From positions 1,550,001 to 1,614,000 of the forward strand of contig NZ_REFW01000001.1 of the NCBI RefSeq assembly GCF_003688855.1: DNA of 64,000 nt, written 5' to 3'. The notes under the pieces are model-generated. The model saw only the letters and a program-made list of their open reading frames with translations. It made no database searches and had not been told where the DNA came from. The stretch comes from Tessaracoccus antarcticus. Its GTDB lineage: Bacteria; Actinomycetota; Actinomycetes; Propionibacteriales; Propionibacteriaceae. A program made the position numbers and the translations under genes. Shown here piece by piece: positions 1-64,000 of the stretch (its first letter is position 1; every line of letters begins with the position of its first letter).

Positions 1-287
1 GCCAGCGCCAGGACCAGCACGATCCTGCGGAGCGGGTGACGCCGCTTGCGGCGACGGTTGGGCGGTGGGACGCCATCATCGCGTCCCCTGGTGCGCTCCG
101 GCTGCCGGGGGGGTGGGGGTGGGGGTGGAGCGGACTGGGTCGGCCTTGCCGGGCGCCCCCGGCCGGAGCGGGGTGCGCCCTGCAGGGCTGCCACCTCGTC
201 CGCGGGGAGAACGCGGGTCTGTTCCGAGCTTTCCTCCTCGCGTCGGTACAGCCATTCCAGGTCGTCGTCCCGGCGTCCGTTCGACAT
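1..287 (-). CDS. LCP-family protein, N-terminal part (runs off the window)
   Basis: An open frame starts at ATG 287 on the minus strand and is still open at the window edge, giving 95 codons. It begins MSNGRRDDDLEWLYRREEES, followed by a basic, proline-rich cytoplasmic stretch with seven consecutive prolines, then the basic cluster RRRKRRHPLRR and the start of a hydrophobic segment (IVLVLAL). This layout is typical of LytR-CpsA-Psr ligases, which attach glycopolymers to peptidoglycan; the catalytic domain itself lies outside the window. A GAGGGAG ribosome site precedes the ATG and a TAGCAT -10 lies at 313-318. The gene is divergent from a second LCP gene at 464. The LCP assignment rests on N-terminal architecture and neighbourhood only. 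Confidence 0.7.
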   Translation of the reverse strand, partial: MSNGRRDDDLEWLYRREEESSEQTRVLPADEVAALQGAPRSGRGRPARPTQSAPPPPPPPRQPERTRGRDDGVPPPNRRRKRRHPLRRIVLVLAL

Positions 288-463
288 GTGTCTCCCTCGT
301 CGTGAGCGGGTAATGCTACCTGCGGGCGTCCTGGGAGCTCGCCCAGCAGGGCCGTCGAAGCACTCGGGTCCGGGAGAAATCAGGGTTCGTCGGCGCGTCA
401 CCTCCAATATTCGCGTCGATGGCAGGCACGCTGGAGGACCACCGACTTGCAGGAGATTCGCCC

Positions 464-1942
464 GTGAAGGTTGACCGTTCGACAGAGGCGCGCAGTGTCC
501 GCACCAGACGGGCGCTGGGTTTGCTGCTCATGTCGGCGGCCGTGCCCGGCTCGGCGCAGTTCGTCGCAGGGAACCGGGCCGTGGGTCGCCTCGCCATGCG
601 CGCCTGGGCGGCCATCTGGGCGGTGGCGCTGGTGGTGCTGCTGGGCCTGTGGCTCCTGCGCGGACCCACGCTGGCAGTGCTGTTGAACGGGCCGGTCACC
701 TCGGGACTGCGGGTGGGTGCATGGTTGGCGTTCGCCGGATGGGCAATACTGCTGCTCGACGCGTGGCGGCTGGCGCGTCCCACCCGGCTGCTGCGCCCCA
801 CACGGTTGACCCTCACGGCGTCCACCCTCGTCCTCGTCATCGCGGCCGGATTCGCCACCAGCGTGGCAGCCAGCGCCTTCACTGCGGCCAACAACGTCTC
901 CGAGGTGTTGCGCGGCGGCGGTGACAGCAGTCAGAAGGACGGGCGCTACAACATCCTGCTGCTGGGTGTGGATGCTGCGGCGAGTCGCGACGGCGTCCGT
1001 CCCGACTCCATCAATGTGGCCTCCATCGACGCCAGGACGGGACGCACCGTGGTGTTCGGCCTACCCCGCAACCTGCAGGGAGCCCCGTTCCCCGCCAGTT
1101 CGCCGCTGCACGAGCAGTACCCCGACGGCTTCCGCTGCGAGGACGCTGCGTGCATGCTGAACGGCGTGTACACGCTGGCGGAGGGCAATGCCGAGCTGTA
1201 CCCCTCCGGGAATGCCGGTCTGATGGCCACCCGTGAGGTGGTGTCGGAGACGCTGGGGCTGGACATCAACTACTACGCCATGGTGGACATGGGCGGCTTC
1301 CAGTCCCTCATCAACGCCATGGGCGGCATCACTCTCAACGTGGGGCGCGACGTCGCCATCGGCGGCGGCGGCAGCGCCGTGAGCGGCTACATCGAGGCGG
1401 GGGAGGGCGTCCACCTCGACGGCTACCACGCCCTGTGGTTCGCACGGTCACGCCACGGCTCCAGTGACTACGAACGCATGAACCGGCAGAAGTGCGTGAT
1501 GTCGGCCATGGCCAAGCAGTTGGACCCCGCCGTGGTGGCCACGAAATTCGTGGAACTCTCCGAGGCAGGCAAGGACATTGTCCTCACCGACGTCGGCGCC
1601 GGCCACGTCGCGGAGTTGGCCGAGTTGGCGCTGAAGGCCAAGGCCCTGGAACTGACGAGCGTGGATTTCACACCGCCACTCATCGTGACGGCCCACCCTG
1701 ACCTGCCGTTGATCCGCTCCACGGTGGTGGATGCCATCAACGCAGCCGAGGCACTGGATCATCCCGACTCCACACCCGAGGTGTCCGCAGCGTCCCCGCA
1801 GGCCGACAGGAGCGCAGGCCCGGAACCGTCCGACTCCGCCAGCAGCCCCACGGTCCCCACCGCGGCGGAGTCCGCGCCGACGGAGGGCGTCGAGGTCAGT
1901 GCAGAGACTGCCGAGGCGCCGCCCATCTGCACCGTCAGCTAG
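464..1942 (+). CDS. LCP (LytR-CpsA-Psr) family glycopolymer ligase
   Basis: 492 residues. The N-terminus has about four hydrophobic segments, more than the single anchor usual in the family. The extracellular LCP domain starts near residue 160 with ILLLGVDAAASRDGVRPDS and continues through INVASIDARTGRTVVFGLPR, the conserved acidic and arginine-bearing strands that bind a polyprenyl-pyrophosphate substrate. The C-terminal 65 residues are Pro/Ser/Thr/Glu-rich and look disordered. GTG 464 is chosen over ATG 419 because AGGAG lies at 451-455, eight bases before it. The family transfers secondary wall polymers onto peptidoglycan. A glycosyltransferase and GDP-mannose genes follow, consistent with wall polysaccharide assembly. 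Confidence 0.88.
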   Translation: MKVDRSTEARSVRTRRALGLLLMSAAVPGSAQFVAGNRAVGRLAMRAWAAIWAVALVVLLGLWLLRGPTLAVLLNGPVTSGLRVGAWLAFAGWAILLLDAWRLARPTRLLRPTRLTLTASTLVLVIAAGFATSVAASAFTAANNVSEVLRGGGDSSQKDGRYNILLLGVDAAASRDGVRPDSINVASIDARTGRTVVFGLPRNLQGAPFPASSPLHEQYPDGFRCEDAACMLNGVYTLAEGNAELYPSGNAGLMATREVVSETLGLDINYYAMVDMGGFQSLINAMGGITLNVGRDVAIGGGGSAVSGYIEAGEGVHLDGYHALWFARSRHGSSDYERMNRQKCVMSAMAKQLDPAVVATKFVELSEAGKDIVLTDVGAGHVAELAELALKAKALELTSVDFTPPLIVTAHPDLPLIRSTVVDAINAAEALDHPDSTPEVSAASPQADRSAGPEPSDSASSPTVPTAAESAPTEGVEVSAETAEAPPICTVS

Positions 1943-1979
1943 GTTGGCGGACACAGTTTCGGCCGAGAGGAGCCCCCAG

Positions 1980-2966
1980 GTGGCAGGTCACCCGAGCGTG
2001 AGCGTCGTCATGCCCATCCGCAACGAGGAACGACACCTCCGCGCGGCCGTGGAACGCGTGCTCGAGCAGCACTACCCCGGTGAACTCGAGGTGGTGCTGA
2101 GCGTCGCACCCAGCCAGGACGCCACCCTCGCCGTGGCCCACGGGCTCGCCGAGGAGGATCTGCGCATCACGGTGGTGGACAATCCCACGGGGTACACACC
2201 GGCCGGGCTGAACATTGCCATCGCCGTGGCCAGCCACGACATCATCGTCCGCGTCGACGGGCACGGCGAGCTCAGCCCCGGCTACATCACACGCGCCGTC
2301 GACCTCCTCGAGAGCACGGGCGCCGCGAACGTGGGAGGGCTCATGGACGCCCAGGGGTCCACGCCCCTCGAGCAGGCCATCGCCACCGCCTACAACTCCC
2401 GCGTGGGGCTGGGGGGTGGCGGCTTCCATCTGTCCGACACGCCTGCCGGCCCCGCGAAGACCGTCTTCCTGGGAGTGTTCCGCCGCGACGCGCTCGCCTC
2501 CGTGGGGGGCTTCGACGAGACCCTGCACCGCGCCCAGGACTGGGAACTCAACCACCGCCTGCGCCTGGCGGGCCACATGGTGTGGTTCACCCCCGACCTG
2601 CGCGTGGTCTACAGGCCACGCTCCTCGATCCGGGCGCTGGCCAGCCAGTTCCACCTGACGGGGCGCTGGCGCCGGGAGGTGGCGCGCCGCCACCCGGAGA
2701 CGTTGTCGCTGCGCTACCTGGCACCGCCGGTCGCGGTGGCCGGCCTGGCCGTCGGTACGGCCGGGGGACTGCTCGGTCTGCTGCTGCGCAGCAGGCTCCT
2801 GAGCTTCCTGCTGCTGGCGCCCGCCATCTACATGGTGTTCCTGCTGGGCGCCACCGCCAGCATGCGCAACCTGCCGCCCGCCGCCCGCCTGCGGTTCCCG
2901 CTGGTGCTGGCCGTCATGCACCTCTGCTGGGGCGCCGGATTCATCAAGGGCAAGCCGGAGGGCTGA
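1980..2966 (+). CDS. family 2 glycosyltransferase, membrane associated (ExoA-like)
   Basis: 328 residues. A GT-A domain begins at once (SVSVVMPIRNEERHLRAAVE). The DxD-equivalent is RVDGHGEL and the acceptor-side motif is HRAQDWELNHRLRLAG. The C-terminus carries two or three hydrophobic segments (for example FLLLAPAIYMVFLLGA) that should anchor it to the inner membrane face. The family moves sugars from nucleotide donors to lipid-linked acceptors. GTG 1980 follows GAGAGGAG and removes about 83 implausible upstream residues. The gene lies 37 bp downstream of the LCP gene and is probably co-transcribed with it. The donor sugar is unknown; GDP-mannose is a guess from neighbouring manC and manB. 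Confidence 0.85.
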   Translation: MAGHPSVSVVMPIRNEERHLRAAVERVLEQHYPGELEVVLSVAPSQDATLAVAHGLAEEDLRITVVDNPTGYTPAGLNIAIAVASHDIIVRVDGHGELSPGYITRAVDLLESTGAANVGGLMDAQGSTPLEQAIATAYNSRVGLGGGGFHLSDTPAGPAKTVFLGVFRRDALASVGGFDETLHRAQDWELNHRLRLAGHMVWFTPDLRVVYRPRSSIRALASQFHLTGRWRREVARRHPETLSLRYLAPPVAVAGLAVGTAGGLLGLLLRSRLLSFLLLAPAIYMVFLLGATASMRNLPPAARLRFPLVLAVMHLCWGAGFIKGKPEG

Positions 2967-2995
2967 GACCCCTCCGGGTGTTGCGGACGCCTGAC

Positions 2996-3661
2996 TCAGC
3001 CAGCCTCGACGCGCTCCTGCGTGCGGATCCGCTCCACGGCGTCCTCGTCGGCGCCCACCACGACCACCGTCGAGCCGTTGCCCAGCAGCGGGGCCACGAG
3101 AAGGTCTCGAATGCTCTCCCACCCCGGGACGGGGTCGGCGGCCAGCAGGCGCCCGGATCTGGGCGCAACCTCACGGAGATGCTGGAACGTCGTGTCCGGG
3201 GCCACGGCCACGTCATGGGGCGACAGGGGCTCGGCCACGTGGGAGTCGGGCTGGGACAGGACCTCTGCGTAATCGGTGCAGCCCACGGGTGCCACGGGGA
3301 AACCCAGGCCCAGGGGATGGAGCGAGCAGGCCACCGTCATCCTGGTGTCGGCGACGGCGTCGGGACCGGTCACAACCATCACGGCGGTGGGGTCGGCATC
3401 GAGGGACACGGTGCATCCCCGCTGCCAGCAGGCAGCCACCCACACCATGGTGACCCAGTGGCCGGGATGTGAACGGGCGAGGTCGAGCTGCACCACCTCG
3501 GTGGGGTCCACCCCCATGTCCTCCAGCATGTTGCACGTCTTGTCCACCCAGTTGGCGAACGTGACGGCCGACAGCTCAATCCGGGCGTCCCCCTCGTAGT
3601 GGGTGTAGAAGGGCTGCGACGGCAGCGCGTCCAGACGACGGCGGAGTGCGGAGATGGCCAT
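2996..3661 (-). CDS. TIGR03089 family protein (truncated AMP-binding-like)
   Basis: 221 residues, beginning MAISALRRRLDALPSQPFYT and running through TFANWVDKTCNMLEDMG. It resembles the N-terminal part of acyl-CoA synthetase/AMP-binding enzymes but lacks their nucleotide-binding core, so catalysis is doubtful. This is the actinobacterial TIGR03089 family, found beside LCP and manC genes (as Rv3268 is in M. tuberculosis). The gene converges with the upstream glycosyltransferase and diverges from manC. A TAGGAT element six bases before the ATG, with no ribosome site, suggests a leaderless mRNA. Function unknown. Confidence 0.8.
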   Translation of the reverse strand: MAISALRRRLDALPSQPFYTHYEGDARIELSAVTFANWVDKTCNMLEDMGVDPTEVVQLDLARSHPGHWVTMVWVAACWQRGCTVSLDADPTAVMVVTGPDAVADTRMTVACSLHPLGLGFPVAPVGCTDYAEVLSQPDSHVAEPLSPHDVAVAPDTTFQHLREVAPRSGRLLAADPVPGWESIRDLLVAPLLGNGSTVVVVGADEDAVERIRTQERVEAG

Positions 3662-3667
3662 CCCCCG

Positions 3668-3720
3668 ATCCTAGGCTTCCGGGGCGGGCACCACCCACAG
3701 GGCGGGCGGCGGGATACGGT
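3668..3720. promoter_or_regulatory. divergent leaderless promoters, TIGR03089 gene and manC
   Basis: TAGGAT reads on the minus strand at 3673-3668, six bases before ATG 3661. TACGGT reads on the plus strand at 3715-3720, seven bases before ATG 3728. Neither gene has a Shine-Dalgarno sequence. The spacing places the transcription start at or next to each ATG. Confidence 0.6.
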
Positions 3721-3727
3721 GTCTGCC

Positions 3728-4807
3728 ATGCGTTACGTCGTCATCATGGCCGGCGGGTCCGGCACCAGGTTGTGGCCGTTGTCCCGACAGGGCACCCCCA
3801 AGCAGTTGCTGGAGATCTTCGGCGGCCGCAGCCTCCTGCGGTTGGCCTACGAACGGGTGGCAGGAATGTTCCCGGATGCCCAGATCCTGACCTGCACCTC
3901 CCGCGCCTACGCTGACGTCGTCGCGTCGCAGCTACCCGAGCTGCCGCTGGAGAACATCCTCGGCGAGCCCGTGGGACGGGACTCGCTCAACGCGGTCGCC
4001 TGGTCCGCGGGGGTGCTGGCGGACCGGGACCCGGACGCCGTGGTGGCCATGGTCACGGCCGACCAGGTCATCGAACCCATCGACGAGTTCCAGCGCAGCC
4101 TGGCCCGGGCCTTCGACGTGGTGGAGGCGCACCCCGATGCGCTCGTCACCCTGGGTGTGGTGCCCACCTCAGCGCACACCGGCTACGGCTACCTCCACCG
4201 GGCCGAGGAACTCGACGACTTCGAGGGGGTGCACGCGCTCGCCGAGTTCAAGGAGAAGCCAGCCCTCGAGGTGGCGGAGCGCTACCTCGCCAGCGGCGAG
4301 TACTGGTGGAACGCCGGCATGTTCGTGTGGCGGGCCCAGACCCTGCTGGACCAGCTGGCGATACTCGTCCCGGACACCGCCGCCAAGATCGCCCGGATCG
4401 TCGAGGACCCCACCACGCTGGATGCTGTGTTCCCGACGTTGGAGAAGACGTCTGTGGACTACGCCATCATGGAGCCGGTCTCGGCGGGGCGCACGGATGC
4501 ACGGGTGGTGTCCGTGGGGCTCGACGTCGACTGGCGTGACGTGGGCGGCTACCTCAGCCTGGCCGAACAGTTCAGCAGGGACGCCGACGGCAACGCGGTG
4601 GAGGGTCTGGCCATGGCGCTGGACTCGCAGGGCTGCATCCTCATCAACATGGCCGACGACAACCACCTGGTGGCGGGACTCGGTCTGCGGGACACGCTGG
4701 TGGTGCACACCGACACCTCCACACTGGTGGCGCCGCTGCACGCCACCGAGCGGGTCAAGGAACTCGTCGACCTGGTGCGAACCACCCATGGGGCAGAATT
4801 CGCCTGA
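3728..4807 (+). CDS. manC: mannose-1-phosphate guanylyltransferase
   Basis: 359 residues. It makes GDP-mannose from GTP and mannose 1-phosphate in the cytoplasm. The nucleotidyltransferase signature AGGSGTRLWPLSR is at residues 8-20. FKEKP, WWNAGMFVW and VDYAIMEP are characteristic of this enzyme class, and the length matches stand-alone pyrophosphorylases without a fused isomerase domain. ATG 3728 is chosen because TACGGT stands seven bases upstream and the conserved MRYVVIMAGG opens the protein. Together with manB (11853) it forms the route from mannose 6-phosphate to GDP-mannose for the nearby glycosyltransferases. M. tuberculosis Rv3264c holds the same position near whiB2. Confidence 0.95.
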   Translation: MRYVVIMAGGSGTRLWPLSRQGTPKQLLEIFGGRSLLRLAYERVAGMFPDAQILTCTSRAYADVVASQLPELPLENILGEPVGRDSLNAVAWSAGVLADRDPDAVVAMVTADQVIEPIDEFQRSLARAFDVVEAHPDALVTLGVVPTSAHTGYGYLHRAEELDDFEGVHALAEFKEKPALEVAERYLASGEYWWNAGMFVWRAQTLLDQLAILVPDTAAKIARIVEDPTTLDAVFPTLEKTSVDYAIMEPVSAGRTDARVVSVGLDVDWRDVGGYLSLAEQFSRDADGNAVEGLAMALDSQGCILINMADDNHLVAGLGLRDTLVVHTDTSTLVAPLHATERVKELVDLVRTTHGAEFA

Positions 4808-4854
4808 CCACCCAGCCTGCCCCCACGGAGGCCGGACCTCGAGGGGACACACCA

Positions 4855-5514
4855 GTGCGCATCGCCCGAACACTGCAACACCTGCTGCCCATCATTTTGC
4901 TGGCCGTCGGCTTCCTGGAGTTGGCGGCGCTCATCCCCGTGGCGTTCGACACGCTCGACGTCGGCGGCACGGCCGCCATGCTCGGCCCCAGTTCCTTCCT
5001 GCCGTTGTCGCTTGCCGTGGTGTGGGCTGCACTGCTGCCGCCCAGCGGGTTCGCCCTTGCCGTGAAGGCCGCCACGGCGGCGGGTGCCGTCCTGTTCGCC
5101 GCGGCCAGGGTGGGGCTGACGACGCTCTGGTGGCGTGACTCGCCCGGCATGGGGTGGAGCACGGGCACCCTGGCACTCGCGGGTAGTGCGATGGGGGCCG
5201 CACTCACCGTGTGGGCCATCGTCGATGCGCTCGCCACACGTGGGGCCCTCGCGGAGACCACCGCCACCCCGTCGACCGCTATGCCCGCCACGGCCCAGAC
5301 GGCCAGGGTTGCCGATACCACGCTGCCGGGCTCGCCCACCACGCCGGCGCGGCCCACCTCACCCACCGCGCCCCTCGCCGGCGGGGAGCCTGTCATGCCG
5401 GTTCGACAGCCACCCGTGTGGCAATCGGTGTCGACCCCGTGGCCGCGACGCGACGAGGCCGACCCGGACGGGACACTCATCCGTCCGCCTCTTCGGCACG
5501 GACAGCACAGTTAG
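4855..5514 (+). CDS. hypothetical membrane protein with Pro/Thr-rich tail
   Basis: 219 residues, family not recognised. The first 130 residues carry about four hydrophobic helices (for example LLPIILLAVGFLELAALIPV and FLPLSLAVVWAALLPPSGFAL). The last 85 residues are Ala/Thr/Pro-rich, low in complexity and presumably disordered. GTG 4855 follows GAGGGGA at a good spacing. The gene is 47 bp downstream of manC on the same strand, so co-transcription is likely. No enzymatic motif is visible. Confidence 0.7.
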   Translation: MRIARTLQHLLPIILLAVGFLELAALIPVAFDTLDVGGTAAMLGPSSFLPLSLAVVWAALLPPSGFALAVKAATAAGAVLFAAARVGLTTLWWRDSPGMGWSTGTLALAGSAMGAALTVWAIVDALATRGALAETTATPSTAMPATAQTARVADTTLPGSPTTPARPTSPTAPLAGGEPVMPVRQPPVWQSVSTPWPRRDEADPDGTLIRPPLRHGQHS

Positions 5515-5616
5515 CCCATCCAGAGCACATACCACCGACAAAATGAGTCCGACTCGCCGTGGGGCTTGACGTCAGATGAATTGCACGTGTGTAATTCCCT
5601 GCAGAAGGGAGGCGGC

Positions 5617-5874
5617 ATGGACAACAGCTGGACACTGATCTCGGAACTCGACGGCGCGTTCGCGTGGCAGGAAGAAGCGCTGTGCGCCCAGACCGACCCG
5701 GAGGCTTTCTTCCCCGAAAAGGGGGGCTCCACCCGCGAGGCCAAGCGCGTCTGCCAGGGGTGCAGCGTCAGGACCGAGTGCCTGGAGTACGCACTCGGCA
5801 ACGATGAGCGGTTCGGCATCTGGGGCGGTCTGTCGGAACGCGAGCGGCGAAAGCTGCGGCAAGCGGCCATCTGA
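5617..5874 (+). CDS. whiB2: WhiB-family iron-sulfur regulator (WhiB2/WhmD type)
   Basis: 85 residues. The four cysteines that bind the [4Fe-4S] cluster are C23, C46, C49 and C55 (CxxC in the middle pair). The beta-turn motif GIWGG at 67-71 and a basic tail SERERRKLRQ follow, the complete WhiB plan. WhiB2/WhmD proteins act in septation and cell division in mycobacteria and streptomycetes, probably through the principal sigma factor. ATG 5617 follows GGGAGG; the 17 in-frame upstream codons have no good signal. The placement next to manC and wall genes matches M. tuberculosis Rv3260c. Subfamily naming is inferred from size and context. Confidence 0.9.
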   Translation: MDNSWTLISELDGAFAWQEEALCAQTDPEAFFPEKGGSTREAKRVCQGCSVRTECLEYALGNDERFGIWGGLSERERRKLRQAAI

Positions 5875-5928
5875 CGCCTTAGCGATATCGTCGGACACTG
5901 CACCGGCGAAGCACAGGAGGGCCCCACG

Positions 5929-8900
5929 TTGACGGAGGAACCGCAAGAGGCGCGACCCGTCGACGATCTCTGGGCATGGCTCGACCCCGAGACCCCCGAG
6001 AGCGACCACCGTGCCATCGACCCGGGAACTGTGACCGCCGTCATGGTGGTCCACAACTCCCGGGCCTGGCTGGCACGACAGCTGCTGTCATTGGCCAGGC
6101 TCGATCCGCGCCCGGGCCGCATCGTGGCCGTGGACAACGCCTCCACCGATGACAGCCCCGCCCTCCTGGCGCGCGCCGCCGATGAGGGTGTCCTCGACGC
6201 GGTGGTCACCCAGTCCCACAACAAGGGCTTCGGCGCGGCCGTGGAGGCGGGATTGGCCGGCGCTGCACCGGAGTGGATCTGGCTCCTGCACGACGACTCC
6301 GCCCCCTTCCCCGACACCCTCGGCTCACTCCTCGACGGCGCCGCGCAGACCGGGGCCGCCGTGGTCGTTCCCACGTTGCTGCAGCCCCGACGCCGCAACT
6401 ACCCCGAGACGCTGTCCGAGGCGGGGGCGTCGATCACCCGCAGCGGGCGCCGCATGTCGTTCGTGGACGAGGGGGACATCGACCAGCAGCAACTGACACC
6501 TGAGCCCGTCCTGGGCGGATCCACGGCCGGGATGCTCGTGGCCGGCCACGCCTGGCAGGAGCTGGGCGGTCTCGCGCCCGAGATCCCCCTCCACCGCGAC
6601 GGCGTCGACCTCGGCTGGCGAGCCAACGAGGCGGGGCACCTGGTCACCACGTGGCCCCGGGCGGCACTCACGCACCGGCAGGCGGGCCGCACCGGCGAAC
6701 GGGTGTCCTCACCCCCCGTGCCGTGGCACCGCTCCGACCGTCTGGCAGCGCTGCGTGTCGTCGCCGCTCGGGGCAACCGTCCCACCGGCACACTTGCCCT
6801 GCTCGGTGGCAGCGGTCTGCGCGCCCTGGGATTCCTTCTGGGCAAGTCACCGGCACTGGCCCGGGCAGAACTCGGAGCCGCACGTACCTTCGCCGCCACA
6901 CCTGAGGCCACCACGGCGCTCGCTGCCCGCACCACCCCCGCCCCCGACGCGAGCGCACGGGTCACTCCACTGCTGCCGGCACGCTTCTGGTCGGTGCGCG
7001 ACGGTGTGGACCGATTCGGGGCAGGCGTCGCCGATCGCTACCGCGACCTCGTCGTCACCGACAGCAGCACCAGCATCGATGAGATGACCGGTGATGACTT
7101 CGCCGGGGGCCAGACCAGGCGACGCACGTGGCTGTCACCAGCCCTGCTGGTGCTTGTGGGGCTCGTGATCGTGGGTCTCGTGGCGGGCCGATCCCTGCTG
7201 GGTGCCGTGGGTGTCGCCGGCGGTGGCATGCTCCCGGCCCCGCCGTCGTTGTCGGCCGCCTGGCAGGCCTACCTGCAGCCCGACGTCGGGGTGGGCGGCG
7301 CCAACGCCCCATGGCTGCTGCTGGCCGCATTCTTCTCCACCTTCGTCTTCGCCTCACCGGAGGCGTTCGCCGTCGCCGCCCTGGTGCTGGCACCGGCGTT
7401 GGCCGCGGGCGCCGCGCTGCTCCTCCTGCGGCGGCTGGGGCTCAGGATCGGTGCAGCCGCAGCCGGCGCGGCCCTCTGGGCGGGGGCGGTCCTGCTGCTG
7501 GGGATCGTGGGTGCCGGCGACCTCTCCGGCATGGCGCTGTCCATCACCGGGCCCATGCTGGCCCGCAGCATTCACCGCGTGGCGCTCGACGAGTCCGTGG
7601 GCGCGGAGCGACTCCGCAGCCCTGCAGGCGTTGCTCTCTGGCTCCTCCTGAGCGCGGCTGCATGGCCCGTGGTGCTGCCCCTGCTGAGCATTGCCGCCCT
7701 CGTGTGGATGGTCCTGGACCGGCGACGCTGGGGCGACGTCGCCATCGGCGTGGGTCTGCCGTGGCTTTTCCTGGCGCCGTGGCTCCCCACGCTGGTGCGC
7801 TGGCCGGCCCGGGCGCTGATGGGTGCGGACCCGCTGGCGTGGCCCGACTTCCCGCCCGCCACCTTTGCCCTTCTGGCCGGCCGCATCCTGCCCTCGGGCA
7901 TCCCGCCGTGGGTCAACATGGTGTTCTTCGCCGGCCTGGCCGTAGCGGCGGCCGCAGGACTACTGGCCATGCCCCGCCAGCGCCATCGCATGCTGGTGCT
8001 CGCAGGCGTGGCAGTGCCGCTGCTCGCCGGGGCACTGTCCTCGAAGGTGGCACTGGCCACCCACGGCGGCCAGGCGCGGGCGCTGCTGTCCGGGTGGGCC
8101 CTGCTGGTGGTGGCGGCACTGCTGGTGCCCGTCATGGTGGGGCTGCGCCGCACCGGCCATGGTGACGCCCCCGCCGGGCGCCGTAGCCGCGCAGCGACGT
8201 CGGTTCTGGCGCTGCTCGGCGTGCTCGCGGCCGGTGCGTGGGCCTGGGTGGGTTTCCAGGGCCCGGTGGGACCCTCTCCGAGCGTGCTGCCCGGATACGT
8301 GCGCGACGTCATGACCTCGGAGCGCCAGAGTCGCGTGCTGATGCTGCAGCAGCGCCCCGACGGCACACTGGACTGGAACGCCGTGGATGCCTCCCAGCCG
8401 CAATGGGGGACGGGAGAACGGAACCCGGCCGGCGCGTATGCGGACGAGTTCGGCACGCTCGTGCAGTCACTGGGTGTCGCCGTGGTCCCCGAGGACCTGG
8501 CGAGCACCCTCACGGCCCTGGGTGTCAGCCACATCTACATGGGCGGGTTCAGCGAGGAGTCCCTGGCCAGCGTCGGCAACGCGCCCGGCCTGACCCGGGC
8601 CGCCGTCACGGACGACGCCGTGGTCTGGACGGTGGCGGCACTGCCCAGCCGCATCCGGCTCGTGGCGTCGCAGACCAGCGAACCCGTGGTCGACGGCACC
8701 ATCGCGCCCTCCGACGCCACCCGCCACATCGTGCTCGCCGAGGACGACGACCCGCGCTGGCAGGCCAGCGTGGGTGGCACCGCACTGCAGCGCAGCCCCG
8801 ACCGGCCGCCCGTCACCTTCACGGTGCCCGGGGGTGCCGGCGGTCACCTGGAGTGGGGCATGAAGCCCTCCTGGGCTGCGCTGGGCTGGCAGGGCGCCCT

Positions 8901-8973
8901 GGCAGTGCTCATCCTCGTCCTGATGGCACCCACACTGGGTTCCACCACGTCGGCACGAAGGGTGCGTGAGTGA
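5929..8973 (+). CDS. large family 2 glycosyltransferase fused to a polytopic membrane domain
   Basis: 1014 residues from a TTG start, supported by AGGAGG at 5915-5920. Residues about 35-270 are a GT-A glycosyltransferase domain: TAVMVVHNSRAWL, VAVDNASTDDS, WLLHDDSAP as the metal-binding acidic patch, and LHRDGVDLGWRANEAG. After a linker, about residues 400-770 hold roughly a dozen hydrophobic helices; an extracytoplasmic stretch then ends in a last helix (ALAVLILVLMAP). Proteins of this shape are paired with DUF5719 genes in actinobacteria and are thought to act in envelope polysaccharide synthesis; substrate unknown. The next gene overlaps its stop codon. Confidence 0.85.
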   Translation: MTEEPQEARPVDDLWAWLDPETPESDHRAIDPGTVTAVMVVHNSRAWLARQLLSLARLDPRPGRIVAVDNASTDDSPALLARAADEGVLDAVVTQSHNKGFGAAVEAGLAGAAPEWIWLLHDDSAPFPDTLGSLLDGAAQTGAAVVVPTLLQPRRRNYPETLSEAGASITRSGRRMSFVDEGDIDQQQLTPEPVLGGSTAGMLVAGHAWQELGGLAPEIPLHRDGVDLGWRANEAGHLVTTWPRAALTHRQAGRTGERVSSPPVPWHRSDRLAALRVVAARGNRPTGTLALLGGSGLRALGFLLGKSPALARAELGAARTFAATPEATTALAARTTPAPDASARVTPLLPARFWSVRDGVDRFGAGVADRYRDLVVTDSSTSIDEMTGDDFAGGQTRRRTWLSPALLVLVGLVIVGLVAGRSLLGAVGVAGGGMLPAPPSLSAAWQAYLQPDVGVGGANAPWLLLAAFFSTFVFASPEAFAVAALVLAPALAAGAALLLLRRLGLRIGAAAAGAALWAGAVLLLGIVGAGDLSGMALSITGPMLARSIHRVALDESVGAERLRSPAGVALWLLLSAAAWPVVLPLLSIAALVWMVLDRRRWGDVAIGVGLPWLFLAPWLPTLVRWPARALMGADPLAWPDFPPATFALLAGRILPSGIPPWVNMVFFAGLAVAAAAGLLAMPRQRHRMLVLAGVAVPLLAGALSSKVALATHGGQARALLSGWALLVVAALLVPVMVGLRRTGHGDAPAGRRSRAATSVLALLGVLAAGAWAWVGFQGPVGPSPSVLPGYVRDVMTSERQSRVLMLQQRPDGTLDWNAVDASQPQWGTGERNPAGAYADEFGTLVQSLGVAVVPEDLASTLTALGVSHIYMGGFSEESLASVGNAPGLTRAAVTDDAVVWTVAALPSRIRLVASQTSEPVVDGTIAPSDATRHIVLAEDDDPRWQASVGGTALQRSPDRPPVTFTVPGGAGGHLEWGMKPSWAALGWQGALAVLILVLMAPTLGSTTSARRVRE

Positions 8974-10238
8974 TGCGCAACGTGATCACGCTCGTGACCC
9001 TCCTGGTCCTCGTGGGTGCCGGGCTGGGGCTCTCCCTGCTGCGCCCCACACCCCTGCCACGCACCATCGAGGTGGTGCCGCCCGCGACGACGAAGCTCGT
9101 CTGCGCACCCATGGCGCAGGCGGGGACGCTCTTCGTCGACGGGGCGGACACCATCACGCCCCTCGGTGGCGACGGCATTGTGGCGGTGGGGCCCACCCAG
9201 GTCCCGGACCAGAGCGGAGCGTCCGTGATCCTCGGAGGGTCGGCCCTGGTGGGAGGGATGCTCACGCTCGGCGACGGCACCGGCGGTTGGACGCCGTGCA
9301 CCGCGCCCACCTCCCAGGGCACCATCGTGGTGCCCGGCGCCGCCGACACCGACCTGCTGGTGGTCAACCCCGATTCCTCCGAGGCCGTCGTGGACCTGTC
9401 CCTGTACGGCACCAACGGAGAAATCGTGGCGCTCGGGGCACGCGGCATCGCGCTCGGGCCTCACTCCACCCGCGCCATCGCGCTGTCGGTGCTCGTGGAG
9501 CAGGACGGGCCCATCGGCGTCAGCTTCAGCGCCAGCCGGGGACGCGCCACCGTCGTGGCCCGCACCACCACCGCGCGCGGCGTGCTCGAGACCGCCACGG
9601 CCTCCACCCAGGGCACCGATCACTGGCTCCCGGGCGTGCAGGCCGGTGCCACCGTCGCCAGCCTGCTGGTGACCAACCCCGGCAATGAACGCGCCGTCGT
9701 CGACGTCACAGCCCACGGTGCCTCCGTGGCCTACCAGCCCGAGGGTGGTGCCGGGGTGTCGGTGCCGGCGCACAGCAGCATCGCCGTCGACCTCGCCCCG
9801 TCGCTGGCGGGCGAGGCCACGGGCCTGCACGTCACCGCCGACATCGACGTGGCGGTCAGCCTCTCCACCGGAAACGGGTCGGACCTCGCCTTCACCGCTC
9901 CCGTGACGACGTCGAACCGATTGGGCGCCTACGCCCCCGCCGGCGGGGTGCTGCAAGTGTCCAACCCCGGTGAGACGGACCTGGAGGTCTCCCTCGTGGA
10001 CGATGTCGTCGACGGCCGGAGTACCACCACGGAGCACACGGTGCCGGCGGGCAGCACCCTGGCCCTGCCCCTGGAATCCAGCGCCCCGCGCGGGCAGGTG
10101 GTGACCATCACCGCCAACAGGCCGCTGTTCGGTGCCGTCGTCGGGTCCGACACCGGTGTCAGCATCGTTCCGTTGTCATCCAGGGCGGCACCGGAGGTCT
10201 CGCCCGTGGACGCCGAGATCGTGCCCACCCTGCGATGA
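8970..10238 (+). CDS. DUF5719 family secreted or anchored protein
   Basis: About 422 residues. A single N-terminal hydrophobic segment (VITLVTLLVLVGAGLGLSLL) acts as signal or anchor. The rest is rich in beta-prone repeats such as TDLLVVNPDSSEAVVDLSLY, VASLLVTNPGNERAVVDV and VLQVSNPGETDLEVSLV, three similar modules about 100-150 residues apart. DUF5719 proteins accompany the large glycosyltransferase in actinobacteria, suggesting an extracellular partner. Starts at GTG 8970 (4-base overlap with the upstream stop) and ATG 8973 (1-base overlap) are both possible; either implies translational coupling. Confidence 0.8.
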   Translation: MMRNVITLVTLLVLVGAGLGLSLLRPTPLPRTIEVVPPATTKLVCAPMAQAGTLFVDGADTITPLGGDGIVAVGPTQVPDQSGASVILGGSALVGGMLTLGDGTGGWTPCTAPTSQGTIVVPGAADTDLLVVNPDSSEAVVDLSLYGTNGEIVALGARGIALGPHSTRAIALSVLVEQDGPIGVSFSASRGRATVVARTTTARGVLETATASTQGTDHWLPGVQAGATVASLLVTNPGNERAVVDVTAHGASVAYQPEGGAGVSVPAHSSIAVDLAPSLAGEATGLHVTADIDVAVSLSTGNGSDLAFTAPVTTSNRLGAYAPAGGVLQVSNPGETDLEVSLVDDVVDGRSTTTEHTVPAGSTLALPLESSAPRGQVVTITANRPLFGAVVGSDTGVSIVPLSSRAAPEVSPVDAEIVPTLR

Positions 10239-10256
10239 GGATCTGAGAGCAGCCAC

Positions 10257-10994
10257 GTGTTCATTGGATTCGGCACGGTCGTCAACGTGCTCACCGTGCT
10301 GGCCGGTGCCTCCCTGGGCCTGCTCATCGGCAACCGACTGCCCGAGCGCACGCGCACGCTGGTGACCGACTGCCTGGGCCTTGTCACCATCGTCATTGGC
10401 ATCTTCGCCTGCCTCTCCATGACCAGCGACGCCGTGACCGCGCAGCTGGGTGCCGGGGTGGGCCTGCTCGTGGTGCTGGGTTCCCTGCTGCCGGGCGCGC
10501 TGCTGGGGTCGTGGCTGCGGCTCACGGAACGGCTCGAAGGGGGCGCTGAGAAGCTTCGTGGCCGGTTCGCCGCCACCGGTTCGCAGCACTTCGTGGAGGG
10601 CATCATCACACCAGTCCTGGTGTTCTGCGTCGGCCCTCTCACCATCATGGGCTCCATTTCCGACGGCCTCGGCCTGGGCTCGCAGCAGTTGCTCGTGAAA
10701 TCCGTCCTCGACGGCTTCGCCTCCATCGCCTTCGCCGCAAGCCTCGGCGTGGGTGTGCTGTTCTCCGCGGGCGCCGTCGGCGTCATCCAGGGTGGGATGA
10801 CGCTGGCCGCGTTCCTGCTCGGCGGTTTCCTGGCCCCCGCCCAGGTGGACCTGCTGGAGGCCACCGGCGGTGTCATCCTCATCGGGCTGGGCCTGCGCCT
10901 GCTGGACCTGCGGAAGATCCGGGTGGCGGACATGCTGCCTGCCCTGGTCATCGCGCCCGTGCTCACCTGGGTGCTGGCGCCAGTACTGGGGTAG
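10257..10994 (+). CDS. DUF554 family membrane protein
   Basis: 245 residues with about seven hydrophobic segments. The opening FIGFGTVVNVLTVLAGASLGLLIG and the internal HFVEGIITPVLVFCVGPLTIMGS are hallmarks of the DUF554 (YdfK-like) family of inner-membrane proteins, possibly transporters, of unknown substrate. It begins with GTG 10257, 18 bp after the DUF5719 gene, and is probably the last gene of that operon because the next gene is on the opposite strand. Confidence 0.8.
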   Translation: MFIGFGTVVNVLTVLAGASLGLLIGNRLPERTRTLVTDCLGLVTIVIGIFACLSMTSDAVTAQLGAGVGLLVVLGSLLPGALLGSWLRLTERLEGGAEKLRGRFAATGSQHFVEGIITPVLVFCVGPLTIMGSISDGLGLGSQQLLVKSVLDGFASIAFAASLGVGVLFSAGAVGVIQGGMTLAAFLLGGFLAPAQVDLLEATGGVILIGLGLRLLDLRKIRVADMLPALVIAPVLTWVLAPVLG

Positions 10995-11003
10995 CGGCTG
11001 GGC

Positions 11004-11441
11004 TCAGAGGTCCCAGTCCGCGTCGTCGATGCCGGTGAGCTCCGCCAAAGGGGTACCGGTCAACGCACTCAACTGCTCCACGATGGTGCGGTACACGAGT
11101 CGTCGCAGTTGGGCACGTGTGACGGCGCGGTGCTCCAGGGGGCGTTCATAGAGGACCACCTGCGCCTTGGAATCGCCCGTTCCCTCGAGCGCCGCGGACA
11201 TGGGGACGCGGTCCGCCGACCATGTGGGGGACCACTGCGGTACGTCCTCCACACCCACGAGAACCCCGTCGAGCGCCGTAGGGTTCACGGCGGCGATGGC
11301 ACTCATGGCGTCGGTGACGCAGTCGGTGAAGAAGTCGGTCCGGCTCGGGTGGCGCAGCGGCACCGGTCGCGAGGACCAGGTGTGGGGGAGCGCCAGGGGT
11401 CCGCGGATCCCGCGGCCGTGTCGATCCCTGCTGCGTGGCAT
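11004..11441 (-). CDS. Rv3259-like metallopeptidase-family protein, motif degenerate
   Basis: 145 residues. The core VVLYERPLEHRAVTRAQL followed by YRTIVEQLSALTG corresponds to the actinobacterial small zincin-like family that sits opposite the DUF3499 gene (Rv3259 in M. tuberculosis). The zinc-binding HExxH is absent: the position reads RTIVEQL, so peptidase activity is unlikely. The first 30 residues are basic and variable. A TAGAGT -10 ends six bases before the ATG with no ribosome site, implying a leaderless transcript divergent from DUF3499. Confidence 0.7.
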   Translation of the reverse strand: MPRSRDRHGRGIRGPLALPHTWSSRPVPLRHPSRTDFFTDCVTDAMSAIAAVNPTALDGVLVGVEDVPQWSPTWSADRVPMSAALEGTGDSKAQVVLYERPLEHRAVTRAQLRRLVYRTIVEQLSALTGTPLAELTGIDDADWDL

Positions 11442-11447
11442 GCCACA

Positions 11448-11473
11448 ACTCTAGCCAAGAAGGGGGGTAACCT
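11448..11473. promoter_or_regulatory. two back-to-back leaderless promoters
   Basis: Within a 38-bp intergenic space, TAGAGT reads leftward at 11453-11448 (six bases before ATG 11441) and TAACCT reads rightward at 11468-11473 (six bases before GTG 11480). There is no room for 5' untranslated regions, so both transcripts should start at or next to their first codon. Confidence 0.6.
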
Positions 11474-11479
11474 CATCGC

Positions 11480-11842
11480 GTGCGTCGATGTACCCGGACA
11501 GCCTGCCTGTCACCTGCCATGGCAACGATGACCTATGACTATGCGGACTCCACCGCGGTGCTGGGTCCGCTTGCCATCGTCCACATTCCCGGCGCACTCC
11601 ACCTGTGCATCGAACACGCGCGGCGTACCAGCGTCCCTCGCGGCTGGGAAGTGATCCGCCTTCCACTGGAGGATGCGGCCCCCGTGCGCATGCCCTCGGA
11701 TGACCTGCTGGCGCTCGCTGACGCCGTCCGGGAGATCGGTCTGCGGCATGACGATCCCGAGCCCGCCGCCGTCCACCTGCCCCACGAACCGGCGGTCCTG
11801 CGCACGGCCGGACACCTGCGCCTGCTGGGGACTGTCGACTAG
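11480..11842 (+). CDS. DUF3499 family protein
   Basis: 120 residues. The signature MRRCTRTAC followed by PAMATMTYDYADSTAVLGPL and LCIEHARRTSVPRGWEVIRL identifies the actinobacterial DUF3499 family (Rv3258c position). Cysteines at residues 4, 9 and in LCIEH could bind a metal, inferred from spacing only. The GTG start is fixed by the conserved MRRC opening and the TAACCT promoter six bases upstream. Its TAG stop at 11840-11842 forms the first half of the manB promoter. Function unknown. Confidence 0.85.
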   Translation: MRRCTRTACLSPAMATMTYDYADSTAVLGPLAIVHIPGALHLCIEHARRTSVPRGWEVIRLPLEDAAPVRMPSDDLLALADAVREIGLRHDDPEPAAVHLPHEPAVLRTAGHLRLLGTVD

Positions 11843-11845
11843 GCT
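11840..11845 (+). promoter_or_regulatory. manB -10 element overlapping the DUF3499 stop codon
   Basis: TAGGCT starts with the TAG stop of the upstream gene and ends seven bases before the GTG start of manB at 11853. There is no Shine-Dalgarno sequence in between. Confidence 0.55.
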
Positions 11846-11852
11846 CACACAC

Positions 11853-13235
11853 GTGCTCACACCCGGAATTTTCAAGGCCAACGACATCCGTGGTGTCGTC
11901 ACGGGCGACTCGCCCGAATGGGACACCGACGGCGCCCGGCACCTCGGTGCAGCCTTCGTGGAGCTTCTGGACCTGGGCGGCCGCGAGTTCGTGATGGGCC
12001 GCGACATGCGCTCGGGTGGTGAGGAGCTCTCCCAGGCCTTCGCCGACGGCGCACGAAGGGCCGGCGCCAACGTGGTGGAGGTCGGCCTGACCTCCACGGA
12101 CCAGTTGTGGTTCGCCTCCGGTTGGCTGTCCCTGCCGGGCGTGCAGTTCACTGCCAGCCACAACCCGGCCGAGTACAACGGCATCAAATTCTGTCTGGCC
12201 GATGCCCGTCCCGTCGCGCCCGACTTCACGGCCCGCATCCGCGACCTGGCCGGCACCATCGAACTGGGTCAGACCGCGACCGGGTCGCTGCGCATCCTCG
12301 ACACACTGGAGGCGTACGCCGCCAAGCTGTCCGACCTCGTCCCCGTGGGTGCGGGGCGGGACCTCAAGGTGGTGATCGACGCCGGCAACGGCATGGCCGG
12401 GCACACCGCCGCCCAGGCGCTCGCGGGCCGGGGGCTCGAGGTCATCGGCCTCTACATGGACCTCGACGGCACCTTCCCCAACCATCCCGCCAACCCTCTG
12501 GTGCCGGAGAACCTTCTGGACGCGCGCGCCGCCGTCATGGGCCACGACGCCGACCTGGGCCTGGTGTTCGACGGCGACGCCGACCGCTGCTTCATCATCG
12601 ACGAGCGCGGCGAGGTGGTGGACCCCTCCGTGGTGACCGCCATGATCGCGCTGGCGGAACTGGCCAAGGAGCCCGGCGCCACGATCGTCATCAACAAGAT
12701 CACCTCCTGGGGCGTCACCGATGCCGTCGGCGACGCCGGCGAGGTCATCACCTCACGCGTGGGCCACACGTTCGTGAAGGCCCTCATGGCGCAGCACAAC
12801 GCCATCTTCGGCGGCGAACACTCCGCCCATTACTACTTCCGCGACTTCTGGTTCGCTGACACGGGGATGCTGGCGGCGCTGCACATCCTGGAAATGGTCC
12901 GCGCCGCCGGGAAGCCGCTGTCCCAGCTCGCCGCCCAGTACGACACGTACCACCGCTCCGGGGAACTGAACTCCGAGGTGGCGGACGCTGCCGCCTGCCA
13001 GGACGCGGTCGCCGCCGCATTCGAGGGCCGTGGCGTGCAGGACCGGATGGACGGCCTGACCGTGGCCAACCACGAGCAGGAGTGGTGGGTGAACCTGCGT
13101 GCCAGCAACACAGAGCCGCTGTTGCGGCTCAATGTGGAGGCCCGCGACGCCGACACCATGGCAGCCCTGCGCGACGAGGTACTGGCCATCGTGAACGAGA
13201 CACGAGCAACGATCGACAACAGGAGCGCTCAATGA
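11853..13235 (+). CDS. manB: phosphomannomutase/phosphoglucomutase
   Basis: 460 residues; interconverts mannose 6- and 1-phosphate (possibly also glucose phosphates). All four alpha-D-phosphohexomutase signatures are present in order: the phosphoserine loop TASHNPAEYNG, the magnesium loop DGDADR, the sugar-specificity loop GGEHSAHYYF, and the phosphate-binding RASNTEPLLR. Length is normal. GTG 11853 is preferred because the conserved N-terminus LTPGIFKANDIRG begins there and the -10 is seven bases upstream. The stop overlaps the start of the next gene by four bases. It supplies manC with mannose 1-phosphate. Confidence 0.93.
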   Translation: MLTPGIFKANDIRGVVTGDSPEWDTDGARHLGAAFVELLDLGGREFVMGRDMRSGGEELSQAFADGARRAGANVVEVGLTSTDQLWFASGWLSLPGVQFTASHNPAEYNGIKFCLADARPVAPDFTARIRDLAGTIELGQTATGSLRILDTLEAYAAKLSDLVPVGAGRDLKVVIDAGNGMAGHTAAQALAGRGLEVIGLYMDLDGTFPNHPANPLVPENLLDARAAVMGHDADLGLVFDGDADRCFIIDERGEVVDPSVVTAMIALAELAKEPGATIVINKITSWGVTDAVGDAGEVITSRVGHTFVKALMAQHNAIFGGEHSAHYYFRDFWFADTGMLAALHILEMVRAAGKPLSQLAAQYDTYHRSGELNSEVADAAACQDAVAAAFEGRGVQDRMDGLTVANHEQEWWVNLRASNTEPLLRLNVEARDADTMAALRDEVLAIVNETRATIDNRSAQ

Positions 13236-13423
13236 GTGAACAGCAGATGGACCTGTCCCCGGAATTCCTGGCCATCGCGGCCTGCCCGGCGTGCCACGCC
13301 AAGTTCGCCGTCGACTACGACGCGGCGGAACTGGTGTGCACCAGCCAGGCGTGCGGACTGGCGTATCCGGTCAAGGACCGCATCCCCGTCCTGCTTATCG
13401 ACCAGGCCCGCAGCACCCTGTAG
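13232..13423 (+). CDS. Trm112-family small zinc protein
   Basis: 63 residues. The pattern CPACHAKFAVDYDAAELVC followed by CGLAYPVKDRIPVLL is the Trm112/UPF0434 fold: a four-cysteine zinc site and the PVxxxIPVLL tail. In other organisms Trm112 stabilises methyltransferases; in actinobacteria this small gene follows the phosphohexomutase. AGGAG at 13221-13225 and the ATGA overlap with manB indicate translational coupling. Partner unknown. Confidence 0.8.
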   Translation: MSEQQMDLSPEFLAIAACPACHAKFAVDYDAAELVCTSQACGLAYPVKDRIPVLLIDQARSTL

Positions 13424-13458
13424 GAACAGCACCCTGTGATCACAAGGACGGATTGCCC

Positions 13459-14475
13459 ATGAGGACCCCGGAGTTCGACGACGCCAGACTCGACCATGCG
13501 GACGTGGTCAACGACGAGCAGCTGCGCACGCTGGCGGAGACGGGGGCGCGCATCCGTCGTGCCTGCCTGTCGGAGCCCGTCGGCAGCCTCGAGCGGGCGG
13601 ACCGGCCGCGCGGGGTCCTGGTGCTGGGTGCCGAGGCCCGCCTCGTGCGGGCGGTGCTGGAACCCGTCTGCCCCGTGCCGTTCCTGGCGTGGCCGGGCCC
13701 CGCCCTCCCCGCCTGGGTGGGTCCGCTGGACCTGGTGGTGTCGCTGGGTGGCTACGACGCCCACGAGTGGGAGGTGGCGTGCACCCACGAGGCGGCGCGT
13801 CGCGGGGCCACGCTCATCGTGGCCGCGCCGGAGGCGTCGCAGCTGGCCGCGGCCGGGTCGTCCCACGCCACGACGCTGGTGCCGGTGCCCCAGGGTGACT
13901 CCATGGCGGCGGCCGTGGCGGTGCTGGAGCTGTTGGGGCGCCTCGAGCTGGGGCCCCAGGTGAACCCCGGGCACGTGGCGGACGCCGCCGACCTGGTGGC
14001 GCAGGCGTGCTCGCCCGCCAGGAATCTCGCTGAGAACCCGGCCAAGAATCTTGCCATCGGCCTCGCGGAGGCGGTGCCTCTGGTGTGGGGTGGCACCACG
14101 CTGGCCATGCGGGCGTCGCGCCGGATCGCCGAAGCCCTGCGCCGCGCCAGCGGACGGCCGGCCCTGGCCGCCGATGCCGACGAACTGGACACCCTGCTGC
14201 GGGCCGTGACACCACGCGACCCGTTCAGCGATCCCTTCGAGTCCGACGGCGACTCCTTCCCCGTGCTCGTGATGCTGGACGAGGACAAGGTGCCCGCCCG
14301 GTTGGCGGAGGTGCCGCGTCGGCTGTCGTCGCTCGCGGACGCCGTCGGGGTGAGGGTGTGCCGCATCAGCTCGGGGGAGGCCTCCCTGACGAGCAGCGAC
14401 GTGGAACGCTACGTCACACTCCTGCAGTACGGGCGCTACGCAGCCGCGTACCTGCGGCTGGGGCTGACCCCGTGA
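13459..14475 (+). CDS. SIS-domain protein, phosphosugar isomerase-like (Rv3256c family)
   Basis: 338 residues. The first part has a Rossmann-like core (GVLVLGAEARLVRAVLEPV and LDLVVSLGGYDAHEWEVAC), and the second ends with DVERYVTLLQYGRYAAAYLRLGL, the end of PMI/PGI-type SIS proteins. This family follows phosphomannomutase and Trm112 genes throughout actinobacteria. It may isomerise or sense sugar phosphates, but catalytic residues are not clear here. ATG 13459 begins the conserved region; its stop overlaps the next gene by four bases. Confidence 0.75.
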   Translation: MRTPEFDDARLDHADVVNDEQLRTLAETGARIRRACLSEPVGSLERADRPRGVLVLGAEARLVRAVLEPVCPVPFLAWPGPALPAWVGPLDLVVSLGGYDAHEWEVACTHEAARRGATLIVAAPEASQLAAAGSSHATTLVPVPQGDSMAAAVAVLELLGRLELGPQVNPGHVADAADLVAQACSPARNLAENPAKNLAIGLAEAVPLVWGGTTLAMRASRRIAEALRRASGRPALAADADELDTLLRAVTPRDPFSDPFESDGDSFPVLVMLDEDKVPARLAEVPRRLSSLADAVGVRVCRISSGEASLTSSDVERYVTLLQYGRYAAAYLRLGLTP

Positions 14476-15452
14476 GCGTCGAGGGCGGCAACAAAGCCGT
14501 CATCGCCGCCGCCACTGCCAACGGCTTCATCGCCATCACCAAGTTTGGCGCGTGGCTGCTGACAGGGTCCTCCTCGATGCTGGCCGAAGGCATCCACTCC
14601 ATCGCCGACACCGGCAACCAGGCGCTGCTCCTCATCGGGGGGCGCAACGCGTCGAAGGCCGCGGACCCGGAGCATCCTTTCGGCTACGGCCGCTCCCGCT
14701 ACCTCGCCGGCTTCCTGGTGTCGGTGGTGCTGTTCTCGCTGGGTGGCCTGTTCGCCCTGTACGAGGCGTGGCACAAGTTCCAGGACCTCTCCGACCCATC
14801 CCATGCCGCCGGCAGCATCCTCGATTCGCAGTGGTGGTGGGTGCCCATCGTGGTGCTCGTGTTCGCCATGGGCGCCGAGGGCATGAGCCTGAGGACCGCC
14901 CTCAAGGAGGTCGGGAAGATCAAGGGCACGCAGGGGTGGTTCAGCTTCGTGAGGACCTCGAAGGCCCCGGAACTGCCCGTCATCATGCTCGAGGACGTCG
15001 CCGCCCTCCTGGGTCTGACGTTCGCGCTCGCCGGCGTGGGACTCACGCTCATCACGGGCCAGTTGCTGTTCGATGTGCTCGGCACGGCAATGATCGGGGT
15101 GCTGCTGGTGGTGGTGGCCATCATCCTGGCCATCGAGACCCGATCCCTGCTGCTGGGGGAGTCGGCCTCCCCTGAGGACCGGCAGAAGATCCGCGAAGCG
15201 CTGGAAGCCACCGACGGCGTGGAGCGCGTCATCCACTTCCGCACCCTCCACCTGGGACCCGAGCAGATCCTGCTGGCCGCGAAGGTGGGCGTCGACGTCG
15301 CCGACTCCGCCGCCGAGGTGGCCGACCTCATCAACCGGGCCGAGGCAGCCGTGCGCACCGCGGTGCCGCACGTGACGGTGTCCTACATCGAACCCGACAT
15401 CTACGATCCCCACCACACGCCCCGCCAGCCCCCCGCGCAGGAGACCCCATGA
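14472..15452 (+). CDS. cation diffusion facilitator family transporter
   Basis: 326 residues. Residues 1-210 form the transmembrane domain with [17 protein letters not shown] (helix 2 metal site, here E and D rather than the HxxxD of zinc transporters) and the second site LEDVAALLG. Residues 220-310 form the cytoplasmic CDF C-terminal domain. The family exports divalent metals by proton antiport; this altered site suggests a metal other than zinc, an inference. The GTG start overlaps the upstream TGA (GTGA), and the gene ends in an ATGA overlap with aroQ. Confidence 0.85.
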
Positions 15453-15883
15453 CCCGAGTCCTCGTCCTCAACGGCCCCAACCTCGGGCGCCTCGGTGTCC
15501 GCCAGCCGGAGATCTACGGGTCCACCACCCATGAGGAGCTCGCGCAGCACCTGCGCGACACGGGTCGTGCGCTGGGCCTCGACGTCGACGTCCGGCAGAC
15601 CAACCACGAGGGCGAGATGCTCGACTGGCTCGGCGAGGCCGCCGACGGGGGCATCCCCGTGGTGCTGAACCCGGCCGCCTGGTCCCACACGTCGATTGCC
15701 ATCGCCGACGCCGTCGCACAGGTGGACGTGGTGGTGGAGGTGCACATCAGCAACGTCCACGCACGCGAGGAGTTCCGCAAGCATCTCGTGGTCTCCCCGT
15801 ACGCCACTGGCGTCATCGCCGGCCTGGGCCTCGGCGGCTACGACCTCGCCCTGACCCACATCGCCGCCGTCGCAGCGACCTGA
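15449..15883 (+). CDS. aroQ: type II 3-dehydroquinate dehydratase
   Basis: 144 residues, the normal size for the dodecameric type II enzyme of the shikimate pathway. Visible catalytic elements are NGPNLGRLG with the following active tyrosine (EIYG), HEGEMLDWL, the substrate loop NPAAWSHTS and [14 protein letters not shown]. Two positions differ from the usual NPGAYTHTS (A for G, W for Y), a conservative variation. The ATGA overlap with the CDF gene indicates translational coupling; the metabolic link between the two is unclear. Confidence 0.93.
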
Positions 15884-15935
15884 CCCGCGCGCCACCTCCC
15901 GGGGAGTGTGGGCGACGAACCGCTTTTTCGGCGGG

Positions 15936-15941
15936 TACGCT
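15936..15941 (+). promoter_or_regulatory. ahcY -10 element
   Basis: TACGCT ends six bases before GTG 15948, and no ribosome-binding site is present. The 64-bp gap between aroQ and ahcY is too short for a SAH riboswitch. Confidence 0.5.
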
Positions 15942-15947
15942 GTCAGT

Positions 15948-17372
<1,425 letters not shown>

Positions 17373-17424
17373 GCCGCCGCGCGACCTGCTCGCGCCACCG
17401 CTGCGTCACGGAGCCACCGCCAGA

Positions 17425-17458
17425 GGAGTCCGCCACCGATACATCGGTGGCGGACTCC
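17425..17458. terminator. strong hairpin after ahcY
   Basis: A perfect 16-base inverted repeat lies at 17425-17440 and 17443-17458, beginning GGAGTCCGCCACCG, with practically no loop. It has no T-run. It lies between convergent ahcY and the DUF3039 gene and may act on both strands. Confidence 0.75.
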
Positions 17459-17491
17459 ACTGCTCGTGGCTTGTGGGCGGTGCGGCCACCA

Positions 17492-17520
17492 AGCTCCGCG
17501 ACGGGTGGCGTCGCGGAGCT
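17492..17520. terminator. second hairpin between ahcY and the DUF3039 gene
   Basis: An 11-base perfect inverted repeat AGCTCCGCGAC/GTCGCGGAGCT encloses a seven-base loop. It lies 25 bp before the minus-strand stop at 17545 and is probably the terminator of that gene. Confidence 0.65.
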
Positions 17521-17544
17521 GTGGTCAGGAGGTAGTCTGACCGT

Positions 17545-17793
17545 CTACTTCTTGTCGCCGGGGTTCATGGACTGCCAGATCTCCTTGCACTCCGGGCACA
17601 CCGGGAACTTCTCCGGGTTGCGTGTCGGCACCCAGACTTTCCCGCAGAGGGCCACGACGGGGGTGCCCGTCACCATGGCCTTCATCAGCTTGTCCTTGGG
17701 GACGTAGTGGGAGAAACGTTCGTGGTCGCCGTCCTCCACCTGGGACGTGCGCTCGTCGATGACTGTCTGGGAGCCTGGGGCAAGTTCGCTCAT
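17545..17793 (-). CDS. DUF3039 family small protein
   Basis: 82 residues. The signature DGDHERFSHYVPKDKLMKAM, then VALCGKVWVPTRNPEKFPVC and CPECKEIW, identifies the actinobacterial DUF3039 family. Three cysteines (one plus a CxxC pair) and nearby residues could form a zinc site. Function unknown. A TAGAAT element at 17800-17805 ends six bases before the ATG, so the transcript is probably leaderless. The gene is divergent from the MFS gene. Confidence 0.85.
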   Translation of the reverse strand: MSELAPGSQTVIDERTSQVEDGDHERFSHYVPKDKLMKAMVTGTPVVALCGKVWVPTRNPEKFPVCPECKEIWQSMNPGDKK

Positions 17794-17819
17794 GGGTTGA
17801 TTCTAACTTCGGAGGAACA

Positions 17820-19190
17820 GTGGGCACGAGGCGCCACGTAGCGGGACGTTCCCGGCTGCTCATCGGGCTGATCCTGAGCATCTTCGGGATCGCGTTCGAG
17901 ACCATCGGCGTCGCCACCGCCATGCCCACCGTCATGCGCGATCTCGACGCCCCGCACCTGTACGCGTGGGCGTTCTCCACCATGGTGACCGGGATGCTCC
18001 TGGCCACGCTGCTCGCCGGCCGGTTGACCGACAGGGTGGGGCCGCTGACGCCCATGGTCGCCGGTTACGTGATGTTCTCCGTGGGGCTGGTCGCGGGAGC
18101 GCTCGCCCCCACCGTCTGGGTGTTGCTGGCCGCGCGTTTCGTGCAGGGGCTCGGCGCGGGTGCGTTGAGCCTGGCGCTGTTCGTCACGATCGCGCTGGTG
18201 TTCGACGGCGCCCAGCGCGCCACTGTCCTGGGCGCCCTCAGTTTCGTCTGGCTGCTGCCCGCGTTCATCGGCCCACCCATCGCCGCCTGGATGACGCTGA
18301 TCTCCTGGCGCCTGGTGTTCAGCGCCATGTTGCCGCTGCTGGTGGTGGCCGCAGCGCTCGCGCTGCCGGCCATGCGGCAGGTGCAGGCCATCTTCGACCC
18401 CGCGGAGGAGAGCGAGACGATTCAGTGGTGGGCTGTCGTGCTGGTGGCGGTGTCCCCGGCACTCGTGCAACTGGCCGGTGAGCCGCTGGGCGCGTGGAGT
18501 GTTGTCGCCGGGGTGGTGGGGCTCGTAGCGCTCGTCGTCGGGCTGCCGCGGGTGATGCCGCGGGCCATCAAACTGTTCGGCTCCGGGCTGGGGCCGGTCG
18601 TGCTGACCCGTGGACTCATGGCCGGGTGCTTCTTCGCGGCCGAGGCGTTCGTCCTGCTCGTGCTGCAGAACCTGCGTGGACTGACGGTGTTCGAGGCGGG
18701 GATCTCCCTGACCATCGGCAGCGTGGGCTGGTCCGCAGGGTCGTGGAGCCAGGCCAGGCCGTGGGTGAAGCTGCGCCGCGACCAGATCATCACGCTCGGC
18801 TCGGTGCTCTGCGCCGTGGGCCTCGTCACCATGGTCGGGTTCATCGCCTGGACCGGGTCACCCCTGTGGCTGGGCGTGCTCGGCTGGGTCATCGCCGGAC
18901 TCGGCATGGGGGTCATGATGCCCAGCACCGCCGTCGCCATCATGGGGCTCTCCAGTGCGCAGGAGCAGGGCCGCAACAACTCGGCGCTGCAGGTGGCCGA
19001 GGGGCTCGGCAACGCGCTCATGACCGGTCTGGCCGGCGCCATCTACGCGGGCGCCGTGCGTCAGGTCTCCTCCCAGACCAGCTTCGTCTGGTTGTTCTCC
19101 GTCCTCACCGTGGTGTGCCTGTTGGCATTCGTGGTGAGCCGTCGGATCGGGCCCATCGACAACGAGTCGCTGGTGACGGTCACGGGCTGA
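17820..19190 (+). CDS. MFS transporter (drug-efflux type)
   Basis: 456 residues with about 12-14 hydrophobic helices. The A-like motif LAGRLTDRVGPLTPM between helices 2 and 3 and RFVQGLGAGALSLALF in helix 4 fit the major facilitator superfamily. FETIGVATAMPTVMRDL near the N-terminus is typical of DHA-type multidrug exporters. GTG 17820 has GGAGGA close upstream (spacing only three). The gene overlaps the end of the convergent kinase gene by 11 bp. Substrate unknown. Confidence 0.85.
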   Translation: MGTRRHVAGRSRLLIGLILSIFGIAFETIGVATAMPTVMRDLDAPHLYAWAFSTMVTGMLLATLLAGRLTDRVGPLTPMVAGYVMFSVGLVAGALAPTVWVLLAARFVQGLGAGALSLALFVTIALVFDGAQRATVLGALSFVWLLPAFIGPPIAAWMTLISWRLVFSAMLPLLVVAAALALPAMRQVQAIFDPAEESETIQWWAVVLVAVSPALVQLAGEPLGAWSVVAGVVGLVALVVGLPRVMPRAIKLFGSGLGPVVLTRGLMAGCFFAAEAFVLLVLQNLRGLTVFEAGISLTIGSVGWSAGSWSQARPWVKLRRDQIITLGSVLCAVGLVTMVGFIAWTGSPLWLGVLGWVIAGLGMGVMMPSTAVAIMGLSSAQEQGRNNSALQVAEGLGNALMTGLAGAIYAGAVRQVSSQTSFVWLFSVLTVVCLLAFVVSRRIGPIDNESLVTVTG

Positions 19191-20298
19191 GGAAGTACAC
19201 GGTCGCCCACATGGTCAGGCCGAGCAGCGCGGCCGCCGACAGGGTCACCCACACCCACAGCCACGGCGACTGGCGCTCGCGGGTGGCCGCGGGGCGGTAC
19301 CGGCCGGCGCCAATGTAGTTGTCCAGCATTCCCCGGGGGCTCTGCCCGTCGGGTCGCAGGCTGGCGTCGTGCCGACCGCCGCTGGTGAGGATCACCGACG
19401 GCGTGGGCGCCGTCGGGGCGCTCGGTGCCATGGGACCCGATGTCACCGGTGCGTGGTACGACTGGCGGGGCTGGTACTGGTCTCCCCCCACCATCACGTC
19501 CGCCAGCCGGTCCAGCGCGGCGGCCAGCTGCAGCGCCGTCTGGGGGCGACGGTTCGGGTCCCATGCCAGCGCCGAGGCGAACACCTCGTCCAGCAGCAGG
19601 GGCGCGTCGACGAGGTGCGCCACGGGGGCCGGCCCAATGGCGGGGTTGCGTTCCACGAGTTCTGTGAGGGTGCGCGCCGGGAACGGTGGCCGACCCGTCA
19701 AAAGTGCGTAGGCGACGCACGCCATGGAGTAGACATCGGAGCGCTGGTCGAGCTGTGTGGAGCGGCCCTGCTCCGGGGCCATGTAGGCGGGGGTGCCTGC
19801 CGTCATGGTGTCGCGCTGCTCGTCGAGGAGGGACTTCGCCACCCCCAGGTCCGCCAGCATGACACGCACCCCGGTGGAACTGGTGGACAGCAAAATGTTG
19901 CCGGGGGTCACATCGCGGTGCACCAGCTGGTTGCGGTGCAGCACGTCCAGTGCACGGCAGGCCTCGGCGCACAGCCGCAGCGCCAGCCCGGGGGCGACGG
20001 GATGCTTGCGAAGGTGGTCCAGCGAGCCCCCGTCGGCCAGGTCCATCACGAAGTACGGCTGGCCGCGGTCGGTGGTGCCGATGTCGTAGACCCGCACGAT
20101 GCGTTCGTCATTGAGTCGGCGCAGGAGGCGCGCCTCCGCGAGGAAGCGGGCGCGCACGTCGTCGTTGGCGGACCAGTTGTCAGCCAGCACCTTGATGGCC
20201 ACGGGGACCTCGAGGGAGTCGTCCTGACCGTGGTAGACGGTCGCGAACGATCCGGCACCTATGCGTCCGGTGATCCTGTAGCGCCCCATCATTTCCAT
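19180..20298 (-). CDS. Ser/Thr protein kinase with C-terminal membrane anchor
   Basis: 372 residues. Residues about 5-260 form a Hanks-type kinase: glycine loop RIGAGSFATVYHG, lysine in VAIKVLA, catalytic HRDVTPGNILL, metal motif DLG (instead of DFG) in LADLGVAK, and APE in YMAPEQG. A Pro-rich linker follows, and a single transmembrane helix (VWVTLSAAALLGLTMWATVYF) ends the protein, leaving no extracellular sensor domain, unlike PknB. ATG 20298 is chosen because an AACAAT-like -10 precedes it; ATG 20289 is also possible. The partner or signal is unknown. Confidence 0.88.
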   Translation of the reverse strand: MEMMGRYRITGRIGAGSFATVYHGQDDSLEVPVAIKVLADNWSANDDVRARFLAEARLLRRLNDERIVRVYDIGTTDRGQPYFVMDLADGGSLDHLRKHPVAPGLALRLCAEACRALDVLHRNQLVHRDVTPGNILLSTSSTGVRVMLADLGVAKSLLDEQRDTMTAGTPAYMAPEQGRSTQLDQRSDVYSMACVAYALLTGRPPFPARTLTELVERNPAIGPAPVAHLVDAPLLLDEVFASALAWDPNRRPQTALQLAAALDRLADVMVGGDQYQPRQSYHAPVTSGPMAPSAPTAPTPSVILTSGGRHDASLRPDGQSPRGMLDNYIGAGRYRPAATRERQSPWLWVWVTLSAAALLGLTMWATVYFLSP

Positions 20299-20369
20299 TG
20301 CCGAACATTGTTGCCCATCTCGTGCCGTGCGGGAAATCACCTGCGCCACGACGTGGCATGCTGTGCGCC

Positions 20370-21074
20370 ATGAGTTTTTCCGCAGAATCCCCGCCCCCAG
20401 GCTGGTACCCCGACCCGGCCGGCTCCGGTGGCGAACGCTACTGGGACGGCGGCAACTGGTCGCAGGTGACCCGCCCCGCCGGCGGGCTGGGTGCCCCGCA
20501 GGCGCCGCAGCAGGCGCAGCCGTCGCCCTACGGCGCGACGCCGGCCTCCCAGGGCTACTACGGGGCGGGCGTGATGCGCCAGCCGATGCTGGCGGGCTTC
20601 TGGTGGCGCGTGCTGGCGGCCATCCTGGACAACATCATTCTCACCATTCCGCTGGGCCTCGTGCAGCGTCTGGTGGCGGGCGACGCCATCGACGCCCTGA
20701 GCCTGTGGTTGGCCGACTGGACGCTGGCCGTCACTCAGGGTCTGACACCCCCACCCCTGCCGGAGGGCGCGATCCCGCCCCTGTACCTGTACCTGTTCGT
20801 CTCCGTGGTGCTGCTCATCATCTATCGCACCGTGTTGGTCGCGACGCGCGGCGGCACGCTGGGGCAACTCATCACGGGGTTGAGGGTCGTCCCCGACGGC
20901 AGTGGGCTCGAGACCACCCCGAGCTGGGGCACCTCCGGCATCCGGGCCGCCACCGCCGTAGTGTTTGGTCAGGTTCCGTTGCTGAACCTCATTGACCCGT
21001 TGTCGATGCTGTTCACTGCCAAGAAGCAGACGCTGCACGACAAGATCGCCCACACCGTCGTCATCAAGAAGTAA
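20370..21074 (+). CDS. DUF2510-RDD family membrane protein
   Basis: 234 residues. The N-terminus PPGWYPDPAGSGGERYWDG is the DUF2510 module, common on actinobacterial membrane proteins. After a Gln/Pro-rich linker, residues about 85-230 form an RDD domain with three or four hydrophobic helices, containing AGFWWRVLAAILDNIIL and RGGTLGQLITGLRV; it ends KKQTLHDKIAHTVVIKK. The family is of uncertain function, sometimes linked to ion transport. ATG 20370 has a weak CATGCT upstream and no ribosome site. Confidence 0.85.
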   Translation: MSFSAESPPPGWYPDPAGSGGERYWDGGNWSQVTRPAGGLGAPQAPQQAQPSPYGATPASQGYYGAGVMRQPMLAGFWWRVLAAILDNIILTIPLGLVQRLVAGDAIDALSLWLADWTLAVTQGLTPPPLPEGAIPPLYLYLFVSVVLLIIYRTVLVATRGGTLGQLITGLRVVPDGSGLETTPSWGTSGIRAATAVVFGQVPLLNLIDPLSMLFTAKKQTLHDKIAHTVVIKK

Positions 21075-21093
21075 CCACAAGAAGGACGAGCCT

Positions 21094-23223
21094 GTGTCCC
21101 AGCTCCCCGACGACCTCACCAGGCTTGCCGAGCATTTCGGCATCGCACTGGAATTCCGTGACTGGAAGGGTCGAGACCTGGAAATATCCCGGGAATCCGT
21201 GATCGCGGTCCTCCACGCCCTGGGGGTGGATGCCTCCACCGACGACGCCAGGGCCGCTGCGCTGGCCGACGTCGCTGAGCGTGGCTGGCGTCGGGTGCTG
21301 CCGCCCTGCACCGTCGTGGAGCACGGCAGCGGTGTCAGCATCGACGTGCACGTGCCGGCCGGCACGGTGGTGGAACTGTCGATGGTGCTGGAGTCGGGGG
21401 AGCGGGTCGACGCCCAGCAGATCGACAACTGGGAGCCCGACCGCTGGATCAGCGGCGCCATGCGCGGCGAGGCCACCTTCTGGTTCGGGGGAGAACTGCC
21501 GCTGGGCTACCACCAACTCGTGGCGAACTCGGCGGAGGGTCGCTCAGAGGCCACGTTGGTGGTGACACCGCCGCACCTGGGGTTCCCGGCAGCCATGCGC
21601 GATGCCCGAACGTGGGGCTACGCCACCCAGCTCTACAGCGTCACCTCGAAGAAGTCGTGGGGGGTGGGGGACCTCGTGGACCTCGCCGACCTCGTCGCCT
21701 GGTCCGGAGCCGGGCAGGGCGCCGGTCACGTGCTCATCAACCCGCTCCATGCGGCGCAGCCCACCGCACCCATGGAACCGTCGCCGTACCTCCCGGCCAG
21801 CCGCCGGTTCATCAACCCCCTCTACATCCGCCCCGAATCCATTCAGGAGTTCGCCGGGCTGGACCGCCACACCCGCAGCCGGGTCCGCCGGCTGCGCAAG
21901 TCGCTGCACCCCGTGGCCGGGGAGGCTCGCGCCATCGACCGCGACGGCGCCTGGCGGGTCAAGCGTGAGGCGTTGCGCCTGGTGTTCGAGGCGGGACGCC
22001 GTCCCGCCCGCGAGATCGCCCTGGAGCACTTCACCCGACGCGAGGGCGACGCGCTGCGGGACTTCGCCACGTGGTGCGCCTTGTCGGAGGAACTGGGCGA
22101 CGACTGGCGGCAGTGGCCACGGGAGTACCAACGGGTCGACGGGCCCGCCGTCAAGGACTTCGCGGCGGAGAACGCCGACTCCGTCTCGTTCCACACCTGG
22201 CTGCAGTGGGTGGCCAGTCTGCAGGTCTCCGCGGCCCAGACCGTGGCGGAGGAGGTGGGCATGCCCGTGGGCATCCTCACCGACCTGGCCGTCGGTGTCA
22301 GCGGCAGCAGCGCCGAGACCTGGACCATGCCCGACCTGTTCGCCGACGGCGTCACCGTCGGCGCCCCGCCGGACGACTACAACCAGGCAGGTCAGGACTG
22401 GGGGCAGCCCCCGTGGCGCCCCGACAAGCTCGAGGAGGTGGCCTACGCCCCGTTCCGGGAGATGGTGGCCGCCGCCATGCGCCGCGTCGGCGGTGTGCGG
22501 ATCGACCACATCATCGGCCTGTTCCGTCTCTGGTGGGTACCCGAGGGGCTGGGGCCGCGCCACGGCACCTACGTCCGCAACAACCACGAGGCCCTCATCG
22601 GCATCCTGGCGCTGGAGGCGCACCGCGCCCAGGCACTGGTGGTGGGGGAGGACCTCGGCACCGTCGAGCCATGGGTGCGGCAGTACCTGTCGCGTCGCGG
22701 CATCCTCGGGACCTCCGTCCTGTGGTTCGAGCACGACGACGGCCGCCCGTTGGAGGCGCACCGGTGGCGCGAGTACTGCCTTGCCTCGGTCACCACGCAC
22801 GACCTCCCGCCGACCCTGGGCTACCTGGCCGGCGACCACGTCCGGTTGCGCGACGCGCTGGGGCTCCTGACCGAGCCGCTGGAGGAGGAACTGGAGGCGG
22901 CGCGCAACGAGCAGTCGGGGTGGCTCACGAAGCTCGTCGACGACGGGGTGCTGGACGCGGGACACCGGGACGACCCCGTCGAGGTGATGCTCGCCCTGCA
23001 CCGCTACCTGCTGCTGACCCCCTCACGGGTGCTGCTGGCCAGCCTCGGGGACGCCGTCGGCGAGAGGCGGACGCAGAACCAGCCCGGCACCATCAACGAG
23101 TACCCCAACTGGCGGGTGCCGCTGGGGGACGCCACGGGGCGGGCCGTGACGCTGGAGGACGTGTTCGAAGCGGAGTTGCCCACGCGGTTGGCCGCCGTGA
23201 TGAACGGCCTCGAGGACCGCTGA
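21094..23223 (+). CDS. malQ: 4-alpha-glucanotransferase (amylomaltase)
   Basis: 709 residues, as in actinobacterial GH77 enzymes, which carry about 150 extra N-terminal residues. It transfers 1,4-alpha-glucan segments in maltose and glycogen metabolism. Visible active-site pieces are the nucleophile in RIDHIIGLFRLWW, the acid/base glutamate in VVGEDLGTVEP and the third carboxylate in TTHDLPPTLGYL; NPLHAAQPTAPMEPSPYLPA and QPPWRPDKLEEVAY are also diagnostic. GTG 21094 follows AGAAGGA. The gene ends 7 bp before a convergent gene. Confidence 0.95.
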   Translation: MSQLPDDLTRLAEHFGIALEFRDWKGRDLEISRESVIAVLHALGVDASTDDARAAALADVAERGWRRVLPPCTVVEHGSGVSIDVHVPAGTVVELSMVLESGERVDAQQIDNWEPDRWISGAMRGEATFWFGGELPLGYHQLVANSAEGRSEATLVVTPPHLGFPAAMRDARTWGYATQLYSVTSKKSWGVGDLVDLADLVAWSGAGQGAGHVLINPLHAAQPTAPMEPSPYLPASRRFINPLYIRPESIQEFAGLDRHTRSRVRRLRKSLHPVAGEARAIDRDGAWRVKREALRLVFEAGRRPAREIALEHFTRREGDALRDFATWCALSEELGDDWRQWPREYQRVDGPAVKDFAAENADSVSFHTWLQWVASLQVSAAQTVAEEVGMPVGILTDLAVGVSGSSAETWTMPDLFADGVTVGAPPDDYNQAGQDWGQPPWRPDKLEEVAYAPFREMVAAAMRRVGGVRIDHIIGLFRLWWVPEGLGPRHGTYVRNNHEALIGILALEAHRAQALVVGEDLGTVEPWVRQYLSRRGILGTSVLWFEHDDGRPLEAHRWREYCLASVTTHDLPPTLGYLAGDHVRLRDALGLLTEPLEEELEAARNEQSGWLTKLVDDGVLDAGHRDDPVEVMLALHRYLLLTPSRVLLASLGDAVGERRTQNQPGTINEYPNWRVPLGDATGRAVTLEDVFEAELPTRLAAVMNGLEDR

Positions 23224-23230
23224 GGGGAGC

Positions 23231-23875
23231 TCACAACCCCAGATCGCGGGCCAGGGCGTTGAGCGTGTCCTCGACGCCGTCGAGTTGTGACTCGATGGCC
23301 GACATTTTCTCGTCGAGCGCTGCCAGGACGTCGTCGGTCTTCTCCTCCAGGGGCGTGGCGCCGTCCTGCCCCGTCTGCGCCGCGGCCAGCGCACGATTGG
23401 CGGCGCGTGGCACCAGCGCCAGCGTGCCCCCGCTGAGGTCGGGGAGGTGGACGCTGCGCACCTCATGGGTGCGGCCAGCGACGGTGACGTGGACCTCACC
23501 GTCCGTGCCGGTGAAATCACGGTCCAGGGAGGTGGGATCCACGGGGGACTCCCCCTGGCCGACCTCCACGTCCGCGTCGCCCGCCAGCATCGCGCGCAGG
23601 GCGGGATCCAGCCCGGGAATGGACAGGAAGGTGGCCCGGGAACCCACGCGGGCAGCGGCCAGCGCCGCATTGAGTGCCTCCGTCAGACGCTGCCCCACGA
23701 TGCCGGGGGCCGACGTGGTGTCGTGGACCTCGATGCGCGCGACCGTCAGGTCACCCAGCGCCACGGCCCGCGCGATCCCGTCCCCGGATGCACCGTCGAA
23801 CTCCGTGGCCGCCACCTCCGCCATCCGGCGCGTGGCGGGATCCGTGATGGGGTGGGTGTCCGGCGAATCGTTCAT
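23231..23875 (-). CDS. YbaB/EbfC-like protein of a T7SS-like group
   Basis: 214 residues. The stretch LTVARIEVHDTTSAPGIV followed by LTEALNAALAAARVGSRA matches the strand-helix pattern of the YbaB/EbfC nucleoid-associated fold, a form often found beside ESX substrates in actinobacteria. The C-terminal 40 residues (VLAALDEKMSAIESQLDGVE) are heptad-like and probably a coiled coil. It is divergent from the next gene. The assignment is by pattern; DNA binding has not been shown for this subgroup. Confidence 0.55.
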   Translation of the reverse strand: MNDSPDTHPITDPATRRMAEVAATEFDGASGDGIARAVALGDLTVARIEVHDTTSAPGIVGQRLTEALNAALAAARVGSRATFLSIPGLDPALRAMLAGDADVEVGQGESPVDPTSLDRDFTGTDGEVHVTVAGRTHEVRSVHLPDLSGGTLALVPRAANRALAAAQTGQDGATPLEEKTDDVLAALDEKMSAIESQLDGVEDTLNALARDLGL

Positions 23876-23931
23876 GCACCAAAGTCAACCATGCGCCGGG
23901 AGGGCGCCGGGCACTGGCAGACTGGGTGGTC

Positions 23932-24447
23932 ATGATCAGCTTCCGCAAGATCTTTGCTGACGAGCTGGGCCGCCTCTGCCCTGCCGGTGAAGAAGTCGTC
24001 GACGTCATTTCCGCCCAGTACCATCCCGGACTCGAGCGGGAGCCCGACGAGTCGAACACCGTCACGTTCGATCCCATCAACGGGCTGAACGTGTCCTCGT
24101 GGAACGACTCTGCCGAGCAGCTCGTCGGTGGCCTGACGCTTGACACGCGCAGGGGACATCAGGCGGTCGGCCTGGCCCGTGCGTTCATGACGGGATCCAA
24201 CCTGGTGCTCACGACGCGGCGCCTGCTGGTCATCGGGCACGTGTCGTCGGACACGACGCCCGAGGTTGCCTGGGAGGGACCTCTGAGCAGCATCGAGGCC
24301 ATCACCCACGACCCACGTTTTCCCCTTGAACTGTGTCGGATCCGCGTCAACTGCGCCGATGGATCGATGGTCCGGCTCTGGTGTGGGGTGCTGCCCTGGG
24401 CGGCACGCCGTTTCGTCGCGTCGTTCGTCAGCACCGCCAGCCGCTGA
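23932..24447 (+). CDS. hypothetical protein upstream of WXG-like genes
   Basis: 171 residues, family not recognised. There is no signal peptide or transmembrane helix. It contains FMTGSNLVLTTRRLLVIGHV and VAWEGPLSSIEAITHDPR, reminiscent of the alternating strands of bacterial PH-like domains (a weak inference). ATG 23932 is used; GTG 23926 is possible. It starts the plus-strand run that includes the EspC-like and WXG proteins, so it may be a chaperone or regulator for them. Confidence 0.6.
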   Translation: MISFRKIFADELGRLCPAGEEVVDVISAQYHPGLEREPDESNTVTFDPINGLNVSSWNDSAEQLVGGLTLDTRRGHQAVGLARAFMTGSNLVLTTRRLLVIGHVSSDTTPEVAWEGPLSSIEAITHDPRFPLELCRIRVNCADGSMVRLWCGVLPWAARRFVASFVSTASR

Positions 24448-24505
24448 GCCCCCCGGAAAGTAGCCTGTTCAAGAATGCGGTTACGTCGCTGCGATAGGAG
24501 TGCTG

Positions 24506-24826
24506 GTGGATTTCACGGTGAGCTACCCCGAGCTGAGGGGTGCCGGGGACCAGTTCGAGAACATGCAGACCACAGGGGAGCGCCTGGTGACCCGACTGGA
24601 GGGTGTGCCGCTGGTGCAGTCGGACTTCGGTCGTATTCCCTGGCTGCAGACCCGCGTGTGGGAGGCCTATTGCGAGCACACCGCGGACTGCGCCGACGCA
24701 CTGCAGGAGTTGGCGGAGACCCTCGGCAAGATCCACGAGGGGCTTGACGCCACCGCCGACGCCTACGAGGACTTCGAGACGAATGCTGCGCAGGCCAGCT
24801 CCGCGTTCTACGGGCAGGTGATCTGA
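24506..24826 (+). CDS. small EspC/WXG100-like helical protein
   Basis: 106 residues, almost entirely helical: YPELRGAGDQFENMQTTGER, a turn around FGRIPWLQ, then ADALQELAETLGKIHEGLDA. It ends AYEDFETNAAQASSAFYG, similar to the YxxxD/E-containing C-terminus of type VII secretion substrates (here Y-E-D-F-E). Size and shape fit the EspC/WXG100 superfamily. GTG 24506 with AGGAG five bases upstream is preferred over GTG 24500, which would overlap that site. It is followed after one base by the larger WXG protein, so they probably pair and are translated together. Confidence 0.65.
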   Translation: MDFTVSYPELRGAGDQFENMQTTGERLVTRLEGVPLVQSDFGRIPWLQTRVWEAYCEHTADCADALQELAETLGKIHEGLDATADAYEDFETNAAQASSAFYGQVI

Positions 24827-24827
24827 G

Positions 24828-25712
24828 GTGGCCGAGTACAACAACACCCTCGACACCTGGTACCAGTCGTGCCCATCGCCGGTGCAGAGCGTCCTGCATG
24901 GCCCCTACACCATCGTCTCCGGCTGGCTGCAGTGGGTGACCGGGGAACCCAACACCGTGGCTGGGCAGTGCGCCACCTACCAGACGCTGGGCCAGCAGGT
25001 ACTGCAGGTGGGCCAGCAGCTGAGCGACACGGCCAACGGGATCTCGCTGTGGGAGGGCGCAGCCCACGAAGCCTTCATGGCCAAGATGGGGCTGGTCCGG
25101 GGCAACTTCGACAAGCTGGGCCCTGCCATCCAGCAGACCCAGCAGATCCTGCAGGCTGCAGCCGAGACCTCCGTCGAGGCCGCGAACATGATCCTCTCGA
25201 TCATCCGTTCCGTCATCGAGTTCCTGCTGACATCGCTGGCCATCGCCGGGGCGCTGGCGGTCTTCACCTTCGGCGCCTCCATGGGGGCCTGGGTCGCGGC
25301 CAATCTCGCCAAGGGCGCGCACGCACTCGCCAAGATCTCCCAGGGGCTGGCGCGGGTGGCGCAGGTCCTGACGCGGATCGCGAGCCTTCTGGAGAAGCTC
25401 GCCACCATCATGAAGAAGGTCGCAGAAGTCCTGAAGGAGCTTCGCGCCCTTCTGAAGCTCCTGGCGGAGCTCAAGAAGGAGGTGGGCCTGGTCGGCAAGG
25501 GGGTTGTCACCGTCGCGACGGGGCTGGCTCGCACGCCCATCAAGCTCGCTGCCGATGCCGGACTTGGTGGTGTGAGCGGCGTCACGGGGATACCGGGTCT
25601 GTCGATGCCCGGGGGTGGGGGTGAAGTCATCCAGGCGGGTGAGGACGCCTGGGACGCGGTGAGCGCCTCGAACCGCGCCACGCGAGCCAACACCGGCGTC
25701 AGTCTGGACTGA
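24828..25712 (+). CDS. long WXG-type putative secreted effector
   Basis: 294 residues. A helical hairpin with W75-E76-G77 (GISLWEGAAHEAF) is the WXG turn. Residues about 120-160 hold a hydrophobic pair of helices (LLTSLAIAGALAVFTFGASM), followed by a long amphipathic, lysine-rich, coiled-coil-like region (LARVAQVLTRIASLLEKLAT). The C-terminus is Gly-rich without a toxin motif. This plan resembles the N-terminal domains of long T7SS substrates whose effector domain is missing or unrecognised. No secretion ATPase (EccC) is present in the window. Confidence 0.65.
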   Translation: MAEYNNTLDTWYQSCPSPVQSVLHGPYTIVSGWLQWVTGEPNTVAGQCATYQTLGQQVLQVGQQLSDTANGISLWEGAAHEAFMAKMGLVRGNFDKLGPAIQQTQQILQAAAETSVEAANMILSIIRSVIEFLLTSLAIAGALAVFTFGASMGAWVAANLAKGAHALAKISQGLARVAQVLTRIASLLEKLATIMKKVAEVLKELRALLKLLAELKKEVGLVGKGVVTVATGLARTPIKLAADAGLGGVSGVTGIPGLSMPGGGGEVIQAGEDAWDAVSASNRATRANTGVSLD

Positions 25713-25726
25713 CGCCGGCCCGTAGC

Positions 25727-27079
25727 TCAGATGTTGGCCGGGTTCGGCGCCGCCTGGTAGGGGTTCGTCGTCTCCAGGCCGCCCGAGTCCAGGATGATGG
25801 TTTCGATGGCGGGATCGCCCTTGCTGATCCGCAGGGCGGACGGCGGCAGTTCGGCCAGCGAGTCCAGGTGCCGCTGCCGGGCATCCTCCAGCGTTGAGTG
25901 GTCCACCACCTCGCCATCCTTGACGATGTCCACGAGCAGGTAGCGGTCGTTGCCGTCTGTGGCGGGCGCAGTGCCCAGACCGATGACCTCGGCCTCCGCC
26001 CGGCCGTTGTCGTCGAGGCGCCGCATGGCGAACTTGCGCCCGCCCAGGGTGTTCTTCCCCTTCGACTTCTTGCCCACCGCGGTCATGGGGGCGCTCCGAT
26101 CGGCGGATTCGGCCCGCGCCACCAGCTTGTACACGAAACCGACGGTGGGGTGGCCGGAACCGGTGACCAGCGAGGTGCCCACGCCGTAGCCGTCCACCGG
26201 TGTGCCCCGCAGCGCGGCGATCTGCCACTCGTCCAGGTCGGAGGTGACGACGATGCGGGTGTCGGTGGCCCCCAGGTCATCCAGCAGGTCGCGGGCGCGG
26301 CGGGCGGCGCTGGCGAGGTCGCCTGAGTCCAGCCGGATGGCACCCAGCTTCCCATCGGTCAGTTCAACGCCCTTGCGGATGGCGGCCTCCTCGTCGTAGG
26401 TGTCCACCAACAGGGTCGTGCCGGTGCCGAAGGCCGCGATCTGGGCGCGGAAGGCGTCCTCTTCGCTGTCGTGCAGGAGAGTGAATGAGTGGGCGGCGGT
26501 CCCCATGGTGGGGATGCCCCAACTGCGGCCCGCCTCCAGGTTCGACGTCGCGGCGAACCCGGCCACGTAGGCGGCACGGGCGGCACCGACGGCGGCCCAC
26601 TCGTGCGTCCGGCGTGACCCCATCTCGGAGCAGGGGCGCCCCTCGGCCATCGACGTCATACGGGACGCGGCCGAAGCGATGGCGCAGTCATGGTTGAAGA
26701 TGCTGAGCAGGAGTGTCTCCAGCACACAGCACTCCGCGAACGAGCCCTCGACGGACAGCACGGGGGAGCCGGGGAAGAAGACCTCCCCCTCCGGGTAGCC
26801 CCAGATGTCACCGGAGAAGCGGTAGTTGGCCAGCCAGGTGGCGAGATTGTCCTTGATGATCCCGGCACCTGCCAGGTACTCAACCTCTGCCTCGTCGAAC
26901 CGGAATGCCTCGATTCCCCGCAGGGCGCGGCCCAGACCGGCCAGCACGCCGTAGCGACGACCCTCGGGCAGGCGCCGCGTGAAGAGGTCGAAAAGGCTGT
27001 GCCGGTCCGCGGTGCCGGCATCCATGGCGGCCTGCACCATGGTGAGTTCGTAATGGTCCGTCAGGAGCGCCGTCGTCAT
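25727..27079 (-). CDS. pncB: nicotinate phosphoribosyltransferase
   Basis: 450 residues; converts nicotinate and PRPP to nicotinate mononucleotide for NAD salvage. Motifs: [18 protein letters not shown] at the start, the catalytic histidine region [12 protein letters not shown], and the phosphate-binding RLDSGDLA and [11 protein letters not shown]. Length is typical of the actinobacterial form. ATG 27079 is chosen because [14 protein letters not shown] begins there; TACGCT lies eight bases upstream (27088-27093). It is divergent from clpS. Confidence 0.94.
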
Positions 27080-27087
27080 GGTCCGCA

Positions 27088-27093
27088 AGCGTA
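27088..27093 (-). promoter_or_regulatory. pncB -10 element
   Basis: TACGCT on the minus strand ends eight bases before ATG 27079. There is no ribosome site; a leaderless or near-leaderless transcript is expected. Confidence 0.45.
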
Positions 27094-27155
27094 GCCGCCC
27101 GGACCCCCGTGGCGGGGGTGTGCACATTGTTGTCAGGCTTTGGAACAATGGGGGC

Positions 27156-27461
27156 ATGAGCGAGCAGGGCAGGCCGTCAACCGGCACGGGCGTGGCGGTG
27201 ATGGACGCACCGGAGGCAGCCACCGACCTCGCGTCACAGTGGGTGACGATCGTGTGGGACGACCCCGTGAACCTCATGAGTTACGTGGCCTACGTCTTCA
27301 TGGAGTACTTCAAGTACCCGCGCATGAAGGCGGAGAAGCTGATGCTCCAGGTGCACACGCACGGCAAGGCGGTGGTCTCCACCGGGAACCGGGAGTCCAT
27401 GGAGCGCGACGTCATGGCCATGCAGAACTACACACTGTGGGCCACCATGGAGCGCGCATGA
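27156..27461 (+). CDS. clpS: ATP-dependent Clp protease adaptor
   Basis: 101 residues. The core [20 protein letters not shown] corresponds to the N-degron pocket, where DDPVN and the following methionine are characteristic, and [20 protein letters not shown] to the ClpA/C-binding face. ClpS delivers N-end-rule substrates to the Clp unfoldase. ATG 27156 lies six bases after an AACAAT-type -10 with no ribosome site. The stop overlaps the DUF2017 start by four bases, a pairing conserved in actinobacteria. Confidence 0.93.
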
Positions 27462-28015
27462 GCGACGACGACATCGTCTGGGAGTTCGACGGCGGCGACG
27501 GCCGCACCGACGTGCTCATGGCGCTGGTGGTGCAGCAGCTCAACGCCCTGGACTCCCTCCTGCCCGAGGGGGAGGATGAGGACGACCCCATGGCCCGGCT
27601 GGCAGCTGAACTCTCGGAGCGTCCCGTGGAACTGCTGGACTCCAACCCCGCCCTTGCCAGGCTCTTCCCGCCAGCACTGGCGGATGCGAAGGAGGCTGAG
27701 CAGTTCCGTCGCGACGCCATCGGGCAGCAGGCACGTGCCCGCCGGACGGCCGGACGCACGGTGCTGGCGGACTGCGCCGTCGACGACGGTGTCGACGACG
27801 GGATGGTGGCGGTCAGGAAGGACCACGTGGATGCCTGGGTCACCACGCTGGCGGGTCTGCGTGCCGCGTGGAACGTGGAGTTGACGGGCAGCGCCGAGCG
27901 GCAGGTGTCCGTGTCGCGGTCCAACATCCGGGCCAACCCCACGGCCGCCACGATCTGCGACTGGCTGGGCGCGGTGCTGGAGGACGCGCTCCAGGCGCAC
28001 ATGTTCCAGTCCTGA
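27458..28015 (+). CDS. DUF2017 family protein
   Basis: 185 residues, acidic. It shows the DUF2017 pattern: a start around [19 protein letters not shown], a charged middle, and the end [16 protein letters not shown] segment [15 protein letters not shown] with a C-terminal helix [18 protein letters not shown]. The family follows clpS across actinobacteria, so a role with the Clp adaptor is suspected but not shown. The ATGA overlap implies translational coupling. Confidence 0.85.
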
Positions 28016-28102
28016 CCACCACGCATTCGTCCCGGCGGCCAGTCCTTTGGCGGCCTACTCTGGAGGCATCCGCATCGCGCGGGCAGTGACCGGAGGTTCA
28101 TC

Positions 28103-28582
28103 GTGTCGAACGACCTTGAATTCGAGACCCAGCCCGAAGTGCGCAACGAGTGGGGCATGCACAATGGAGTGGTCGTGCTCGCAGCCCTGATCCTCGTTGC
28201 GCTGGCCCTTCTGCTGGGATCGGTCACGAGCACGGACCTGTTCGCCGACGCCCCGCTCGCGGTGCTGGGGGTCCTCAGCTCGCTGGGCTTCGTCCTCATG
28301 CTGGCGGCCGGCAGCGTGATCGGCATGCTGGTGGGCACCCGGATGCTGCAGGCGCACGTGAGCACTCGCGGCGCGAAGGCGCTCGCCCTCTGGGGGGTTG
28401 GTGCGCTTGCGCTGTCCGTGGTGCTCCAGGCCGGACTGGTCGCGCTCACGCTCATGTGGCAGGCACAACAGCAGATGCCGGCCTCCATCCTCGTGCAGGC
28501 CCTCTCCAACATCGTGACGGGCACCATGGCGGTGGGTGCTGCCATGGTCGCGCTGGCCTTCGTGGGGCGACTGAGCCGCTGA
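28103..28582 (+). CDS. hypothetical four-helix membrane protein
   Basis: 159 residues, family not recognised. A 20-residue acidic N-terminus is followed by four hydrophobic helices (GVVVLAALILVALALLLGSV, VLSSLGFVLMLAAGSVIGML and two more). GTG 28103 follows GGAGG. It lies 21 bp before murI and may be co-transcribed with it, although murI has its own -10 element. No motif suggests a function. Confidence 0.75.
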   Translation: MSNDLEFETQPEVRNEWGMHNGVVVLAALILVALALLLGSVTSTDLFADAPLAVLGVLSSLGFVLMLAAGSVIGMLVGTRMLQAHVSTRGAKALALWGVGALALSVVLQAGLVALTLMWQAQQQMPASILVQALSNIVTGTMAVGAAMVALAFVGRLSR

Positions 28583-28589
28583 CCCGGCG

Positions 28590-28595
28590 TAGACT
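28590..28595 (+). promoter_or_regulatory. murI -10 element
   Basis: TAGACT ends eight bases before GTG 28604, with no Shine-Dalgarno sequence between. Confidence 0.5.
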
Positions 28596-28603
28596 CGCGC
28601 CCC

Positions 28604-29410
28604 GTGGAGGACATCGTCAACAGGCCCATCGGCATCTTCGACTCCGGCTTCGGAGGCCTGACCGTCATGCGGGCACTCGTGGACCAGCTCCCGAACGAGG
28701 ACTTTCTCTACCTGGGCGACACTGCCCGTGCCCCCTACGGTCCGCTGCCCATCGCCCAGGTCCGCGAATATGCGCTGCAGGGGCTCGACCATCTGGCCGG
28801 CATGGGAGTGAAGGCGCTGGTCATCGCGTGCAACTCGGCGTCGGCGGCCGTGCTGCGCGACGCCCGTGAGCGGTACTCCATACCCATCCACGAGGTCATC
28901 CTGCCTGCCGCCAAGCGCGCTGTCGCAGCCACGCGCAACGGCCGCGTCGGGGTGGTGTGCACGCAGGCCACGGCCACGTCGGGGTCCTACAACGACGCCT
29001 TCGCCGTCGCCGGTGACCTGTCGCTGACCACCCGGGCCTGTCCCCGGTTTGTGGAGTTCGTCGAACAGGGCATCACCGGCGGCAAGGAACTGCTGGGCGT
29101 GGCGGAGGAGTACCTGCGTCCGCTCATCGACGCGGACATCGACACGCTCATCCTCGGGTGCACGCACTACCCGCTGCTCGCCGGGGTCATCAACTACGTG
29201 ATGGGCGACGAGGTCACACTGGTCTCCAGTGCTGAGACGTGCGCGCAGTCCGTCTACTCCGGCATGACCACGCGAGGCCTCCTGCACGACCAGCCCCGGC
29301 AGGCCACCCGCACCTTCCTCACCACCGGCGACGCCGTCGATTTCAATGGGATCGGCCGCCGGTTGCTGGGGGAGTTCGTCACCGGCGCCACTACAGTTGC
29401 ACTCGACTGA
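28604..29410 (+). CDS. murI: glutamate racemase
   Basis: 268 residues; provides D-glutamate for peptidoglycan. Both catalytic cysteines are present: VIACNSASAAVLRD and LILGCTHYPLL. The start IGIFDSGFGGLTVMRAL and the loop GDTARAPYG are conserved. GTG 28604 is supported by the upstream TAGACT and the absence of a better start before the conserved residues. Confidence 0.95.
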   Translation: MEDIVNRPIGIFDSGFGGLTVMRALVDQLPNEDFLYLGDTARAPYGPLPIAQVREYALQGLDHLAGMGVKALVIACNSASAAVLRDARERYSIPIHEVILPAAKRAVAATRNGRVGVVCTQATATSGSYNDAFAVAGDLSLTTRACPRFVEFVEQGITGGKELLGVAEEYLRPLIDADIDTLILGCTHYPLLAGVINYVMGDEVTLVSSAETCAQSVYSGMTTRGLLHDQPRQATRTFLTTGDAVDFNGIGRRLLGEFVTGATTVALD

Positions 29411-29432
29411 AATCGACGAAGGAGAACCCACC

Positions 29433-29600
29433 ATGTGCCACAAGGTCACCTGCGACGTCTGCGGCAAGCCCACCTGGGAAGGCTGCGGCGACCACATCGA
29501 GCATGCACTGACCGGCGTTCCCGTCGATGAGCGATGCCACTGCAAGGCCTACCAGGGCACCGACGAGCCGGCCAAGGGGCCCAGCGTCTCCTCCTGGTGA
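29433..29600 (+). CDS. small cysteine-rich protein
   Basis: 55 residues with six cysteines: MCHKVTCDVCGKPTWEGCGD, then ERCHCKAY. The C-x4-C-x2-C-x7-C spacing and the histidines suggest a zinc ribbon or similar metal site. GGAG at 29421-29424 precedes ATG 29433. It sits between murI and rph. Similar short proteins occur in varied bacteria, but I do not recognise an assigned function. Confidence 0.7.
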   Translation: MCHKVTCDVCGKPTWEGCGDHIEHALTGVPVDERCHCKAYQGTDEPAKGPSVSSW

Positions 29601-29733
29601 GCCTCCGCGGCTGACCGGAGACGCCCCGCGCGCTGGCTGCCGGGGAGCCCGGCTCCATGGTGAGCACCCGCCGCCGCGATTCGGGTCACGGTCCGCAAAG
29701 AGAACCGGTGACAGGCAGCTGTCAGGGGCGCGC

Positions 29734-29739
29734 TAGGTT
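29734..29739 (+). promoter_or_regulatory. rph -10 element
   Basis: TAGGTT ends seven bases before ATG 29747, and there is no ribosome site. It probably drives the rph-rdgB-thyA-folA run. Confidence 0.5.
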
Positions 29740-29746
29740 GTTCGGC

Positions 29747-30487
29747 ATGACGACCCCCTCGACCCCCGGCAGCCGCATTGATGGCCGCGCGCCCGACCAG
29801 CTCCGCCCCATCGGCATCACCCGCGGCTGGCTCGACCACGCCGAGGGCTCCGTCCTCGTGGAGTACGGCAGGACCCGCGTGCTCGTCGCGGCAAGCGTCA
29901 CCACGGGTGTGCCGCGCTGGCGCAAGGACTCGGGGCTCGGGTGGGTCACGGCCGAGTACGCGATGCTGCCGCGCGCCACACACACCCGCTCCGACCGCGA
30001 ATCCGTGCGAGGGCGCATCGGCGGCCGCACCCACGAGATCTCACGCCTCATCGGCCGGTCGCTGCGCGCCGTCGTTGACTTCAAGGCACTGGGGGAGAAC
30101 ACCATCGTGCTGGACTGCGACGTCCTGCAGGCCGACGGCGGCACCCGCACCGCTGCCATCACCGGCGCCTACGTGGCGCTGGCCGACGCCGTTTCCCACC
30201 TGCGCGGCCTCGGTCGTCTCAAGGGCGAGCCGCTCATGGACTCGGTCTCCGCCATCTCCGCCGGATTCGTGGGCGGCGTCCCGCTGCTGGATCTCGCGTA
30301 TGAGGAGGATTCCACGGCGGGCACCGACATGAACATCGTCATGACGGGCTCCGGTGACTACATCGAGGTGCAGGGCACCGCCGAGGGCAAACCGTTCAGT
30401 CGTGCAGAGCTCGACGTGCTGCTCGAGCTGGGGGCCCAGGGCTGCCGGGACCTCACCGAGATCCAGAACAAGGCACTCCTTCGATGA
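29747..30487 (+). CDS. rph: ribonuclease PH
   Basis: 246 residues; phosphorolytic 3'-to-5' trimming of tRNA precursors. Motifs: [13 protein letters not shown] at the N-terminus, [21 protein letters not shown] in the catalytic region, and [21 protein letters not shown] with the phosphate-binding GGTR. ATG 29747 is chosen from the TAGGTT seven bases upstream. The ATGA overlap with rdgB shows translational coupling, a common actinobacterial pairing. Confidence 0.95.
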
Positions 30488-31083
30488 CGCGCCGCATCGT
30501 CCTGGCCACCCGGAACCCGAAGAAGCTTCTGGAGCTGCGCCGCGTCGTGGAGGCCGCAGACGTCGACGTCGAGATCCTCGGACTGGAGGACTTCCCGCCG
30601 CAGCCCGAGCCGGAGGAGACCGAGAAGACGTTCGAGGGCAACGCTTTCATCAAGGCGGCTGCCGCGGCCTCCCACACGGGGCTGGAGGCAATCGCCGATG
30701 ATTCCGGCATCGCCGTGGACGAACTGAACGGCATGCCGGGGGTGCGCTCCGCACGCTGGGCCGGCCCGGCCTGCGACGACGTCGCCAACCTGGAACTCCT
30801 GCTTGCCCAACTCGACGGCGTCCCCGCCGACCGCCGTGGGGGCCAGTTCGTCTGCGCTCTCGCGCACGTCACTCCCGGCGGCAAGCGGCGAGTCTTCCGC
30901 GGCGAGATGTCCGGCCACGTCGCCACGGCGCCGCGTGGGGAGAACGGCTTCGGCTACGACCCCATCTTCATCCCCGAGGGCAGCATCAGGACCACCGCGG
31001 AGATGGGTGCCGACGAGAAGGACGCCATCAGCCACCGCGGCCACGCGGTGCGGACTTTCGTCGAGTGGTTGAAGGAGGGTTGA
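30484..31083 (+). CDS. rdgB: XTP/dITP diphosphatase (HAM1/RdgB)
   Basis: 199 residues; removes non-canonical purine nucleotides such as dITP and XTP. It opens [15 protein letters not shown], has [18 protein letters not shown], the acidic metal site [20 protein letters not shown] and [13 protein letters not shown] near the end, and finishes [10 protein letters not shown]. Fully intact. It overlaps rph by four bases and lies one base before thyA. Confidence 0.95.
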
Positions 31084-31084
31084 C

Positions 31085-31894
31085 GTGCAGCAGTACCTTG
31101 ACCTCCTCACCAAGATCCTCGACGAGGGCGTGGACAAGCCGGACCGCACCGGCACAGGGACCCGCAGCATCTTCGGCCACCAGATGCGCTTCGACCTCCG
31201 TGAGGGCTTCCCCCTGCTGACCACCAAGAAGGTCCACACCCGCAGCGTCTTCGGTGAGCTGCTGTGGTTCCTGCGCGGCGACACCAACATTGCGTGGCTG
31301 CACGAGAACCGGATCTCCATCTGGGACGAGTGGGCGGACGAGAACGGTGACCTCGGCCCCATCTACGGGCACCAGTGGCGGTCCTGGCCCACCCCCGACG
31401 GTCGACACGTCGACCAGTTGGCCGACGTCGTCGCTGCCCTGCGCAGCAACCCGGATTCCCGCCGCCACATCGTCTCAGCATGGAACGTGGCCGACATCGA
31501 GGACATGGCGCTGCCACCGTGCCACACGCTGTTCCAGTTCTACGTCACCCCCGTGGAGGGGGGCAGGGGGCGGCTGAGCTGTCAGCTCTACCAGCGCTCC
31601 GCTGATGTGTTCCTGGGGGTGCCGTTCAACATCGCCAGCTACGCCCTGCTGACGCACCTGGTGGCCCAGGTCTGCGACCTCGACGTGGGCGACTTCGTCC
31701 ACACCCTCGGCGACGCGCACATCTACTCCAACCACCGCCACCAGGTGGCCGAGCAGCTCTCGCGCACGCCCGGCGCGCTGCCGAGCCTGTGGGTCAACCC
31801 CGAGGTCAGGGCCATCGACGCCTTCGGCCTCGACGACATCGCCGTGCGGGACTACCATCCCGCCCCGCCCATCAAGGCACCCGTTGCGGTCTGA
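31085..31894 (+). CDS. thyA: thymidylate synthase
   Basis: 269 residues; methylates dUMP with methylenetetrahydrofolate. [19 protein letters not shown] is at the N-terminus, the nucleophilic cysteine is in [12 protein letters not shown], and [19 protein letters not shown] and [13 protein letters not shown] are present. The GTG start at 31085 follows rdgB directly. folA follows 10 bp downstream, and the thyA-folA pair recycles the dihydrofolate produced. Confidence 0.96.
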
Positions 31895-31904
31895 GGAGCA
31901 AGGC

Positions 31905-32381
31905 ATGAGGATCGTGGCGATCGCGGGCGTGGCCGACAACGGTGTCATCGGTGACGCATGCGACATGGTGTGGCACATCCCCGAGGACTTCAAACGGTTC
32001 AAGGCACTGACGACCGGCAACACCCTGATCTTCGGCCGCCGCACCCACGAGGGCATTGGCCGCGTCCTGCCGAACAGGCGCGTCATCGTCGTCACCCGCG
32101 ACCCTGCGTGGAGCGACGACGGTGTCGAGGTGGCACACACCATCGAGGAGGCACTGGAGATGGCCGCCCAGACACCTGAACGCGTGTGCTACGTCGGCGG
32201 CGGCGGCGAGATCTACAGGGCGGCGTGGCCGTACCTCACCGAGCTGGACATCACGCACGTGCACCAGTCCCCGGAGGGGGACACCACGTTCCCGCTCATC
32301 CGCGTGCGGGAGTGGACGGAAATCTCCCGGGAGCCCAGGGGTGGCTTCGACTTCGTGCAGTACCGCCCCACCCCGCAGTGA
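31905..32381 (+). CDS. folA: dihydrofolate reductase
   Basis: 158 residues; reduces dihydrofolate with NADPH. It contains VADNGVIGD, the substrate region MVWHIPEDFKRFKALTTGN with the acidic E of PED in place of the usual D/E, GRRTHEGIGRVLPNRRVIVV, and the cofactor loop CYVGGGGEIYRAAWPYL. ATG 31905 follows GAGGAGC. The stop overlaps GTG 32378 of the LOG-family gene. Confidence 0.93.
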   Translation: MRIVAIAGVADNGVIGDACDMVWHIPEDFKRFKALTTGNTLIFGRRTHEGIGRVLPNRRVIVVTRDPAWSDDGVEVAHTIEEALEMAAQTPERVCYVGGGGEIYRAAWPYLTELDITHVHQSPEGDTTFPLIRVREWTEISREPRGGFDFVQYRPTPQ

Positions 32382-33490
32382 TCGGCCGGGACCCCGTGAT
32401 GCACGAGATCGAGACGCTCGCACAGTTCGACGAGGTGGTCGCAGCTGGTCACGGCCTGGACCATTGCGTCGTGCAGTCGTTGGACCTGCGTGCACGGGAG
32501 GATGCGCTGGCGCGCTGCACCGTGGATGCGACCCTGTTCATGGGCTGCGATGTGGGCGCGGCCGAGGAGGACCTCCGCGCCCGGGGCGCCCTGCTGTTCC
32601 CAAAAATCCCCGACTCCCCCCTCAACCCGTACAGGGCGTCGTTGTACAGGGCTGTCAACCTGTACGACACGATGCCGGCAGGCAGCTACGCCGACAGCTT
32701 CGACGCTCTCGCCTACGCCTGGACGCGGGCGGGCGGCGGCATGCCGTCGCTGCAGAAGACGCTGGTGGCGGCACTCCACGACCATGCCATCTCCGACGCG
32801 CTCGAGGAGTACCTCGATGATCTTGGCCAGCAGCAGGTGGTGGGGGTCATGGGAGGCCACGCCGTGGAGCGTGGATCGTCGGGGTATGCAACCACGGCGG
32901 CCCTGGGAATGACCCTGGCACAGGAGGGTTTCCTCGTGGCCTCCGGCGGCGGACCGGGCGCCATGGAGGCGGCCAACCTGGGCGCCCGACTCTCGCCCCA
33001 CGGGCCGGAGGCACTGGGGGAGGCGCTGGGGATGTTGGCCAGCGTGCCCAGCTTCAGACCGTCGATCGACGACTGGGTCAGGGTGGCCTTCGATGTGAAG
33101 GCGCGCTTCGCCGGCGGCGCCGACACCCTCGGCGTCCCCACCTGGTTCTACGGGCACGAGCCGCCGAACGTATTTGCCACCCGCATCGCGAAGTACTGCT
33201 CCAACGCCGTGAGGGAGGCCACCCTGCTGGAGCTGTGCCGGGGTGGGCTCATCTTCCTGCCCGGGGCAGCGGGCACCGTCCAGGAGCTGTTCCAGGCCGT
33301 CACGGCCAACTACTACGCCACGGACCCGTCCACCATCACGCCGCTGGTGCTCGTCGGCATCCAGCAGTGGGGTGGTGTGCTGCCGGCCTGGCCGTTGCTG
33401 CGCTCGCTGGGTACCGGCAGGGCGATGGGGGATGCCATCGCACTGGTGGACACCATCGAGGAGGCTGGCGCCTGGCTGGCTGCGAGGTAG
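32378..33490 (+). CDS. LOG-family (lysine decarboxylase-like) protein with N-terminal extension
   Basis: 370 residues. Residues about 145-370 form a LOG/TIGR00730 Rossmann fold: VGVMGGHAVERGSS, LVASGGGPGAMEAANLGA and FLPGAAGTVQELFQAV. The last replaces the canonical PGGxGTxxE with PGAAGTVQE, keeping the glutamate. The first 130 residues (HEIETLAQFDEVVAAGHGLD and onward) are an extra domain typical of long actinobacterial members. Family enzymes cleave nucleotide monophosphates at the N-glycosidic bond; cytokinin activation is one case. Starts at GTG 32378, GTG 32396 and ATG 32399 are possible; the GTGA overlap favours the first. Its TAG stop forms the start of the dinB -10. Confidence 0.82.
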   Translation: MIGRDPVMHEIETLAQFDEVVAAGHGLDHCVVQSLDLRAREDALARCTVDATLFMGCDVGAAEEDLRARGALLFPKIPDSPLNPYRASLYRAVNLYDTMPAGSYADSFDALAYAWTRAGGGMPSLQKTLVAALHDHAISDALEEYLDDLGQQQVVGVMGGHAVERGSSGYATTAALGMTLAQEGFLVASGGGPGAMEAANLGARLSPHGPEALGEALGMLASVPSFRPSIDDWVRVAFDVKARFAGGADTLGVPTWFYGHEPPNVFATRIAKYCSNAVREATLLELCRGGLIFLPGAAGTVQELFQAVTANYYATDPSTITPLVLVGIQQWGGVLPAWPLLRSLGTGRAMGDAIALVDTIEEAGAWLAAR

Positions 33491-33493
33491 CCT
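33488..33493 (+). promoter_or_regulatory. dinB -10 element overlapping the LOG gene stop codon
   Basis: TAGCCT begins with the TAG stop of the upstream gene and ends seven bases before ATG 33501. No ribosome site is present. The arrangement is the same as at manB. No LexA-type box is obvious. Confidence 0.5.
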
Positions 33494-33500
33494 CTGCTGC

Positions 33501-34811
33501 ATGCGTTCCGCGGCCACCATTTTGCACCTGGACCTCGACGCATTCTTCGCCGCCGTCGAACAGCGGGACAAGCCGAGCCTCCGGGGCAAGCCCGTGGTGG
33601 TGGGCGGTGGAGGCCCACGCGGCGTGGTGGCCACCGCCAGCTACGAGGCACGGGTCTTCGGGGTGAGGTCCGCCATGCCGGGCACGGAGGCACGACGCAA
33701 GTGTCCCCATGCAGCGTTCCTCGGCGGACGATTCGAGGCTTACAGGCAATCCTCGCAGGTGGTGATGGCGCTTCTGGCGGAGGTGTCGCCCGCCGTCGAG
33801 CCCCTGAGTCTCGATGAGGCGTTCGTCGACCTCGCACTGAGCCACTGGGACCCGGCCCGCCTTGCTCACAACGTTGCCGAGCTGAGGGCGGAGCTGACCC
33901 GACGCACCGGCGGGCTGACGGCATCCGTGGGGGTGGGAACCAGCAAGTTCGTGGCGAAAGTGGCCTCCGAGGCGGCCAAGCCCGACGGGGCCAGGATCAT
34001 TGCACCCGGTGAGGAGCTGGACTTCATCGTCGACCTGCCCGTGCGGGCGATCCCCGGGGTGGGGCCGGTCACGGAGACCAGGTTGCAGGCCATCGGCATG
34101 CACACCGTCGCAGACCTGAGGCGCTCGAGCCGGGACGAACTCGTCCGTGAGCTGGGGAAGGCCTCGGGGGAGGGGCTGTCGGGGCTGGCCTTCGCCAGGG
34201 ACGACAGGAGCGTGCAGGCCGAACGCGAGGCCAAATCCATCTCGACGGAGGACACCTTCCCCACCGACATCAAGGAGCGGGCTGAACTGGAGGTCATCCT
34301 CCGGCGGGACGCAGCACACGTGGCCAAGCGGATCCGGGCCACGGGTGTGTTCGCCCGCACCGTCGGCATCAAGGTGCGGATGGGAGACTTCACCACGGTG
34401 TCCAAGGCGCGATCCGTGGGCGGCGCCACCGACCGGGAGGAAGCGATCTCCGCCATCGCCATTGACCTGCTGTCGGAGGTGGACGTGCGGGCGGGAGTGC
34501 GACTCCTGGGGGTGGCGGCATCCAACTTCGTGCAGTCGGCACAGGAACAACTCTTCGAGGATGAGGCGCCGCCGCCGGCCGAGACCCTGACCACGAGCGA
34601 GGTGGACACCTCCGGGGTGCGCGGTCGGGGGTGGTTCCCCGGCGCGGATGTGGAGCACCCCGAGTTCGGCCGGGGATGGGTGTGGGGGTCGGGTCTGGGC
34701 CGGGTGACAGTGCGATTCGAGACGCGGGATTCAGGACCGGGCCCGGTGCGGACGTTCTCCACCGAGGATCCCGCGCTGCAGCCCACCCAGGAGCTGCCGG
34801 CGCTGCCCTAG
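33501..34811 (+). CDS. dinB: DNA polymerase IV (Y family)
   Basis: 436 residues; error-prone translesion polymerase. Palm motifs are LHLDLDAFFAAVEQRD and PLSLDEAFVDLAL, the second with the two catalytic acidic residues; VGVGTSKFVAKVASEAAKP and IPGVGPVTETRLQAIG (helix-hairpin-helix) follow. The sequence QEQLF after the little-finger domain resembles a beta-clamp-binding motif. The last 65 residues (GADVEHPEFGRGWVWGSGLG) are an actinobacterial C-terminal extension. The TAG stop shares CTAG with the stop of the convergent gene. Confidence 0.93.
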   Translation: MRSAATILHLDLDAFFAAVEQRDKPSLRGKPVVVGGGGPRGVVATASYEARVFGVRSAMPGTEARRKCPHAAFLGGRFEAYRQSSQVVMALLAEVSPAVEPLSLDEAFVDLALSHWDPARLAHNVAELRAELTRRTGGLTASVGVGTSKFVAKVASEAAKPDGARIIAPGEELDFIVDLPVRAIPGVGPVTETRLQAIGMHTVADLRRSSRDELVRELGKASGEGLSGLAFARDDRSVQAEREAKSISTEDTFPTDIKERAELEVILRRDAAHVAKRIRATGVFARTVGIKVRMGDFTTVSKARSVGGATDREEAISAIAIDLLSEVDVRAGVRLLGVAASNFVQSAQEQLFEDEAPPPAETLTTSEVDTSGVRGRGWFPGADVEHPEFGRGWVWGSGLGRVTVRFETRDSGPGPVRTFSTEDPALQPTQELPALP

Positions 34812-35725
34812 TGGCCGGTGTGGGGCAGGCCCGGGCCGGCGGATGCGGCGGCGCACACCTGCACCGATGCAGCATCGGAGGCGACGTTCTTGCCCTCGTC
34901 GCCGGCGACGACCGCCGTCGTGTTGTACGGGGTGCATTTCCCGGCCCGGCCGTCGAGTTGCACCCGGTAGGCGAACCGGGCGGTGGAGCCCTGGAGCGTG
35001 CCGGATTCCGGGGTCATCAGTCGCAGGGAGCCGTCGGTGCCCACGGTCAACGAGCCCAGGACGGAGAGTTCGGCACCGTCGATGTCCTGGACGTCCACGG
35101 TGTTGTCCAGATACAGGCCGTCCCAGCTGATCTCCTCGGCCGGTGTGGTGAGGGTGTGCTCCACCCCGCCGTCGGACCAGGTCACGGCAGCCACGTTGCT
35201 GTCGGTTGTTCGGGGCTGGAAGTTGGTGCCCGTGTCGCAGGTGAAGGTGAAGTCCGTGCTGCTCGCGGCGGGAATGACCCTCCCCAGGCCGTCGGCCACC
35301 ACACAGGTGATCCCGGCGAAGGTGTCACTGATGGTTGCGAGGCGCGACGTGGTCGCCGGGTTGGTCACGCTGATGGTGCCGCGGACGTCGGATGATGTGA
35401 GCGTACGACCCGTGTGGGTAACCTCCACCATGTAGCCCACGCTGGTGGGGCCTGTGCCCCGCAGATCAACGCGCGCATTCTTTGGCTCGGACCTGATGGA
35501 CCACGCATTGGTGGTGACATGGGAGCCTGTAATGGTACTCAATATTTTTGGCAAATTGCCAGATGTTGCACTCTCGGTGGGAAAAACGGGAGCCGCCGGG
35601 GTGGGCTCTTCAGCCACCCCCGACGGCATGCCGTTCACCGTGATGAACACCGTCCCGGCTGCGACCAAGGCCGCACGGCGACGCACTGAGTGCGTCCCCC
35701 CGGACAAACGAGCCAGTGACCCCAT
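34808..35725 (-). CDS. secreted surface-type protein ending in LPHTG without an anchor
   Basis: 305 residues. ATG 35725 follows GGGGGAAGG and gives a basic N-terminus plus hydrophobic segment (RRRAALVAAGTVFITVNG), a signal-peptide-like start. The body is Thr/Ser-rich and beta-prone (TLTSSDVRGTISVTNPATTS), with C-terminal cysteines. It ends GLPHTGH-stop: an LPxTG-like sortase motif with only one residue after it, and no hydrophobic segment or charged tail. Continuing past the stop in the same frame shows no hydrophobic helix. The stop shares CTAG with dinB. Either a truncated wall protein or a soluble secreted one. Confidence 0.7.
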   Translation of the reverse strand: MGSLARLSGGTHSVRRRAALVAAGTVFITVNGMPSGVAEEPTPAAPVFPTESATSGNLPKILSTITGSHVTTNAWSIRSEPKNARVDLRGTGPTSVGYMVEVTHTGRTLTSSDVRGTISVTNPATTSRLATISDTFAGITCVVADGLGRVIPAASSTDFTFTCDTGTNFQPRTTDSNVAAVTWSDGGVEHTLTTPAEEISWDGLYLDNTVDVQDIDGAELSVLGSLTVGTDGSLRLMTPESGTLQGSTARFAYRVQLDGRAGKCTPYNTTAVVAGDEGKNVASDAASVQVCAAASAGPGLPHTGH

Positions 35726-35940
35726 GTCGACCTTCCCCCCAGAAGGACCGACCTGGCCGGCCGGAACGATTTGCTTCAAGACTTTTCCGACAATTCGCCG
35801 GATTGTTCCTGTTGGCAAAACCATAGCGGCAAATCAACCGGGACGCCAACAGTTGATGCAAAAACCCCCAAAGTTGATTGGTATTCGCGCCGAAGGGCGG
35901 GCACGGCCATCAGGCGCGGGGCTGCCGGTGGACCCGCTGC

Positions 35941-35946
35941 TAGAAT
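35941..35946 (+). promoter_or_regulatory. tRNA-Leu -10 element
   Basis: TAGAAT lies 14 bases before the first base of the tRNA-Leu gene. The 80-bp stretch upstream is comparatively A/T-rich. Confidence 0.4.
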
Positions 35947-35960
35947 CGCTGCGCCAGCCA

Positions 35961-36042
35961 GCCGAAGTGGTGGAATTGGTAGACACGCAGGATTTAGGAT
36001 CCTGTGCCTTCGGGCGTGAGGGTTCAAGTCCCTTCTTCGGCA
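35961..36042 (+). tRNA. tRNA-Leu(UAG)
   Basis: The acceptor stem GCCGAAG/CTTCGGC closes, with discriminator A at 36042. The anticodon stem CAGGA/TCCTG encloses loop TTTAGGA with anticodon TAG at 35995-35997, a long variable arm follows (class II), and the T arm is GGTTCAAGTCC. The 82-nt gene is intact. Its 3' end is the left attachment site of the island, and insertion has kept the tRNA functional. Confidence 0.95.
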
Positions 36043-36043
36043 C
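36019..36043 (+). repeat. attL core (25-bp direct repeat, left copy)
   Basis: The copy begins AGGGTTCAAGTCC and ends TTCGGCAC; it covers the T arm and 3' acceptor strand of tRNA-Leu. The flanking bases differ from the right copy on both sides, which fixes the limits. Confidence 0.88.
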
Positions 36044-36104
36044 GACACCTATGGCCCTTTGGCTAGGGGTTTTCCTTCCAGGCAATCCACCGAGGCGTCA
36101 TGGT

Positions 36105-36125
36105 GTGCCCAATACGTGCCCAATG
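36105..36125 (+). repeat. left arm-type integrase sites (two copies)
   Basis: Two direct copies of GTGCCCAAT at 36105 and 36116 are spaced 11 bp apart, about 60 bp inside attL. The same unit occurs three times beside the integrase start. This is the expected pattern for arm-binding sites of a tyrosine recombinase. Confidence 0.65.
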
Positions 36126-36278
36126 GCATGGCGTTTGGGCCCCCTCACAGGAATTGACACCACGCTAGGGGACTCACCCGAATAGAGCGAGCGGCATGGC
36201 GAACCCGATTGCAGCGAGCGGAGGTGGGTCCTCGTGAGCCGACGCTCGAGTGTGCCGCCCCTAGCTCGGGGCGTTCAC

Positions 36279-36884
36279 CTAGTAGAATTCGTGTGACTGG
36301 GCCGCGGCCCTTCGCTCCGCACCCAGTTCGGAGACTAGCGATGAAGCACCTTCTACCCCATCCAGGATCCAGACGGGACCGTCCCTGCCGGTGGTCGTCA
36401 TAAGAACACCCTCCTCCGCGAGAGCGAGAGCCCCTGCCGAGTACCTGTGCGAGCGATCATCTCTTGCGACCCCCGTTACTCCCACAAGAGTCGCTCCCCG
36501 CAGCAGGCTGCGGCGCGCTCGGGCCACGACACGCTGCCAGCATTTGAATCCTTCCGGTTCGGACGCAACAGCACCTATCATCATTTCATTGAGATGTCCG
36601 TCTGACGGATGCATGATCATGACGCTCAAGAAACCCGGGTTCTGGTCCATGAACTCTAGGTTCGTCCACCGGCGGTCGTCGAGGAAAGGTTCAGTCCTGA
36701 AGAGGGCTAGGTACACGTTGGCCCTTGACAGGGTCACGTCCCATCTGTCCCTCTCCATGACGATCCTGCGGTCATCAAACGTCAGCGCCACCCCTTGGCA
36801 GTCCAATCCTGCTAGCCAGCGGCGTAGGAGAGTTCCGACTTCACTGGCAGGCGCATGGAACTGCAACCGTGTCGACATCGTCAT
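36279..36884 (-). CDS. island cargo gene B, unknown function
   Basis: 201 residues, family not recognised. It has no signal peptide or membrane helix. The N-terminal half (LQFHAPASEVGTLLRRWLAG, then GVALTFDDRRIVMERDRWDV) looks like mixed alpha/beta; the C-terminal half has VWILDGVEGASSLVSELGAE. No catalytic motif is visible. The ATG overlaps the stop of gene A by four bases (ATGA), so the two are translationally coupled and probably form a functional pair. Its role with the nuclease-like gene A is unknown: a sensor, inhibitor or accessory subunit. Confidence 0.75.
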   Translation of the reverse strand: MTMSTRLQFHAPASEVGTLLRRWLAGLDCQGVALTFDDRRIVMERDRWDVTLSRANVYLALFRTEPFLDDRRWTNLEFMDQNPGFLSVMIMHPSDGHLNEMMIGAVASEPEGFKCWQRVVARARRSLLRGATLVGVTGVARDDRSHRYSAGALALAEEGVLMTTTGRDGPVWILDGVEGASSLVSELGAERRAAAQSHEFY

Positions 36885-38365
36885 GCCATACCCTCCTCAG
36901 TTGTACGGAGCGATTCAAGTTCGCCGACTGATATGACGGCGATCGGCAGATCTCGCTGCGGGAGCCGCTCGGCAAGAATCCAGTTCTGATCGGCGTAGAA
37001 CGGCTCAAGCGTCACGACCAGTCCGACCCGGGGCTTCGCCGGACCGATCGACGGTTCGCGTTCGGCGATGGCTTCAATATCGCGATGCGACCGATTGAGT
37101 TGCCTGATCCCCTTCCCGATGCTGCTTTCGACCGAGTCGATCCAGTCGCCGCTCCCTACCCTCAGTGATTCCACCGGCTGCCGAGCCTTGCACTCGATGA
37201 GCACCAGCACTCCCGGAAGGTCCAGAAACCAGTCGCAAGAGTCGGTCTGCGACTTCCGAGGGCCGTACCGGAGTTCTGGGATGACCTGGCGGTCGCCGGC
37301 GACGAGGTCGAGTTGTCGTCCGACGTAGTGTTGGAAGACCGGACCAAGGTCGCGCGTGAAGCTGTCGCCCAGCGCGCGAGTCCCCATGTGGTATATCGAC
37401 GGTGGTACCGCTTTTCGCATGATCGCCTGTACCCACGGCGCGATCGGGATGGGTGCGACGTCATCGATGAAGGGCTTGTCGTCGAGGGGATTGAACGCGT
37501 ACTTCTTCTGCGCCTTCGGCAGTGGATCCTGAAAGCGCCGGTTCGCCTCCTTGAAGTCAGCCGCGGTGGTGACGAGATACTCGGTGAACGTGCGGCGGAT
37601 GGCATCGTAAGGGATTGCTTCAATGAGGTCGTCCCAGCCCGGCCCATTGAACAAGTCGAGGGAGAAGCCACCGTTGTGTTGCTCCGTCATGGTGGAGATC
37701 AGGAACAGACTCTCGACATAATCCTCCAGCGTCAGCCCATCCGTGATGGTCTCGAACCAGCCCGGTGTCATGGCCTCCGGGGCGAAGCCAGGAGGCATCT
37801 CGACTGCGGACCCGAACAGAAGGATCGTGCGCGCGATCTGGCCGGGGTTGGAGTGCTGGCTAGGAAACTGTTCGAAGAAGTGCCTCGCGAGCACTTGCCC
37901 GAGCCCCTCGGTGGAGGTCGGATCACGGACGAGGCCCTCATCGGCGAGTTGGACGCACTGGTTGCACAGGCGGAGGAGCGTGCGCCGGTCGGCTTCCGGT
38001 CGCTCGAAACTGCTCCAGGAAAGCGCCGTACGAGCGACGTCAGCGACGCACCAGGGAGTGAGCCCCATCCGGGTCAGTTCTTTCGGCAGCTCCTCGAGGG
38101 CGATCTGAGCGGTAACTGCTGCAGCCTGGACGAGGAGACTGTCGCGGTCGACCCTGCGGACCGCGCTCTTGTACCGATCCCACGTCGGTGGTGATGCAGT
38201 CGAGCCGCGGATGGGAAACTTCACTCGGGGATTCTCGCATCTTTGCCGACACAATCGTTGAAATCCGTCCGAGTCGGAGGCATTAGCGCTCAGCCCGGCC
38301 CAGCCAATGTGTTGCCACTTTTCCGTCACGTGGTCATGCGCGTCCGGCCCGACGCTCGTCGACAT
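36881..38365 (-). CDS. island cargo gene A, PD-(D/E)XK nuclease-like protein
   Basis: 494 residues from ATG 38365; GTG 38224 (353 codons further in, giving VKFPIRGSTASP) may be the true start because the first 47 residues look less protein-like. The first 350 residues are mostly helical and unrecognised (QAAAVTAQIALEELPKELTR, GLTLEDYVESLFLISTMTEQ). Residues 355-395 carry E364, D378 and E391-C-K393 in VLVLIECKARQP, with hydrophobic strands around them: the E...D...ExK arrangement of PD-(D/E)XK nucleases. The tail ends with alternating strands (RVGLVVTLEPF, PIAVISVGEL). First gene of a two-gene operon on the island. The nuclease call is by motif. Confidence 0.75.
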   Translation of the reverse strand: MSTSVGPDAHDHVTEKWQHIGWAGLSANASDSDGFQRLCRQRCENPRVKFPIRGSTASPPTWDRYKSAVRRVDRDSLLVQAAAVTAQIALEELPKELTRMGLTPWCVADVARTALSWSSFERPEADRRTLLRLCNQCVQLADEGLVRDPTSTEGLGQVLARHFFEQFPSQHSNPGQIARTILLFGSAVEMPPGFAPEAMTPGWFETITDGLTLEDYVESLFLISTMTEQHNGGFSLDLFNGPGWDDLIEAIPYDAIRRTFTEYLVTTAADFKEANRRFQDPLPKAQKKYAFNPLDDKPFIDDVAPIPIAPWVQAIMRKAVPPSIYHMGTRALGDSFTRDLGPVFQHYVGRQLDLVAGDRQVIPELRYGPRKSQTDSCDWFLDLPGVLVLIECKARQPVESLRVGSGDWIDSVESSIGKGIRQLNRSHRDIEAIAEREPSIGPAKPRVGLVVTLEPFYADQNWILAERLPQRDLPIAVISVGELESLRTTEEGMA

Positions 38366-38403
38366 GATGTATCCGAGCTCTCATCGACCCCGCCACCACT
38401 CCA

Positions 38404-38814
38404 GTGTCACAGCGGCTACAGGACCAAGGAAAGTCCCTGCGCGTGCTGTGGAGCTGGCCGACGCTCAGCCAGCCGATTTCCGAATGTGACGACTGGACCG
38501 ACCTCGCGCGTCCGTCACCCAAAGGCGCGCCGAAGCCGTGGAGTCCGGTGCTTGCGATGGAGCGACTCGGGCTGGCACAGATCGCCCGGCCGTCGGAAGA
38601 GGGCTACAACCGCCACGGCTTCGTCTACGGGCGACAGGTGGCCATCCGACGGAACGCACCCTTCCCGTTGAACACGATGTTCCACAACCGGTGCACTTCG
38701 TACTCGGCCACCGCAGCACCCGACATCCCCGACGGACCCTCCTACCGACTCCGCAACCACCACGCCCAAGCAAACGAACTCCGCCGCATCACAACCGGTA
38801 CCAACACCCGCTGA
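38404..38814 (+). CDS. hypothetical 136-residue frame, perhaps a remnant
   Basis: Codon use is coding-like (G/C third positions, few rare codons), and the protein contains WTDLARPSPKGAPKPWSPVL and RLGLAQIARPSEEGYNRHGF, unlike a random frame. No family is recognised. GTG 38404 has no good ribosome site, and the open frame continues upstream to 38368, so this may be the 3' part of a truncated gene. It diverges from gene A. Confidence 0.4.
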   Translation: MSQRLQDQGKSLRVLWSWPTLSQPISECDDWTDLARPSPKGAPKPWSPVLAMERLGLAQIARPSEEGYNRHGFVYGRQVAIRRNAPFPLNTMFHNRCTSYSATAAPDIPDGPSYRLRNHHAQANELRRITTGTNTR

Positions 38815-38819
38815 CCTGA

Positions 38820-39372
38820 CCCCGCGACCCGGGAACTTCGATGAGCAACTCCGGGGATATTCGATGAGCGCCGTCAAAGCGCACCCATCCGCCTCAAGTA
38901 GCTAATCACCCGCTTTTTGCGGCGTCTCGTTTATCTACAGATGGATGAGACGTCTTCGCTTGCTAGCGAGGCCGCACCGGACCTCGCTAGGTCTACAACA
39001 ACGAACTGTCGTAAAAAGTCATCTTGCCAAAGAACGTCTCAGCCATCATGCTTCTCAGGGTTCATGAGGCAGAACGATCGCGTGACATCTATCAGGCGCC
39101 AGCGCCACCAACCGCGGCAGCAGCCGGATGTGGCGCGCTCGCCGTGGCAGCGCTGCCCGGTTCCTGACCGTTGATCACATCGAAGGTGGAGAGTTCGTCT
39201 CACTGGACGTGTCACGGGAGGCCACTTACCTCTGCGGTTCCAAGCGTGACGCCGCGCCACCATGCCTCGCCCGATCCGATAATTGCAGAACCATGTCTCG
39301 GAACCTATGGCGCCGCTTTTGTTAATCTCTCGGAAGAAGGTGAGAAGCGTGCTGGCCGTGGCCTATTGGTCG
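38820..39372. other. island stretch without a convincing gene
   Basis: About 550 bp. GC is lower than average, short frames on both strands lack ribosome sites and codon bias, and there are no strong hairpins or repeats. It lies between the small frame and the integrase 3' end and may hold remnants of lost cargo. Confidence 0.5.
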
Positions 39373-40530
39373 TCAATCCGAGGATGATGGTCGCCTCACA
39401 CAGTCCAAAGCAGCGGCCAGTCGCCTGTCTGCATCTGCGAGGGCGTGAGTGTATCGCATGGTCATCCCGGCAGTCGTGTGCCCGAGGCGGCGCATGGTGA
39501 CGGGTGTGGGAGCGCTGAGGTCAGCCGCCAAGGAAGCGTGGGTGTGTCGTAGCACATGGGGAGTCGCATCCGGCCGGCCTACGGCTCGGGCGGCTTTGGC
39601 AAAGGCGCGAGCGAATACCGAGGAGTGAAGGTGTCGGCCGTCAGGCGCATGGATCAGTAGGCCGTCAGGTCCTGGCAAAGCATACAGATCGAGATGAAGC
39701 CGCAGCTCCAGAAGCAGGCTGAGTGGCATGTGAACGGTACGTTAGCCGGCGTCGGTCTTGGGTGCACCAACTTCGAAACCCCCGGGTACCTTGATCACGG
39801 CCCGCTGGACCCGGATCGTTCCGTCTTCAGCGTCCATGTCCCTTCGTCGAAGCTCGGCAAGCTCTCCGTAGCGGAGACCACACCAGCCACCGATCAGGAC
39901 GGACAGACGTAGATGAGCAGGCATCTTGTCTGCCAGCGCTTCCAGTTCGACGACTGAAAGTGGTTCTATCCTGCGGGCCGTCTTCGTGCGGATCCGTGTG
40001 CGCCGGGGAAGTGCAGCCGGGTTACTCGGCAATAGATCCAGTTCAACTGCACCGTTCAAGGCTGTGTGTAAAAACTGAAAGGCTTTTGATCTAGCTCTTG
40101 GCTTTGTCGGATCGAGGGCTTCCCACCAAGTCCTCACATGCAACTTGGACAGTTCCTGCAGAACCACTTCACCAAGTTGCGGCTCGATATGGTTGCGAAG
40201 CAGTGACTCATAGTCGCGCCGGGTGGTCGGGCGCAGTTCGACAGAAGGCAGCCAGCCACTGATGAACAGCGAGACCGTCACCGGCCCTCCCGCCAGCGGA
40301 CCGTCTCCGCCACAAGGGCTGGCCGCTACTGCCTGCTCTCGTTCCCAAGGGGATGCCCAAAGACCGCGCTCCACCAGTTCACGCTCGCGAGCGAGCCATC
40401 CCTCGGCATCCGCTTTGTTGGTGAAGGTGACTGTAGCTTGGTGTCTGTTGCCGTCTGGCCCCATGTATCTGGCCTGATAACGCTTGGACGGCAGCCTTCT
40501 GATTGATCCGAATCCGCGCTTGCCTGCCAT
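39373..40530 (-). pseudogene. tyrosine integrase interrupted by one in-frame stop
   Basis: The frame starts at ATG 40530 (GGAGGA upstream) with MAGKRGFGSIRRLPSKRYQA, an N-terminal AP2-like arm-binding domain. A SAM-like core-binding domain follows (GWLPSVELRPTTRRDYESLL), then the catalytic domain with the first arginine in GLRYGELAEL. A TAA at 39744-39742 breaks it after GAPKTDAG. The same frame continues RTVHMPLSLL and includes HVLRHTHASLA (HxxR), LGHT and the nucleophile in MTMRYTHALAD. Every catalytic residue is present and no frameshift is needed, so a single base change explains it. ATG 39729 could start a separate C-terminal product. Integration specificity is tRNA-Leu. Confidence 0.88.
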
Positions 40531-40541
40531 GATCCTCCGTC

Positions 40542-40571
40542 GTGCCCAATACGTGCCCAATACGTGCCCAT
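40542..40571 (+). repeat. right arm-type sites at the integrase promoter (three copies)
   Basis: GTGCCCAATA occurs at 40542 and 40553 and GTGCCCAT at 40564, with an 11-bp period, 12-41 bp upstream of the integrase ATG. The position suggests both integrase binding for recombination and autoregulation. Confidence 0.65.
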
Positions 40572-40685
40572 CGTAGTCCCTTTGGGGGGCTCTACGTACG
40601 CGTGAAGGGTCAAGGGGGATGCGTTAAAGCCCTACTCAGGAAGACTTTTGAGGACCTGAGTGGACACTTGGGAGTCGAATGCGGA

Positions 40686-40710
40686 AGGGTTCAAGTCCCT
40701 TCTTCGGCAC
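40686..40710 (+). repeat. attR core (25-bp direct repeat, right copy)
   Basis: Identical over 25 bp to 36019-36043, but not attached to a tRNA structure here. It marks the island's right end, 156 bp beyond the integrase start. Confidence 0.88.
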
Positions 40711-40996
40711 CCCTCCCACAGGGCTGTGACTCCAAGGTGTGCTCCACGATGTTGCTCTGAACACGCTCCGCGCGTCACACGGGCGACATGTGGGCCAGAC
40801 GCCCGTGCACCGGTGAGAACACCCGGCCGTTCCTGACGCCGTCGCCGGGAGCGTCGCCTGTGAACCGGCGACTCGAGGCGGCCCTGCACCCAATCCCGGG
40901 CCGGCCACAACCCGCATGACGCGAGATTCAAGGGGGGCCAGCAGGGTGCCCCGCCGGTGTGTGAATCCTGCATGTGCTCGGGCGTCCCGCTGTATA
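40711..40996. other. intergenic stretch after attR
   Basis: 286 bp between attR and the 3' end of the alpha-galactosidase gene. It contains GTCGCCGG/CCGGCGAC (40841-40848 and 40865-40872), a possible weak hairpin. No gene is supported. Confidence 0.4.
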
Positions 40997-43171
40997 TCAA
41001 CTGGCGTGCAGGACCTCGATGATCGTGGCCTGCTGCGGGTACTGCACTGGTGGGCGCAGTCCGATGGTGGAGAGTTCTCGTCCGGTCAGGACCGTCTCCT
41101 GGTGGGGCCAGATCAGGGGTGACTGGCCGGGCTGGGGGTCCTGCCCGCCCGGGTGGAGGAGTCGCACCTGGTAGTGCGTGTGCGGGTCGAGTCCGGGGAG
41201 GGTGATGGGGGCCGGGGGGTAGGTGATGGTGGTGGTGGCCTGGGTCACGGTGTAGATGGCTCGCGAGCGGTTGGCCGCGACGATGCCGCGGACGTCGAGG
41301 CCTGTGTCGGTGCCGTCGGTGAAGACGATGTGGCCGGTGGCGACGAGGTCGCGGATGTCCTTGGCGAAGGTGACCCAGTCGGTGATGCGGGCACGGGTGG
41401 CGTCGTTGGCCCGGGTGAGGTCCCATTCGATGCCGAAGTGTCCGAACAGGGCGACGGCGGCGCTGAGGTTCAGCGAGACGGTGCGGCCGGTGGAGTGCAC
41501 CACAGGGCTGGTCAGGTGCATGCCCATCATCTCGGGGGGCACCACGAGGCTGGTGTACTTCTGGTTCTCGAGGCGCTCGATGGGGTCCAGGCAGTCGCTG
41601 GTCCAGATCCGGTCGGTGCGATCCAGGATGCCGAGGTCGACCCGTGCCCCACCGGATGCGCAGCTCTCGATCTCCAGCCCGGGGTGGGCCTGTGTGAGTT
41701 CGTCGAGGAGGCCGTAGAGGGCCAGGGTGTGCTCGTGGACCATGGAGCGGCCGCCCGGGCCGGATCCGGCGTCGACGAGGTCCCTGTTGTGGTCCCACTT
41801 GAGATAGCTGATGGGGTAGTCGTCGAGGAGGGCGTGGAGCCGCCCGGCGATGAATGCGTAGGCGTCGGGGTGTGCGAGGTTGAGTACCTGCTGCTGGCGG
41901 CCGGAGGGGGGAAGGTCCTGCCTGCCCTGGAGGAGCCAGTGCGGGTGGTCGCGGGCCAGGTTGCTGTTCGGGTTCACCATTTCTGGTTCCACCCACAGAC
42001 CGAACTCCATGCCGAGCGTGTGCACATGCTCCACGAGCGGGTGGAGGCCGCCGGGCCACACCTGCTCGTCGACGAACCAGTCGCCGAGGCCGGCGGTGTC
42101 GTCGCGACGCCCCGTGAACCAGCCATCGTCGAGGACGAAACGCTCGACACCCACCGCGGCGGCAACGTCCGCCAACTCGGTCAGCCTGTCGAGATCGTGC
42201 TCGAAGTAGACGGCCTCCCACGTGTTGAGAGTGACAGGGCGGGGACGTCGGGGATGCTGGGGGCGAGCACGCCATTCGTCGTGGAATCGGTGTGAGAGTT
42301 CGCTGAGCCCATCACCCCACGACCCCATGACCCACGGTGTGGACAGCGACTCGCCCGGGGCGAGGGTGCCCTCGCCCGGCAACAGCAGTTCGCCGCCTGC
42401 CAGGAAGGCCTCGCCGGTGGTGACCCGCTCGGCGATGACGCGGTGGTTCCCGCTCCACGCCACGTGGATGCCGTGAACACGACCCCGCTCGAACCCGAAT
42501 CCGGGGCGGCCGGTTGCGAGCAGCAAGGTCGCGTCGGCCCCGGGACGTCCGCGTCGGCTCTCACGCAGGTGGGTCCCGAAGGAGAACTCGTGGCGGACCG
42601 CGGAGCGTTCCCTCAGGTGACGGCCGGTGGTTTCCACCAGTTCTGAGCCGTCCCACGGGACGGGGAACGCGGCGTGGAGCGATGTGAGTGTGAAGTTGTC
42701 CTCGGAGGCGTTGTGCACGGTGATGCGCTGGTGGAACAGTCCGGAGGCACCGACGCGCAGTTCGAGGTCCGCTGTGAGCCCCGACTCCTCATCGGTGAGG
42801 CGCAGACTCGCCTCGTGCTCGCTCACCTCCAGGCCTGTGACACGGAAACTCAGGCTCGACCCCCGCGCACCGTGACCCTCGATACCCGGGGTACCCAGCC
42901 AGCCACGGGCGGGTGTTGACAACACCCCCAGCCGGCCTGTGCGATCCAGCCCCCCGCTGACCCGCTGCGGGGTCGTTGCCGCCACTAGAGAGGACAGCGT
43001 TGTGTCACTGGCACGCTCCAGTTCCTCGCCCCAGTGCACAATCACCGGCCCGTCCGGCGCATCGACATCCACAACCACGCTCGTGCCGCCGCGGCGGAGA
43101 TGCACCACGGGGTGGGACGAAGGTGTCGGGGTGGGTCGCGACGCCGTGGTCTCTGTGGTCTCAGTGCGCAT
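40997..43171 (-). CDS. alpha-galactosidase, GH36
   Basis: 724 residues. An N-terminal beta-sandwich occupies about 1-310. The catalytic barrel contains LNTWEAVYFEHD, FVLDDGWFTGRRDDTAG and FGLWVEPEMVNPNSNL, the nucleophile D460 in YLKWDHNRD, CASGGARVDLGIL, and the acid/base D526 in RIWTSDCLDP. A short C-terminal beta domain follows. This matches the long tetrameric bacterial GH36 enzymes that remove terminal alpha-galactose from melibiose or raffinose-type sugars. There is no signal peptide, so it acts inside the cell. It is divergent from a ROK regulator that probably controls it; no sugar transporter is adjacent. Confidence 0.93.
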   Translation of the reverse strand: MRTETTETTASRPTPTPSSHPVVHLRRGGTSVVVDVDAPDGPVIVHWGEELERASDTTLSSLVAATTPQRVSGGLDRTGRLGVLSTPARGWLGTPGIEGHGARGSSLSFRVTGLEVSEHEASLRLTDEESGLTADLELRVGASGLFHQRITVHNASEDNFTLTSLHAAFPVPWDGSELVETTGRHLRERSAVRHEFSFGTHLRESRRGRPGADATLLLATGRPGFGFERGRVHGIHVAWSGNHRVIAERVTTGEAFLAGGELLLPGEGTLAPGESLSTPWVMGSWGDGLSELSHRFHDEWRARPQHPRRPRPVTLNTWEAVYFEHDLDRLTELADVAAAVGVERFVLDDGWFTGRRDDTAGLGDWFVDEQVWPGGLHPLVEHVHTLGMEFGLWVEPEMVNPNSNLARDHPHWLLQGRQDLPPSGRQQQVLNLAHPDAYAFIAGRLHALLDDYPISYLKWDHNRDLVDAGSGPGGRSMVHEHTLALYGLLDELTQAHPGLEIESCASGGARVDLGILDRTDRIWTSDCLDPIERLENQKYTSLVVPPEMMGMHLTSPVVHSTGRTVSLNLSAAVALFGHFGIEWDLTRANDATRARITDWVTFAKDIRDLVATGHIVFTDGTDTGLDVRGIVAANRSRAIYTVTQATTTITYPPAPITLPGLDPHTHYQVRLLHPGGQDPQPGQSPLIWPHQETVLTGRELSTIGLRPPVQYPQQATIIEVLHAS

Positions 43172-43235
43172 GTAATAGTGTTACCACGGAAGTAATGGTG
43201 GGGCAAAGGGTGCAGCCCTGTGAGGAGGTACCAGG
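43172..43235. promoter_or_regulatory. shared control region of the GH36 and ROK genes
   Basis: The 64-bp divergent spacer contains TTACCACGGAAGTAA (43181-43195), an interrupted inverted repeat TTAC/GTAA, 10 bases upstream of the GH36 ATG, placed to block its promoter. GAGGAGG at 43219-43225 serves the ROK gene. A role as ROK operator is inferred. Confidence 0.5.
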
Positions 43236-44348
43236 ATGCTGACCGACAGCGAGGCTGCCTTGGCCGAGGCCGTGCTCCTGCACGGTCCGCTCTCACGGCG
43301 ATCCCTCACCAGCCGCTTGGGATTGTCCGCGGCGAGCCTGACGCGTCTGGCCAAGCCCTTCCTCGCCCGCGGGCTCTTCGTTGAGCTCGAGGAGGTGCCG
43401 GACGGCTTGGTGGGCCGCCCCACCAAGCCCTTGGACATAGCCCCCAATCTGCCCTTCTACGCGGGCGTCAAGGTCACCGGGGACTTGGTGCACGTCGTGG
43501 CCACCGACGTACGGGTGAACGAGATCGCCAACTGCGAGATGCCGCTGCGTGACACCTCGCCGTCCGAGGTGATCTCGGTCATCGCCGAGGCAGTGGACCG
43601 GCTGGGGGTCACCGGTATTGCGGGGCTCGGAGTCAGCTTGGGCGGCTCGGTCGCCGATGGCATTGTCGCCCGTGCGCCGTTCCTTGGATGGACCAATCTG
43701 CCCTTTGTCGCACTGCTGGAGAATGTGGTGCGCATCCCGGTCACCCTCGAGAACGACCTCGTGGCGCTGGCCGAGGCTCAACGGTGGTTCGGACTGGGGA
43801 AGGGACTTCAAGGTTTTGCGGTCGTCACGGTGGGCGCGGGTGTCGGGTATGCGCTGGTGAGCAACGGCACAGTGTCGCGCTCCCACGACTCCGGAATTGG
43901 TGTGGCAGCCCACATCCCGCTGTCATCGATGGGGCCAACGTGCCACGAGGGACACATCGGGTGTGCGCAGGCGATGCTCACCAGCGAGTTCATCGCCGCG
44001 TCGGTGTCGTCGGCCATCGGCCGCACTCTCACGTGGGCGGAAGCCGTCCACGTGGCCCAGGATGAGCCACCGGCACGCGCCGTGATGGATGCCAGCGGCG
44101 AAGCGCTTGGAAGGCTTGTCGCGCTGGCCGCGAACCTGTCATTGCAGTCCGATGTCATCCTCGCTGGAGAAGGGATAGCGCTGTTCGACCTCACGGAGGA
44201 GACCGTGCGTCGAGCCGTTTCCTCCCACCGTGATCCACTCGCGAGCCCCGTGGCCCTGCACATCGATCGATCCGGCTTCCGGGCGTGGGCACGAGGGGCC
44301 GCAGCCGTCGCGATCCAGACCTCGCTCAGGCGCCTCACCTTGCACTGA
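43236..44348 (+). CDS. ROK-family transcriptional regulator
   Basis: 370 residues. Residues 1-70 form a winged helix-turn-helix (LLHGPLSRRSLTSRLGLSAA, then VGRPTKPLDI). Residues 80-365 form an ROK sugar-kinase-like domain with VTLENDLVALAEAQRWFGLG and VVTVGAGVGYALVSNG. The zinc motif is only partly kept (CHEGHIGCAQAM). Such proteins repress sugar genes and release DNA on binding the sugar. It is divergent from the alpha-galactosidase gene, which fits a galactoside-responsive local regulator. Confidence 0.88.
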   Translation: MLTDSEAALAEAVLLHGPLSRRSLTSRLGLSAASLTRLAKPFLARGLFVELEEVPDGLVGRPTKPLDIAPNLPFYAGVKVTGDLVHVVATDVRVNEIANCEMPLRDTSPSEVISVIAEAVDRLGVTGIAGLGVSLGGSVADGIVARAPFLGWTNLPFVALLENVVRIPVTLENDLVALAEAQRWFGLGKGLQGFAVVTVGAGVGYALVSNGTVSRSHDSGIGVAAHIPLSSMGPTCHEGHIGCAQAMLTSEFIAASVSSAIGRTLTWAEAVHVAQDEPPARAVMDASGEALGRLVALAANLSLQSDVILAGEGIALFDLTEETVRRAVSSHRDPLASPVALHIDRSGFRAWARGAAAVAIQTSLRRLTLH

Positions 44349-44448
44349 CGTACCGTGTCGCCTGCCCACAGGGGTCCCGGTCTCCCCGCCGGGGCGATTG
44401 TCACGCAGTCGGATTCCCCCCCAACTCACCTCACGAGGGGACGTGCCA

Positions 44449-44581
44449 TCAGCGAGTCCGATCGGCGTCCATGATGATCGACCCGTTGACGTCGAGCCGG
44501 AGCTTGCCGCCCATGTCGTCGGAGGTCATGGCGACGGGCACGCCTTCAACCCCGCCGTCGTTGGTCTTCGTTGGACCCGGC
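44449..44581 (-). pseudogene. coding-like remnant, minus strand
   Basis: A short frame reads GPTKTNDGGVEGVPVAMTSD, then MGGKLRLDVNGSIIMDADRTR and a stop. Codon use is coding-like but there is no start, and a coding-like run upstream is in another frame, suggesting a frameshifted gene end. No family is recognised. The rest of 44349-44619 shows nothing. Confidence 0.25.
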
Positions 44582-44619
44582 CACGGTGGGGCCTGTGATC
44601 CGGCTCGCGGGCCCCATGC

Positions 44620-46209
44620 CTACTGAGGAGCTTCCGGCGCGGTCACCGGAGGTGAGGCCAACCCATGCTCGAGGGCGTAGAGGCTGGCCCCGACGCGGTT
44701 GGAGGCCCCGATCTTCACGTAGGTGCGCTCCACATGGTTGCGCACGGTCTTTTCGCTCAGGACCAGCTGCCCTGCGATCTGCCGGTTGGTGAGTCCTCGA
44801 GCGACCAGGCAGAGGATTTCGCGCTCACGTGGTGTGAGGAGATCCTCGCGCCGATGGCGCAGCGTCCGATGTCCGGCGGCGCTGAGTACCGCTTCCACGC
44901 ACTCAGGGTCCAGTGCCCCGGAACCGCTCCTGCTTCGCAGCCGCACCGTGGCCTGCTCGGGATCCAGTTCCGCACGGTAGGGCCGTGGTTCCAATGCCGA
45001 CTGGTAGGCGACCGCCGCCGCAAGAATGCGTTCGCTTCGGCCGAGCATTGATCCGCTGAGGCCGAGCGGGTACCCGGTGCCGTCGAGGTGCTCGTGGTGG
45101 GCACGGGCTACGGTGCGTACCGCGCCCAGCCCGGGGATGCGGTCCAAGACGCGCTCGGTCAGGTAGGGATGCATCCGGACGCGCTCCCAGTCTGATGAGT
45201 TCAAGCCTGCCGGGTTGGACCACACCTGATTGGAAACGCCGAGACGGCCGAGGTCGTGCAGGTGCCCCGCCCGACGCAGTATGTCGACGTCCCCTTCGGC
45301 CACGCCCAGGGACTCGCCAGCTGCTGACGCAAGTGCCGCCACGGCCCGTGAGTGGCCGAGCGTGAACGGGCACTTGAGGTCAACGAAGTCGCCGATCGCG
45401 CAGACCAGGTGGTCGAAGCTCTCGTTGGTGAGTCGGACGTGGTGGTCAGGCGCCTTCTCGAGAGCTTCCCTCCAGGCATCCCCATCGCGTGCGGGGGCGA
45501 AGATTTCCTCGGGGGAGGCCAGCACCGCGTCGACCACCGCTGGGTCGAACTGGCCTCCGCGCCTGCTCGTGATCATTGTGACGGCTGCGTCGAGCCCGAA
45601 CATTCTGTGGTGCACCTCCGCAACGTCCGCGAGCTGCGCCACCCGCATCTCGATGGGGATGCTGTCCCCGGACACACCAACGGGTAGGCCCTGGCCGTCG
45701 TGGCGTTCGAAGGTGAACGCCAACACGTGCGCCACCTCTGATGGCAGCCCGATGTGGTGCGCCAGCGCTGCCGCCGATGCACAGTGGGAATGGATCATGT
45801 GGCCGAGTTGACCGCGGGCGTCCCTGAACAGCGTGGTCATCACCTTCAGCCGATGTGGCAGAGGTTCGCCCTTGGCGACGTGACCCAGCAGGAACCGCAG
45901 GTAGGGGACCCCGCTCCAATCCACCAGGAAGGCCTCCCGTCGCACCGCGATGTCGTCGCCGAACCAGCGGGCGTACTCCTGGGAGTCTGCGTGGCAGCCG
46001 ATCCACATCACCAGGGTGGCGTAGTAGATGGTGCCGCGCTGCTCGGAGCTGAGGTCGAGACGATCAGCGAGCCGGCAGGCCAGCGTGGCTGATCGGAGCA
46101 TGTGCTCCGCAGGTTGACCGAGTCCGAGGTCAATCGCGACCGACAACCCGGCAAGCACCTCGGCGCGCCGCGGAAGGACGTCCCTGCCCGACCTGCCCGC
46201 ACCTGCCAT
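44620..46209 (-). CDS. HD-domain phosphohydrolase with C-terminal LuxR HTH
   Basis: 529 residues. Two HD-like regions: residues about 20-230, where motif residues are partly lost (TFERHDGQGLPVGV), and about 275-430 with HSRAVAALASAAG, GHLHDLGRLGVSN and HHEHLDGTGYPLGLSG, close to HD-GYP (HDGTGYP-type). Residues about 460-520 are a LuxR helix-turn-helix (LTPREREILCLVARGLTNRQ, then SEKTVRNHVERTYVKIG). This suggests a transcription factor whose DNA binding responds to a cyclic nucleotide or similar ligand. ATG 46209 is the first good start. A 3 x 10-bp repeat lies upstream. Confidence 0.85.
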   Translation of the reverse strand: MAGAGRSGRDVLPRRAEVLAGLSVAIDLGLGQPAEHMLRSATLACRLADRLDLSSEQRGTIYYATLVMWIGCHADSQEYARWFGDDIAVRREAFLVDWSGVPYLRFLLGHVAKGEPLPHRLKVMTTLFRDARGQLGHMIHSHCASAAALAHHIGLPSEVAHVLAFTFERHDGQGLPVGVSGDSIPIEMRVAQLADVAEVHHRMFGLDAAVTMITSRRGGQFDPAVVDAVLASPEEIFAPARDGDAWREALEKAPDHHVRLTNESFDHLVCAIGDFVDLKCPFTLGHSRAVAALASAAGESLGVAEGDVDILRRAGHLHDLGRLGVSNQVWSNPAGLNSSDWERVRMHPYLTERVLDRIPGLGAVRTVARAHHEHLDGTGYPLGLSGSMLGRSERILAAAVAYQSALEPRPYRAELDPEQATVRLRSRSGSGALDPECVEAVLSAAGHRTLRHRREDLLTPREREILCLVARGLTNRQIAGQLVLSEKTVRNHVERTYVKIGASNRVGASLYALEHGLASPPVTAPEAPQ

Positions 46210-46263
46210 GCACTGATTCTGCGCCCCTCGGCCATGATTGTCAGGCGTTTCCGGACGCCTCGT

Positions 46264-46293
46264 CGCGCTCACACGCGCTCACACGCGCTCACA
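46264..46293. repeat. three perfect 10-bp tandem repeats
   Basis: CGCGCTCACA occurs three times without a gap, 55-84 bp upstream of the HD-LuxR start codon and just beyond the end of the next minus-strand gene. A 10-bp period places each unit on the same helix face, a likely regulator-binding array. Confidence 0.6.
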
Positions 46294-46303
46294 CCGGGCA
46301 GGG

Positions 46304-47041
46304 TCATTCCCGCCTCTCCTCAGCGAGGTGGGGCGCCACGCTCGCCTGCTCCGGCCCGCTGAAGCGGGCCTGACCAACGAAGAAGAGACCGCGCTGGGGG
46401 AGCCAGAAATCGGCCAGTGATGCCTGCGTTGGCAACGAACCCACCGGGCCGCAGTCACCGCCGTCCACGTGGGCGTCGCCACTGACGACCCGCCACACCT
46501 GGAGAGGAGCGGCCTTGAACGCCTGTCCATTGGGGGTTCGTCCGTGCAGGCGTATCCTTCCGGACTGCAGAACCGTGCTGGCCATCGGGCCCATGGCGGC
46601 GAGGACAGCGTCGCTGTTCCAGGCCCACGCCGGCATGGCGCCGCCCATCGAGGTCATCGCCCGGGTGGCCGATGTCGCCTCGAGCACCATGCGCCACGAG
46701 AGACGGGTACCCATGGACACGTCGAGGCTCCAGTTGTTGCGCCAGGTGACGTCGATGGCGGGGACCTGCTCGACTGCGGTTGCCGAGCCGAAGTAGCGGG
46801 GGCAGCTGACGTCAGGGTCTGCCGTGGTGAAGATCGTCCAGGAGCCGCTCGGGTCACGATGCCAAATGGCCCGGTACGCGGGACCAACAGAGCTCGCGAG
46901 CATGTCGCGTAGGGCAAGGTAATGGCCCCGCGAGTACGGCACTCCCATGGCGCCGTAGCCTGAGAAGCGCTCGTCAGTGCCTCGGGGGAGGCCCAGCGCC
47001 GTTTGCGTGGTCGCAACTGCTTGTCGTGGAGTCGTAGTCAT
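46304..47041 (-). CDS. hypothetical protein upstream of the HD-LuxR gene
   Basis: 245 residues, family not recognised. There is no signal peptide. It contains RAIWHRDPSGSWTIFTTADP, VTWRNNWSLDVSMGTRLSWR and AWAWNSDAVLAAMGPMAST, a beta-rich sequence full of tryptophan, with RLHGRTPNGQAFKAAP near the end. It looks like a small-molecule-binding barrel (inference). It shares the strand with the HD-LuxR gene 94 bp downstream and may form an operon with it. ATG 47041 is the first methionine of the conserved-looking part. Confidence 0.6.
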   Translation of the reverse strand: MTTTPRQAVATTQTALGLPRGTDERFSGYGAMGVPYSRGHYLALRDMLASSVGPAYRAIWHRDPSGSWTIFTTADPDVSCPRYFGSATAVEQVPAIDVTWRNNWSLDVSMGTRLSWRMVLEATSATRAMTSMGGAMPAWAWNSDAVLAAMGPMASTVLQSGRIRLHGRTPNGQAFKAAPLQVWRVVSGDAHVDGGDCGPVGSLPTQASLADFWLPQRGLFFVGQARFSGPEQASVAPHLAEERRE

Positions 47042-47221
47042 GACCCAAGTCTGAGACGGACCGCCACGCGGAGCATGGGGCAATCGCCTCAAATGTGGAA
47101 GGGCGGCCCACCGGTCGATCCCGGTTCGACAATCCCCTGTCGGTGCCGAACATGGGGCGGATGCCCCATGACCGAAGGCCCCTCAACGCAGCACGATTGT
47201 GTTGAGCCAAAGGAGCCCACC

Positions 47222-47587
47222 ATGGAAACCAAAACTGTCATCAGCCTCTGCACCGGCCTGGAGGACGCGGAAAAGGTCACGGTGGCGTTCCTCGTCGCCG
47301 TCGGGTCCGCTGAGACCGGGCGCCCCACCCTGATGTTCCTCACCAAGGAAGCGGTACGTCTCGTCGTCGGCGACGTCGCCAGAGGCATCGCGTGCCAGGG
47401 GTGCCCTCCTCTGGAGGACTTGACACTCAGATACTCAGAGGCTGGCGGCCGCTACATGGTGTGCCCTATCTGCTTCGACGCCAAACACCTCGACAAGGCA
47501 GACCTCCTCCCCAATGCCGAACTGGGTGGCACAGTCCCGATGTGGGGGTGGATCGGCGATGAGCCTGCAAACACGTTCAGCTACTGA
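47222..47587 (+). CDS. DsrE-family protein
   Basis: 121 residues. VISLCTGLEDAEKVTVAFLV, followed by MFLTKEAVRLVV and then CPPLEDLTLRYSEAGGRYMV, is the DsrE/DsrF-like alpha/beta fold. Cysteines in ACQGC and MVCPICFDAK lie near the site used for sulfur transfer in DsrE proteins. AAGGAG precedes ATG 47222. It is divergent from the minus-strand pair, so a stress or redox module is possible. Confidence 0.8.
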   Translation: METKTVISLCTGLEDAEKVTVAFLVAVGSAETGRPTLMFLTKEAVRLVVGDVARGIACQGCPPLEDLTLRYSEAGGRYMVCPICFDAKHLDKADLLPNAELGGTVPMWGWIGDEPANTFSY

Positions 47588-47764
47588 CCACACACTCGGA
47601 GCCCGGCTGGCACACGCAATCGCCGCCGGCATCGTCGGCTGATCCATCACCCCCACCATGGCGCTCCTCCCTGCCGTCGTCGCGTCCCCGTGGTGAATCC
47701 GACACTGAAATGTCCTTGCTGCCATGGGCAGCCATGTATGCCCGTGTTCTGCACTGCGTGCGAC

Positions 47765-47774
47765 GCACAATGGG
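47765..47774 (+). promoter_or_regulatory. promoter-like box of the first AI-2E gene
   Basis: GCACAATGGG, preceded by TGCGAC, lies 33 bases before the start at 47807. The same words precede the second copy (49141-49150), so the duplication included the promoter. Confidence 0.45.
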
Positions 47775-47806
47775 AGCAACCGCATCTGCTCTGGAGGAGC
47801 CCGGAC

Positions 47807-49066
47807 ATGTCAACGCTGCATCATGAGAAACCACCGGCGCTTCCTCTCACCCGGTCGCTGCGTCAGGTGGCCGCCGTCGCACTGCTGGTCGTGCTCGTCT
47901 TTGCGGCCGGTTGGGTCGTCGTGCAAGTCTTCGGTGCCGTCTCGCAGGTCCTCATTCCCATCATCGTGGGTGTACTTCTCGCGGCACTGTTGATGCCCGC
48001 CATGCTGCTTCTCAACCACAGGGTGCACATGCCGCGGCACCTGGCCGCGGGGGTCACAGTGGTGGGGCTGCTCGCACTGATCGGCGGCACCATCTTCTAT
48101 GCCGGTCGATCGATCGCCGGTGGCATCAGCAACGTCAGCGACAGTCTGGGGAAGGTCCTGGACAAGGCCGAGGAATGGCTCGCCACTTCACCGTTCGGGG
48201 TCGACCAGCAGCAACTGCAGAACCTGTTGGCGGAGGGGCGGGCGTGGGTGACGGCCCACACCTCCTCCCTGTCATCGGGGGCATTGAACGCCACCACAAC
48301 CGTCGGGACGGCCGCGGTGGGGGCTGTTCTGGCCCTGATCGTCACGTTCTTCCTGCTTGCCGAGGGTGACCGCATCCTGTCGTGGATGCTCATGGTGTTC
48401 CGGGGCCCCACGCGGACCAAGGTGCGCGAAACCATTCGTCGATCGTGGGTGACGCTCGGCAGTTGGGCCCGCACGCAGGTGATCGTCTCCGCCGTCGACG
48501 CCGTGGGAATCGGTATCGGGGCGGCGATCCTGGGGTTGCCGTTCGTCGTGCCCATGATTGTCATCACGTTCCTTCTGTGCTTCATACCCATGGTGGGCGC
48601 CACCTTGGCCGGCATCATGTTCGTCCTGGTGGCGCTGCTCTTCAAGGGGCTGGTTCCGGCGTTGATCATGCTCGGCATCGTCGTGGTGGTGGTGCACCTT
48701 GAGGGCAATCTGATGCAGCCGCTCCTCATGGGAAAGGCCGTGAACCTGCATCCGCTCGTCGTCCTGCTGGGAGTGGCCACGGGTACCTACCTCCTCGGCC
48801 TCACGGGTGCCCTGCTGACCGTGCCGTTCATGGCGGCCATCAACGTGGGGTACAAGTACTGGGTGGGGCGCGATCCGTTCCCGGGGCTCGACGCGGGAGG
48901 GTCCGCGCTGTCCGGCTCACCCCGCAAGCTGGCGCCCCATCGGAAGTCGTCGAAGTTGCCCCAACAGGTGGGCGCCGTGACACCGGACTGGATCCAGAAG
49001 GAAAGAGTGCTCGAGAAGTCGACGCCCAGCGAGGTGGAGGAGGAGTCAGCAGCGCCACAGGACTGA
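47807..49066 (+). CDS. AI-2E family transporter, copy 1
   Basis: 419 residues with eight or so hydrophobic helices and a long hydrophilic loop after helix 3 (about residues 105-165). LGSWARTQVIVSAVDAVGIG, FLLCFIPMVGATLAGIMFV and LLMGKAVNLHPLVVLLGVAT are diagnostic of AI-2E/PerM proteins, which export autoinducer-like or other small molecules or act in Na+/H+ exchange. GGAGGAG precedes ATG 47807. It is a close paralog of the next gene. Confidence 0.9.
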   Translation: MSTLHHEKPPALPLTRSLRQVAAVALLVVLVFAAGWVVVQVFGAVSQVLIPIIVGVLLAALLMPAMLLLNHRVHMPRHLAAGVTVVGLLALIGGTIFYAGRSIAGGISNVSDSLGKVLDKAEEWLATSPFGVDQQQLQNLLAEGRAWVTAHTSSLSSGALNATTTVGTAAVGAVLALIVTFFLLAEGDRILSWMLMVFRGPTRTKVRETIRRSWVTLGSWARTQVIVSAVDAVGIGIGAAILGLPFVVPMIVITFLLCFIPMVGATLAGIMFVLVALLFKGLVPALIMLGIVVVVVHLEGNLMQPLLMGKAVNLHPLVVLLGVATGTYLLGLTGALLTVPFMAAINVGYKYWVGRDPFPGLDAGGSALSGSPRKLAPHRKSSKLPQQVGAVTPDWIQKERVLEKSTPSEVEEESAAPQD

Positions 49067-49140
49067 CCTGGGCCCGGTACGCCAGCGCGTCCGGGGTCGG
49101 AACGGCGATTCTGGACGTGCGCGATCCATCTGCGACCGTG

Positions 49141-49150
49141 CACAATGGGG
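49141..49150 (+). promoter_or_regulatory. promoter-like box of the second AI-2E gene
   Basis: GCACAATGGG with TGCGAC upstream, 31 bases before ATG 49181, repeats the box before copy 1. Confidence 0.45.
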
Positions 49151-49180
49151 GGCTGACCCGTCACCGAGGAGTATCACCGC

Positions 49181-50440
49181 ATGCCATCCACGCGTCAACG
49201 CAACACGTCCATGGTTCCCCTGCCCCGTCCGTTCCGGGTGGTCGGTGCGGCCGCGCTGCTGATCGTTCTGGTCTACGCCGCTGGCTGGGTCCTCAGCCAG
49301 GTGGGCTCCATGGTCTCCCAGGTGCTGATCCCCATGGTGGTGGGCGTGCTGCTTGCGGCGCTCCTGATGCCTGTGCAACTGCTGCTCAACCACAGGCTGC
49401 GCTTCCCGCGCCATGCGGCGGCGGCGGTCACCGTGGTGGGGCTCTTCGCGCTGATCGGAGGAACCGTCTACTTCTCGGGACGCTCCATCGCCCAGGGCGT
49501 CCAGGACGTGACCCAGAGCCTGCAGCAAGTGCTGGACAAGGCCGAGAACTGGTTGGCAAGCGGCCCCTTCAACGTCGACGAGGCACAGCTGCAGGACCTG
49601 TTCACGCAAGGGCGTGACTGGCTGTCGAACAACACGTCGTCGCTGTCGTCGGGTGCACTCAACGCCACCAGCAGCGCCGGCACGGTGCTGGTGGGGGCCT
49701 TCCTGGCGCTCATCGTCGCGTTCTTCCTCCTGGCGGAGGGCGACAGGATTTCGTCGTTCATGCTCATGGTCTTCCACGAGCCCACGAGGACCAAGGTGCG
49801 CGAGACCATCCGTCGCGCCTGGGTGACGCTCGGCAGCTGGGCCCGGACCCAGGTGGTGGTTTCCGCCGTCGACGCCATCGGCATCGGTATCGGTGCCGCC
49901 TTCCTGGGGCTGCCGTTCGTGGTGCCCATGATCGTCATCACGTTCCTGCTGTGCTTCATCCCCCTGTTCGGCGCCTTCCTGTCGGGGGCCATGTTCACGC
50001 TCGTGGCGCTGCTCTTCCAGGGTCCGGTGGCGGCCCTCATCATGATCGCCGTCGTCATCGCCGTCCAGCAACTGGAGAGCAACGCCCTGCAGCCGCTTCT
50101 CATGGGCAAGGCTGTGAACCTGCACCCGCTCGTGGTGCTGCTGGGTGTCACCACCGGTACCTACCTGCTGGGCCTCACGGGGGCACTGCTGACCGTGCCG
50201 ATCCTTGCCGCCGTCAACGCCGGGTACAAGTACTGGGTGGGGCGTGACCCGTTCCCGGGCCTGGCCAACGGCGGATCGGCGCTTGCCGGGTCGCCCCGGC
50301 AGCTAGCACCCCAGCGGAAGTCCTCGAAGCTTCCCAAGCCGATCGGCTCCGTCACACCCGACTGGATCGAGCGCGACAGGCGGGCCGAGGCTGCAGCGCC
50401 GAGCGGACGCCAGGAGGTCGCACGGTCCGAGGAGGCGTGA
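49181..50440 (+). CDS. AI-2E family transporter, copy 2
   Basis: 419 residues, exactly the length of copy 1 and alignable from end to end without gaps by eye. GVLLAALLMPVQLLLNHRLR, LLMGKAVNLHPLVVLLGV and YKYWVGRDPFPGL recur. The hydrophilic loop (residues about 100-165) is the most divergent part, which may set specificity. GAGGAG precedes the ATG. A recent tandem duplication is the simplest explanation. Confidence 0.9.
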   Translation: MPSTRQRNTSMVPLPRPFRVVGAAALLIVLVYAAGWVLSQVGSMVSQVLIPMVVGVLLAALLMPVQLLLNHRLRFPRHAAAAVTVVGLFALIGGTVYFSGRSIAQGVQDVTQSLQQVLDKAENWLASGPFNVDEAQLQDLFTQGRDWLSNNTSSLSSGALNATSSAGTVLVGAFLALIVAFFLLAEGDRISSFMLMVFHEPTRTKVRETIRRAWVTLGSWARTQVVVSAVDAIGIGIGAAFLGLPFVVPMIVITFLLCFIPLFGAFLSGAMFTLVALLFQGPVAALIMIAVVIAVQQLESNALQPLLMGKAVNLHPLVVLLGVTTGTYLLGLTGALLTVPILAAVNAGYKYWVGRDPFPGLANGGSALAGSPRQLAPQRKSSKLPKPIGSVTPDWIERDRRAEAAAPSGRQEVARSEEA

Positions 50441-50459
50441 GTCCTCCTGAGTCAGCGAC

Positions 50460-51152
50460 TCAGGCCTCCACGTCGCCCCAGCGCTGGCCGACGTGGACGG
50501 CCTCGAGTGCCCCGCCCGAGAGTGAGGCGAGCGCTGCCCTGAAGTCCGCTTCGGCACCGACGGGGACCGTCACGCTGATCTTGGCCTGCTCTCCCCACTC
50601 CACGCCGTCGACGGTGACCGCAACGCCCCCCGGCAGGACAAGCCCTCGCAGTTGCGCCTCCATGGCGCCCGCGGCCGCCATCGGCACGTCGACCCGCACC
50701 ACCTGGCTGAGGACCACATCCTTTCGCCCTGCGGCGCCCACGGCCTGCGCGACGGCGTCGGAATAGGCCCGCACGAGGCCACCGGCGCCCAGCTTGATGC
50801 CGCCGAAATAGCGCGTGACCACGGCCACCACGTCGCTGAGGCCGTTTCGCTGCAGCACCGTCAGCATGGGTACGCCGGCCGTCCCGGCGGGTTCACCGTC
50901 ATCGGATGAGCGGGCGGTCCGGCTGTCAGGGCCCAGAATGAATGCGCTGCAGTGGTGCCGCGCGTCGAAGTGCGTCCGTCGGCGTTCGTCGATGACGGTG
51001 CGGGCGTCATCCTCGTTGGCGACGCGCTGCAGACGGGTCAGGAAGCGGGAGCGCCTGATCTCGAGTTCGACGTCGACGCCGCCGCCCGGGCGGGCGGCGA
51101 TGGTGGTGTAGCGGGCCGGCCCCCGGGGGGTCGGGTCAGACTCCCAGCTCAC
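50460..51152 (-). CDS. YigZ/IMPACT family protein (UPF0029)
   Basis: 230 residues. The UPF0029 core FLTRLQRVANEDDARTVIDE, then ARHHCSAFILG, DDGEPAGTAGVPMLTVL and VTRYFGGIKLGAGGLVRAYS is complete, and a DUF1949 C-terminal half follows. Role uncertain; related proteins affect translation control in eukaryotes. It overlaps the upstream bcp gene by 17 bp, so the two are coupled. Confidence 0.9.
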   Translation of the reverse strand: MSWESDPTPRGPARYTTIAARPGGGVDVELEIRRSRFLTRLQRVANEDDARTVIDERRRTHFDARHHCSAFILGPDSRTARSSDDGEPAGTAGVPMLTVLQRNGLSDVVAVVTRYFGGIKLGAGGLVRAYSDAVAQAVGAAGRKDVVLSQVVRVDVPMAAAGAMEAQLRGLVLPGGVAVTVDGVEWGEQAKISVTVPVGAEADFRAALASLSGGALEAVHVGQRWGDVEA

Positions 51153-51615
51153 GGCGGAGCTTGGCCACGTGACCGGTTGCCTTCACGTTGTACTGGGCCA
51201 CCCGCACGGTGCCGACGCCGACGTCGTCCACGTCGATGACGAAGGTCGAACGCAGGACGCCTTCGATTTCCTTCCCGTACAGCTTCTTCATGCCGTAGGA
51301 GCCGTAGGCATTCATGACTGTCTTGTCCTCATCAGAGAGCAGAGGCACGCTCAGGTCGGACTTCTCCTTGAATCGCGCCAGCCTGTCGACCGAATCCGGT
51401 GAGGCTCCCAGCACGTTGTAGCCAGCCTCGGAGAAGTGGTCGTTGGCAGCCGTGAAGTCCACTGCCTGCGTGGTGCAGCCCGGGGTCATGGCCGCCGGGT
51501 AGAAGTAGAGGATGACCGAGGAGCCGGCGAAGTCCTTGAGGGAGACGTCGTTGCCGTCTGAATCGGGGAGGGTGAAGCCGGGAGCAGTGGATCCTTGGGT
51601 CAAGCGCGCTGTCAT
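51136..51615 (-). CDS. bcp: thioredoxin-dependent peroxiredoxin (Bcp type)
   Basis: 159 residues. The peroxidatic cysteine is in FYPAAMTPGCTTQAVDF, replacing the usual PKDxTPGCT with PAAMTPGCT. The resolving cysteine position seen in many Bcp proteins (GCTxQxxxF followed by C) is not present, as in 1-Cys forms. NVLGASPDSVDRLARFKEKS, VPLLSDEDKTVMNAYGSYGM and RSTFVIDVDDVG follow. It reduces hydroperoxides. TAGGAT at 51622-51627 ends six bases before the ATG (leaderless). Confidence 0.92.
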   Translation of the reverse strand: MTARLTQGSTAPGFTLPDSDGNDVSLKDFAGSSVILYFYPAAMTPGCTTQAVDFTAANDHFSEAGYNVLGASPDSVDRLARFKEKSDLSVPLLSDEDKTVMNAYGSYGMKKLYGKEIEGVLRSTFVIDVDDVGVGTVRVAQYNVKATGHVAKLRRELGV

Positions 51616-51621
51616 GTGCCC

Positions 51622-51637
51622 ATCCTAGGGCTAGGCT
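51622..51637. promoter_or_regulatory. divergent promoters of bcp and the DUF3618 gene
   Basis: TAGGAT reads leftward at 51627-51622 (six bases before the bcp ATG); TAGGCT reads rightward at 51632-51637, with AAGGAG then preceding ATG 51666. Confidence 0.55.
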
Positions 51638-51665
51638 TGCGAGCGTTCAGACTGAAGGAGTTTCG

Positions 51666-52010
51666 ATGGCCAAGGACAAGGCACGCAGCATCACGGAGAT
51701 CCGCGCCGACCTGGCGCGCAACCGCGTGCATCTCGCCGACTCGGTGGGTGAATTCGTGGACGAAGTGAACCCGAAGAATGTCGCCAAGCGAGGTGTGGAG
51801 AACGCGAAGAGTTTCGCGGCCTCCGAATTCGACGCCGTGAAGGCGGAGTTCAAGGATGAGCATGGCTGGCGCACGGACCGCCTCGTCGTCATCGGAGGAG
51901 CCCTGCTCGGAATCGTGGTGTTCGCCATCACGTTGAAGTCGATCTCGAATGCCCGGAACAAGAGTCTCGGAGACAAGGCCCGCAAGGCCATCATGTCCAT
52001 CGGTGAGTGA
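51666..52010 (+). CDS. DUF3618 family membrane-anchored protein
   Basis: 114 residues. The N-terminal SITEIRADLARNRVHLADSV is the DUF3618 signature. A charged helix and a single transmembrane segment (LVVIGGALLGIVVFAITL) follow, then a basic tail. AAGGAG precedes the ATG. The family's function is unknown; members are small actinobacterial membrane proteins. Confidence 0.8.
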   Translation: MAKDKARSITEIRADLARNRVHLADSVGEFVDEVNPKNVAKRGVENAKSFAASEFDAVKAEFKDEHGWRTDRLVVIGGALLGIVVFAITLKSISNARNKSLGDKARKAIMSIGE

Positions 52011-52133
52011 GGCAGACACCACGGCTGCCCACGCGACGGCCGGGAGCGTCCCCCCGTGCGACGGGACCGCAGCGTGTCTGAGTGAACGGCCATCGGTCCC
52101 GCTGCCGTGCTGAGTTCGCACGCCCGGGACAAC

Positions 52134-52174
52134 AAGAGCTGGCCTGCATCCCCATGGGGTGGAGGCCAGCTCTT
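52134..52174. terminator. bidirectional hairpin terminator
   Basis: Arms AAGAGCTGGCCT and AGGCCAGCTCTT (52134-52145 and 52163-52174) pair perfectly over 12 bases. Inside is a smaller CCCC/GGGG hairpin, and T and A residues flank it. It lies directly at the 3' end of the minus-strand lipoprotein gene and 124 bp after the DUF3618 gene. Confidence 0.8.
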
Positions 52175-53119
52175 TCAGTTGAGCCAGGTGATGCGCCCAC
52201 CTGTGGAGGGTTCGTAGATGATGCCGAACCAAGCCAGGTCGGGGTTGCCGTGGACGATGCCGATCCAGCCGAGGTTGCACTCACCGAGGGACAGGGTCGT
52301 GTTGAGGTAGTCAGGCCGGTAGGCGTGGTCACGTTCGAACTCACGGATGGGAACCGCAGCAACTGGGTTGTCGCCTCCCTCCAGGTCCTGAATGATCGCG
52401 GACCATGGCTTGTCGCTCACGGCGATCCTTCCGTTCTCGGCGAGGTCGCTGGTGGCGACGTAGCAAACCCTCACCTTCCAGCCGTAAGAGATGCCGTCCT
52501 TGCCGTGTTCACTCCGCAGCACTGTGACATCCCAGGTGGCCAGGTGCGCGGTGTCACCCACCTGCAGCGTCGCGTTCGTGACTGTCCTGCGTGGACTCAC
52601 GGGCGGTGCGGACGTTGGGATGGTCACGAGGGGCGTTGAGGACGAGGGGGGCCGTGCAGACTCAGAGGGTGGGGGTGGACTTGGGGTGGTGGGCGGGGTC
52701 TCTGGCAACTCTGAGGCTGGGGACGTCACCACCGTGCCACCAATCATCTGCGCCACTTCTTTGGCACGTGGGGAGTTCACGATCCAGTTCTCGCCGACTG
52801 CGAGGGAAACTCCTACACCCAAGCCTTTCAGCGCTTCGATGCTGGTCTGGACCGCCGCGCTGTCGAGATAGATGCTGAGGACAGCGGCGTCGCTGCACGA
52901 ACCAGACTGCAACGCGCGCGTGACGGTGTCTGACTGCACCCATCTCGGACAGTCGTAGCCCGCTTCAACCAGCGCATCCTTCAGGGCGATCACCGTCGTA
53001 AAGTGTTGTGGGTTGTCGCTTTCTCCCGGTGGACTTGGAAGGGGATCGCTTTTCACTTGGAAGGCTCCACACCCTGCCAGTAACAACAAAGTTGCGAAGA
53101 CAACGGCGACCATCTTCAC
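52175..53119 (-). CDS. lipoprotein, hypothetical
   Basis: 314 residues. A lipoprotein signal with lipobox LLLAGC lies within the first 17 residues. The domain around residues 30-130 (TTVIALKDALVEAGYDCPRW, then TSIEALKGLGVGVSLAVGEN) looks compact. A Pro/Ser/Thr linker spans about 130-180. The C-terminal half is beta-rich (HLATWDVTVLRSEHGKDGIS), similar in outline to DUF4352-type extracellular domains (weak). Exported and lipid-anchored; function unknown. Confidence 0.75.
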   Translation of the reverse strand: MKMVAVVFATLLLLAGCGAFQVKSDPLPSPPGESDNPQHFTTVIALKDALVEAGYDCPRWVQSDTVTRALQSGSCSDAAVLSIYLDSAAVQTSIEALKGLGVGVSLAVGENWIVNSPRAKEVAQMIGGTVVTSPASELPETPPTTPSPPPPSESARPPSSSTPLVTIPTSAPPVSPRRTVTNATLQVGDTAHLATWDVTVLRSEHGKDGISYGWKVRVCYVATSDLAENGRIAVSDKPWSAIIQDLEGGDNPVAAVPIREFERDHAYRPDYLNTTLSLGECNLGWIGIVHGNPDLAWFGIIYEPSTGGRITWLN

Positions 53120-53536
53120 GATTCACCTGATTCTCTTGTCGGTTCCCTCTGCAGGAGGTAGTTGCTCAAGATCCATGATGACAGCACTGCGGAGGTGAGC
53201 GTGCGACAACCCTCGCCAGCACTTGGATGCGCGCAGCCAAACCAACATCGACTCACTTGGAAGGCGAGAACGACGCGCAAGACGCGAGAGTATAGACAAC
53301 CGTCGAAGCGGGACCTCGCGGCCGCACAGTCCCGTTGGCGTCGTGCCGTTGGTGATCGCACGGGTATTACCGCCGTCTGGCAAGGCGCTGGGCCTACACC
53401 GAGGAGGGCCTCAGTTATGAGGCGCACATGGTCCGTCCGCGGTGACGCAGTTGAGCAGCTTCTCGGAAGTGATGGCCAACGACAGCCGATATAATGCGGT
53501 CACCCGTGCAGGACGCCAAACCACACAAGGATATAT
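53120..53536. other. intergenic stretch upstream of a secreted-protein gene
   Basis: 417 bp without a convincing gene; open frames on both strands lack ribosome sites. It contains a consensus -10 TATAAT at 53490-53495 for the next gene. A 13-bp direct repeat TCACTTGGAAGGC occurs at 53053 and 53253. Confidence 0.5.
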
Positions 53537-54064
53537 ATGTTGAGGAAGCTCATCGCAGGCGCAGCAATTGCTGTGTTGTCCACAAGTGCTCTGCCAGCTG
53601 GTGCAGCCGCTGACATCTGTGTTCCCACCGCTGAATGGGGCTGCCACGGCGGCCCGATGATCATTGTCGACGCGAACGGCGATGGCGTCGTCAACGTCAA
53701 CGGTGTTGATCGCGAAGACTATCCAAAACTCCCTGCCAATTTCGACGTCTACACCACGGAGGGTATCCACTATTTCAACGGCAACTTCTGGTGGACCGAA
53801 TGTGAGGCGTATTCGTCTGTTGTAGACCGATGCCGCACTCACTACGCCCCAGGAAATGGCAACGCGGACTTCACCTTCAACAACCTCACCTACTTGCCTT
53901 CTCCAAGGAGTCTGTGGACCAAGAACCCCTTGGGGGTCACCGGTTCTTGGACGGCAAATGACGGCGGCAGGTGGCGCACTGAGTGTGACACGGCGCTAAC
54001 CGGCCGTAACGGGTGCCGCACCTGGCGAAACGGCGTATTCAACAACATCGTCAGGTTCTCCTGA
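53537..54064 (+). CDS. small secreted cysteine-containing protein
   Basis: 175 residues with a signal peptide (MLRKLIAGAAIAVLSTSALP, cleavage near AGAAA). The mature part has nine cysteines or fewer, with two related segments: YFNGNFWWTECEAYSSVVDR and WTANDGGRWRTECDTALTGR, each followed by an aromatic/arginine-rich CR motif. VDANGDGVVNVNGVD resembles a calcium-binding loop. AAGGAT lies just before the ATG, and TATAAT is 42 bp upstream. GC is lower than in neighbouring genes, and it is adjacent to an integrase relic, so acquisition is possible. Function unknown. Confidence 0.75.
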   Translation: MLRKLIAGAAIAVLSTSALPAGAAADICVPTAEWGCHGGPMIIVDANGDGVVNVNGVDREDYPKLPANFDVYTTEGIHYFNGNFWWTECEAYSSVVDRCRTHYAPGNGNADFTFNNLTYLPSPRSLWTKNPLGVTGSWTANDGGRWRTECDTALTGRNGCRTWRNGVFNNIVRFS

Positions 54065-54254
54065 GTGGTCCACGACAGTCGTAGCTTTCATGGTTGGGCC
54101 GAACAGGGACCATGAGGTGATGAGTGAGCGCTCTGGCGCTTGGGTGACCGGCTGAAATTTAGCAGGGTGGGACGAGCGAGCTTCTCTGAGCTCGTTGGAG
54201 GCGCAGAGCCCGCCGGAGGTCCTCAGGGCACATCTGCGGGCGCGGGAGCAGGGA

Positions 54255-54761
54255 TCTGGTGGAGTTGTGTGAGTTCATGCCCGCGACGGGCATGAGGCCG
54301 GGGGAGGCCTGCGCCGTCAGGCCCGACCAGGTGCTGCTGGCGGCCGGGACTGTGGAGATCTCCCGCAACCTCGGGCCTCGGGGGGTCAGGACAGAACCAA
54401 GAGCAAGGCAGGGTGGAGGATCAGGCCCTGCCACCAAAAGTGGTGAAGGTGCTGCGACGACGCATGGCTGACCCTGAGCCCAATACTGATGTTGCCCTGT
54501 TCCCCTCCCCACTGGGCAGGCTGCGCAATGTCTCCGACACCACCGGGGAACTGCGACGGATCCTCGACGACCTGGGTTTCGACTGGGTCAGCTCCCACAC
54601 GTTCCGCAAGACCGTGGCCACGCGGCTCGATGATGCGGGGTTCAGTGCTCGGGTGATCGTTGACCACCTGGGCCATGAGAGACCCGTCGATGATGCTGGA
54701 CACCTACATGGGGCGCAACGTCGCCTGCGCCGTAGATGCTGACGTGCTGGCCGGCAGCTGA
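54255..54761 (+). pseudogene. decayed tyrosine recombinase (two frameshifts)
   Basis: Parts of the catalytic domain remain in different frames. The first arginine is in FMPATGMRPGEACAVRPDQV. After a frameshift near 54400, LPPKVVKVLRRRMADPEP runs on to SSHTFRKTVATRLDDAGFSA (HxxR) and VIVDHLGHERP. After a second shift near 54680, MMLDTYMGRN carries the nucleophilic tyrosine and the frame ends at TGA 54761. The N-terminal half is missing. It lies beside tRNA-Lys and tRNA-His, a typical integration site, and looks like the relic of a lost element. Confidence 0.85.
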
Positions 54762-54840
54762 CACTCACCTCCCACGGGGGGCAAAGCACGCAGTTCAGGC
54801 TGTTGGGGGAGTGTGAAGGATGAAAGTGAATAAATGGTGA

Positions 54841-54872
54841 CTGGCCCCTGCTCCGTGAGGAGCAAGGGCCAG
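54841..54872. terminator. hairpin downstream of tRNA-Lys
   Basis: CTGGCCCCTGCTCC and GGAGCAAGGGCCAG (54841-54854, 54859-54872) pair with one mismatch around the loop GTGA. It is 16 bp beyond the 3' end of the minus-strand tRNA-Lys and likely ends that transcript. Confidence 0.7.
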
Positions 54873-54888
54873 CTGGATACGCCTTTTG

Positions 54889-54961
<73 letters not shown>

Positions 54962-55013
54962 GCGCCGGACAACTGTACTGGGACAAGTCCCAGATCTTCA
55001 AACTGCGATGGTG

Positions 55014-55090
55014 TGGGGTGAGTAACGGGGCTCGAACCCGCGACATCCTGGACCACAACCAGGTGCTCTACCAGCTGAGCTATACCCACC
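55014..55090 (-). tRNA. tRNA-His(GUG)
   Basis: Acceptor strands GTGGGTA and TACTCAC pair, with an extra G at -1 (55090) facing discriminator C. The anticodon stem CCTGG/CCAGG encloses loop TTGTGGT with anticodon GTG (55054-55056), and the 3' CCA is encoded (55014-55016). Upstream of tRNA-Lys in one transcript. Confidence 0.93.
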
Positions 55091-55295
55091 ATGTCACCAC
55101 TGCATCAGCGCTGACCGGGATCGGCGCGTGCACAACATTAGCGCATGGCTGGCGGTTCGTCGAAATCGGCTGCAGCGCCAGGAAGTGTGCGTCAGAAGCA
55201 GTGTCCGGCCCGGGCTGTGGACCCGTGTCGTGGCCCCACGAGCACCGTGATCGCGGCCGCTGCGGCAGTGCGGTGATGACTGCTCCACCGCCCGT

Positions 55296-56051
55296 TCACG
55301 TCAAGTGGGTGAGAGCCGCGAGATCGCGACGGCACTCAGCCACGATCCAGTCGCGGAAGTCCTGCCGGTGCTCTGTGCGCAGGCGCTCCACCTGGAGATT
55401 GGAGGTGCATCCCACGACGAGAGCGCCACGGTGCACCCCACGGAAGAAGCCCCGGGAGGCCCCGTTCCCGCGGAAGCGTGCTGTGCGGACAGACAGCGGG
55501 ATCAGTCCGCTCACGACGTCACACACCGTCCTGCCGTTGAGGTACACGGCCTGCAGGGTGTTGCTTGCGAGCTGTTTGAGGAGGAGGTCGATGCCCCCGG
55601 CGACGAGTTCCCTCCGGGTTGAAAGGTCGAGCTGTCCCCACAGCGGCCTCGTCGGCCATTGGACGATGTCCAGATGGCATGCGGATGCATCGACATAGCT
55701 CGCGCTGAAGAGTTCCTGCACCAGCGACTCCATGGGATCGAACCAGGACCGGTACGGATTCCCGGTGAAGTAGTCCAGGGATCGCTGCACTATGCGCTCG
55801 ATGTCGGCGTCCTCTGCGTGTCTCAGCGCAGGGATCGCCAACGACGACAAGGTCTCGAAACGACGCTGCGGTCCGGCCCACTCGGCGCCGTGCTGCGTCA
55901 GGAACTCGCGGATGCTCGGATTGATGCCCACTGTGGCAATCCGGGCGCCCGGCTGGTTGCCGCGGAACACCACAGGGGTGCACCCCGGCACAATGTTGAG
56001 GTGCAGCGGCGGATCCTGCCGGATACGCGCGGCGACACCTGCGGGAATCAC
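55296..56051 (-). CDS. putative uracil-DNA-glycosylase-fold protein
   Basis: 251 residues; not a standard Ung. ARIATVGINPSIREF resembles motif 1 of the UDG superfamily (GxNPx), and GALVVGCTSNLQVERL lies where motif 2 would be. ACHLDIVQWPTRPLWGQLDL and LNGRTVCDVV are also present. The glycosylase identity is inferred from these two motifs. Its GTG start overlaps the orn stop by four bases (GTGA), so it is translated with orn. Alternative: a related non-catalytic protein. Confidence 0.6.
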   Translation of the reverse strand: MIPAGVAARIRQDPPLHLNIVPGCTPVVFRGNQPGARIATVGINPSIREFLTQHGAEWAGPQRRFETLSSLAIPALRHAEDADIERIVQRSLDYFTGNPYRSWFDPMESLVQELFSASYVDASACHLDIVQWPTRPLWGQLDLSTRRELVAGGIDLLLKQLASNTLQAVYLNGRTVCDVVSGLIPLSVRTARFRGNGASRGFFRGVHRGALVVGCTSNLQVERLRTEHRQDFRDWIVAECRRDLAALTHLT

Positions 56052-56668
56052 GTGGGGTTACTGAGGCCCGTCAGGCTGCCGCGATGCCTGGCTGCCGCCT
56101 CGCGGGCCTCCGCCGACGTGGGGCCTGGCTGCGGGACGAACAGCGTGTCGCGGTAGTAGCGCATCTCCTCGATGGACTCCTGGATGTCAGCCAGGGCGCG
56201 ATGGTTCCCTCCCTTGGCCGGCGCCTGGTACATCACCTTCGGGTACCAGCGGCGGGCCAGTTCCTTGATGGAGGAGACGTCGAGGTTGCGGTAGTGCACC
56301 CACGATTCCAGCTCCGCCATGTCGCGGGCCAGGAAGGCGCGGTCGGTGCCGATGGTGTTGCCTGCAAGCGGTGCCTTGCGCTCCACGGGCACGAACTCCT
56401 TCACGTGGGAGAGGATCCGCTGCGTGGCCTCATCCATGGTGATGCCCCCGGCCAGTTTGTCCAGGAGTCCGGACTTGGTGTGCATCTCGCGGACGAAGTC
56501 GCCCATGGTCTCGAGTTGCTCGTCGGTGGGCTTGATGATGACGTCGAGCCCGTCGCCCAGGACGTTCAGTTCGCCGTCGGTGACCAGCACGGCCACTTCG
56601 ATGAGCGCGTCCTTCTGGAGATCGAGGCCCGTCATTTCGCAGTCAATCCACACCAATTTGTCATTCAC
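56048..56668 (-). CDS. orn: oligoribonuclease
   Basis: 206 residues; degrades 2-5-nt RNAs and pGpG-type dinucleotides. The DEDDh exonuclease motifs are KLVWIDCEMTGLDLQKDALI (D, E), NTIGTDRAFLARDMAELESW (D) and KGGNHRALADIQESIEEMRY (H, D). GTG 56668 (VNDKLVW) is preferred over GTG 56677, because the latter overlaps the TAGGGT -10 at 56676-56681, which ends seven bases before 56668. The extension after the nuclease core is short. Confidence 0.95.
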   Translation of the reverse strand: MNDKLVWIDCEMTGLDLQKDALIEVAVLVTDGELNVLGDGLDVIIKPTDEQLETMGDFVREMHTKSGLLDKLAGGITMDEATQRILSHVKEFVPVERKAPLAGNTIGTDRAFLARDMAELESWVHYRNLDVSSIKELARRWYPKVMYQAPAKGGNHRALADIQESIEEMRYYRDTLFVPQPGPTSAEAREAAARHRGSLTGLSNPT

Positions 56669-56675
56669 TCGCCCC

Positions 56676-56681
56676 ACCCTA
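56676..56681 (-). promoter_or_regulatory. orn -10 element
   Basis: TAGGGT on the minus strand ends seven bases before GTG 56668, with no ribosome site. It decides the start codon of orn. Confidence 0.5.
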
Positions 56682-56727
56682 CGACCTTGCCCCGACGAGG
56701 CGGAGTGACCAGCGGGCCGATGTTCAC

Positions 56728-56733
56728 TAGAAT
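56728..56733 (+). promoter_or_regulatory. tRNA-Arg -10 element
   Basis: TAGAAT lies 12 bases upstream of the tRNA-Arg 5' end, the usual distance for a stable-RNA promoter. Confidence 0.5.
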
Positions 56734-56744
56734 CGGTTGACAGA

Positions 56745-56817
56745 GCCCCAGTAGCTCAGCGGATAGAGCAACAGCCTTCTAATCTGTCGCGCGCAGGTTC
56801 GAGTCCTGCCTGGGGCG
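56745..56817 (+). tRNA. tRNA-Arg(UCU)
   Basis: A 73-nt gene. Acceptor GCCCCAG/CTGGGGC pairs perfectly, with G as discriminator. The anticodon arm ACAGC/TCTGT encloses CTTCTAA with anticodon TCT at 56778-56780 (the 31-39 position is a C-T mismatch, as in related actinobacterial genes). T arm CAGGTTCGAGTCCTG. CCA is not encoded. Confidence 0.93.
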
Positions 56818-56976
56818 CACCTCCGGCCCGGACCGGCTTCGGCGCACCTGCGGTGCTTGATCACCGCAGGTGTGGCCGAACACAGGCGTCCCGCCTCTTG
56901 TCCGTGGCGCCTTGCGGGATATATTCTGTGCGGACATAAGGGCGTGGCGACGCGGCCGATGACAGCAGGAGACGCC

Positions 56977-57321
56977 ATGACCGATCCGATTCTCTCCAAT
57001 CCCCAGTTCTACAGCGTGCTGTTCGAGAACGACCGCGTCCGGGTCCTCGAATACCTCGATGCGCCGGGCGACGCGACCGCGCCGCACAGCCATCCCGACA
57101 GCGTGATGATCACGCTCAGCCCCTTTGCGCGCCGACTCCGCGGTGGGGGCAAGGAGATGAATGTGGAGATGCCTGCCTTCGAGGCGCGCTGGCTCGACGC
57201 GCAGGAACACTCCGGGGAGAACACCGGCACCACACCGACGCACACCATGTTCGTCGAACTGAAGGAGCAGCGGGGCACCCACGACCCGGGTCGCCCCCGG
57301 CTCGGCCCCAGCGGTTCGTGA
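56977..57321 (+). CDS. cupin-domain protein
   Basis: 114 residues. RVRVLEYLDAPGDATAPHSH followed by PDSVMITLSPFARRL is the first cupin motif, with two histidines that usually bind a metal; a second strand set includes ARWLDAQEHSGENTGTTPTH. A small single-domain cupin, perhaps an enzyme or binding protein for a small molecule. GGAG precedes the ATG. Isolated between tRNA-Arg and a convergent gene. Confidence 0.8.
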   Translation: MTDPILSNPQFYSVLFENDRVRVLEYLDAPGDATAPHSHPDSVMITLSPFARRLRGGGKEMNVEMPAFEARWLDAQEHSGENTGTTPTHTMFVELKEQRGTHDPGRPRLGPSGS

Positions 57322-57335
57322 GGCCCCTCCGCCGG

Positions 57336-57941
57336 TCAATGGCTGTTCTGAAGGTCCCAGTTGGCCAGCGACGTGAAGTCGAACGTGCCGCGCTCCGGAC
57401 GGACCGTGACGGACACGAGGTGCACGGCACCCACACGCATCGCCCCGATGGGTTCGACGTCCGCGAGGAGCGAGGCCACCTTCTCGTGCCCGACGCTGCC
57501 CGTGGCGTAGGCCAGGCTCAGGTGTGGCGCCGCCGGGGGAGCGGGCGGCTCGTGACCCCACGCTTCGACGATGGCCCGACGACTGGACGTCACCAGCCCG
57601 TCCCACTCCGGGGATGAGGCAGCGGAGACCTCGACGGCCACCTCGCCGGCACGGGGCCCGCCGAACGTCAGGTCGAAGGATGGCAGCCCGGACAGCGCGG
57701 CACCGAGGCAGTCCCCGAGCCGGGTGAAGTCCTGCTGGGCCACTTCGTCGTCGAACTCGGCAAGGCGCTGGAGCGTGCAGTGCAGGTAGGCCTCCGGCAT
57801 GAGGGGAAGGTGCTCGACACCGTCGATGCTCCTCTGGGCCGCGGCGAAACGGTCGATGGTGTCATCGCCGGGAAGCACGTAGAGGTGCAGTGCGCCCTCG
57901 GGTTTGCGCCAGGGTTCCATCCGGGCGAAGAAGCTCTCCAT
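57336..57941 (-). CDS. 2H phosphoesterase (2'-5' RNA ligase-like)
   Basis: 201 residues. Two HxT/S-type motifs, AYLHCTLQRLAEF and PHLSLAYATGS, about 90 residues apart, define the 2H superfamily (LigT/ThpR-type). These enzymes act on 2',3'- or 1'',2''-cyclic phosphodiesters. ATG 57941 (MESFFARMEPWRKPEGALHL) follows GAAAGGTG. Divergent from the PrsW gene. True ligase activity is unlikely; a cyclic phosphodiesterase is more probable. Confidence 0.85.
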   Translation of the reverse strand: MESFFARMEPWRKPEGALHLYVLPGDDTIDRFAAAQRSIDGVEHLPLMPEAYLHCTLQRLAEFDDEVAQQDFTRLGDCLGAALSGLPSFDLTFGGPRAGEVAVEVSAASSPEWDGLVTSSRRAIVEAWGHEPPAPPAAPHLSLAYATGSVGHEKVASLLADVEPIGAMRVGAVHLVSVTVRPERGTFDFTSLANWDLQNSH

Positions 57942-58038
57942 GTGTGGGGCACCTTTCGACGAGGGCGGCCGGACCGCCACCCAGTGCCCGAGCCTATGCC
58001 CGGGCAGGGAAACGACGGGCGGTGGGTTCTCTGCCCGG

Positions 58039-58044
58039 TACGCT
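58039..58044 (+). promoter_or_regulatory. PrsW -10 element
   Basis: TACGCT ends 10 bases before ATG 58055, giving a near-leaderless transcript of the three-gene unit to 62716. Confidence 0.4.
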
Positions 58045-58054
58045 GGTTCGCATC

Positions 58055-59398
58055 ATGACTAGCCCGCAACTCCTCGACAGGCAACGGTGGCTCTCCGGTC
58101 TCCCGCCCACCGCCCGGCGGCGACCCTGGTGGCAGCGGATGCTGCACAGCCCACTGTTCTGGCTCACCGTTGTCCTCGTCCCGTTCTACGCATACTGCCT
58201 CCTGAACCAGTACCAGATGCTGCACCCTGACCGGGAGTTCGCCGACGGCACGGTGGCGCTGGGCCTGAACAACGAGGCGCTGCGCCAGAGCGCCTTCTGG
58301 GCGATGTGGACGGCACTGGCCTACGTGGTGCTGTTCGTGTGGCTGGACAGGTTCCGGGCCCAACGTCCGCTGGTGTGGCTGCTGACGTTCCTGTGGGGTG
58401 CGTGCGCCGCAACGTGGATCTCCATCCACGTGAACACCTGGGCCGCCGAGGCCATGAACACCACCAGCGCGAACGCCGACATGGGTACCCGCGCCGCCAT
58501 CTTCATCGCCCCGTTCGTGGAGGAGGCCAGCAAAGCCACCGTGCTGTTCCTTCTGGTGGTGCTGTTCCGCGCGCGCATCGTGTCCCGGCTGTCGATCGTG
58601 ACACTGGCGGGGCTGTCGGCCATCGGTTTCGCCTTCGTCGAGAACATCATTTATTACGCCCGCGTCTTCGTGTACGCCAACAACACCATCGAGGTCACCG
58701 ACCCGCAGGCCGAGGTCCTGTCGCTGGTCATGCTGCGCGGGGTCTACACCTCGTTCGGCCACCCGGTGTTCACCATGATGACGGCGCTGGGACTGGCCAT
58801 TGCGCTCGGCACTCGCAGCAAGATCGTGCGCGTCGCCGCGCCGCTTGGCGGGTTCGTCCTGGCCTGTGGCGGGCACATGCTCTTCAACGGCGTGGCCTCC
58901 TCGGGGGACTCCGCCTCGCTGCGGCCCCAGTGGTTCATGGCGTTGGGGCTCGTCGCGACGCTCATTCTCATGCTGGTGTTCACGGTCGTGGCGCAGACCC
59001 AGCTCATCCGCCGTCGCCTCGGCGACTACCGGCGCGTGGGGTGGCTCACTGATCGCGACCCCGTGGTCTTCTCCAGCCCCTTCAAGCGCATGAAGCTCCA
59101 GGTGGCGTCGCTGCTCCGGGGGCCCCGGCGCACATGGCTGCCCACCACACGGTTCATGCGGCGGATCAGCGAACTCGCGTACCTGCGCGAAGGCATGACG
59201 CGGGGCACCATCGGCGTCGGTGGCGACGATCGGGCGCGGGAGATCCTGCTCGAGCTGGAGGAGCTGCGCCCCGCCGCCCTGACCGATACCCGCGGACTCA
59301 CGCTGTTCCCCCCGCGGCGCCGCAAGCCGCTGACGTCGGCTCCGCCCCCGCAGTCTCCCGGCCCTGCCGGCCTGGGTGGGAACTGGCCCGCCCCATGA
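58055..59398 (+). CDS. PrsW-family intramembrane protease
   Basis: 447 residues with eight or so hydrophobic helices. The membrane glutamates FVEEASKATVLF (EExxK motif) and GFAFVENIIYYA, and the histidine in SFGHPVFTMMTALG, form the glutamic-protease-like site of PrsW, which in Bacillus cleaves an anti-sigma factor. The C-terminus after residue 340 is cytoplasmic and Pro-rich. The stop overlaps the next gene by four bases (ATGA), so it is coupled to the GTPases, an unusual arrangement. Confidence 0.85.
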   Translation: MTSPQLLDRQRWLSGLPPTARRRPWWQRMLHSPLFWLTVVLVPFYAYCLLNQYQMLHPDREFADGTVALGLNNEALRQSAFWAMWTALAYVVLFVWLDRFRAQRPLVWLLTFLWGACAATWISIHVNTWAAEAMNTTSANADMGTRAAIFIAPFVEEASKATVLFLLVVLFRARIVSRLSIVTLAGLSAIGFAFVENIIYYARVFVYANNTIEVTDPQAEVLSLVMLRGVYTSFGHPVFTMMTALGLAIALGTRSKIVRVAAPLGGFVLACGGHMLFNGVASSGDSASLRPQWFMALGLVATLILMLVFTVVAQTQLIRRRLGDYRRVGWLTDRDPVVFSSPFKRMKLQVASLLRGPRRTWLPTTRFMRRISELAYLREGMTRGTIGVGGDDRAREILLELEELRPAALTDTRGLTLFPPRRRKPLTSAPPPQSPGPAGLGGNWPAP

Positions 59399-61122
59399 GG
59401 AGCGGACCGCCGCCACTGGCGGCGGCTCTGGAACACCTCGAGGCCGTTCTGCCTCTCGCGCAGTACCCACTGCCGCTCGAGGAGGCCCCCGGCATGCGTC
59501 GACTTGCCGCCGGAATCGGGAACCAGGTGCGCGACCACCTCCTGCCCCGTGCCCTGCGCCTCGACGCCCCGCTGCTGGTTGTCGTGGGCGGTTCGACGGG
59601 ATCCGGCAAGTCCACGCTCGTCAACAGCCTGCTCCGGGCACGCCTCACGAAGCCGGGGGTGCTGCGCCCCACCACCACGTCCCCGGTACTGGTTGCCCAC
59701 CCCGACGACCTCGCCTGGTTCGATTCCGGCAAGGTCCTGCCCAACCTCGTCCGCAGCTCCACCCCCGTCCACGACTCCCGTGCCCTGCACGTGGTGGCCC
59801 ACGACGCGTTGCCGCCCGGACTGGCGTTGCTGGACGCGCCCGACATCGACTCGATCGATGACGCGAACCGGCGCCTCTCCCGCCAACTCCTGGCGGCGGC
59901 CGACCTGTGGGTCTTCGTCACCTCAGCGGCCCGCTACGCCGACGCCGTCGGATGGGAACTGCTGGAGCAGGCCGCAGCCCGCGACACCGTGGTGTCCGTG
60001 GTCCTGAACCGCTGCCCTCCCGAGGCGACCGACGACCTCCGCTCGCACCTGTCCGGGATGCTCAGCCAGCGCGGCCTTCCCGCCGCACGCCTCTTCGCCG
60101 TGGCGGAACGGGAACTCGGCGAGGACGGCATGCTGCCGCTGGCCGACGTGGCACCCATCCGCTCATGGCTCGCAGGTCTGGCCGCCGAGTCCGATGCCCG
60201 CACGGACGTGGCACTCCAGACTCTGGCGGGGGCAGTGCGCGGGCTCGACGAGCAGTTGCGCGTCCTCGCCGACGGCGTCCGCCGGCAGGGCGAGGCCGTC
60301 GAGGAGCTGGGCAGGCAGGCCGCCAACCAGTTCCGTCTCGCGGCGGACGAAGTGGGTCTGGCCACCAGCGACGGCACCATGTTGCGTGGCGAGGTGCTGA
60401 GCCGCTGGCAGGACTTCGTGGGCACCGGCGAGTTCATGCGTGGGGTCGAGGAACAGATCTCACGCTGGCGCGACCGCCTCACCGGCTGGTTCACGGGCCG
60501 TCAGGAGGCCGAGGGTGTCCGTGGCGCCATCAACGACGGACTCGCCGCACTCGTGGTGGAACATGGCCAGGCCGCCTGCGAATCGGCCGTGAACCAGTGG
60601 ACCATGACGTCGTGGGGCCGCCAGATCGTCGAGGCCAACGAGGGCCTCGCCCGTACCACGGCGGACTTCGATGCTGACGCCACCCGCGCCGTGCGTGAAT
60701 GGCAGGCTGATGTCCTCCGGCTTGTGGAGGAGCAGGGGCGCGGCAAGCGCACCAAGGCCCGGTTCCTGGCGCTCGGCACCAACGCGGTGGGGGCCGCGCT
60801 CATCATCGTGGTGTTCGCCACCACCGGTGGACTCACCACGGCTGAGGTGGGCATCGCCGGCGGCACGTCCCTGCTGGCGCAACGGCTGCTCGAGGGCGTC
60901 TTCGGCGAAGATGCCGTGCGCCGCCTCGCCCAGCGCGCCAAGAGCGACCTCGACGCTCGGGTCCAGGCACTGTTCGCCACCCAGCTCACACGCTTCCTGC
61001 ACATCACCGAACAGCTCGAGGTGGACACGTCCGTGGCGGACCGGCTCGATGCGGTCGCCGACGAGCTGCGCAGCGCCGGCAGCGACGCCTTCGACGACCT
61101 GACGCGCCCGGAAGGGTTCTGA
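59395..61122 (+). CDS. membrane-associated GTPase, first of a pair
   Basis: 575 residues. A G domain with P-loop GGSTGSGKST, switch and DxxG-like LLDAPDIDSID, and NRCPP in place of N/TKxD. Residues about 270-450 are long charged helices, and a hydrophobic hairpin (NAVGAALIIVVFATTGGL) lies near residue 470. This resembles the dynamin-like or YfjP-type GTPases found as adjacent pairs in actinobacteria. Coupled to the PrsW gene upstream; only one base separates its stop from the next start. Confidence 0.82.
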   Translation: MRSGPPPLAAALEHLEAVLPLAQYPLPLEEAPGMRRLAAGIGNQVRDHLLPRALRLDAPLLVVVGGSTGSGKSTLVNSLLRARLTKPGVLRPTTTSPVLVAHPDDLAWFDSGKVLPNLVRSSTPVHDSRALHVVAHDALPPGLALLDAPDIDSIDDANRRLSRQLLAAADLWVFVTSAARYADAVGWELLEQAAARDTVVSVVLNRCPPEATDDLRSHLSGMLSQRGLPAARLFAVAERELGEDGMLPLADVAPIRSWLAGLAAESDARTDVALQTLAGAVRGLDEQLRVLADGVRRQGEAVEELGRQAANQFRLAADEVGLATSDGTMLRGEVLSRWQDFVGTGEFMRGVEEQISRWRDRLTGWFTGRQEAEGVRGAINDGLAALVVEHGQAACESAVNQWTMTSWGRQIVEANEGLARTTADFDADATRAVREWQADVLRLVEEQGRGKRTKARFLALGTNAVGAALIIVVFATTGGLTTAEVGIAGGTSLLAQRLLEGVFGEDAVRRLAQRAKSDLDARVQALFATQLTRFLHITEQLEVDTSVADRLDAVADELRSAGSDAFDDLTRPEGF

Positions 61123-61123
61123 C

Positions 61124-62716
61124 ATGCAGCCGCTTGCGGAGAGACTCGCACTGGTGGACAAGTTGCTCCTCCAGGCGGCGGGCCGGCTCCCGGAGGAGGT
61201 GGAGGCCCGTGCCAGGCGTGTAGTGGCGCACGCCGGCCAGCGCATGTCCTTCGGGCCGCAGACCGTGGTCGCCCTCGCCGGCGCCACCGGCTCCGGCAAG
61301 TCGTCACTGTTCAACGCCCTGGCGGGGCAGGACCTCGCGGAGGTGGCGGCCCGCCGCCCCACCACCTCCCAGACCCGCGCCGTCGCGTTCGCCCCCAGCG
61401 ACGTGGCGCTCCTCGACTGGCTGGGGATCCAGCGGCGCAACGAGGTGCCCCCACCCCTGGACGGGTTCCGGGACCTGGTGCTGCTGGACCTGCCCGACCA
61501 TGACTCCACCGAGGCGGCCCACCGGCAGGAGGTGGACAAGATGGTGCCGGTGGTGGACCAGTTCATCTGGGTTCTTGATCCGCAGAAGTATGCCGACGCC
61601 GCCGTCCATGAGCGCTACCTGCGGCCGCTGGCCCGGCACCGTGACGTCATCACCGTCGTCCTGAACCAGGCCGACCGGCTCAGCCCCGAGGAGCTGCGCT
61701 CCTGTCTGGCCGACCTGCGGCGCCTGCTGGCCGACGACGGCCTCGCCGGCGTCACCGTGCTCGCCACCAGTGCGCGCACCGGCAGTGGACTGGAGGACCT
61801 GCGCCGCCGTCTCGCCGCGCTCGCCACCGCCAAGACGGCGGCCGCTGCCCGGCTGTCGGCCGATGTGGACGTCCTGGCCTCCGAGCTGGCTGCGGCCGTG
61901 TCAGGCCCGGCGGTGGCGTCACCGTCGAAGCGTTCTGTGGCCTCGCTGGAGGACAGCCTCGCCGAGTCGGCGGGCGTGCCGTACGTGGTGGACGCGGTCC
62001 GCACCTCCATGCTGCACCGAGGTTCCCTCGCCACCGGGTGGCCGTTGGTGAAGTGGCTGGGACGGTTCAAGCCGGACCCGCTGCGCCGCCTGCGGATCGG
62101 CTCGGGTGCCAGACACGCGCAGCTGGAGGCTGATGTCGCCCCTCGCTCCTCGTTGCAGAACAGGGGGAGCATCGCCGATGCCCGGCTGCGGACAGGATTG
62201 CGCACGCTCGCCACCGAACTCTCCGACGGGCTTCCCCAGCACTGGCAGGTCGCCATCCACGACGCAGTCCACGGGTCCGTTCCGACGCTGCCCGACACCC
62301 TTGACCGTGCCGTGGTCACCGCTGACCTGCACACCGACAGTCAGCCCCTGTGGTGGCAGGTGCTGAAGTTCCTGCAGTGGCTGCTGATCGCCGCCGTGGT
62401 GGTGGGGCTCGGATGGCTCACGGCCGACGTCGCGCTCGCCTACTTCCAGCTCCCACGGCTGCCCCGCGTCATGATCCGCGACATCCCGTTCCCGCTGCCC
62501 ACCCTGCTGGTGGGCGGCGGCCTGCTCGTGGGCCTGCTGCTCTCCATCGGGTCCCGGGTCGTCGTCGGACTGGGTGCCCGCTCCAAGGCCCGACGCGCCC
62601 GCGCCATCCTGCGCCGGCGGATCGCCGAGGTGGCACAACTCGAGGTGGTGCAGCCGGCACGGGCGGAGCTGGACCGGCTCAGTGACGCCCGGCGCATCGT
62701 GGACAAGCTCGCCTGA
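61124..62716 (+). CDS. membrane-associated GTPase, second of a pair
   Basis: 530 residues. P-loop AGATGSGKSSLFNALAG, G2/G3 region TSQTRAV and LLDLPDHDST, and G4 LNQADRLSPEEL are all present. Two adjacent hydrophobic stretches near residues 420-490 (LLIAAVVVGLGWLTADVALA and LLVGGGLLVGLLLSIG) anchor it in the membrane. It starts one base after the first GTPase. Pairs like this are thought to form heterodimers; their role in division or membrane remodelling in actinobacteria is not settled. Confidence 0.82.
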   Translation: MQPLAERLALVDKLLLQAAGRLPEEVEARARRVVAHAGQRMSFGPQTVVALAGATGSGKSSLFNALAGQDLAEVAARRPTTSQTRAVAFAPSDVALLDWLGIQRRNEVPPPLDGFRDLVLLDLPDHDSTEAAHRQEVDKMVPVVDQFIWVLDPQKYADAAVHERYLRPLARHRDVITVVLNQADRLSPEELRSCLADLRRLLADDGLAGVTVLATSARTGSGLEDLRRRLAALATAKTAAAARLSADVDVLASELAAAVSGPAVASPSKRSVASLEDSLAESAGVPYVVDAVRTSMLHRGSLATGWPLVKWLGRFKPDPLRRLRIGSGARHAQLEADVAPRSSLQNRGSIADARLRTGLRTLATELSDGLPQHWQVAIHDAVHGSVPTLPDTLDRAVVTADLHTDSQPLWWQVLKFLQWLLIAAVVVGLGWLTADVALAYFQLPRLPRVMIRDIPFPLPTLLVGGGLLVGLLLSIGSRVVVGLGARSKARRARAILRRRIAEVAQLEVVQPARAELDRLSDARRIVDKLA

Positions 62717-62803
62717 GGTAGCCGCAGTGCCCGGCATGGCGGCCGATCCCGCGGTGGCTGGCATACTGGCACGCGGTCAGCAACACGTGTGGAAAGGCAT
62801 CCA

Positions 62804-64000
<1,197 letters not shown>

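Follow-up and report, generated by a model that had tools for sequence, protein, structure and literature searches.

What protein does gene A, an open reading frame on an island at a tRNA-Leu gene of Tessaracoccus antarcticus, encode, and does it act in phage defence? We addressed this within the window, by which we mean the whole stretch of 64,000 nucleotides analysed here. An earlier note had described the product as an unrecognised nuclease-like protein, a PD-(D/E)XK motif fused to about 350 helical residues of no assignable kind, and had read it as cargo of a minimal integrative element with an inferred role in defence. The features that bear on the question are as follows.

35961..36043, plus strand: tRNA-Leu (TAG), the integration site, with the attL core at 36019-36043
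36105..36124, plus strand: 20-nt repeat near attL, possibly an integrase arm-type repeat
36279..36884, minus strand: gene B, 201 aa, of no known family, overlapping the end of gene A by 4 nt
36881..38365, minus strand: gene A, encoding a GapS1-like protein; open reading frame of 494 aa from ATG
36881..36907, minus strand: replaced tail of gene A (last 8 codons and stop), overlapping the leader of gene B, GAGGAGGGT; similarity to the Nocardioides zeae locus L024 ends at 36909
36908..37366, minus strand: predicted PD-(D/E)XK nuclease core of gene A, residues 334-486 (motif conservation and model)
37367..38197, minus strand: predicted N-terminal helical domain, about residues 57-333 of gene A (AF2 model; aligns with GapS1 and, tentatively, with Upx)
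37274-37276, 37232-37234, 37193-37195, 37187-37189 and 37100-37102, minus strand: codons of the gene A motif residues E364, D378, E391, K393 and Q422, respectively
38374..38688, plus strand: what is left of a divergent gene, broken off where HELGH begins; 67% identical over 105 aa to a protein of Nocardioides zeae
38724..38876, plus strand: IS21 remnant (istB end and the following stretch), 79.9% to a Corynebacterium atrinae plasmid
39373..40560, minus strand: tyrosine integrase with an in-frame TAA at 39742-39744
40542..40572, plus strand: two overlapping copies of the 36105-36124 repeat near attR, inside the island end (repeat search)
40686..40710, plus strand: attR core, a 25-nt exact copy of the tRNA-Leu 3' end

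Ends, motif and predicted fold of gene A

The minus-strand open frame at 36881-38365 (494 codons) is present in the ORF list of the window as the earlier note gave it, but its ATG is probably too early and its 3' end is truncated (see below). In the AF2 model, residues 1-56 have a pLDDT below 50, and in two relatives (L019 and L022) the first possible start corresponds to about gene A residue 46; the true start is therefore probably the GTG at 38224-38222 (codon 48), giving about 447 aa. Only these two relatives are usable as evidence on the start, because no earlier start exists there, whereas the starts of the other aligned relatives were picked by script near the expected place; the relatives measure 476-523 aa (n = 28) on that basis.

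The residues E364, D378 and E391-C-K393 named in the earlier note all sit at those positions, the last three within the segment VLIECKA that begins at 37204. We aligned gene A with 28 of 37 related loci (36 genome loci and one viral contig) in an alignment termed A2, leaving out the frame-broken L024, four near-copies or duplicate records (L029, L033, L038 and L040) and four partial loci (L047, L050, L051 and L053). Among these 29 proteins, E364 is Glu in 28 and Asp in 1, D378 is present in all, E391 is Glu in 28 and Asp in 1, and K393 and Q422 are invariant. The motif residues of loci outside A2 were also read, except in L053, where the match ends before the sites. Outside the window, 47 loci in all have a match that extends across the sites (one plasmid record accounts for two of them); their pairwise alignments gave Glu in 46 and Asp in 1 at E364, Glu in 44 and Asp in 3 at E391, and D378, K393 and Q422 in 47 each. 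The residues that the earlier note expected homologues to share are thus kept. The genome loci had been selected by a pattern at residues 448-457, independent of the motif sites, and in these alignments the conservation of E-D-(E/D)xK-Q exceeds chance.

In the predicted model of gene A (pLDDT 81.5, pTM 0.80), helices make up the N-terminal part, and a PD-(D/E)XK core follows. The predicted core elements (H334-352, E360-363, E379-382, E387-393, H408-428 and E446-452) come in the helix, three strands, helix, strand order of PD-(D/E)XK, the fold that the earlier note had proposed from the motif, and restriction and CRISPR nucleases are structural neighbours. In motif and in predicted fold alike, the nuclease reading of gene A is supported.

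The specific families put forward in that note (DUF4263, NERD, RES and Mrr) did not appear for gene A in a Pfam search up to E = 1; NERD was weakly matched by 1 of the 29 aligned proteins (E 8.2e-4). A Pfam match of gene A to DUF6443 (E 0.12) was discarded as chance. PADLOC-DB 2.0.0 (2023 release) gave no family for gene A up to E = 1, and PHROGs assigned none. The best hit of a single-sequence PDB search had an E value of 1.1 and was judged unrelated, PDB sequences searched with profiles of the gene A family yielded no credible match, and Foldseek found no viral model at E<=0.001.

Kinship with GapS1 and a possible link with Upx

Gene A weakly matches the NCBIfam model of GapS1 (NF047931, 'antiphage_GapS1'), scoring 50.5 bits where the curated cut-off is 320, at an E value of 1.4e-13. 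The match spans residues 95-460 of gene A and profile positions 27-379 of 455. The description of the protein as unrecognised therefore did not hold, nor is its helical part unassignable, since that part aligns with GapS1 in sequence and, tentatively, with Upx in structure. All but one of the 29 aligned proteins match the GapS1 model at E<=0.01 (the exception is L022), and the cut-off is passed in none of 197 genomes of the class. GapS1 (also GAPS1) is reportedly linked to a gamma-mobile-trio paper by Mahata et al. from 2024.

For comparison at the profile level we used a GapS1 set, A3, made of a Klebsiella prophage protein and five relatives, of which the prophage protein alone has a known cut-off score (393 bits, a pass). 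The 29-sequence profile aligned to this set with an hhalign probability of 99.2% (E 1.7e-19) over 406 columns, most of the chain. In a joint alignment, all 35 sequences are identical at W105, Q166, R179, D378, K393, Q422 and E484, and position 391 is Asp or Glu throughout. The two groups are similar in length, in alignment over most of the chain and in a common W, Q, R, D, (D/E)xK, Q and E. They differ in that the gene A set is 18% identical in the aligned columns, with gene A far under the curated cut-off, and in that E364 is retained in the actinobacterial branch only; the GapS1 rows read S, Y, E, D, D and E in that column. They also lie on opposite sides of the tree, where the 29 actinobacterial rows and the 6 GapS1 rows split with full support, although the root is a midpoint root and long branches meet, so that how the two sides are related is uncertain. 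Gene A of the window pairs with L022 (97/96) inside a clade of six (97/98). From these comparisons of sequence, gene A is a member of a divergent actinobacterial branch related to GapS1.

The Klebsiella prophage is named as bearing a protein similar to GAPS1 in an excerpt of the Phold paper (PMC12774648), and an excerpt of a conference report (PMC12908700) describes GAPS1 of K. pneumoniae as protective against many phages. The prophage record (L056; 26579-27655 and 35848-37395) holds, together with the GapS1 protein above the cut-off, a weak GapS4b-like match (E 6.8e-6, 25.1 bits against 300).

Among solved structures, the best whole-chain fold for the gene A model is Upx (PDB 9wuf), by a margin that is not wide. 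The gene A model matches Upx residues 35-438 and the L022 model residues 35-524, at 8% identity; the two models are not fully independent, since they were built from the same sequence set. Upx differs in being 1212 residues long, so that gene A with its 494 aa falls well short of a length of about 1200 residues, and PDB searches with gene A or the profile found no sequence match to it. McrC, FokI, BspD6I, Can2/Card1, HamA and Shedu SduA are likewise PD-(D/E)XK nucleases, which align to gene A mainly over the nuclease core. The Upx defence system is said to be credited to Gao et al. from 2020.

The most probable explanation, in our judgement, is that the gene A family is an actinobacterial branch related to GapS1, in which a single protein combines a helical N-terminal domain with a C-terminal, metal-dependent PD-(D/E)XK nuclease that would act in phage defence. 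The helical domain may sense infection or mediate assembly. In intact relatives, infection would release the nuclease, which would then cut phage and perhaps host DNA. In the proposed active site the metal would be held by E364, D378 and E391, with K393 as the catalytic residue and Q422 on the following helix.

The damaged copy and its island

Compatible with this family assignment, and with about an even chance of being right, is the view that gene A in the window is the dead remnant of a once-active defence nuclease on a decaying island. Its closest relative is the Nocardioides zeae locus L024 (86% in the best segment), itself a frame-broken copy. The two are 82.7% similar at the DNA level between 36909 and 38711, with a sharp break on each side, and the lower break cuts gene A after about residue 486. 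Beyond residue 488, gene A has 6 residues where all 28 aligned relatives have 47-78, a tail that forms three helices in the full-length L022 model (H446-458, H480-487 and H490-497). Judged against its relatives, the copy in the window is truncated, with its C-terminal tail lost at the junction with the gene B leader. The upper end of the similarity cuts the divergent gene, close to the istB end of IS21. The Nocardioides zeae counterpart of this gene carries HELGH, which we take to be a zincin-like motif; Pfam gave no match for the remnant or the counterpart. A direct repeat at the IS21 remnant (38828-38846 and 38851-38869) may represent the end repeats of the element. The integrase has an in-frame stop as well, downstream of which its frame is still open.

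Speaking against a dead gene, about 440 codons are still open with no stop, and the whole catalytic core is present and modelled. Pairwise dN/dS against L024 is 0.135 and 0.23 in two long segments, each an average over both lineages. Seven comparisons of more than 200 codons gave 0.135-0.25, with synonymous sites near saturation except against L024. These values are consistent with past purifying selection. Because the C-terminal tail is lost and the integrase carries a stop, activity of the window's own gene A is doubtful, and the intact relatives are of greater interest than this damaged copy.

As carrier of gene A, the integrative element of the earlier note is borne out by the tRNA-Leu gene, the 25-nt att repeats and the tyrosine integrase, but it is a damaged one, with a stopped integrase, a cut gene and an IS21 remnant. 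The island has a G+C content of 61.2%, compared with 67.8% for the roughly 5 kb flanking it on each side; this alone is weak evidence for an island, since equal or lower values occur elsewhere in the window (for example, 57.6% at 53-54 kb). We looked for a clean empty site, and neither genome G013 nor genome G032 showed one. In G013, the tRNA-Leu leads into a 46-bp stretch 85% like the attR and right flank of the window, and the alpha-galactosidase gene lies on another contig; in G032, the tRNA-Leu and the alpha-galactosidase gene are about 42 kb apart. In both genomes the att core of tRNA-Leu also recurs, as a 25-nt near-copy (96%), at a site other than the tRNA (G013:C81:3197-3221 and G032:C4:25705-25729), a sequence pattern that suggests other integrations at tRNA-Leu in the genus.

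Relatives, their neighbours and gene B

The gene A family is patchy in distribution. Gene A is found only in the window's own genome among 96 related genomes, and five loci (L019-L023) are 55-60% identical to it. At least 3 of 396 genomes of the phylum matched alignment A2 at E<=0.001 (the window's own, G191 and, weakly and in part, G224), and at least 3 of 197 genomes of the class matched the GapS1 model, two of them with longer proteins of unsure kinship. These counts are lower bounds, because the genome search based on GapS1 failed to return the window's own genome, where hmmscan does find a match, and the search with A2 scored at most 3 candidates in listed genomes. With tblastn, relatives were found at 36 genome loci, all actinobacterial by title, and on 22 plasmid records, 15 of them Streptomyces (identity 25.6-31.4% for the best 20 of 22). 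The same search of phage records with gene A gave none at E<=0.01; viral contigs were matched by the single protein in no case and by the profile in one.

The plasmid records make room for another reading, in which the nuclease serves the mobile element or plasmid, in processing or in plasmid competition, and not phage defence. Three of ten plasmid regions read place the relative near a linear Streptomyces plasmid end, close to a helicase-type gene. We consider this reading unlikely, given the kinship with GapS1, protective in K. pneumoniae according to the conference report excerpted above, and given the CBASS and restriction-modification neighbours at several genome loci. Known defence genes lie nearby in at least six loci. 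In L020 the GapS1-like gene comes immediately after the type I HsdS and HsdR genes, in L021 it sits directly 3' of a candidate defence helicase (PDC-S28), and in L023 a type IIG enzyme is encoded about 2.2 kb upstream of it. In L035, a type II CBASS operon (cyclase at 5145-6110, E2, E1-E2, JAB and SAVED-TIR) precedes it by 109 nt, and an ImmA/IrrE-type (M78) peptidase gene and an HTH gene lie on the other strand, divergent from the operon; this pair resembles CapP-CapH. In L043 (6786-11227), the GapS1-like gene is divergent from a CBASS locus that encodes a 4TM effector and two cyclases differing from each other. In L045, a GmrSD_N-Schlafen gene is nearby, and a nucleotidyltransferase-domain gene ends 47 nt upstream of the relative.

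Overall, of the 88 neighbour ORFs scanned from 20 loci, at least 12 matched PADLOC models at E<=1e-20, and these are spread over at least 6 loci (two in L020, one each in L021, L023 and L045, four in L035 and three in L043). The 12, resolved by single scans of 20 proteins, are a lower bound, since the joint scan, of which 25 of 78 families are shown, has a second type IIG match beyond them. A neighbour in L032 fell narrowly below the threshold (2.3e-19), and the singly scanned neighbour genes of L024, L034, L049 and L054 had no PADLOC match. The 88 ORFs were taken from 120 by dropping 20 from near-copies of L035 (L036, L037, L038 and L040) and 12 others, mostly short; they were called by a simple script based on GC position and probably include some spurious ones. 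As a control, 55 window ORFs outside the island matched 22 models at 1e-20 (models, not genes), with one member each; 18 were PD-T4-6, which we take to be a kinase, the best at 9.7e-70. Since this control is a single chromosomal region counted as models, the contrast is suggestive only. The neighbourhood of known defence genes for which the earlier note proposed to look is present, and its defence proposal gains support at the family level from this and from the kinship with GapS1.

The layout of L035 (the one locus scanned) recurs by ORF order in L036, L037, L039, L040 and, cut by the locus end, L038. These cassettes are near-identical and count as one event, with contamination possible in some draft or MAG assemblies; in L039 and L040 the flanks are near-identical too. 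The L035 cassette (3894-11479) occurs near-identically in records titled as different actinobacterial genera. We offer as speculation, possible but short of probable, that GapS1, the actinobacterial branch and the N-terminal half of Upx might form one defence-nuclease superfamily with a common helical sensor domain, and that one actinobacterial clade might have become the second nuclease effector of type II CBASS operons (cyclase, E2, E1-E2, JAB, SAVED-TIR and, last, the GapS1-like gene), travelling with the operon between genera.

The preferred reading, a GapS1-related defence nuclease, extends an anti-phage family whose model-passing member in this analysis comes from a Klebsiella prophage to a distinct actinobacterial branch missed by Pfam and the 2023 PADLOC models. 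It connects this branch with loci for CBASS and restriction-modification and, more tentatively and by fold, with Upx. Literature excerpts found under the names GapS1 or Upx, with a coverage outside which subscription journals fall, contained no account of an actinobacterial GapS1 branch.

That genes A and B form a two-gene module (toxin-antitoxin or nuclease-regulator) was considered for their same orientation and 4-nt overlap and rejected as very improbable, because gene B is absent by tblastn from all 48 gene A loci outside the window (some with little flank; L009 and L033 are one record), and the overlap lies within the replaced sequence past 36909, which carries the Shine-Dalgarno-like leader of B and so explains the overlap without functional coupling. 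Weak relatives of gene B occur in 4 of 292 other genomes of the order, one of which (G063) has two tandem matches, one with an internal stop.
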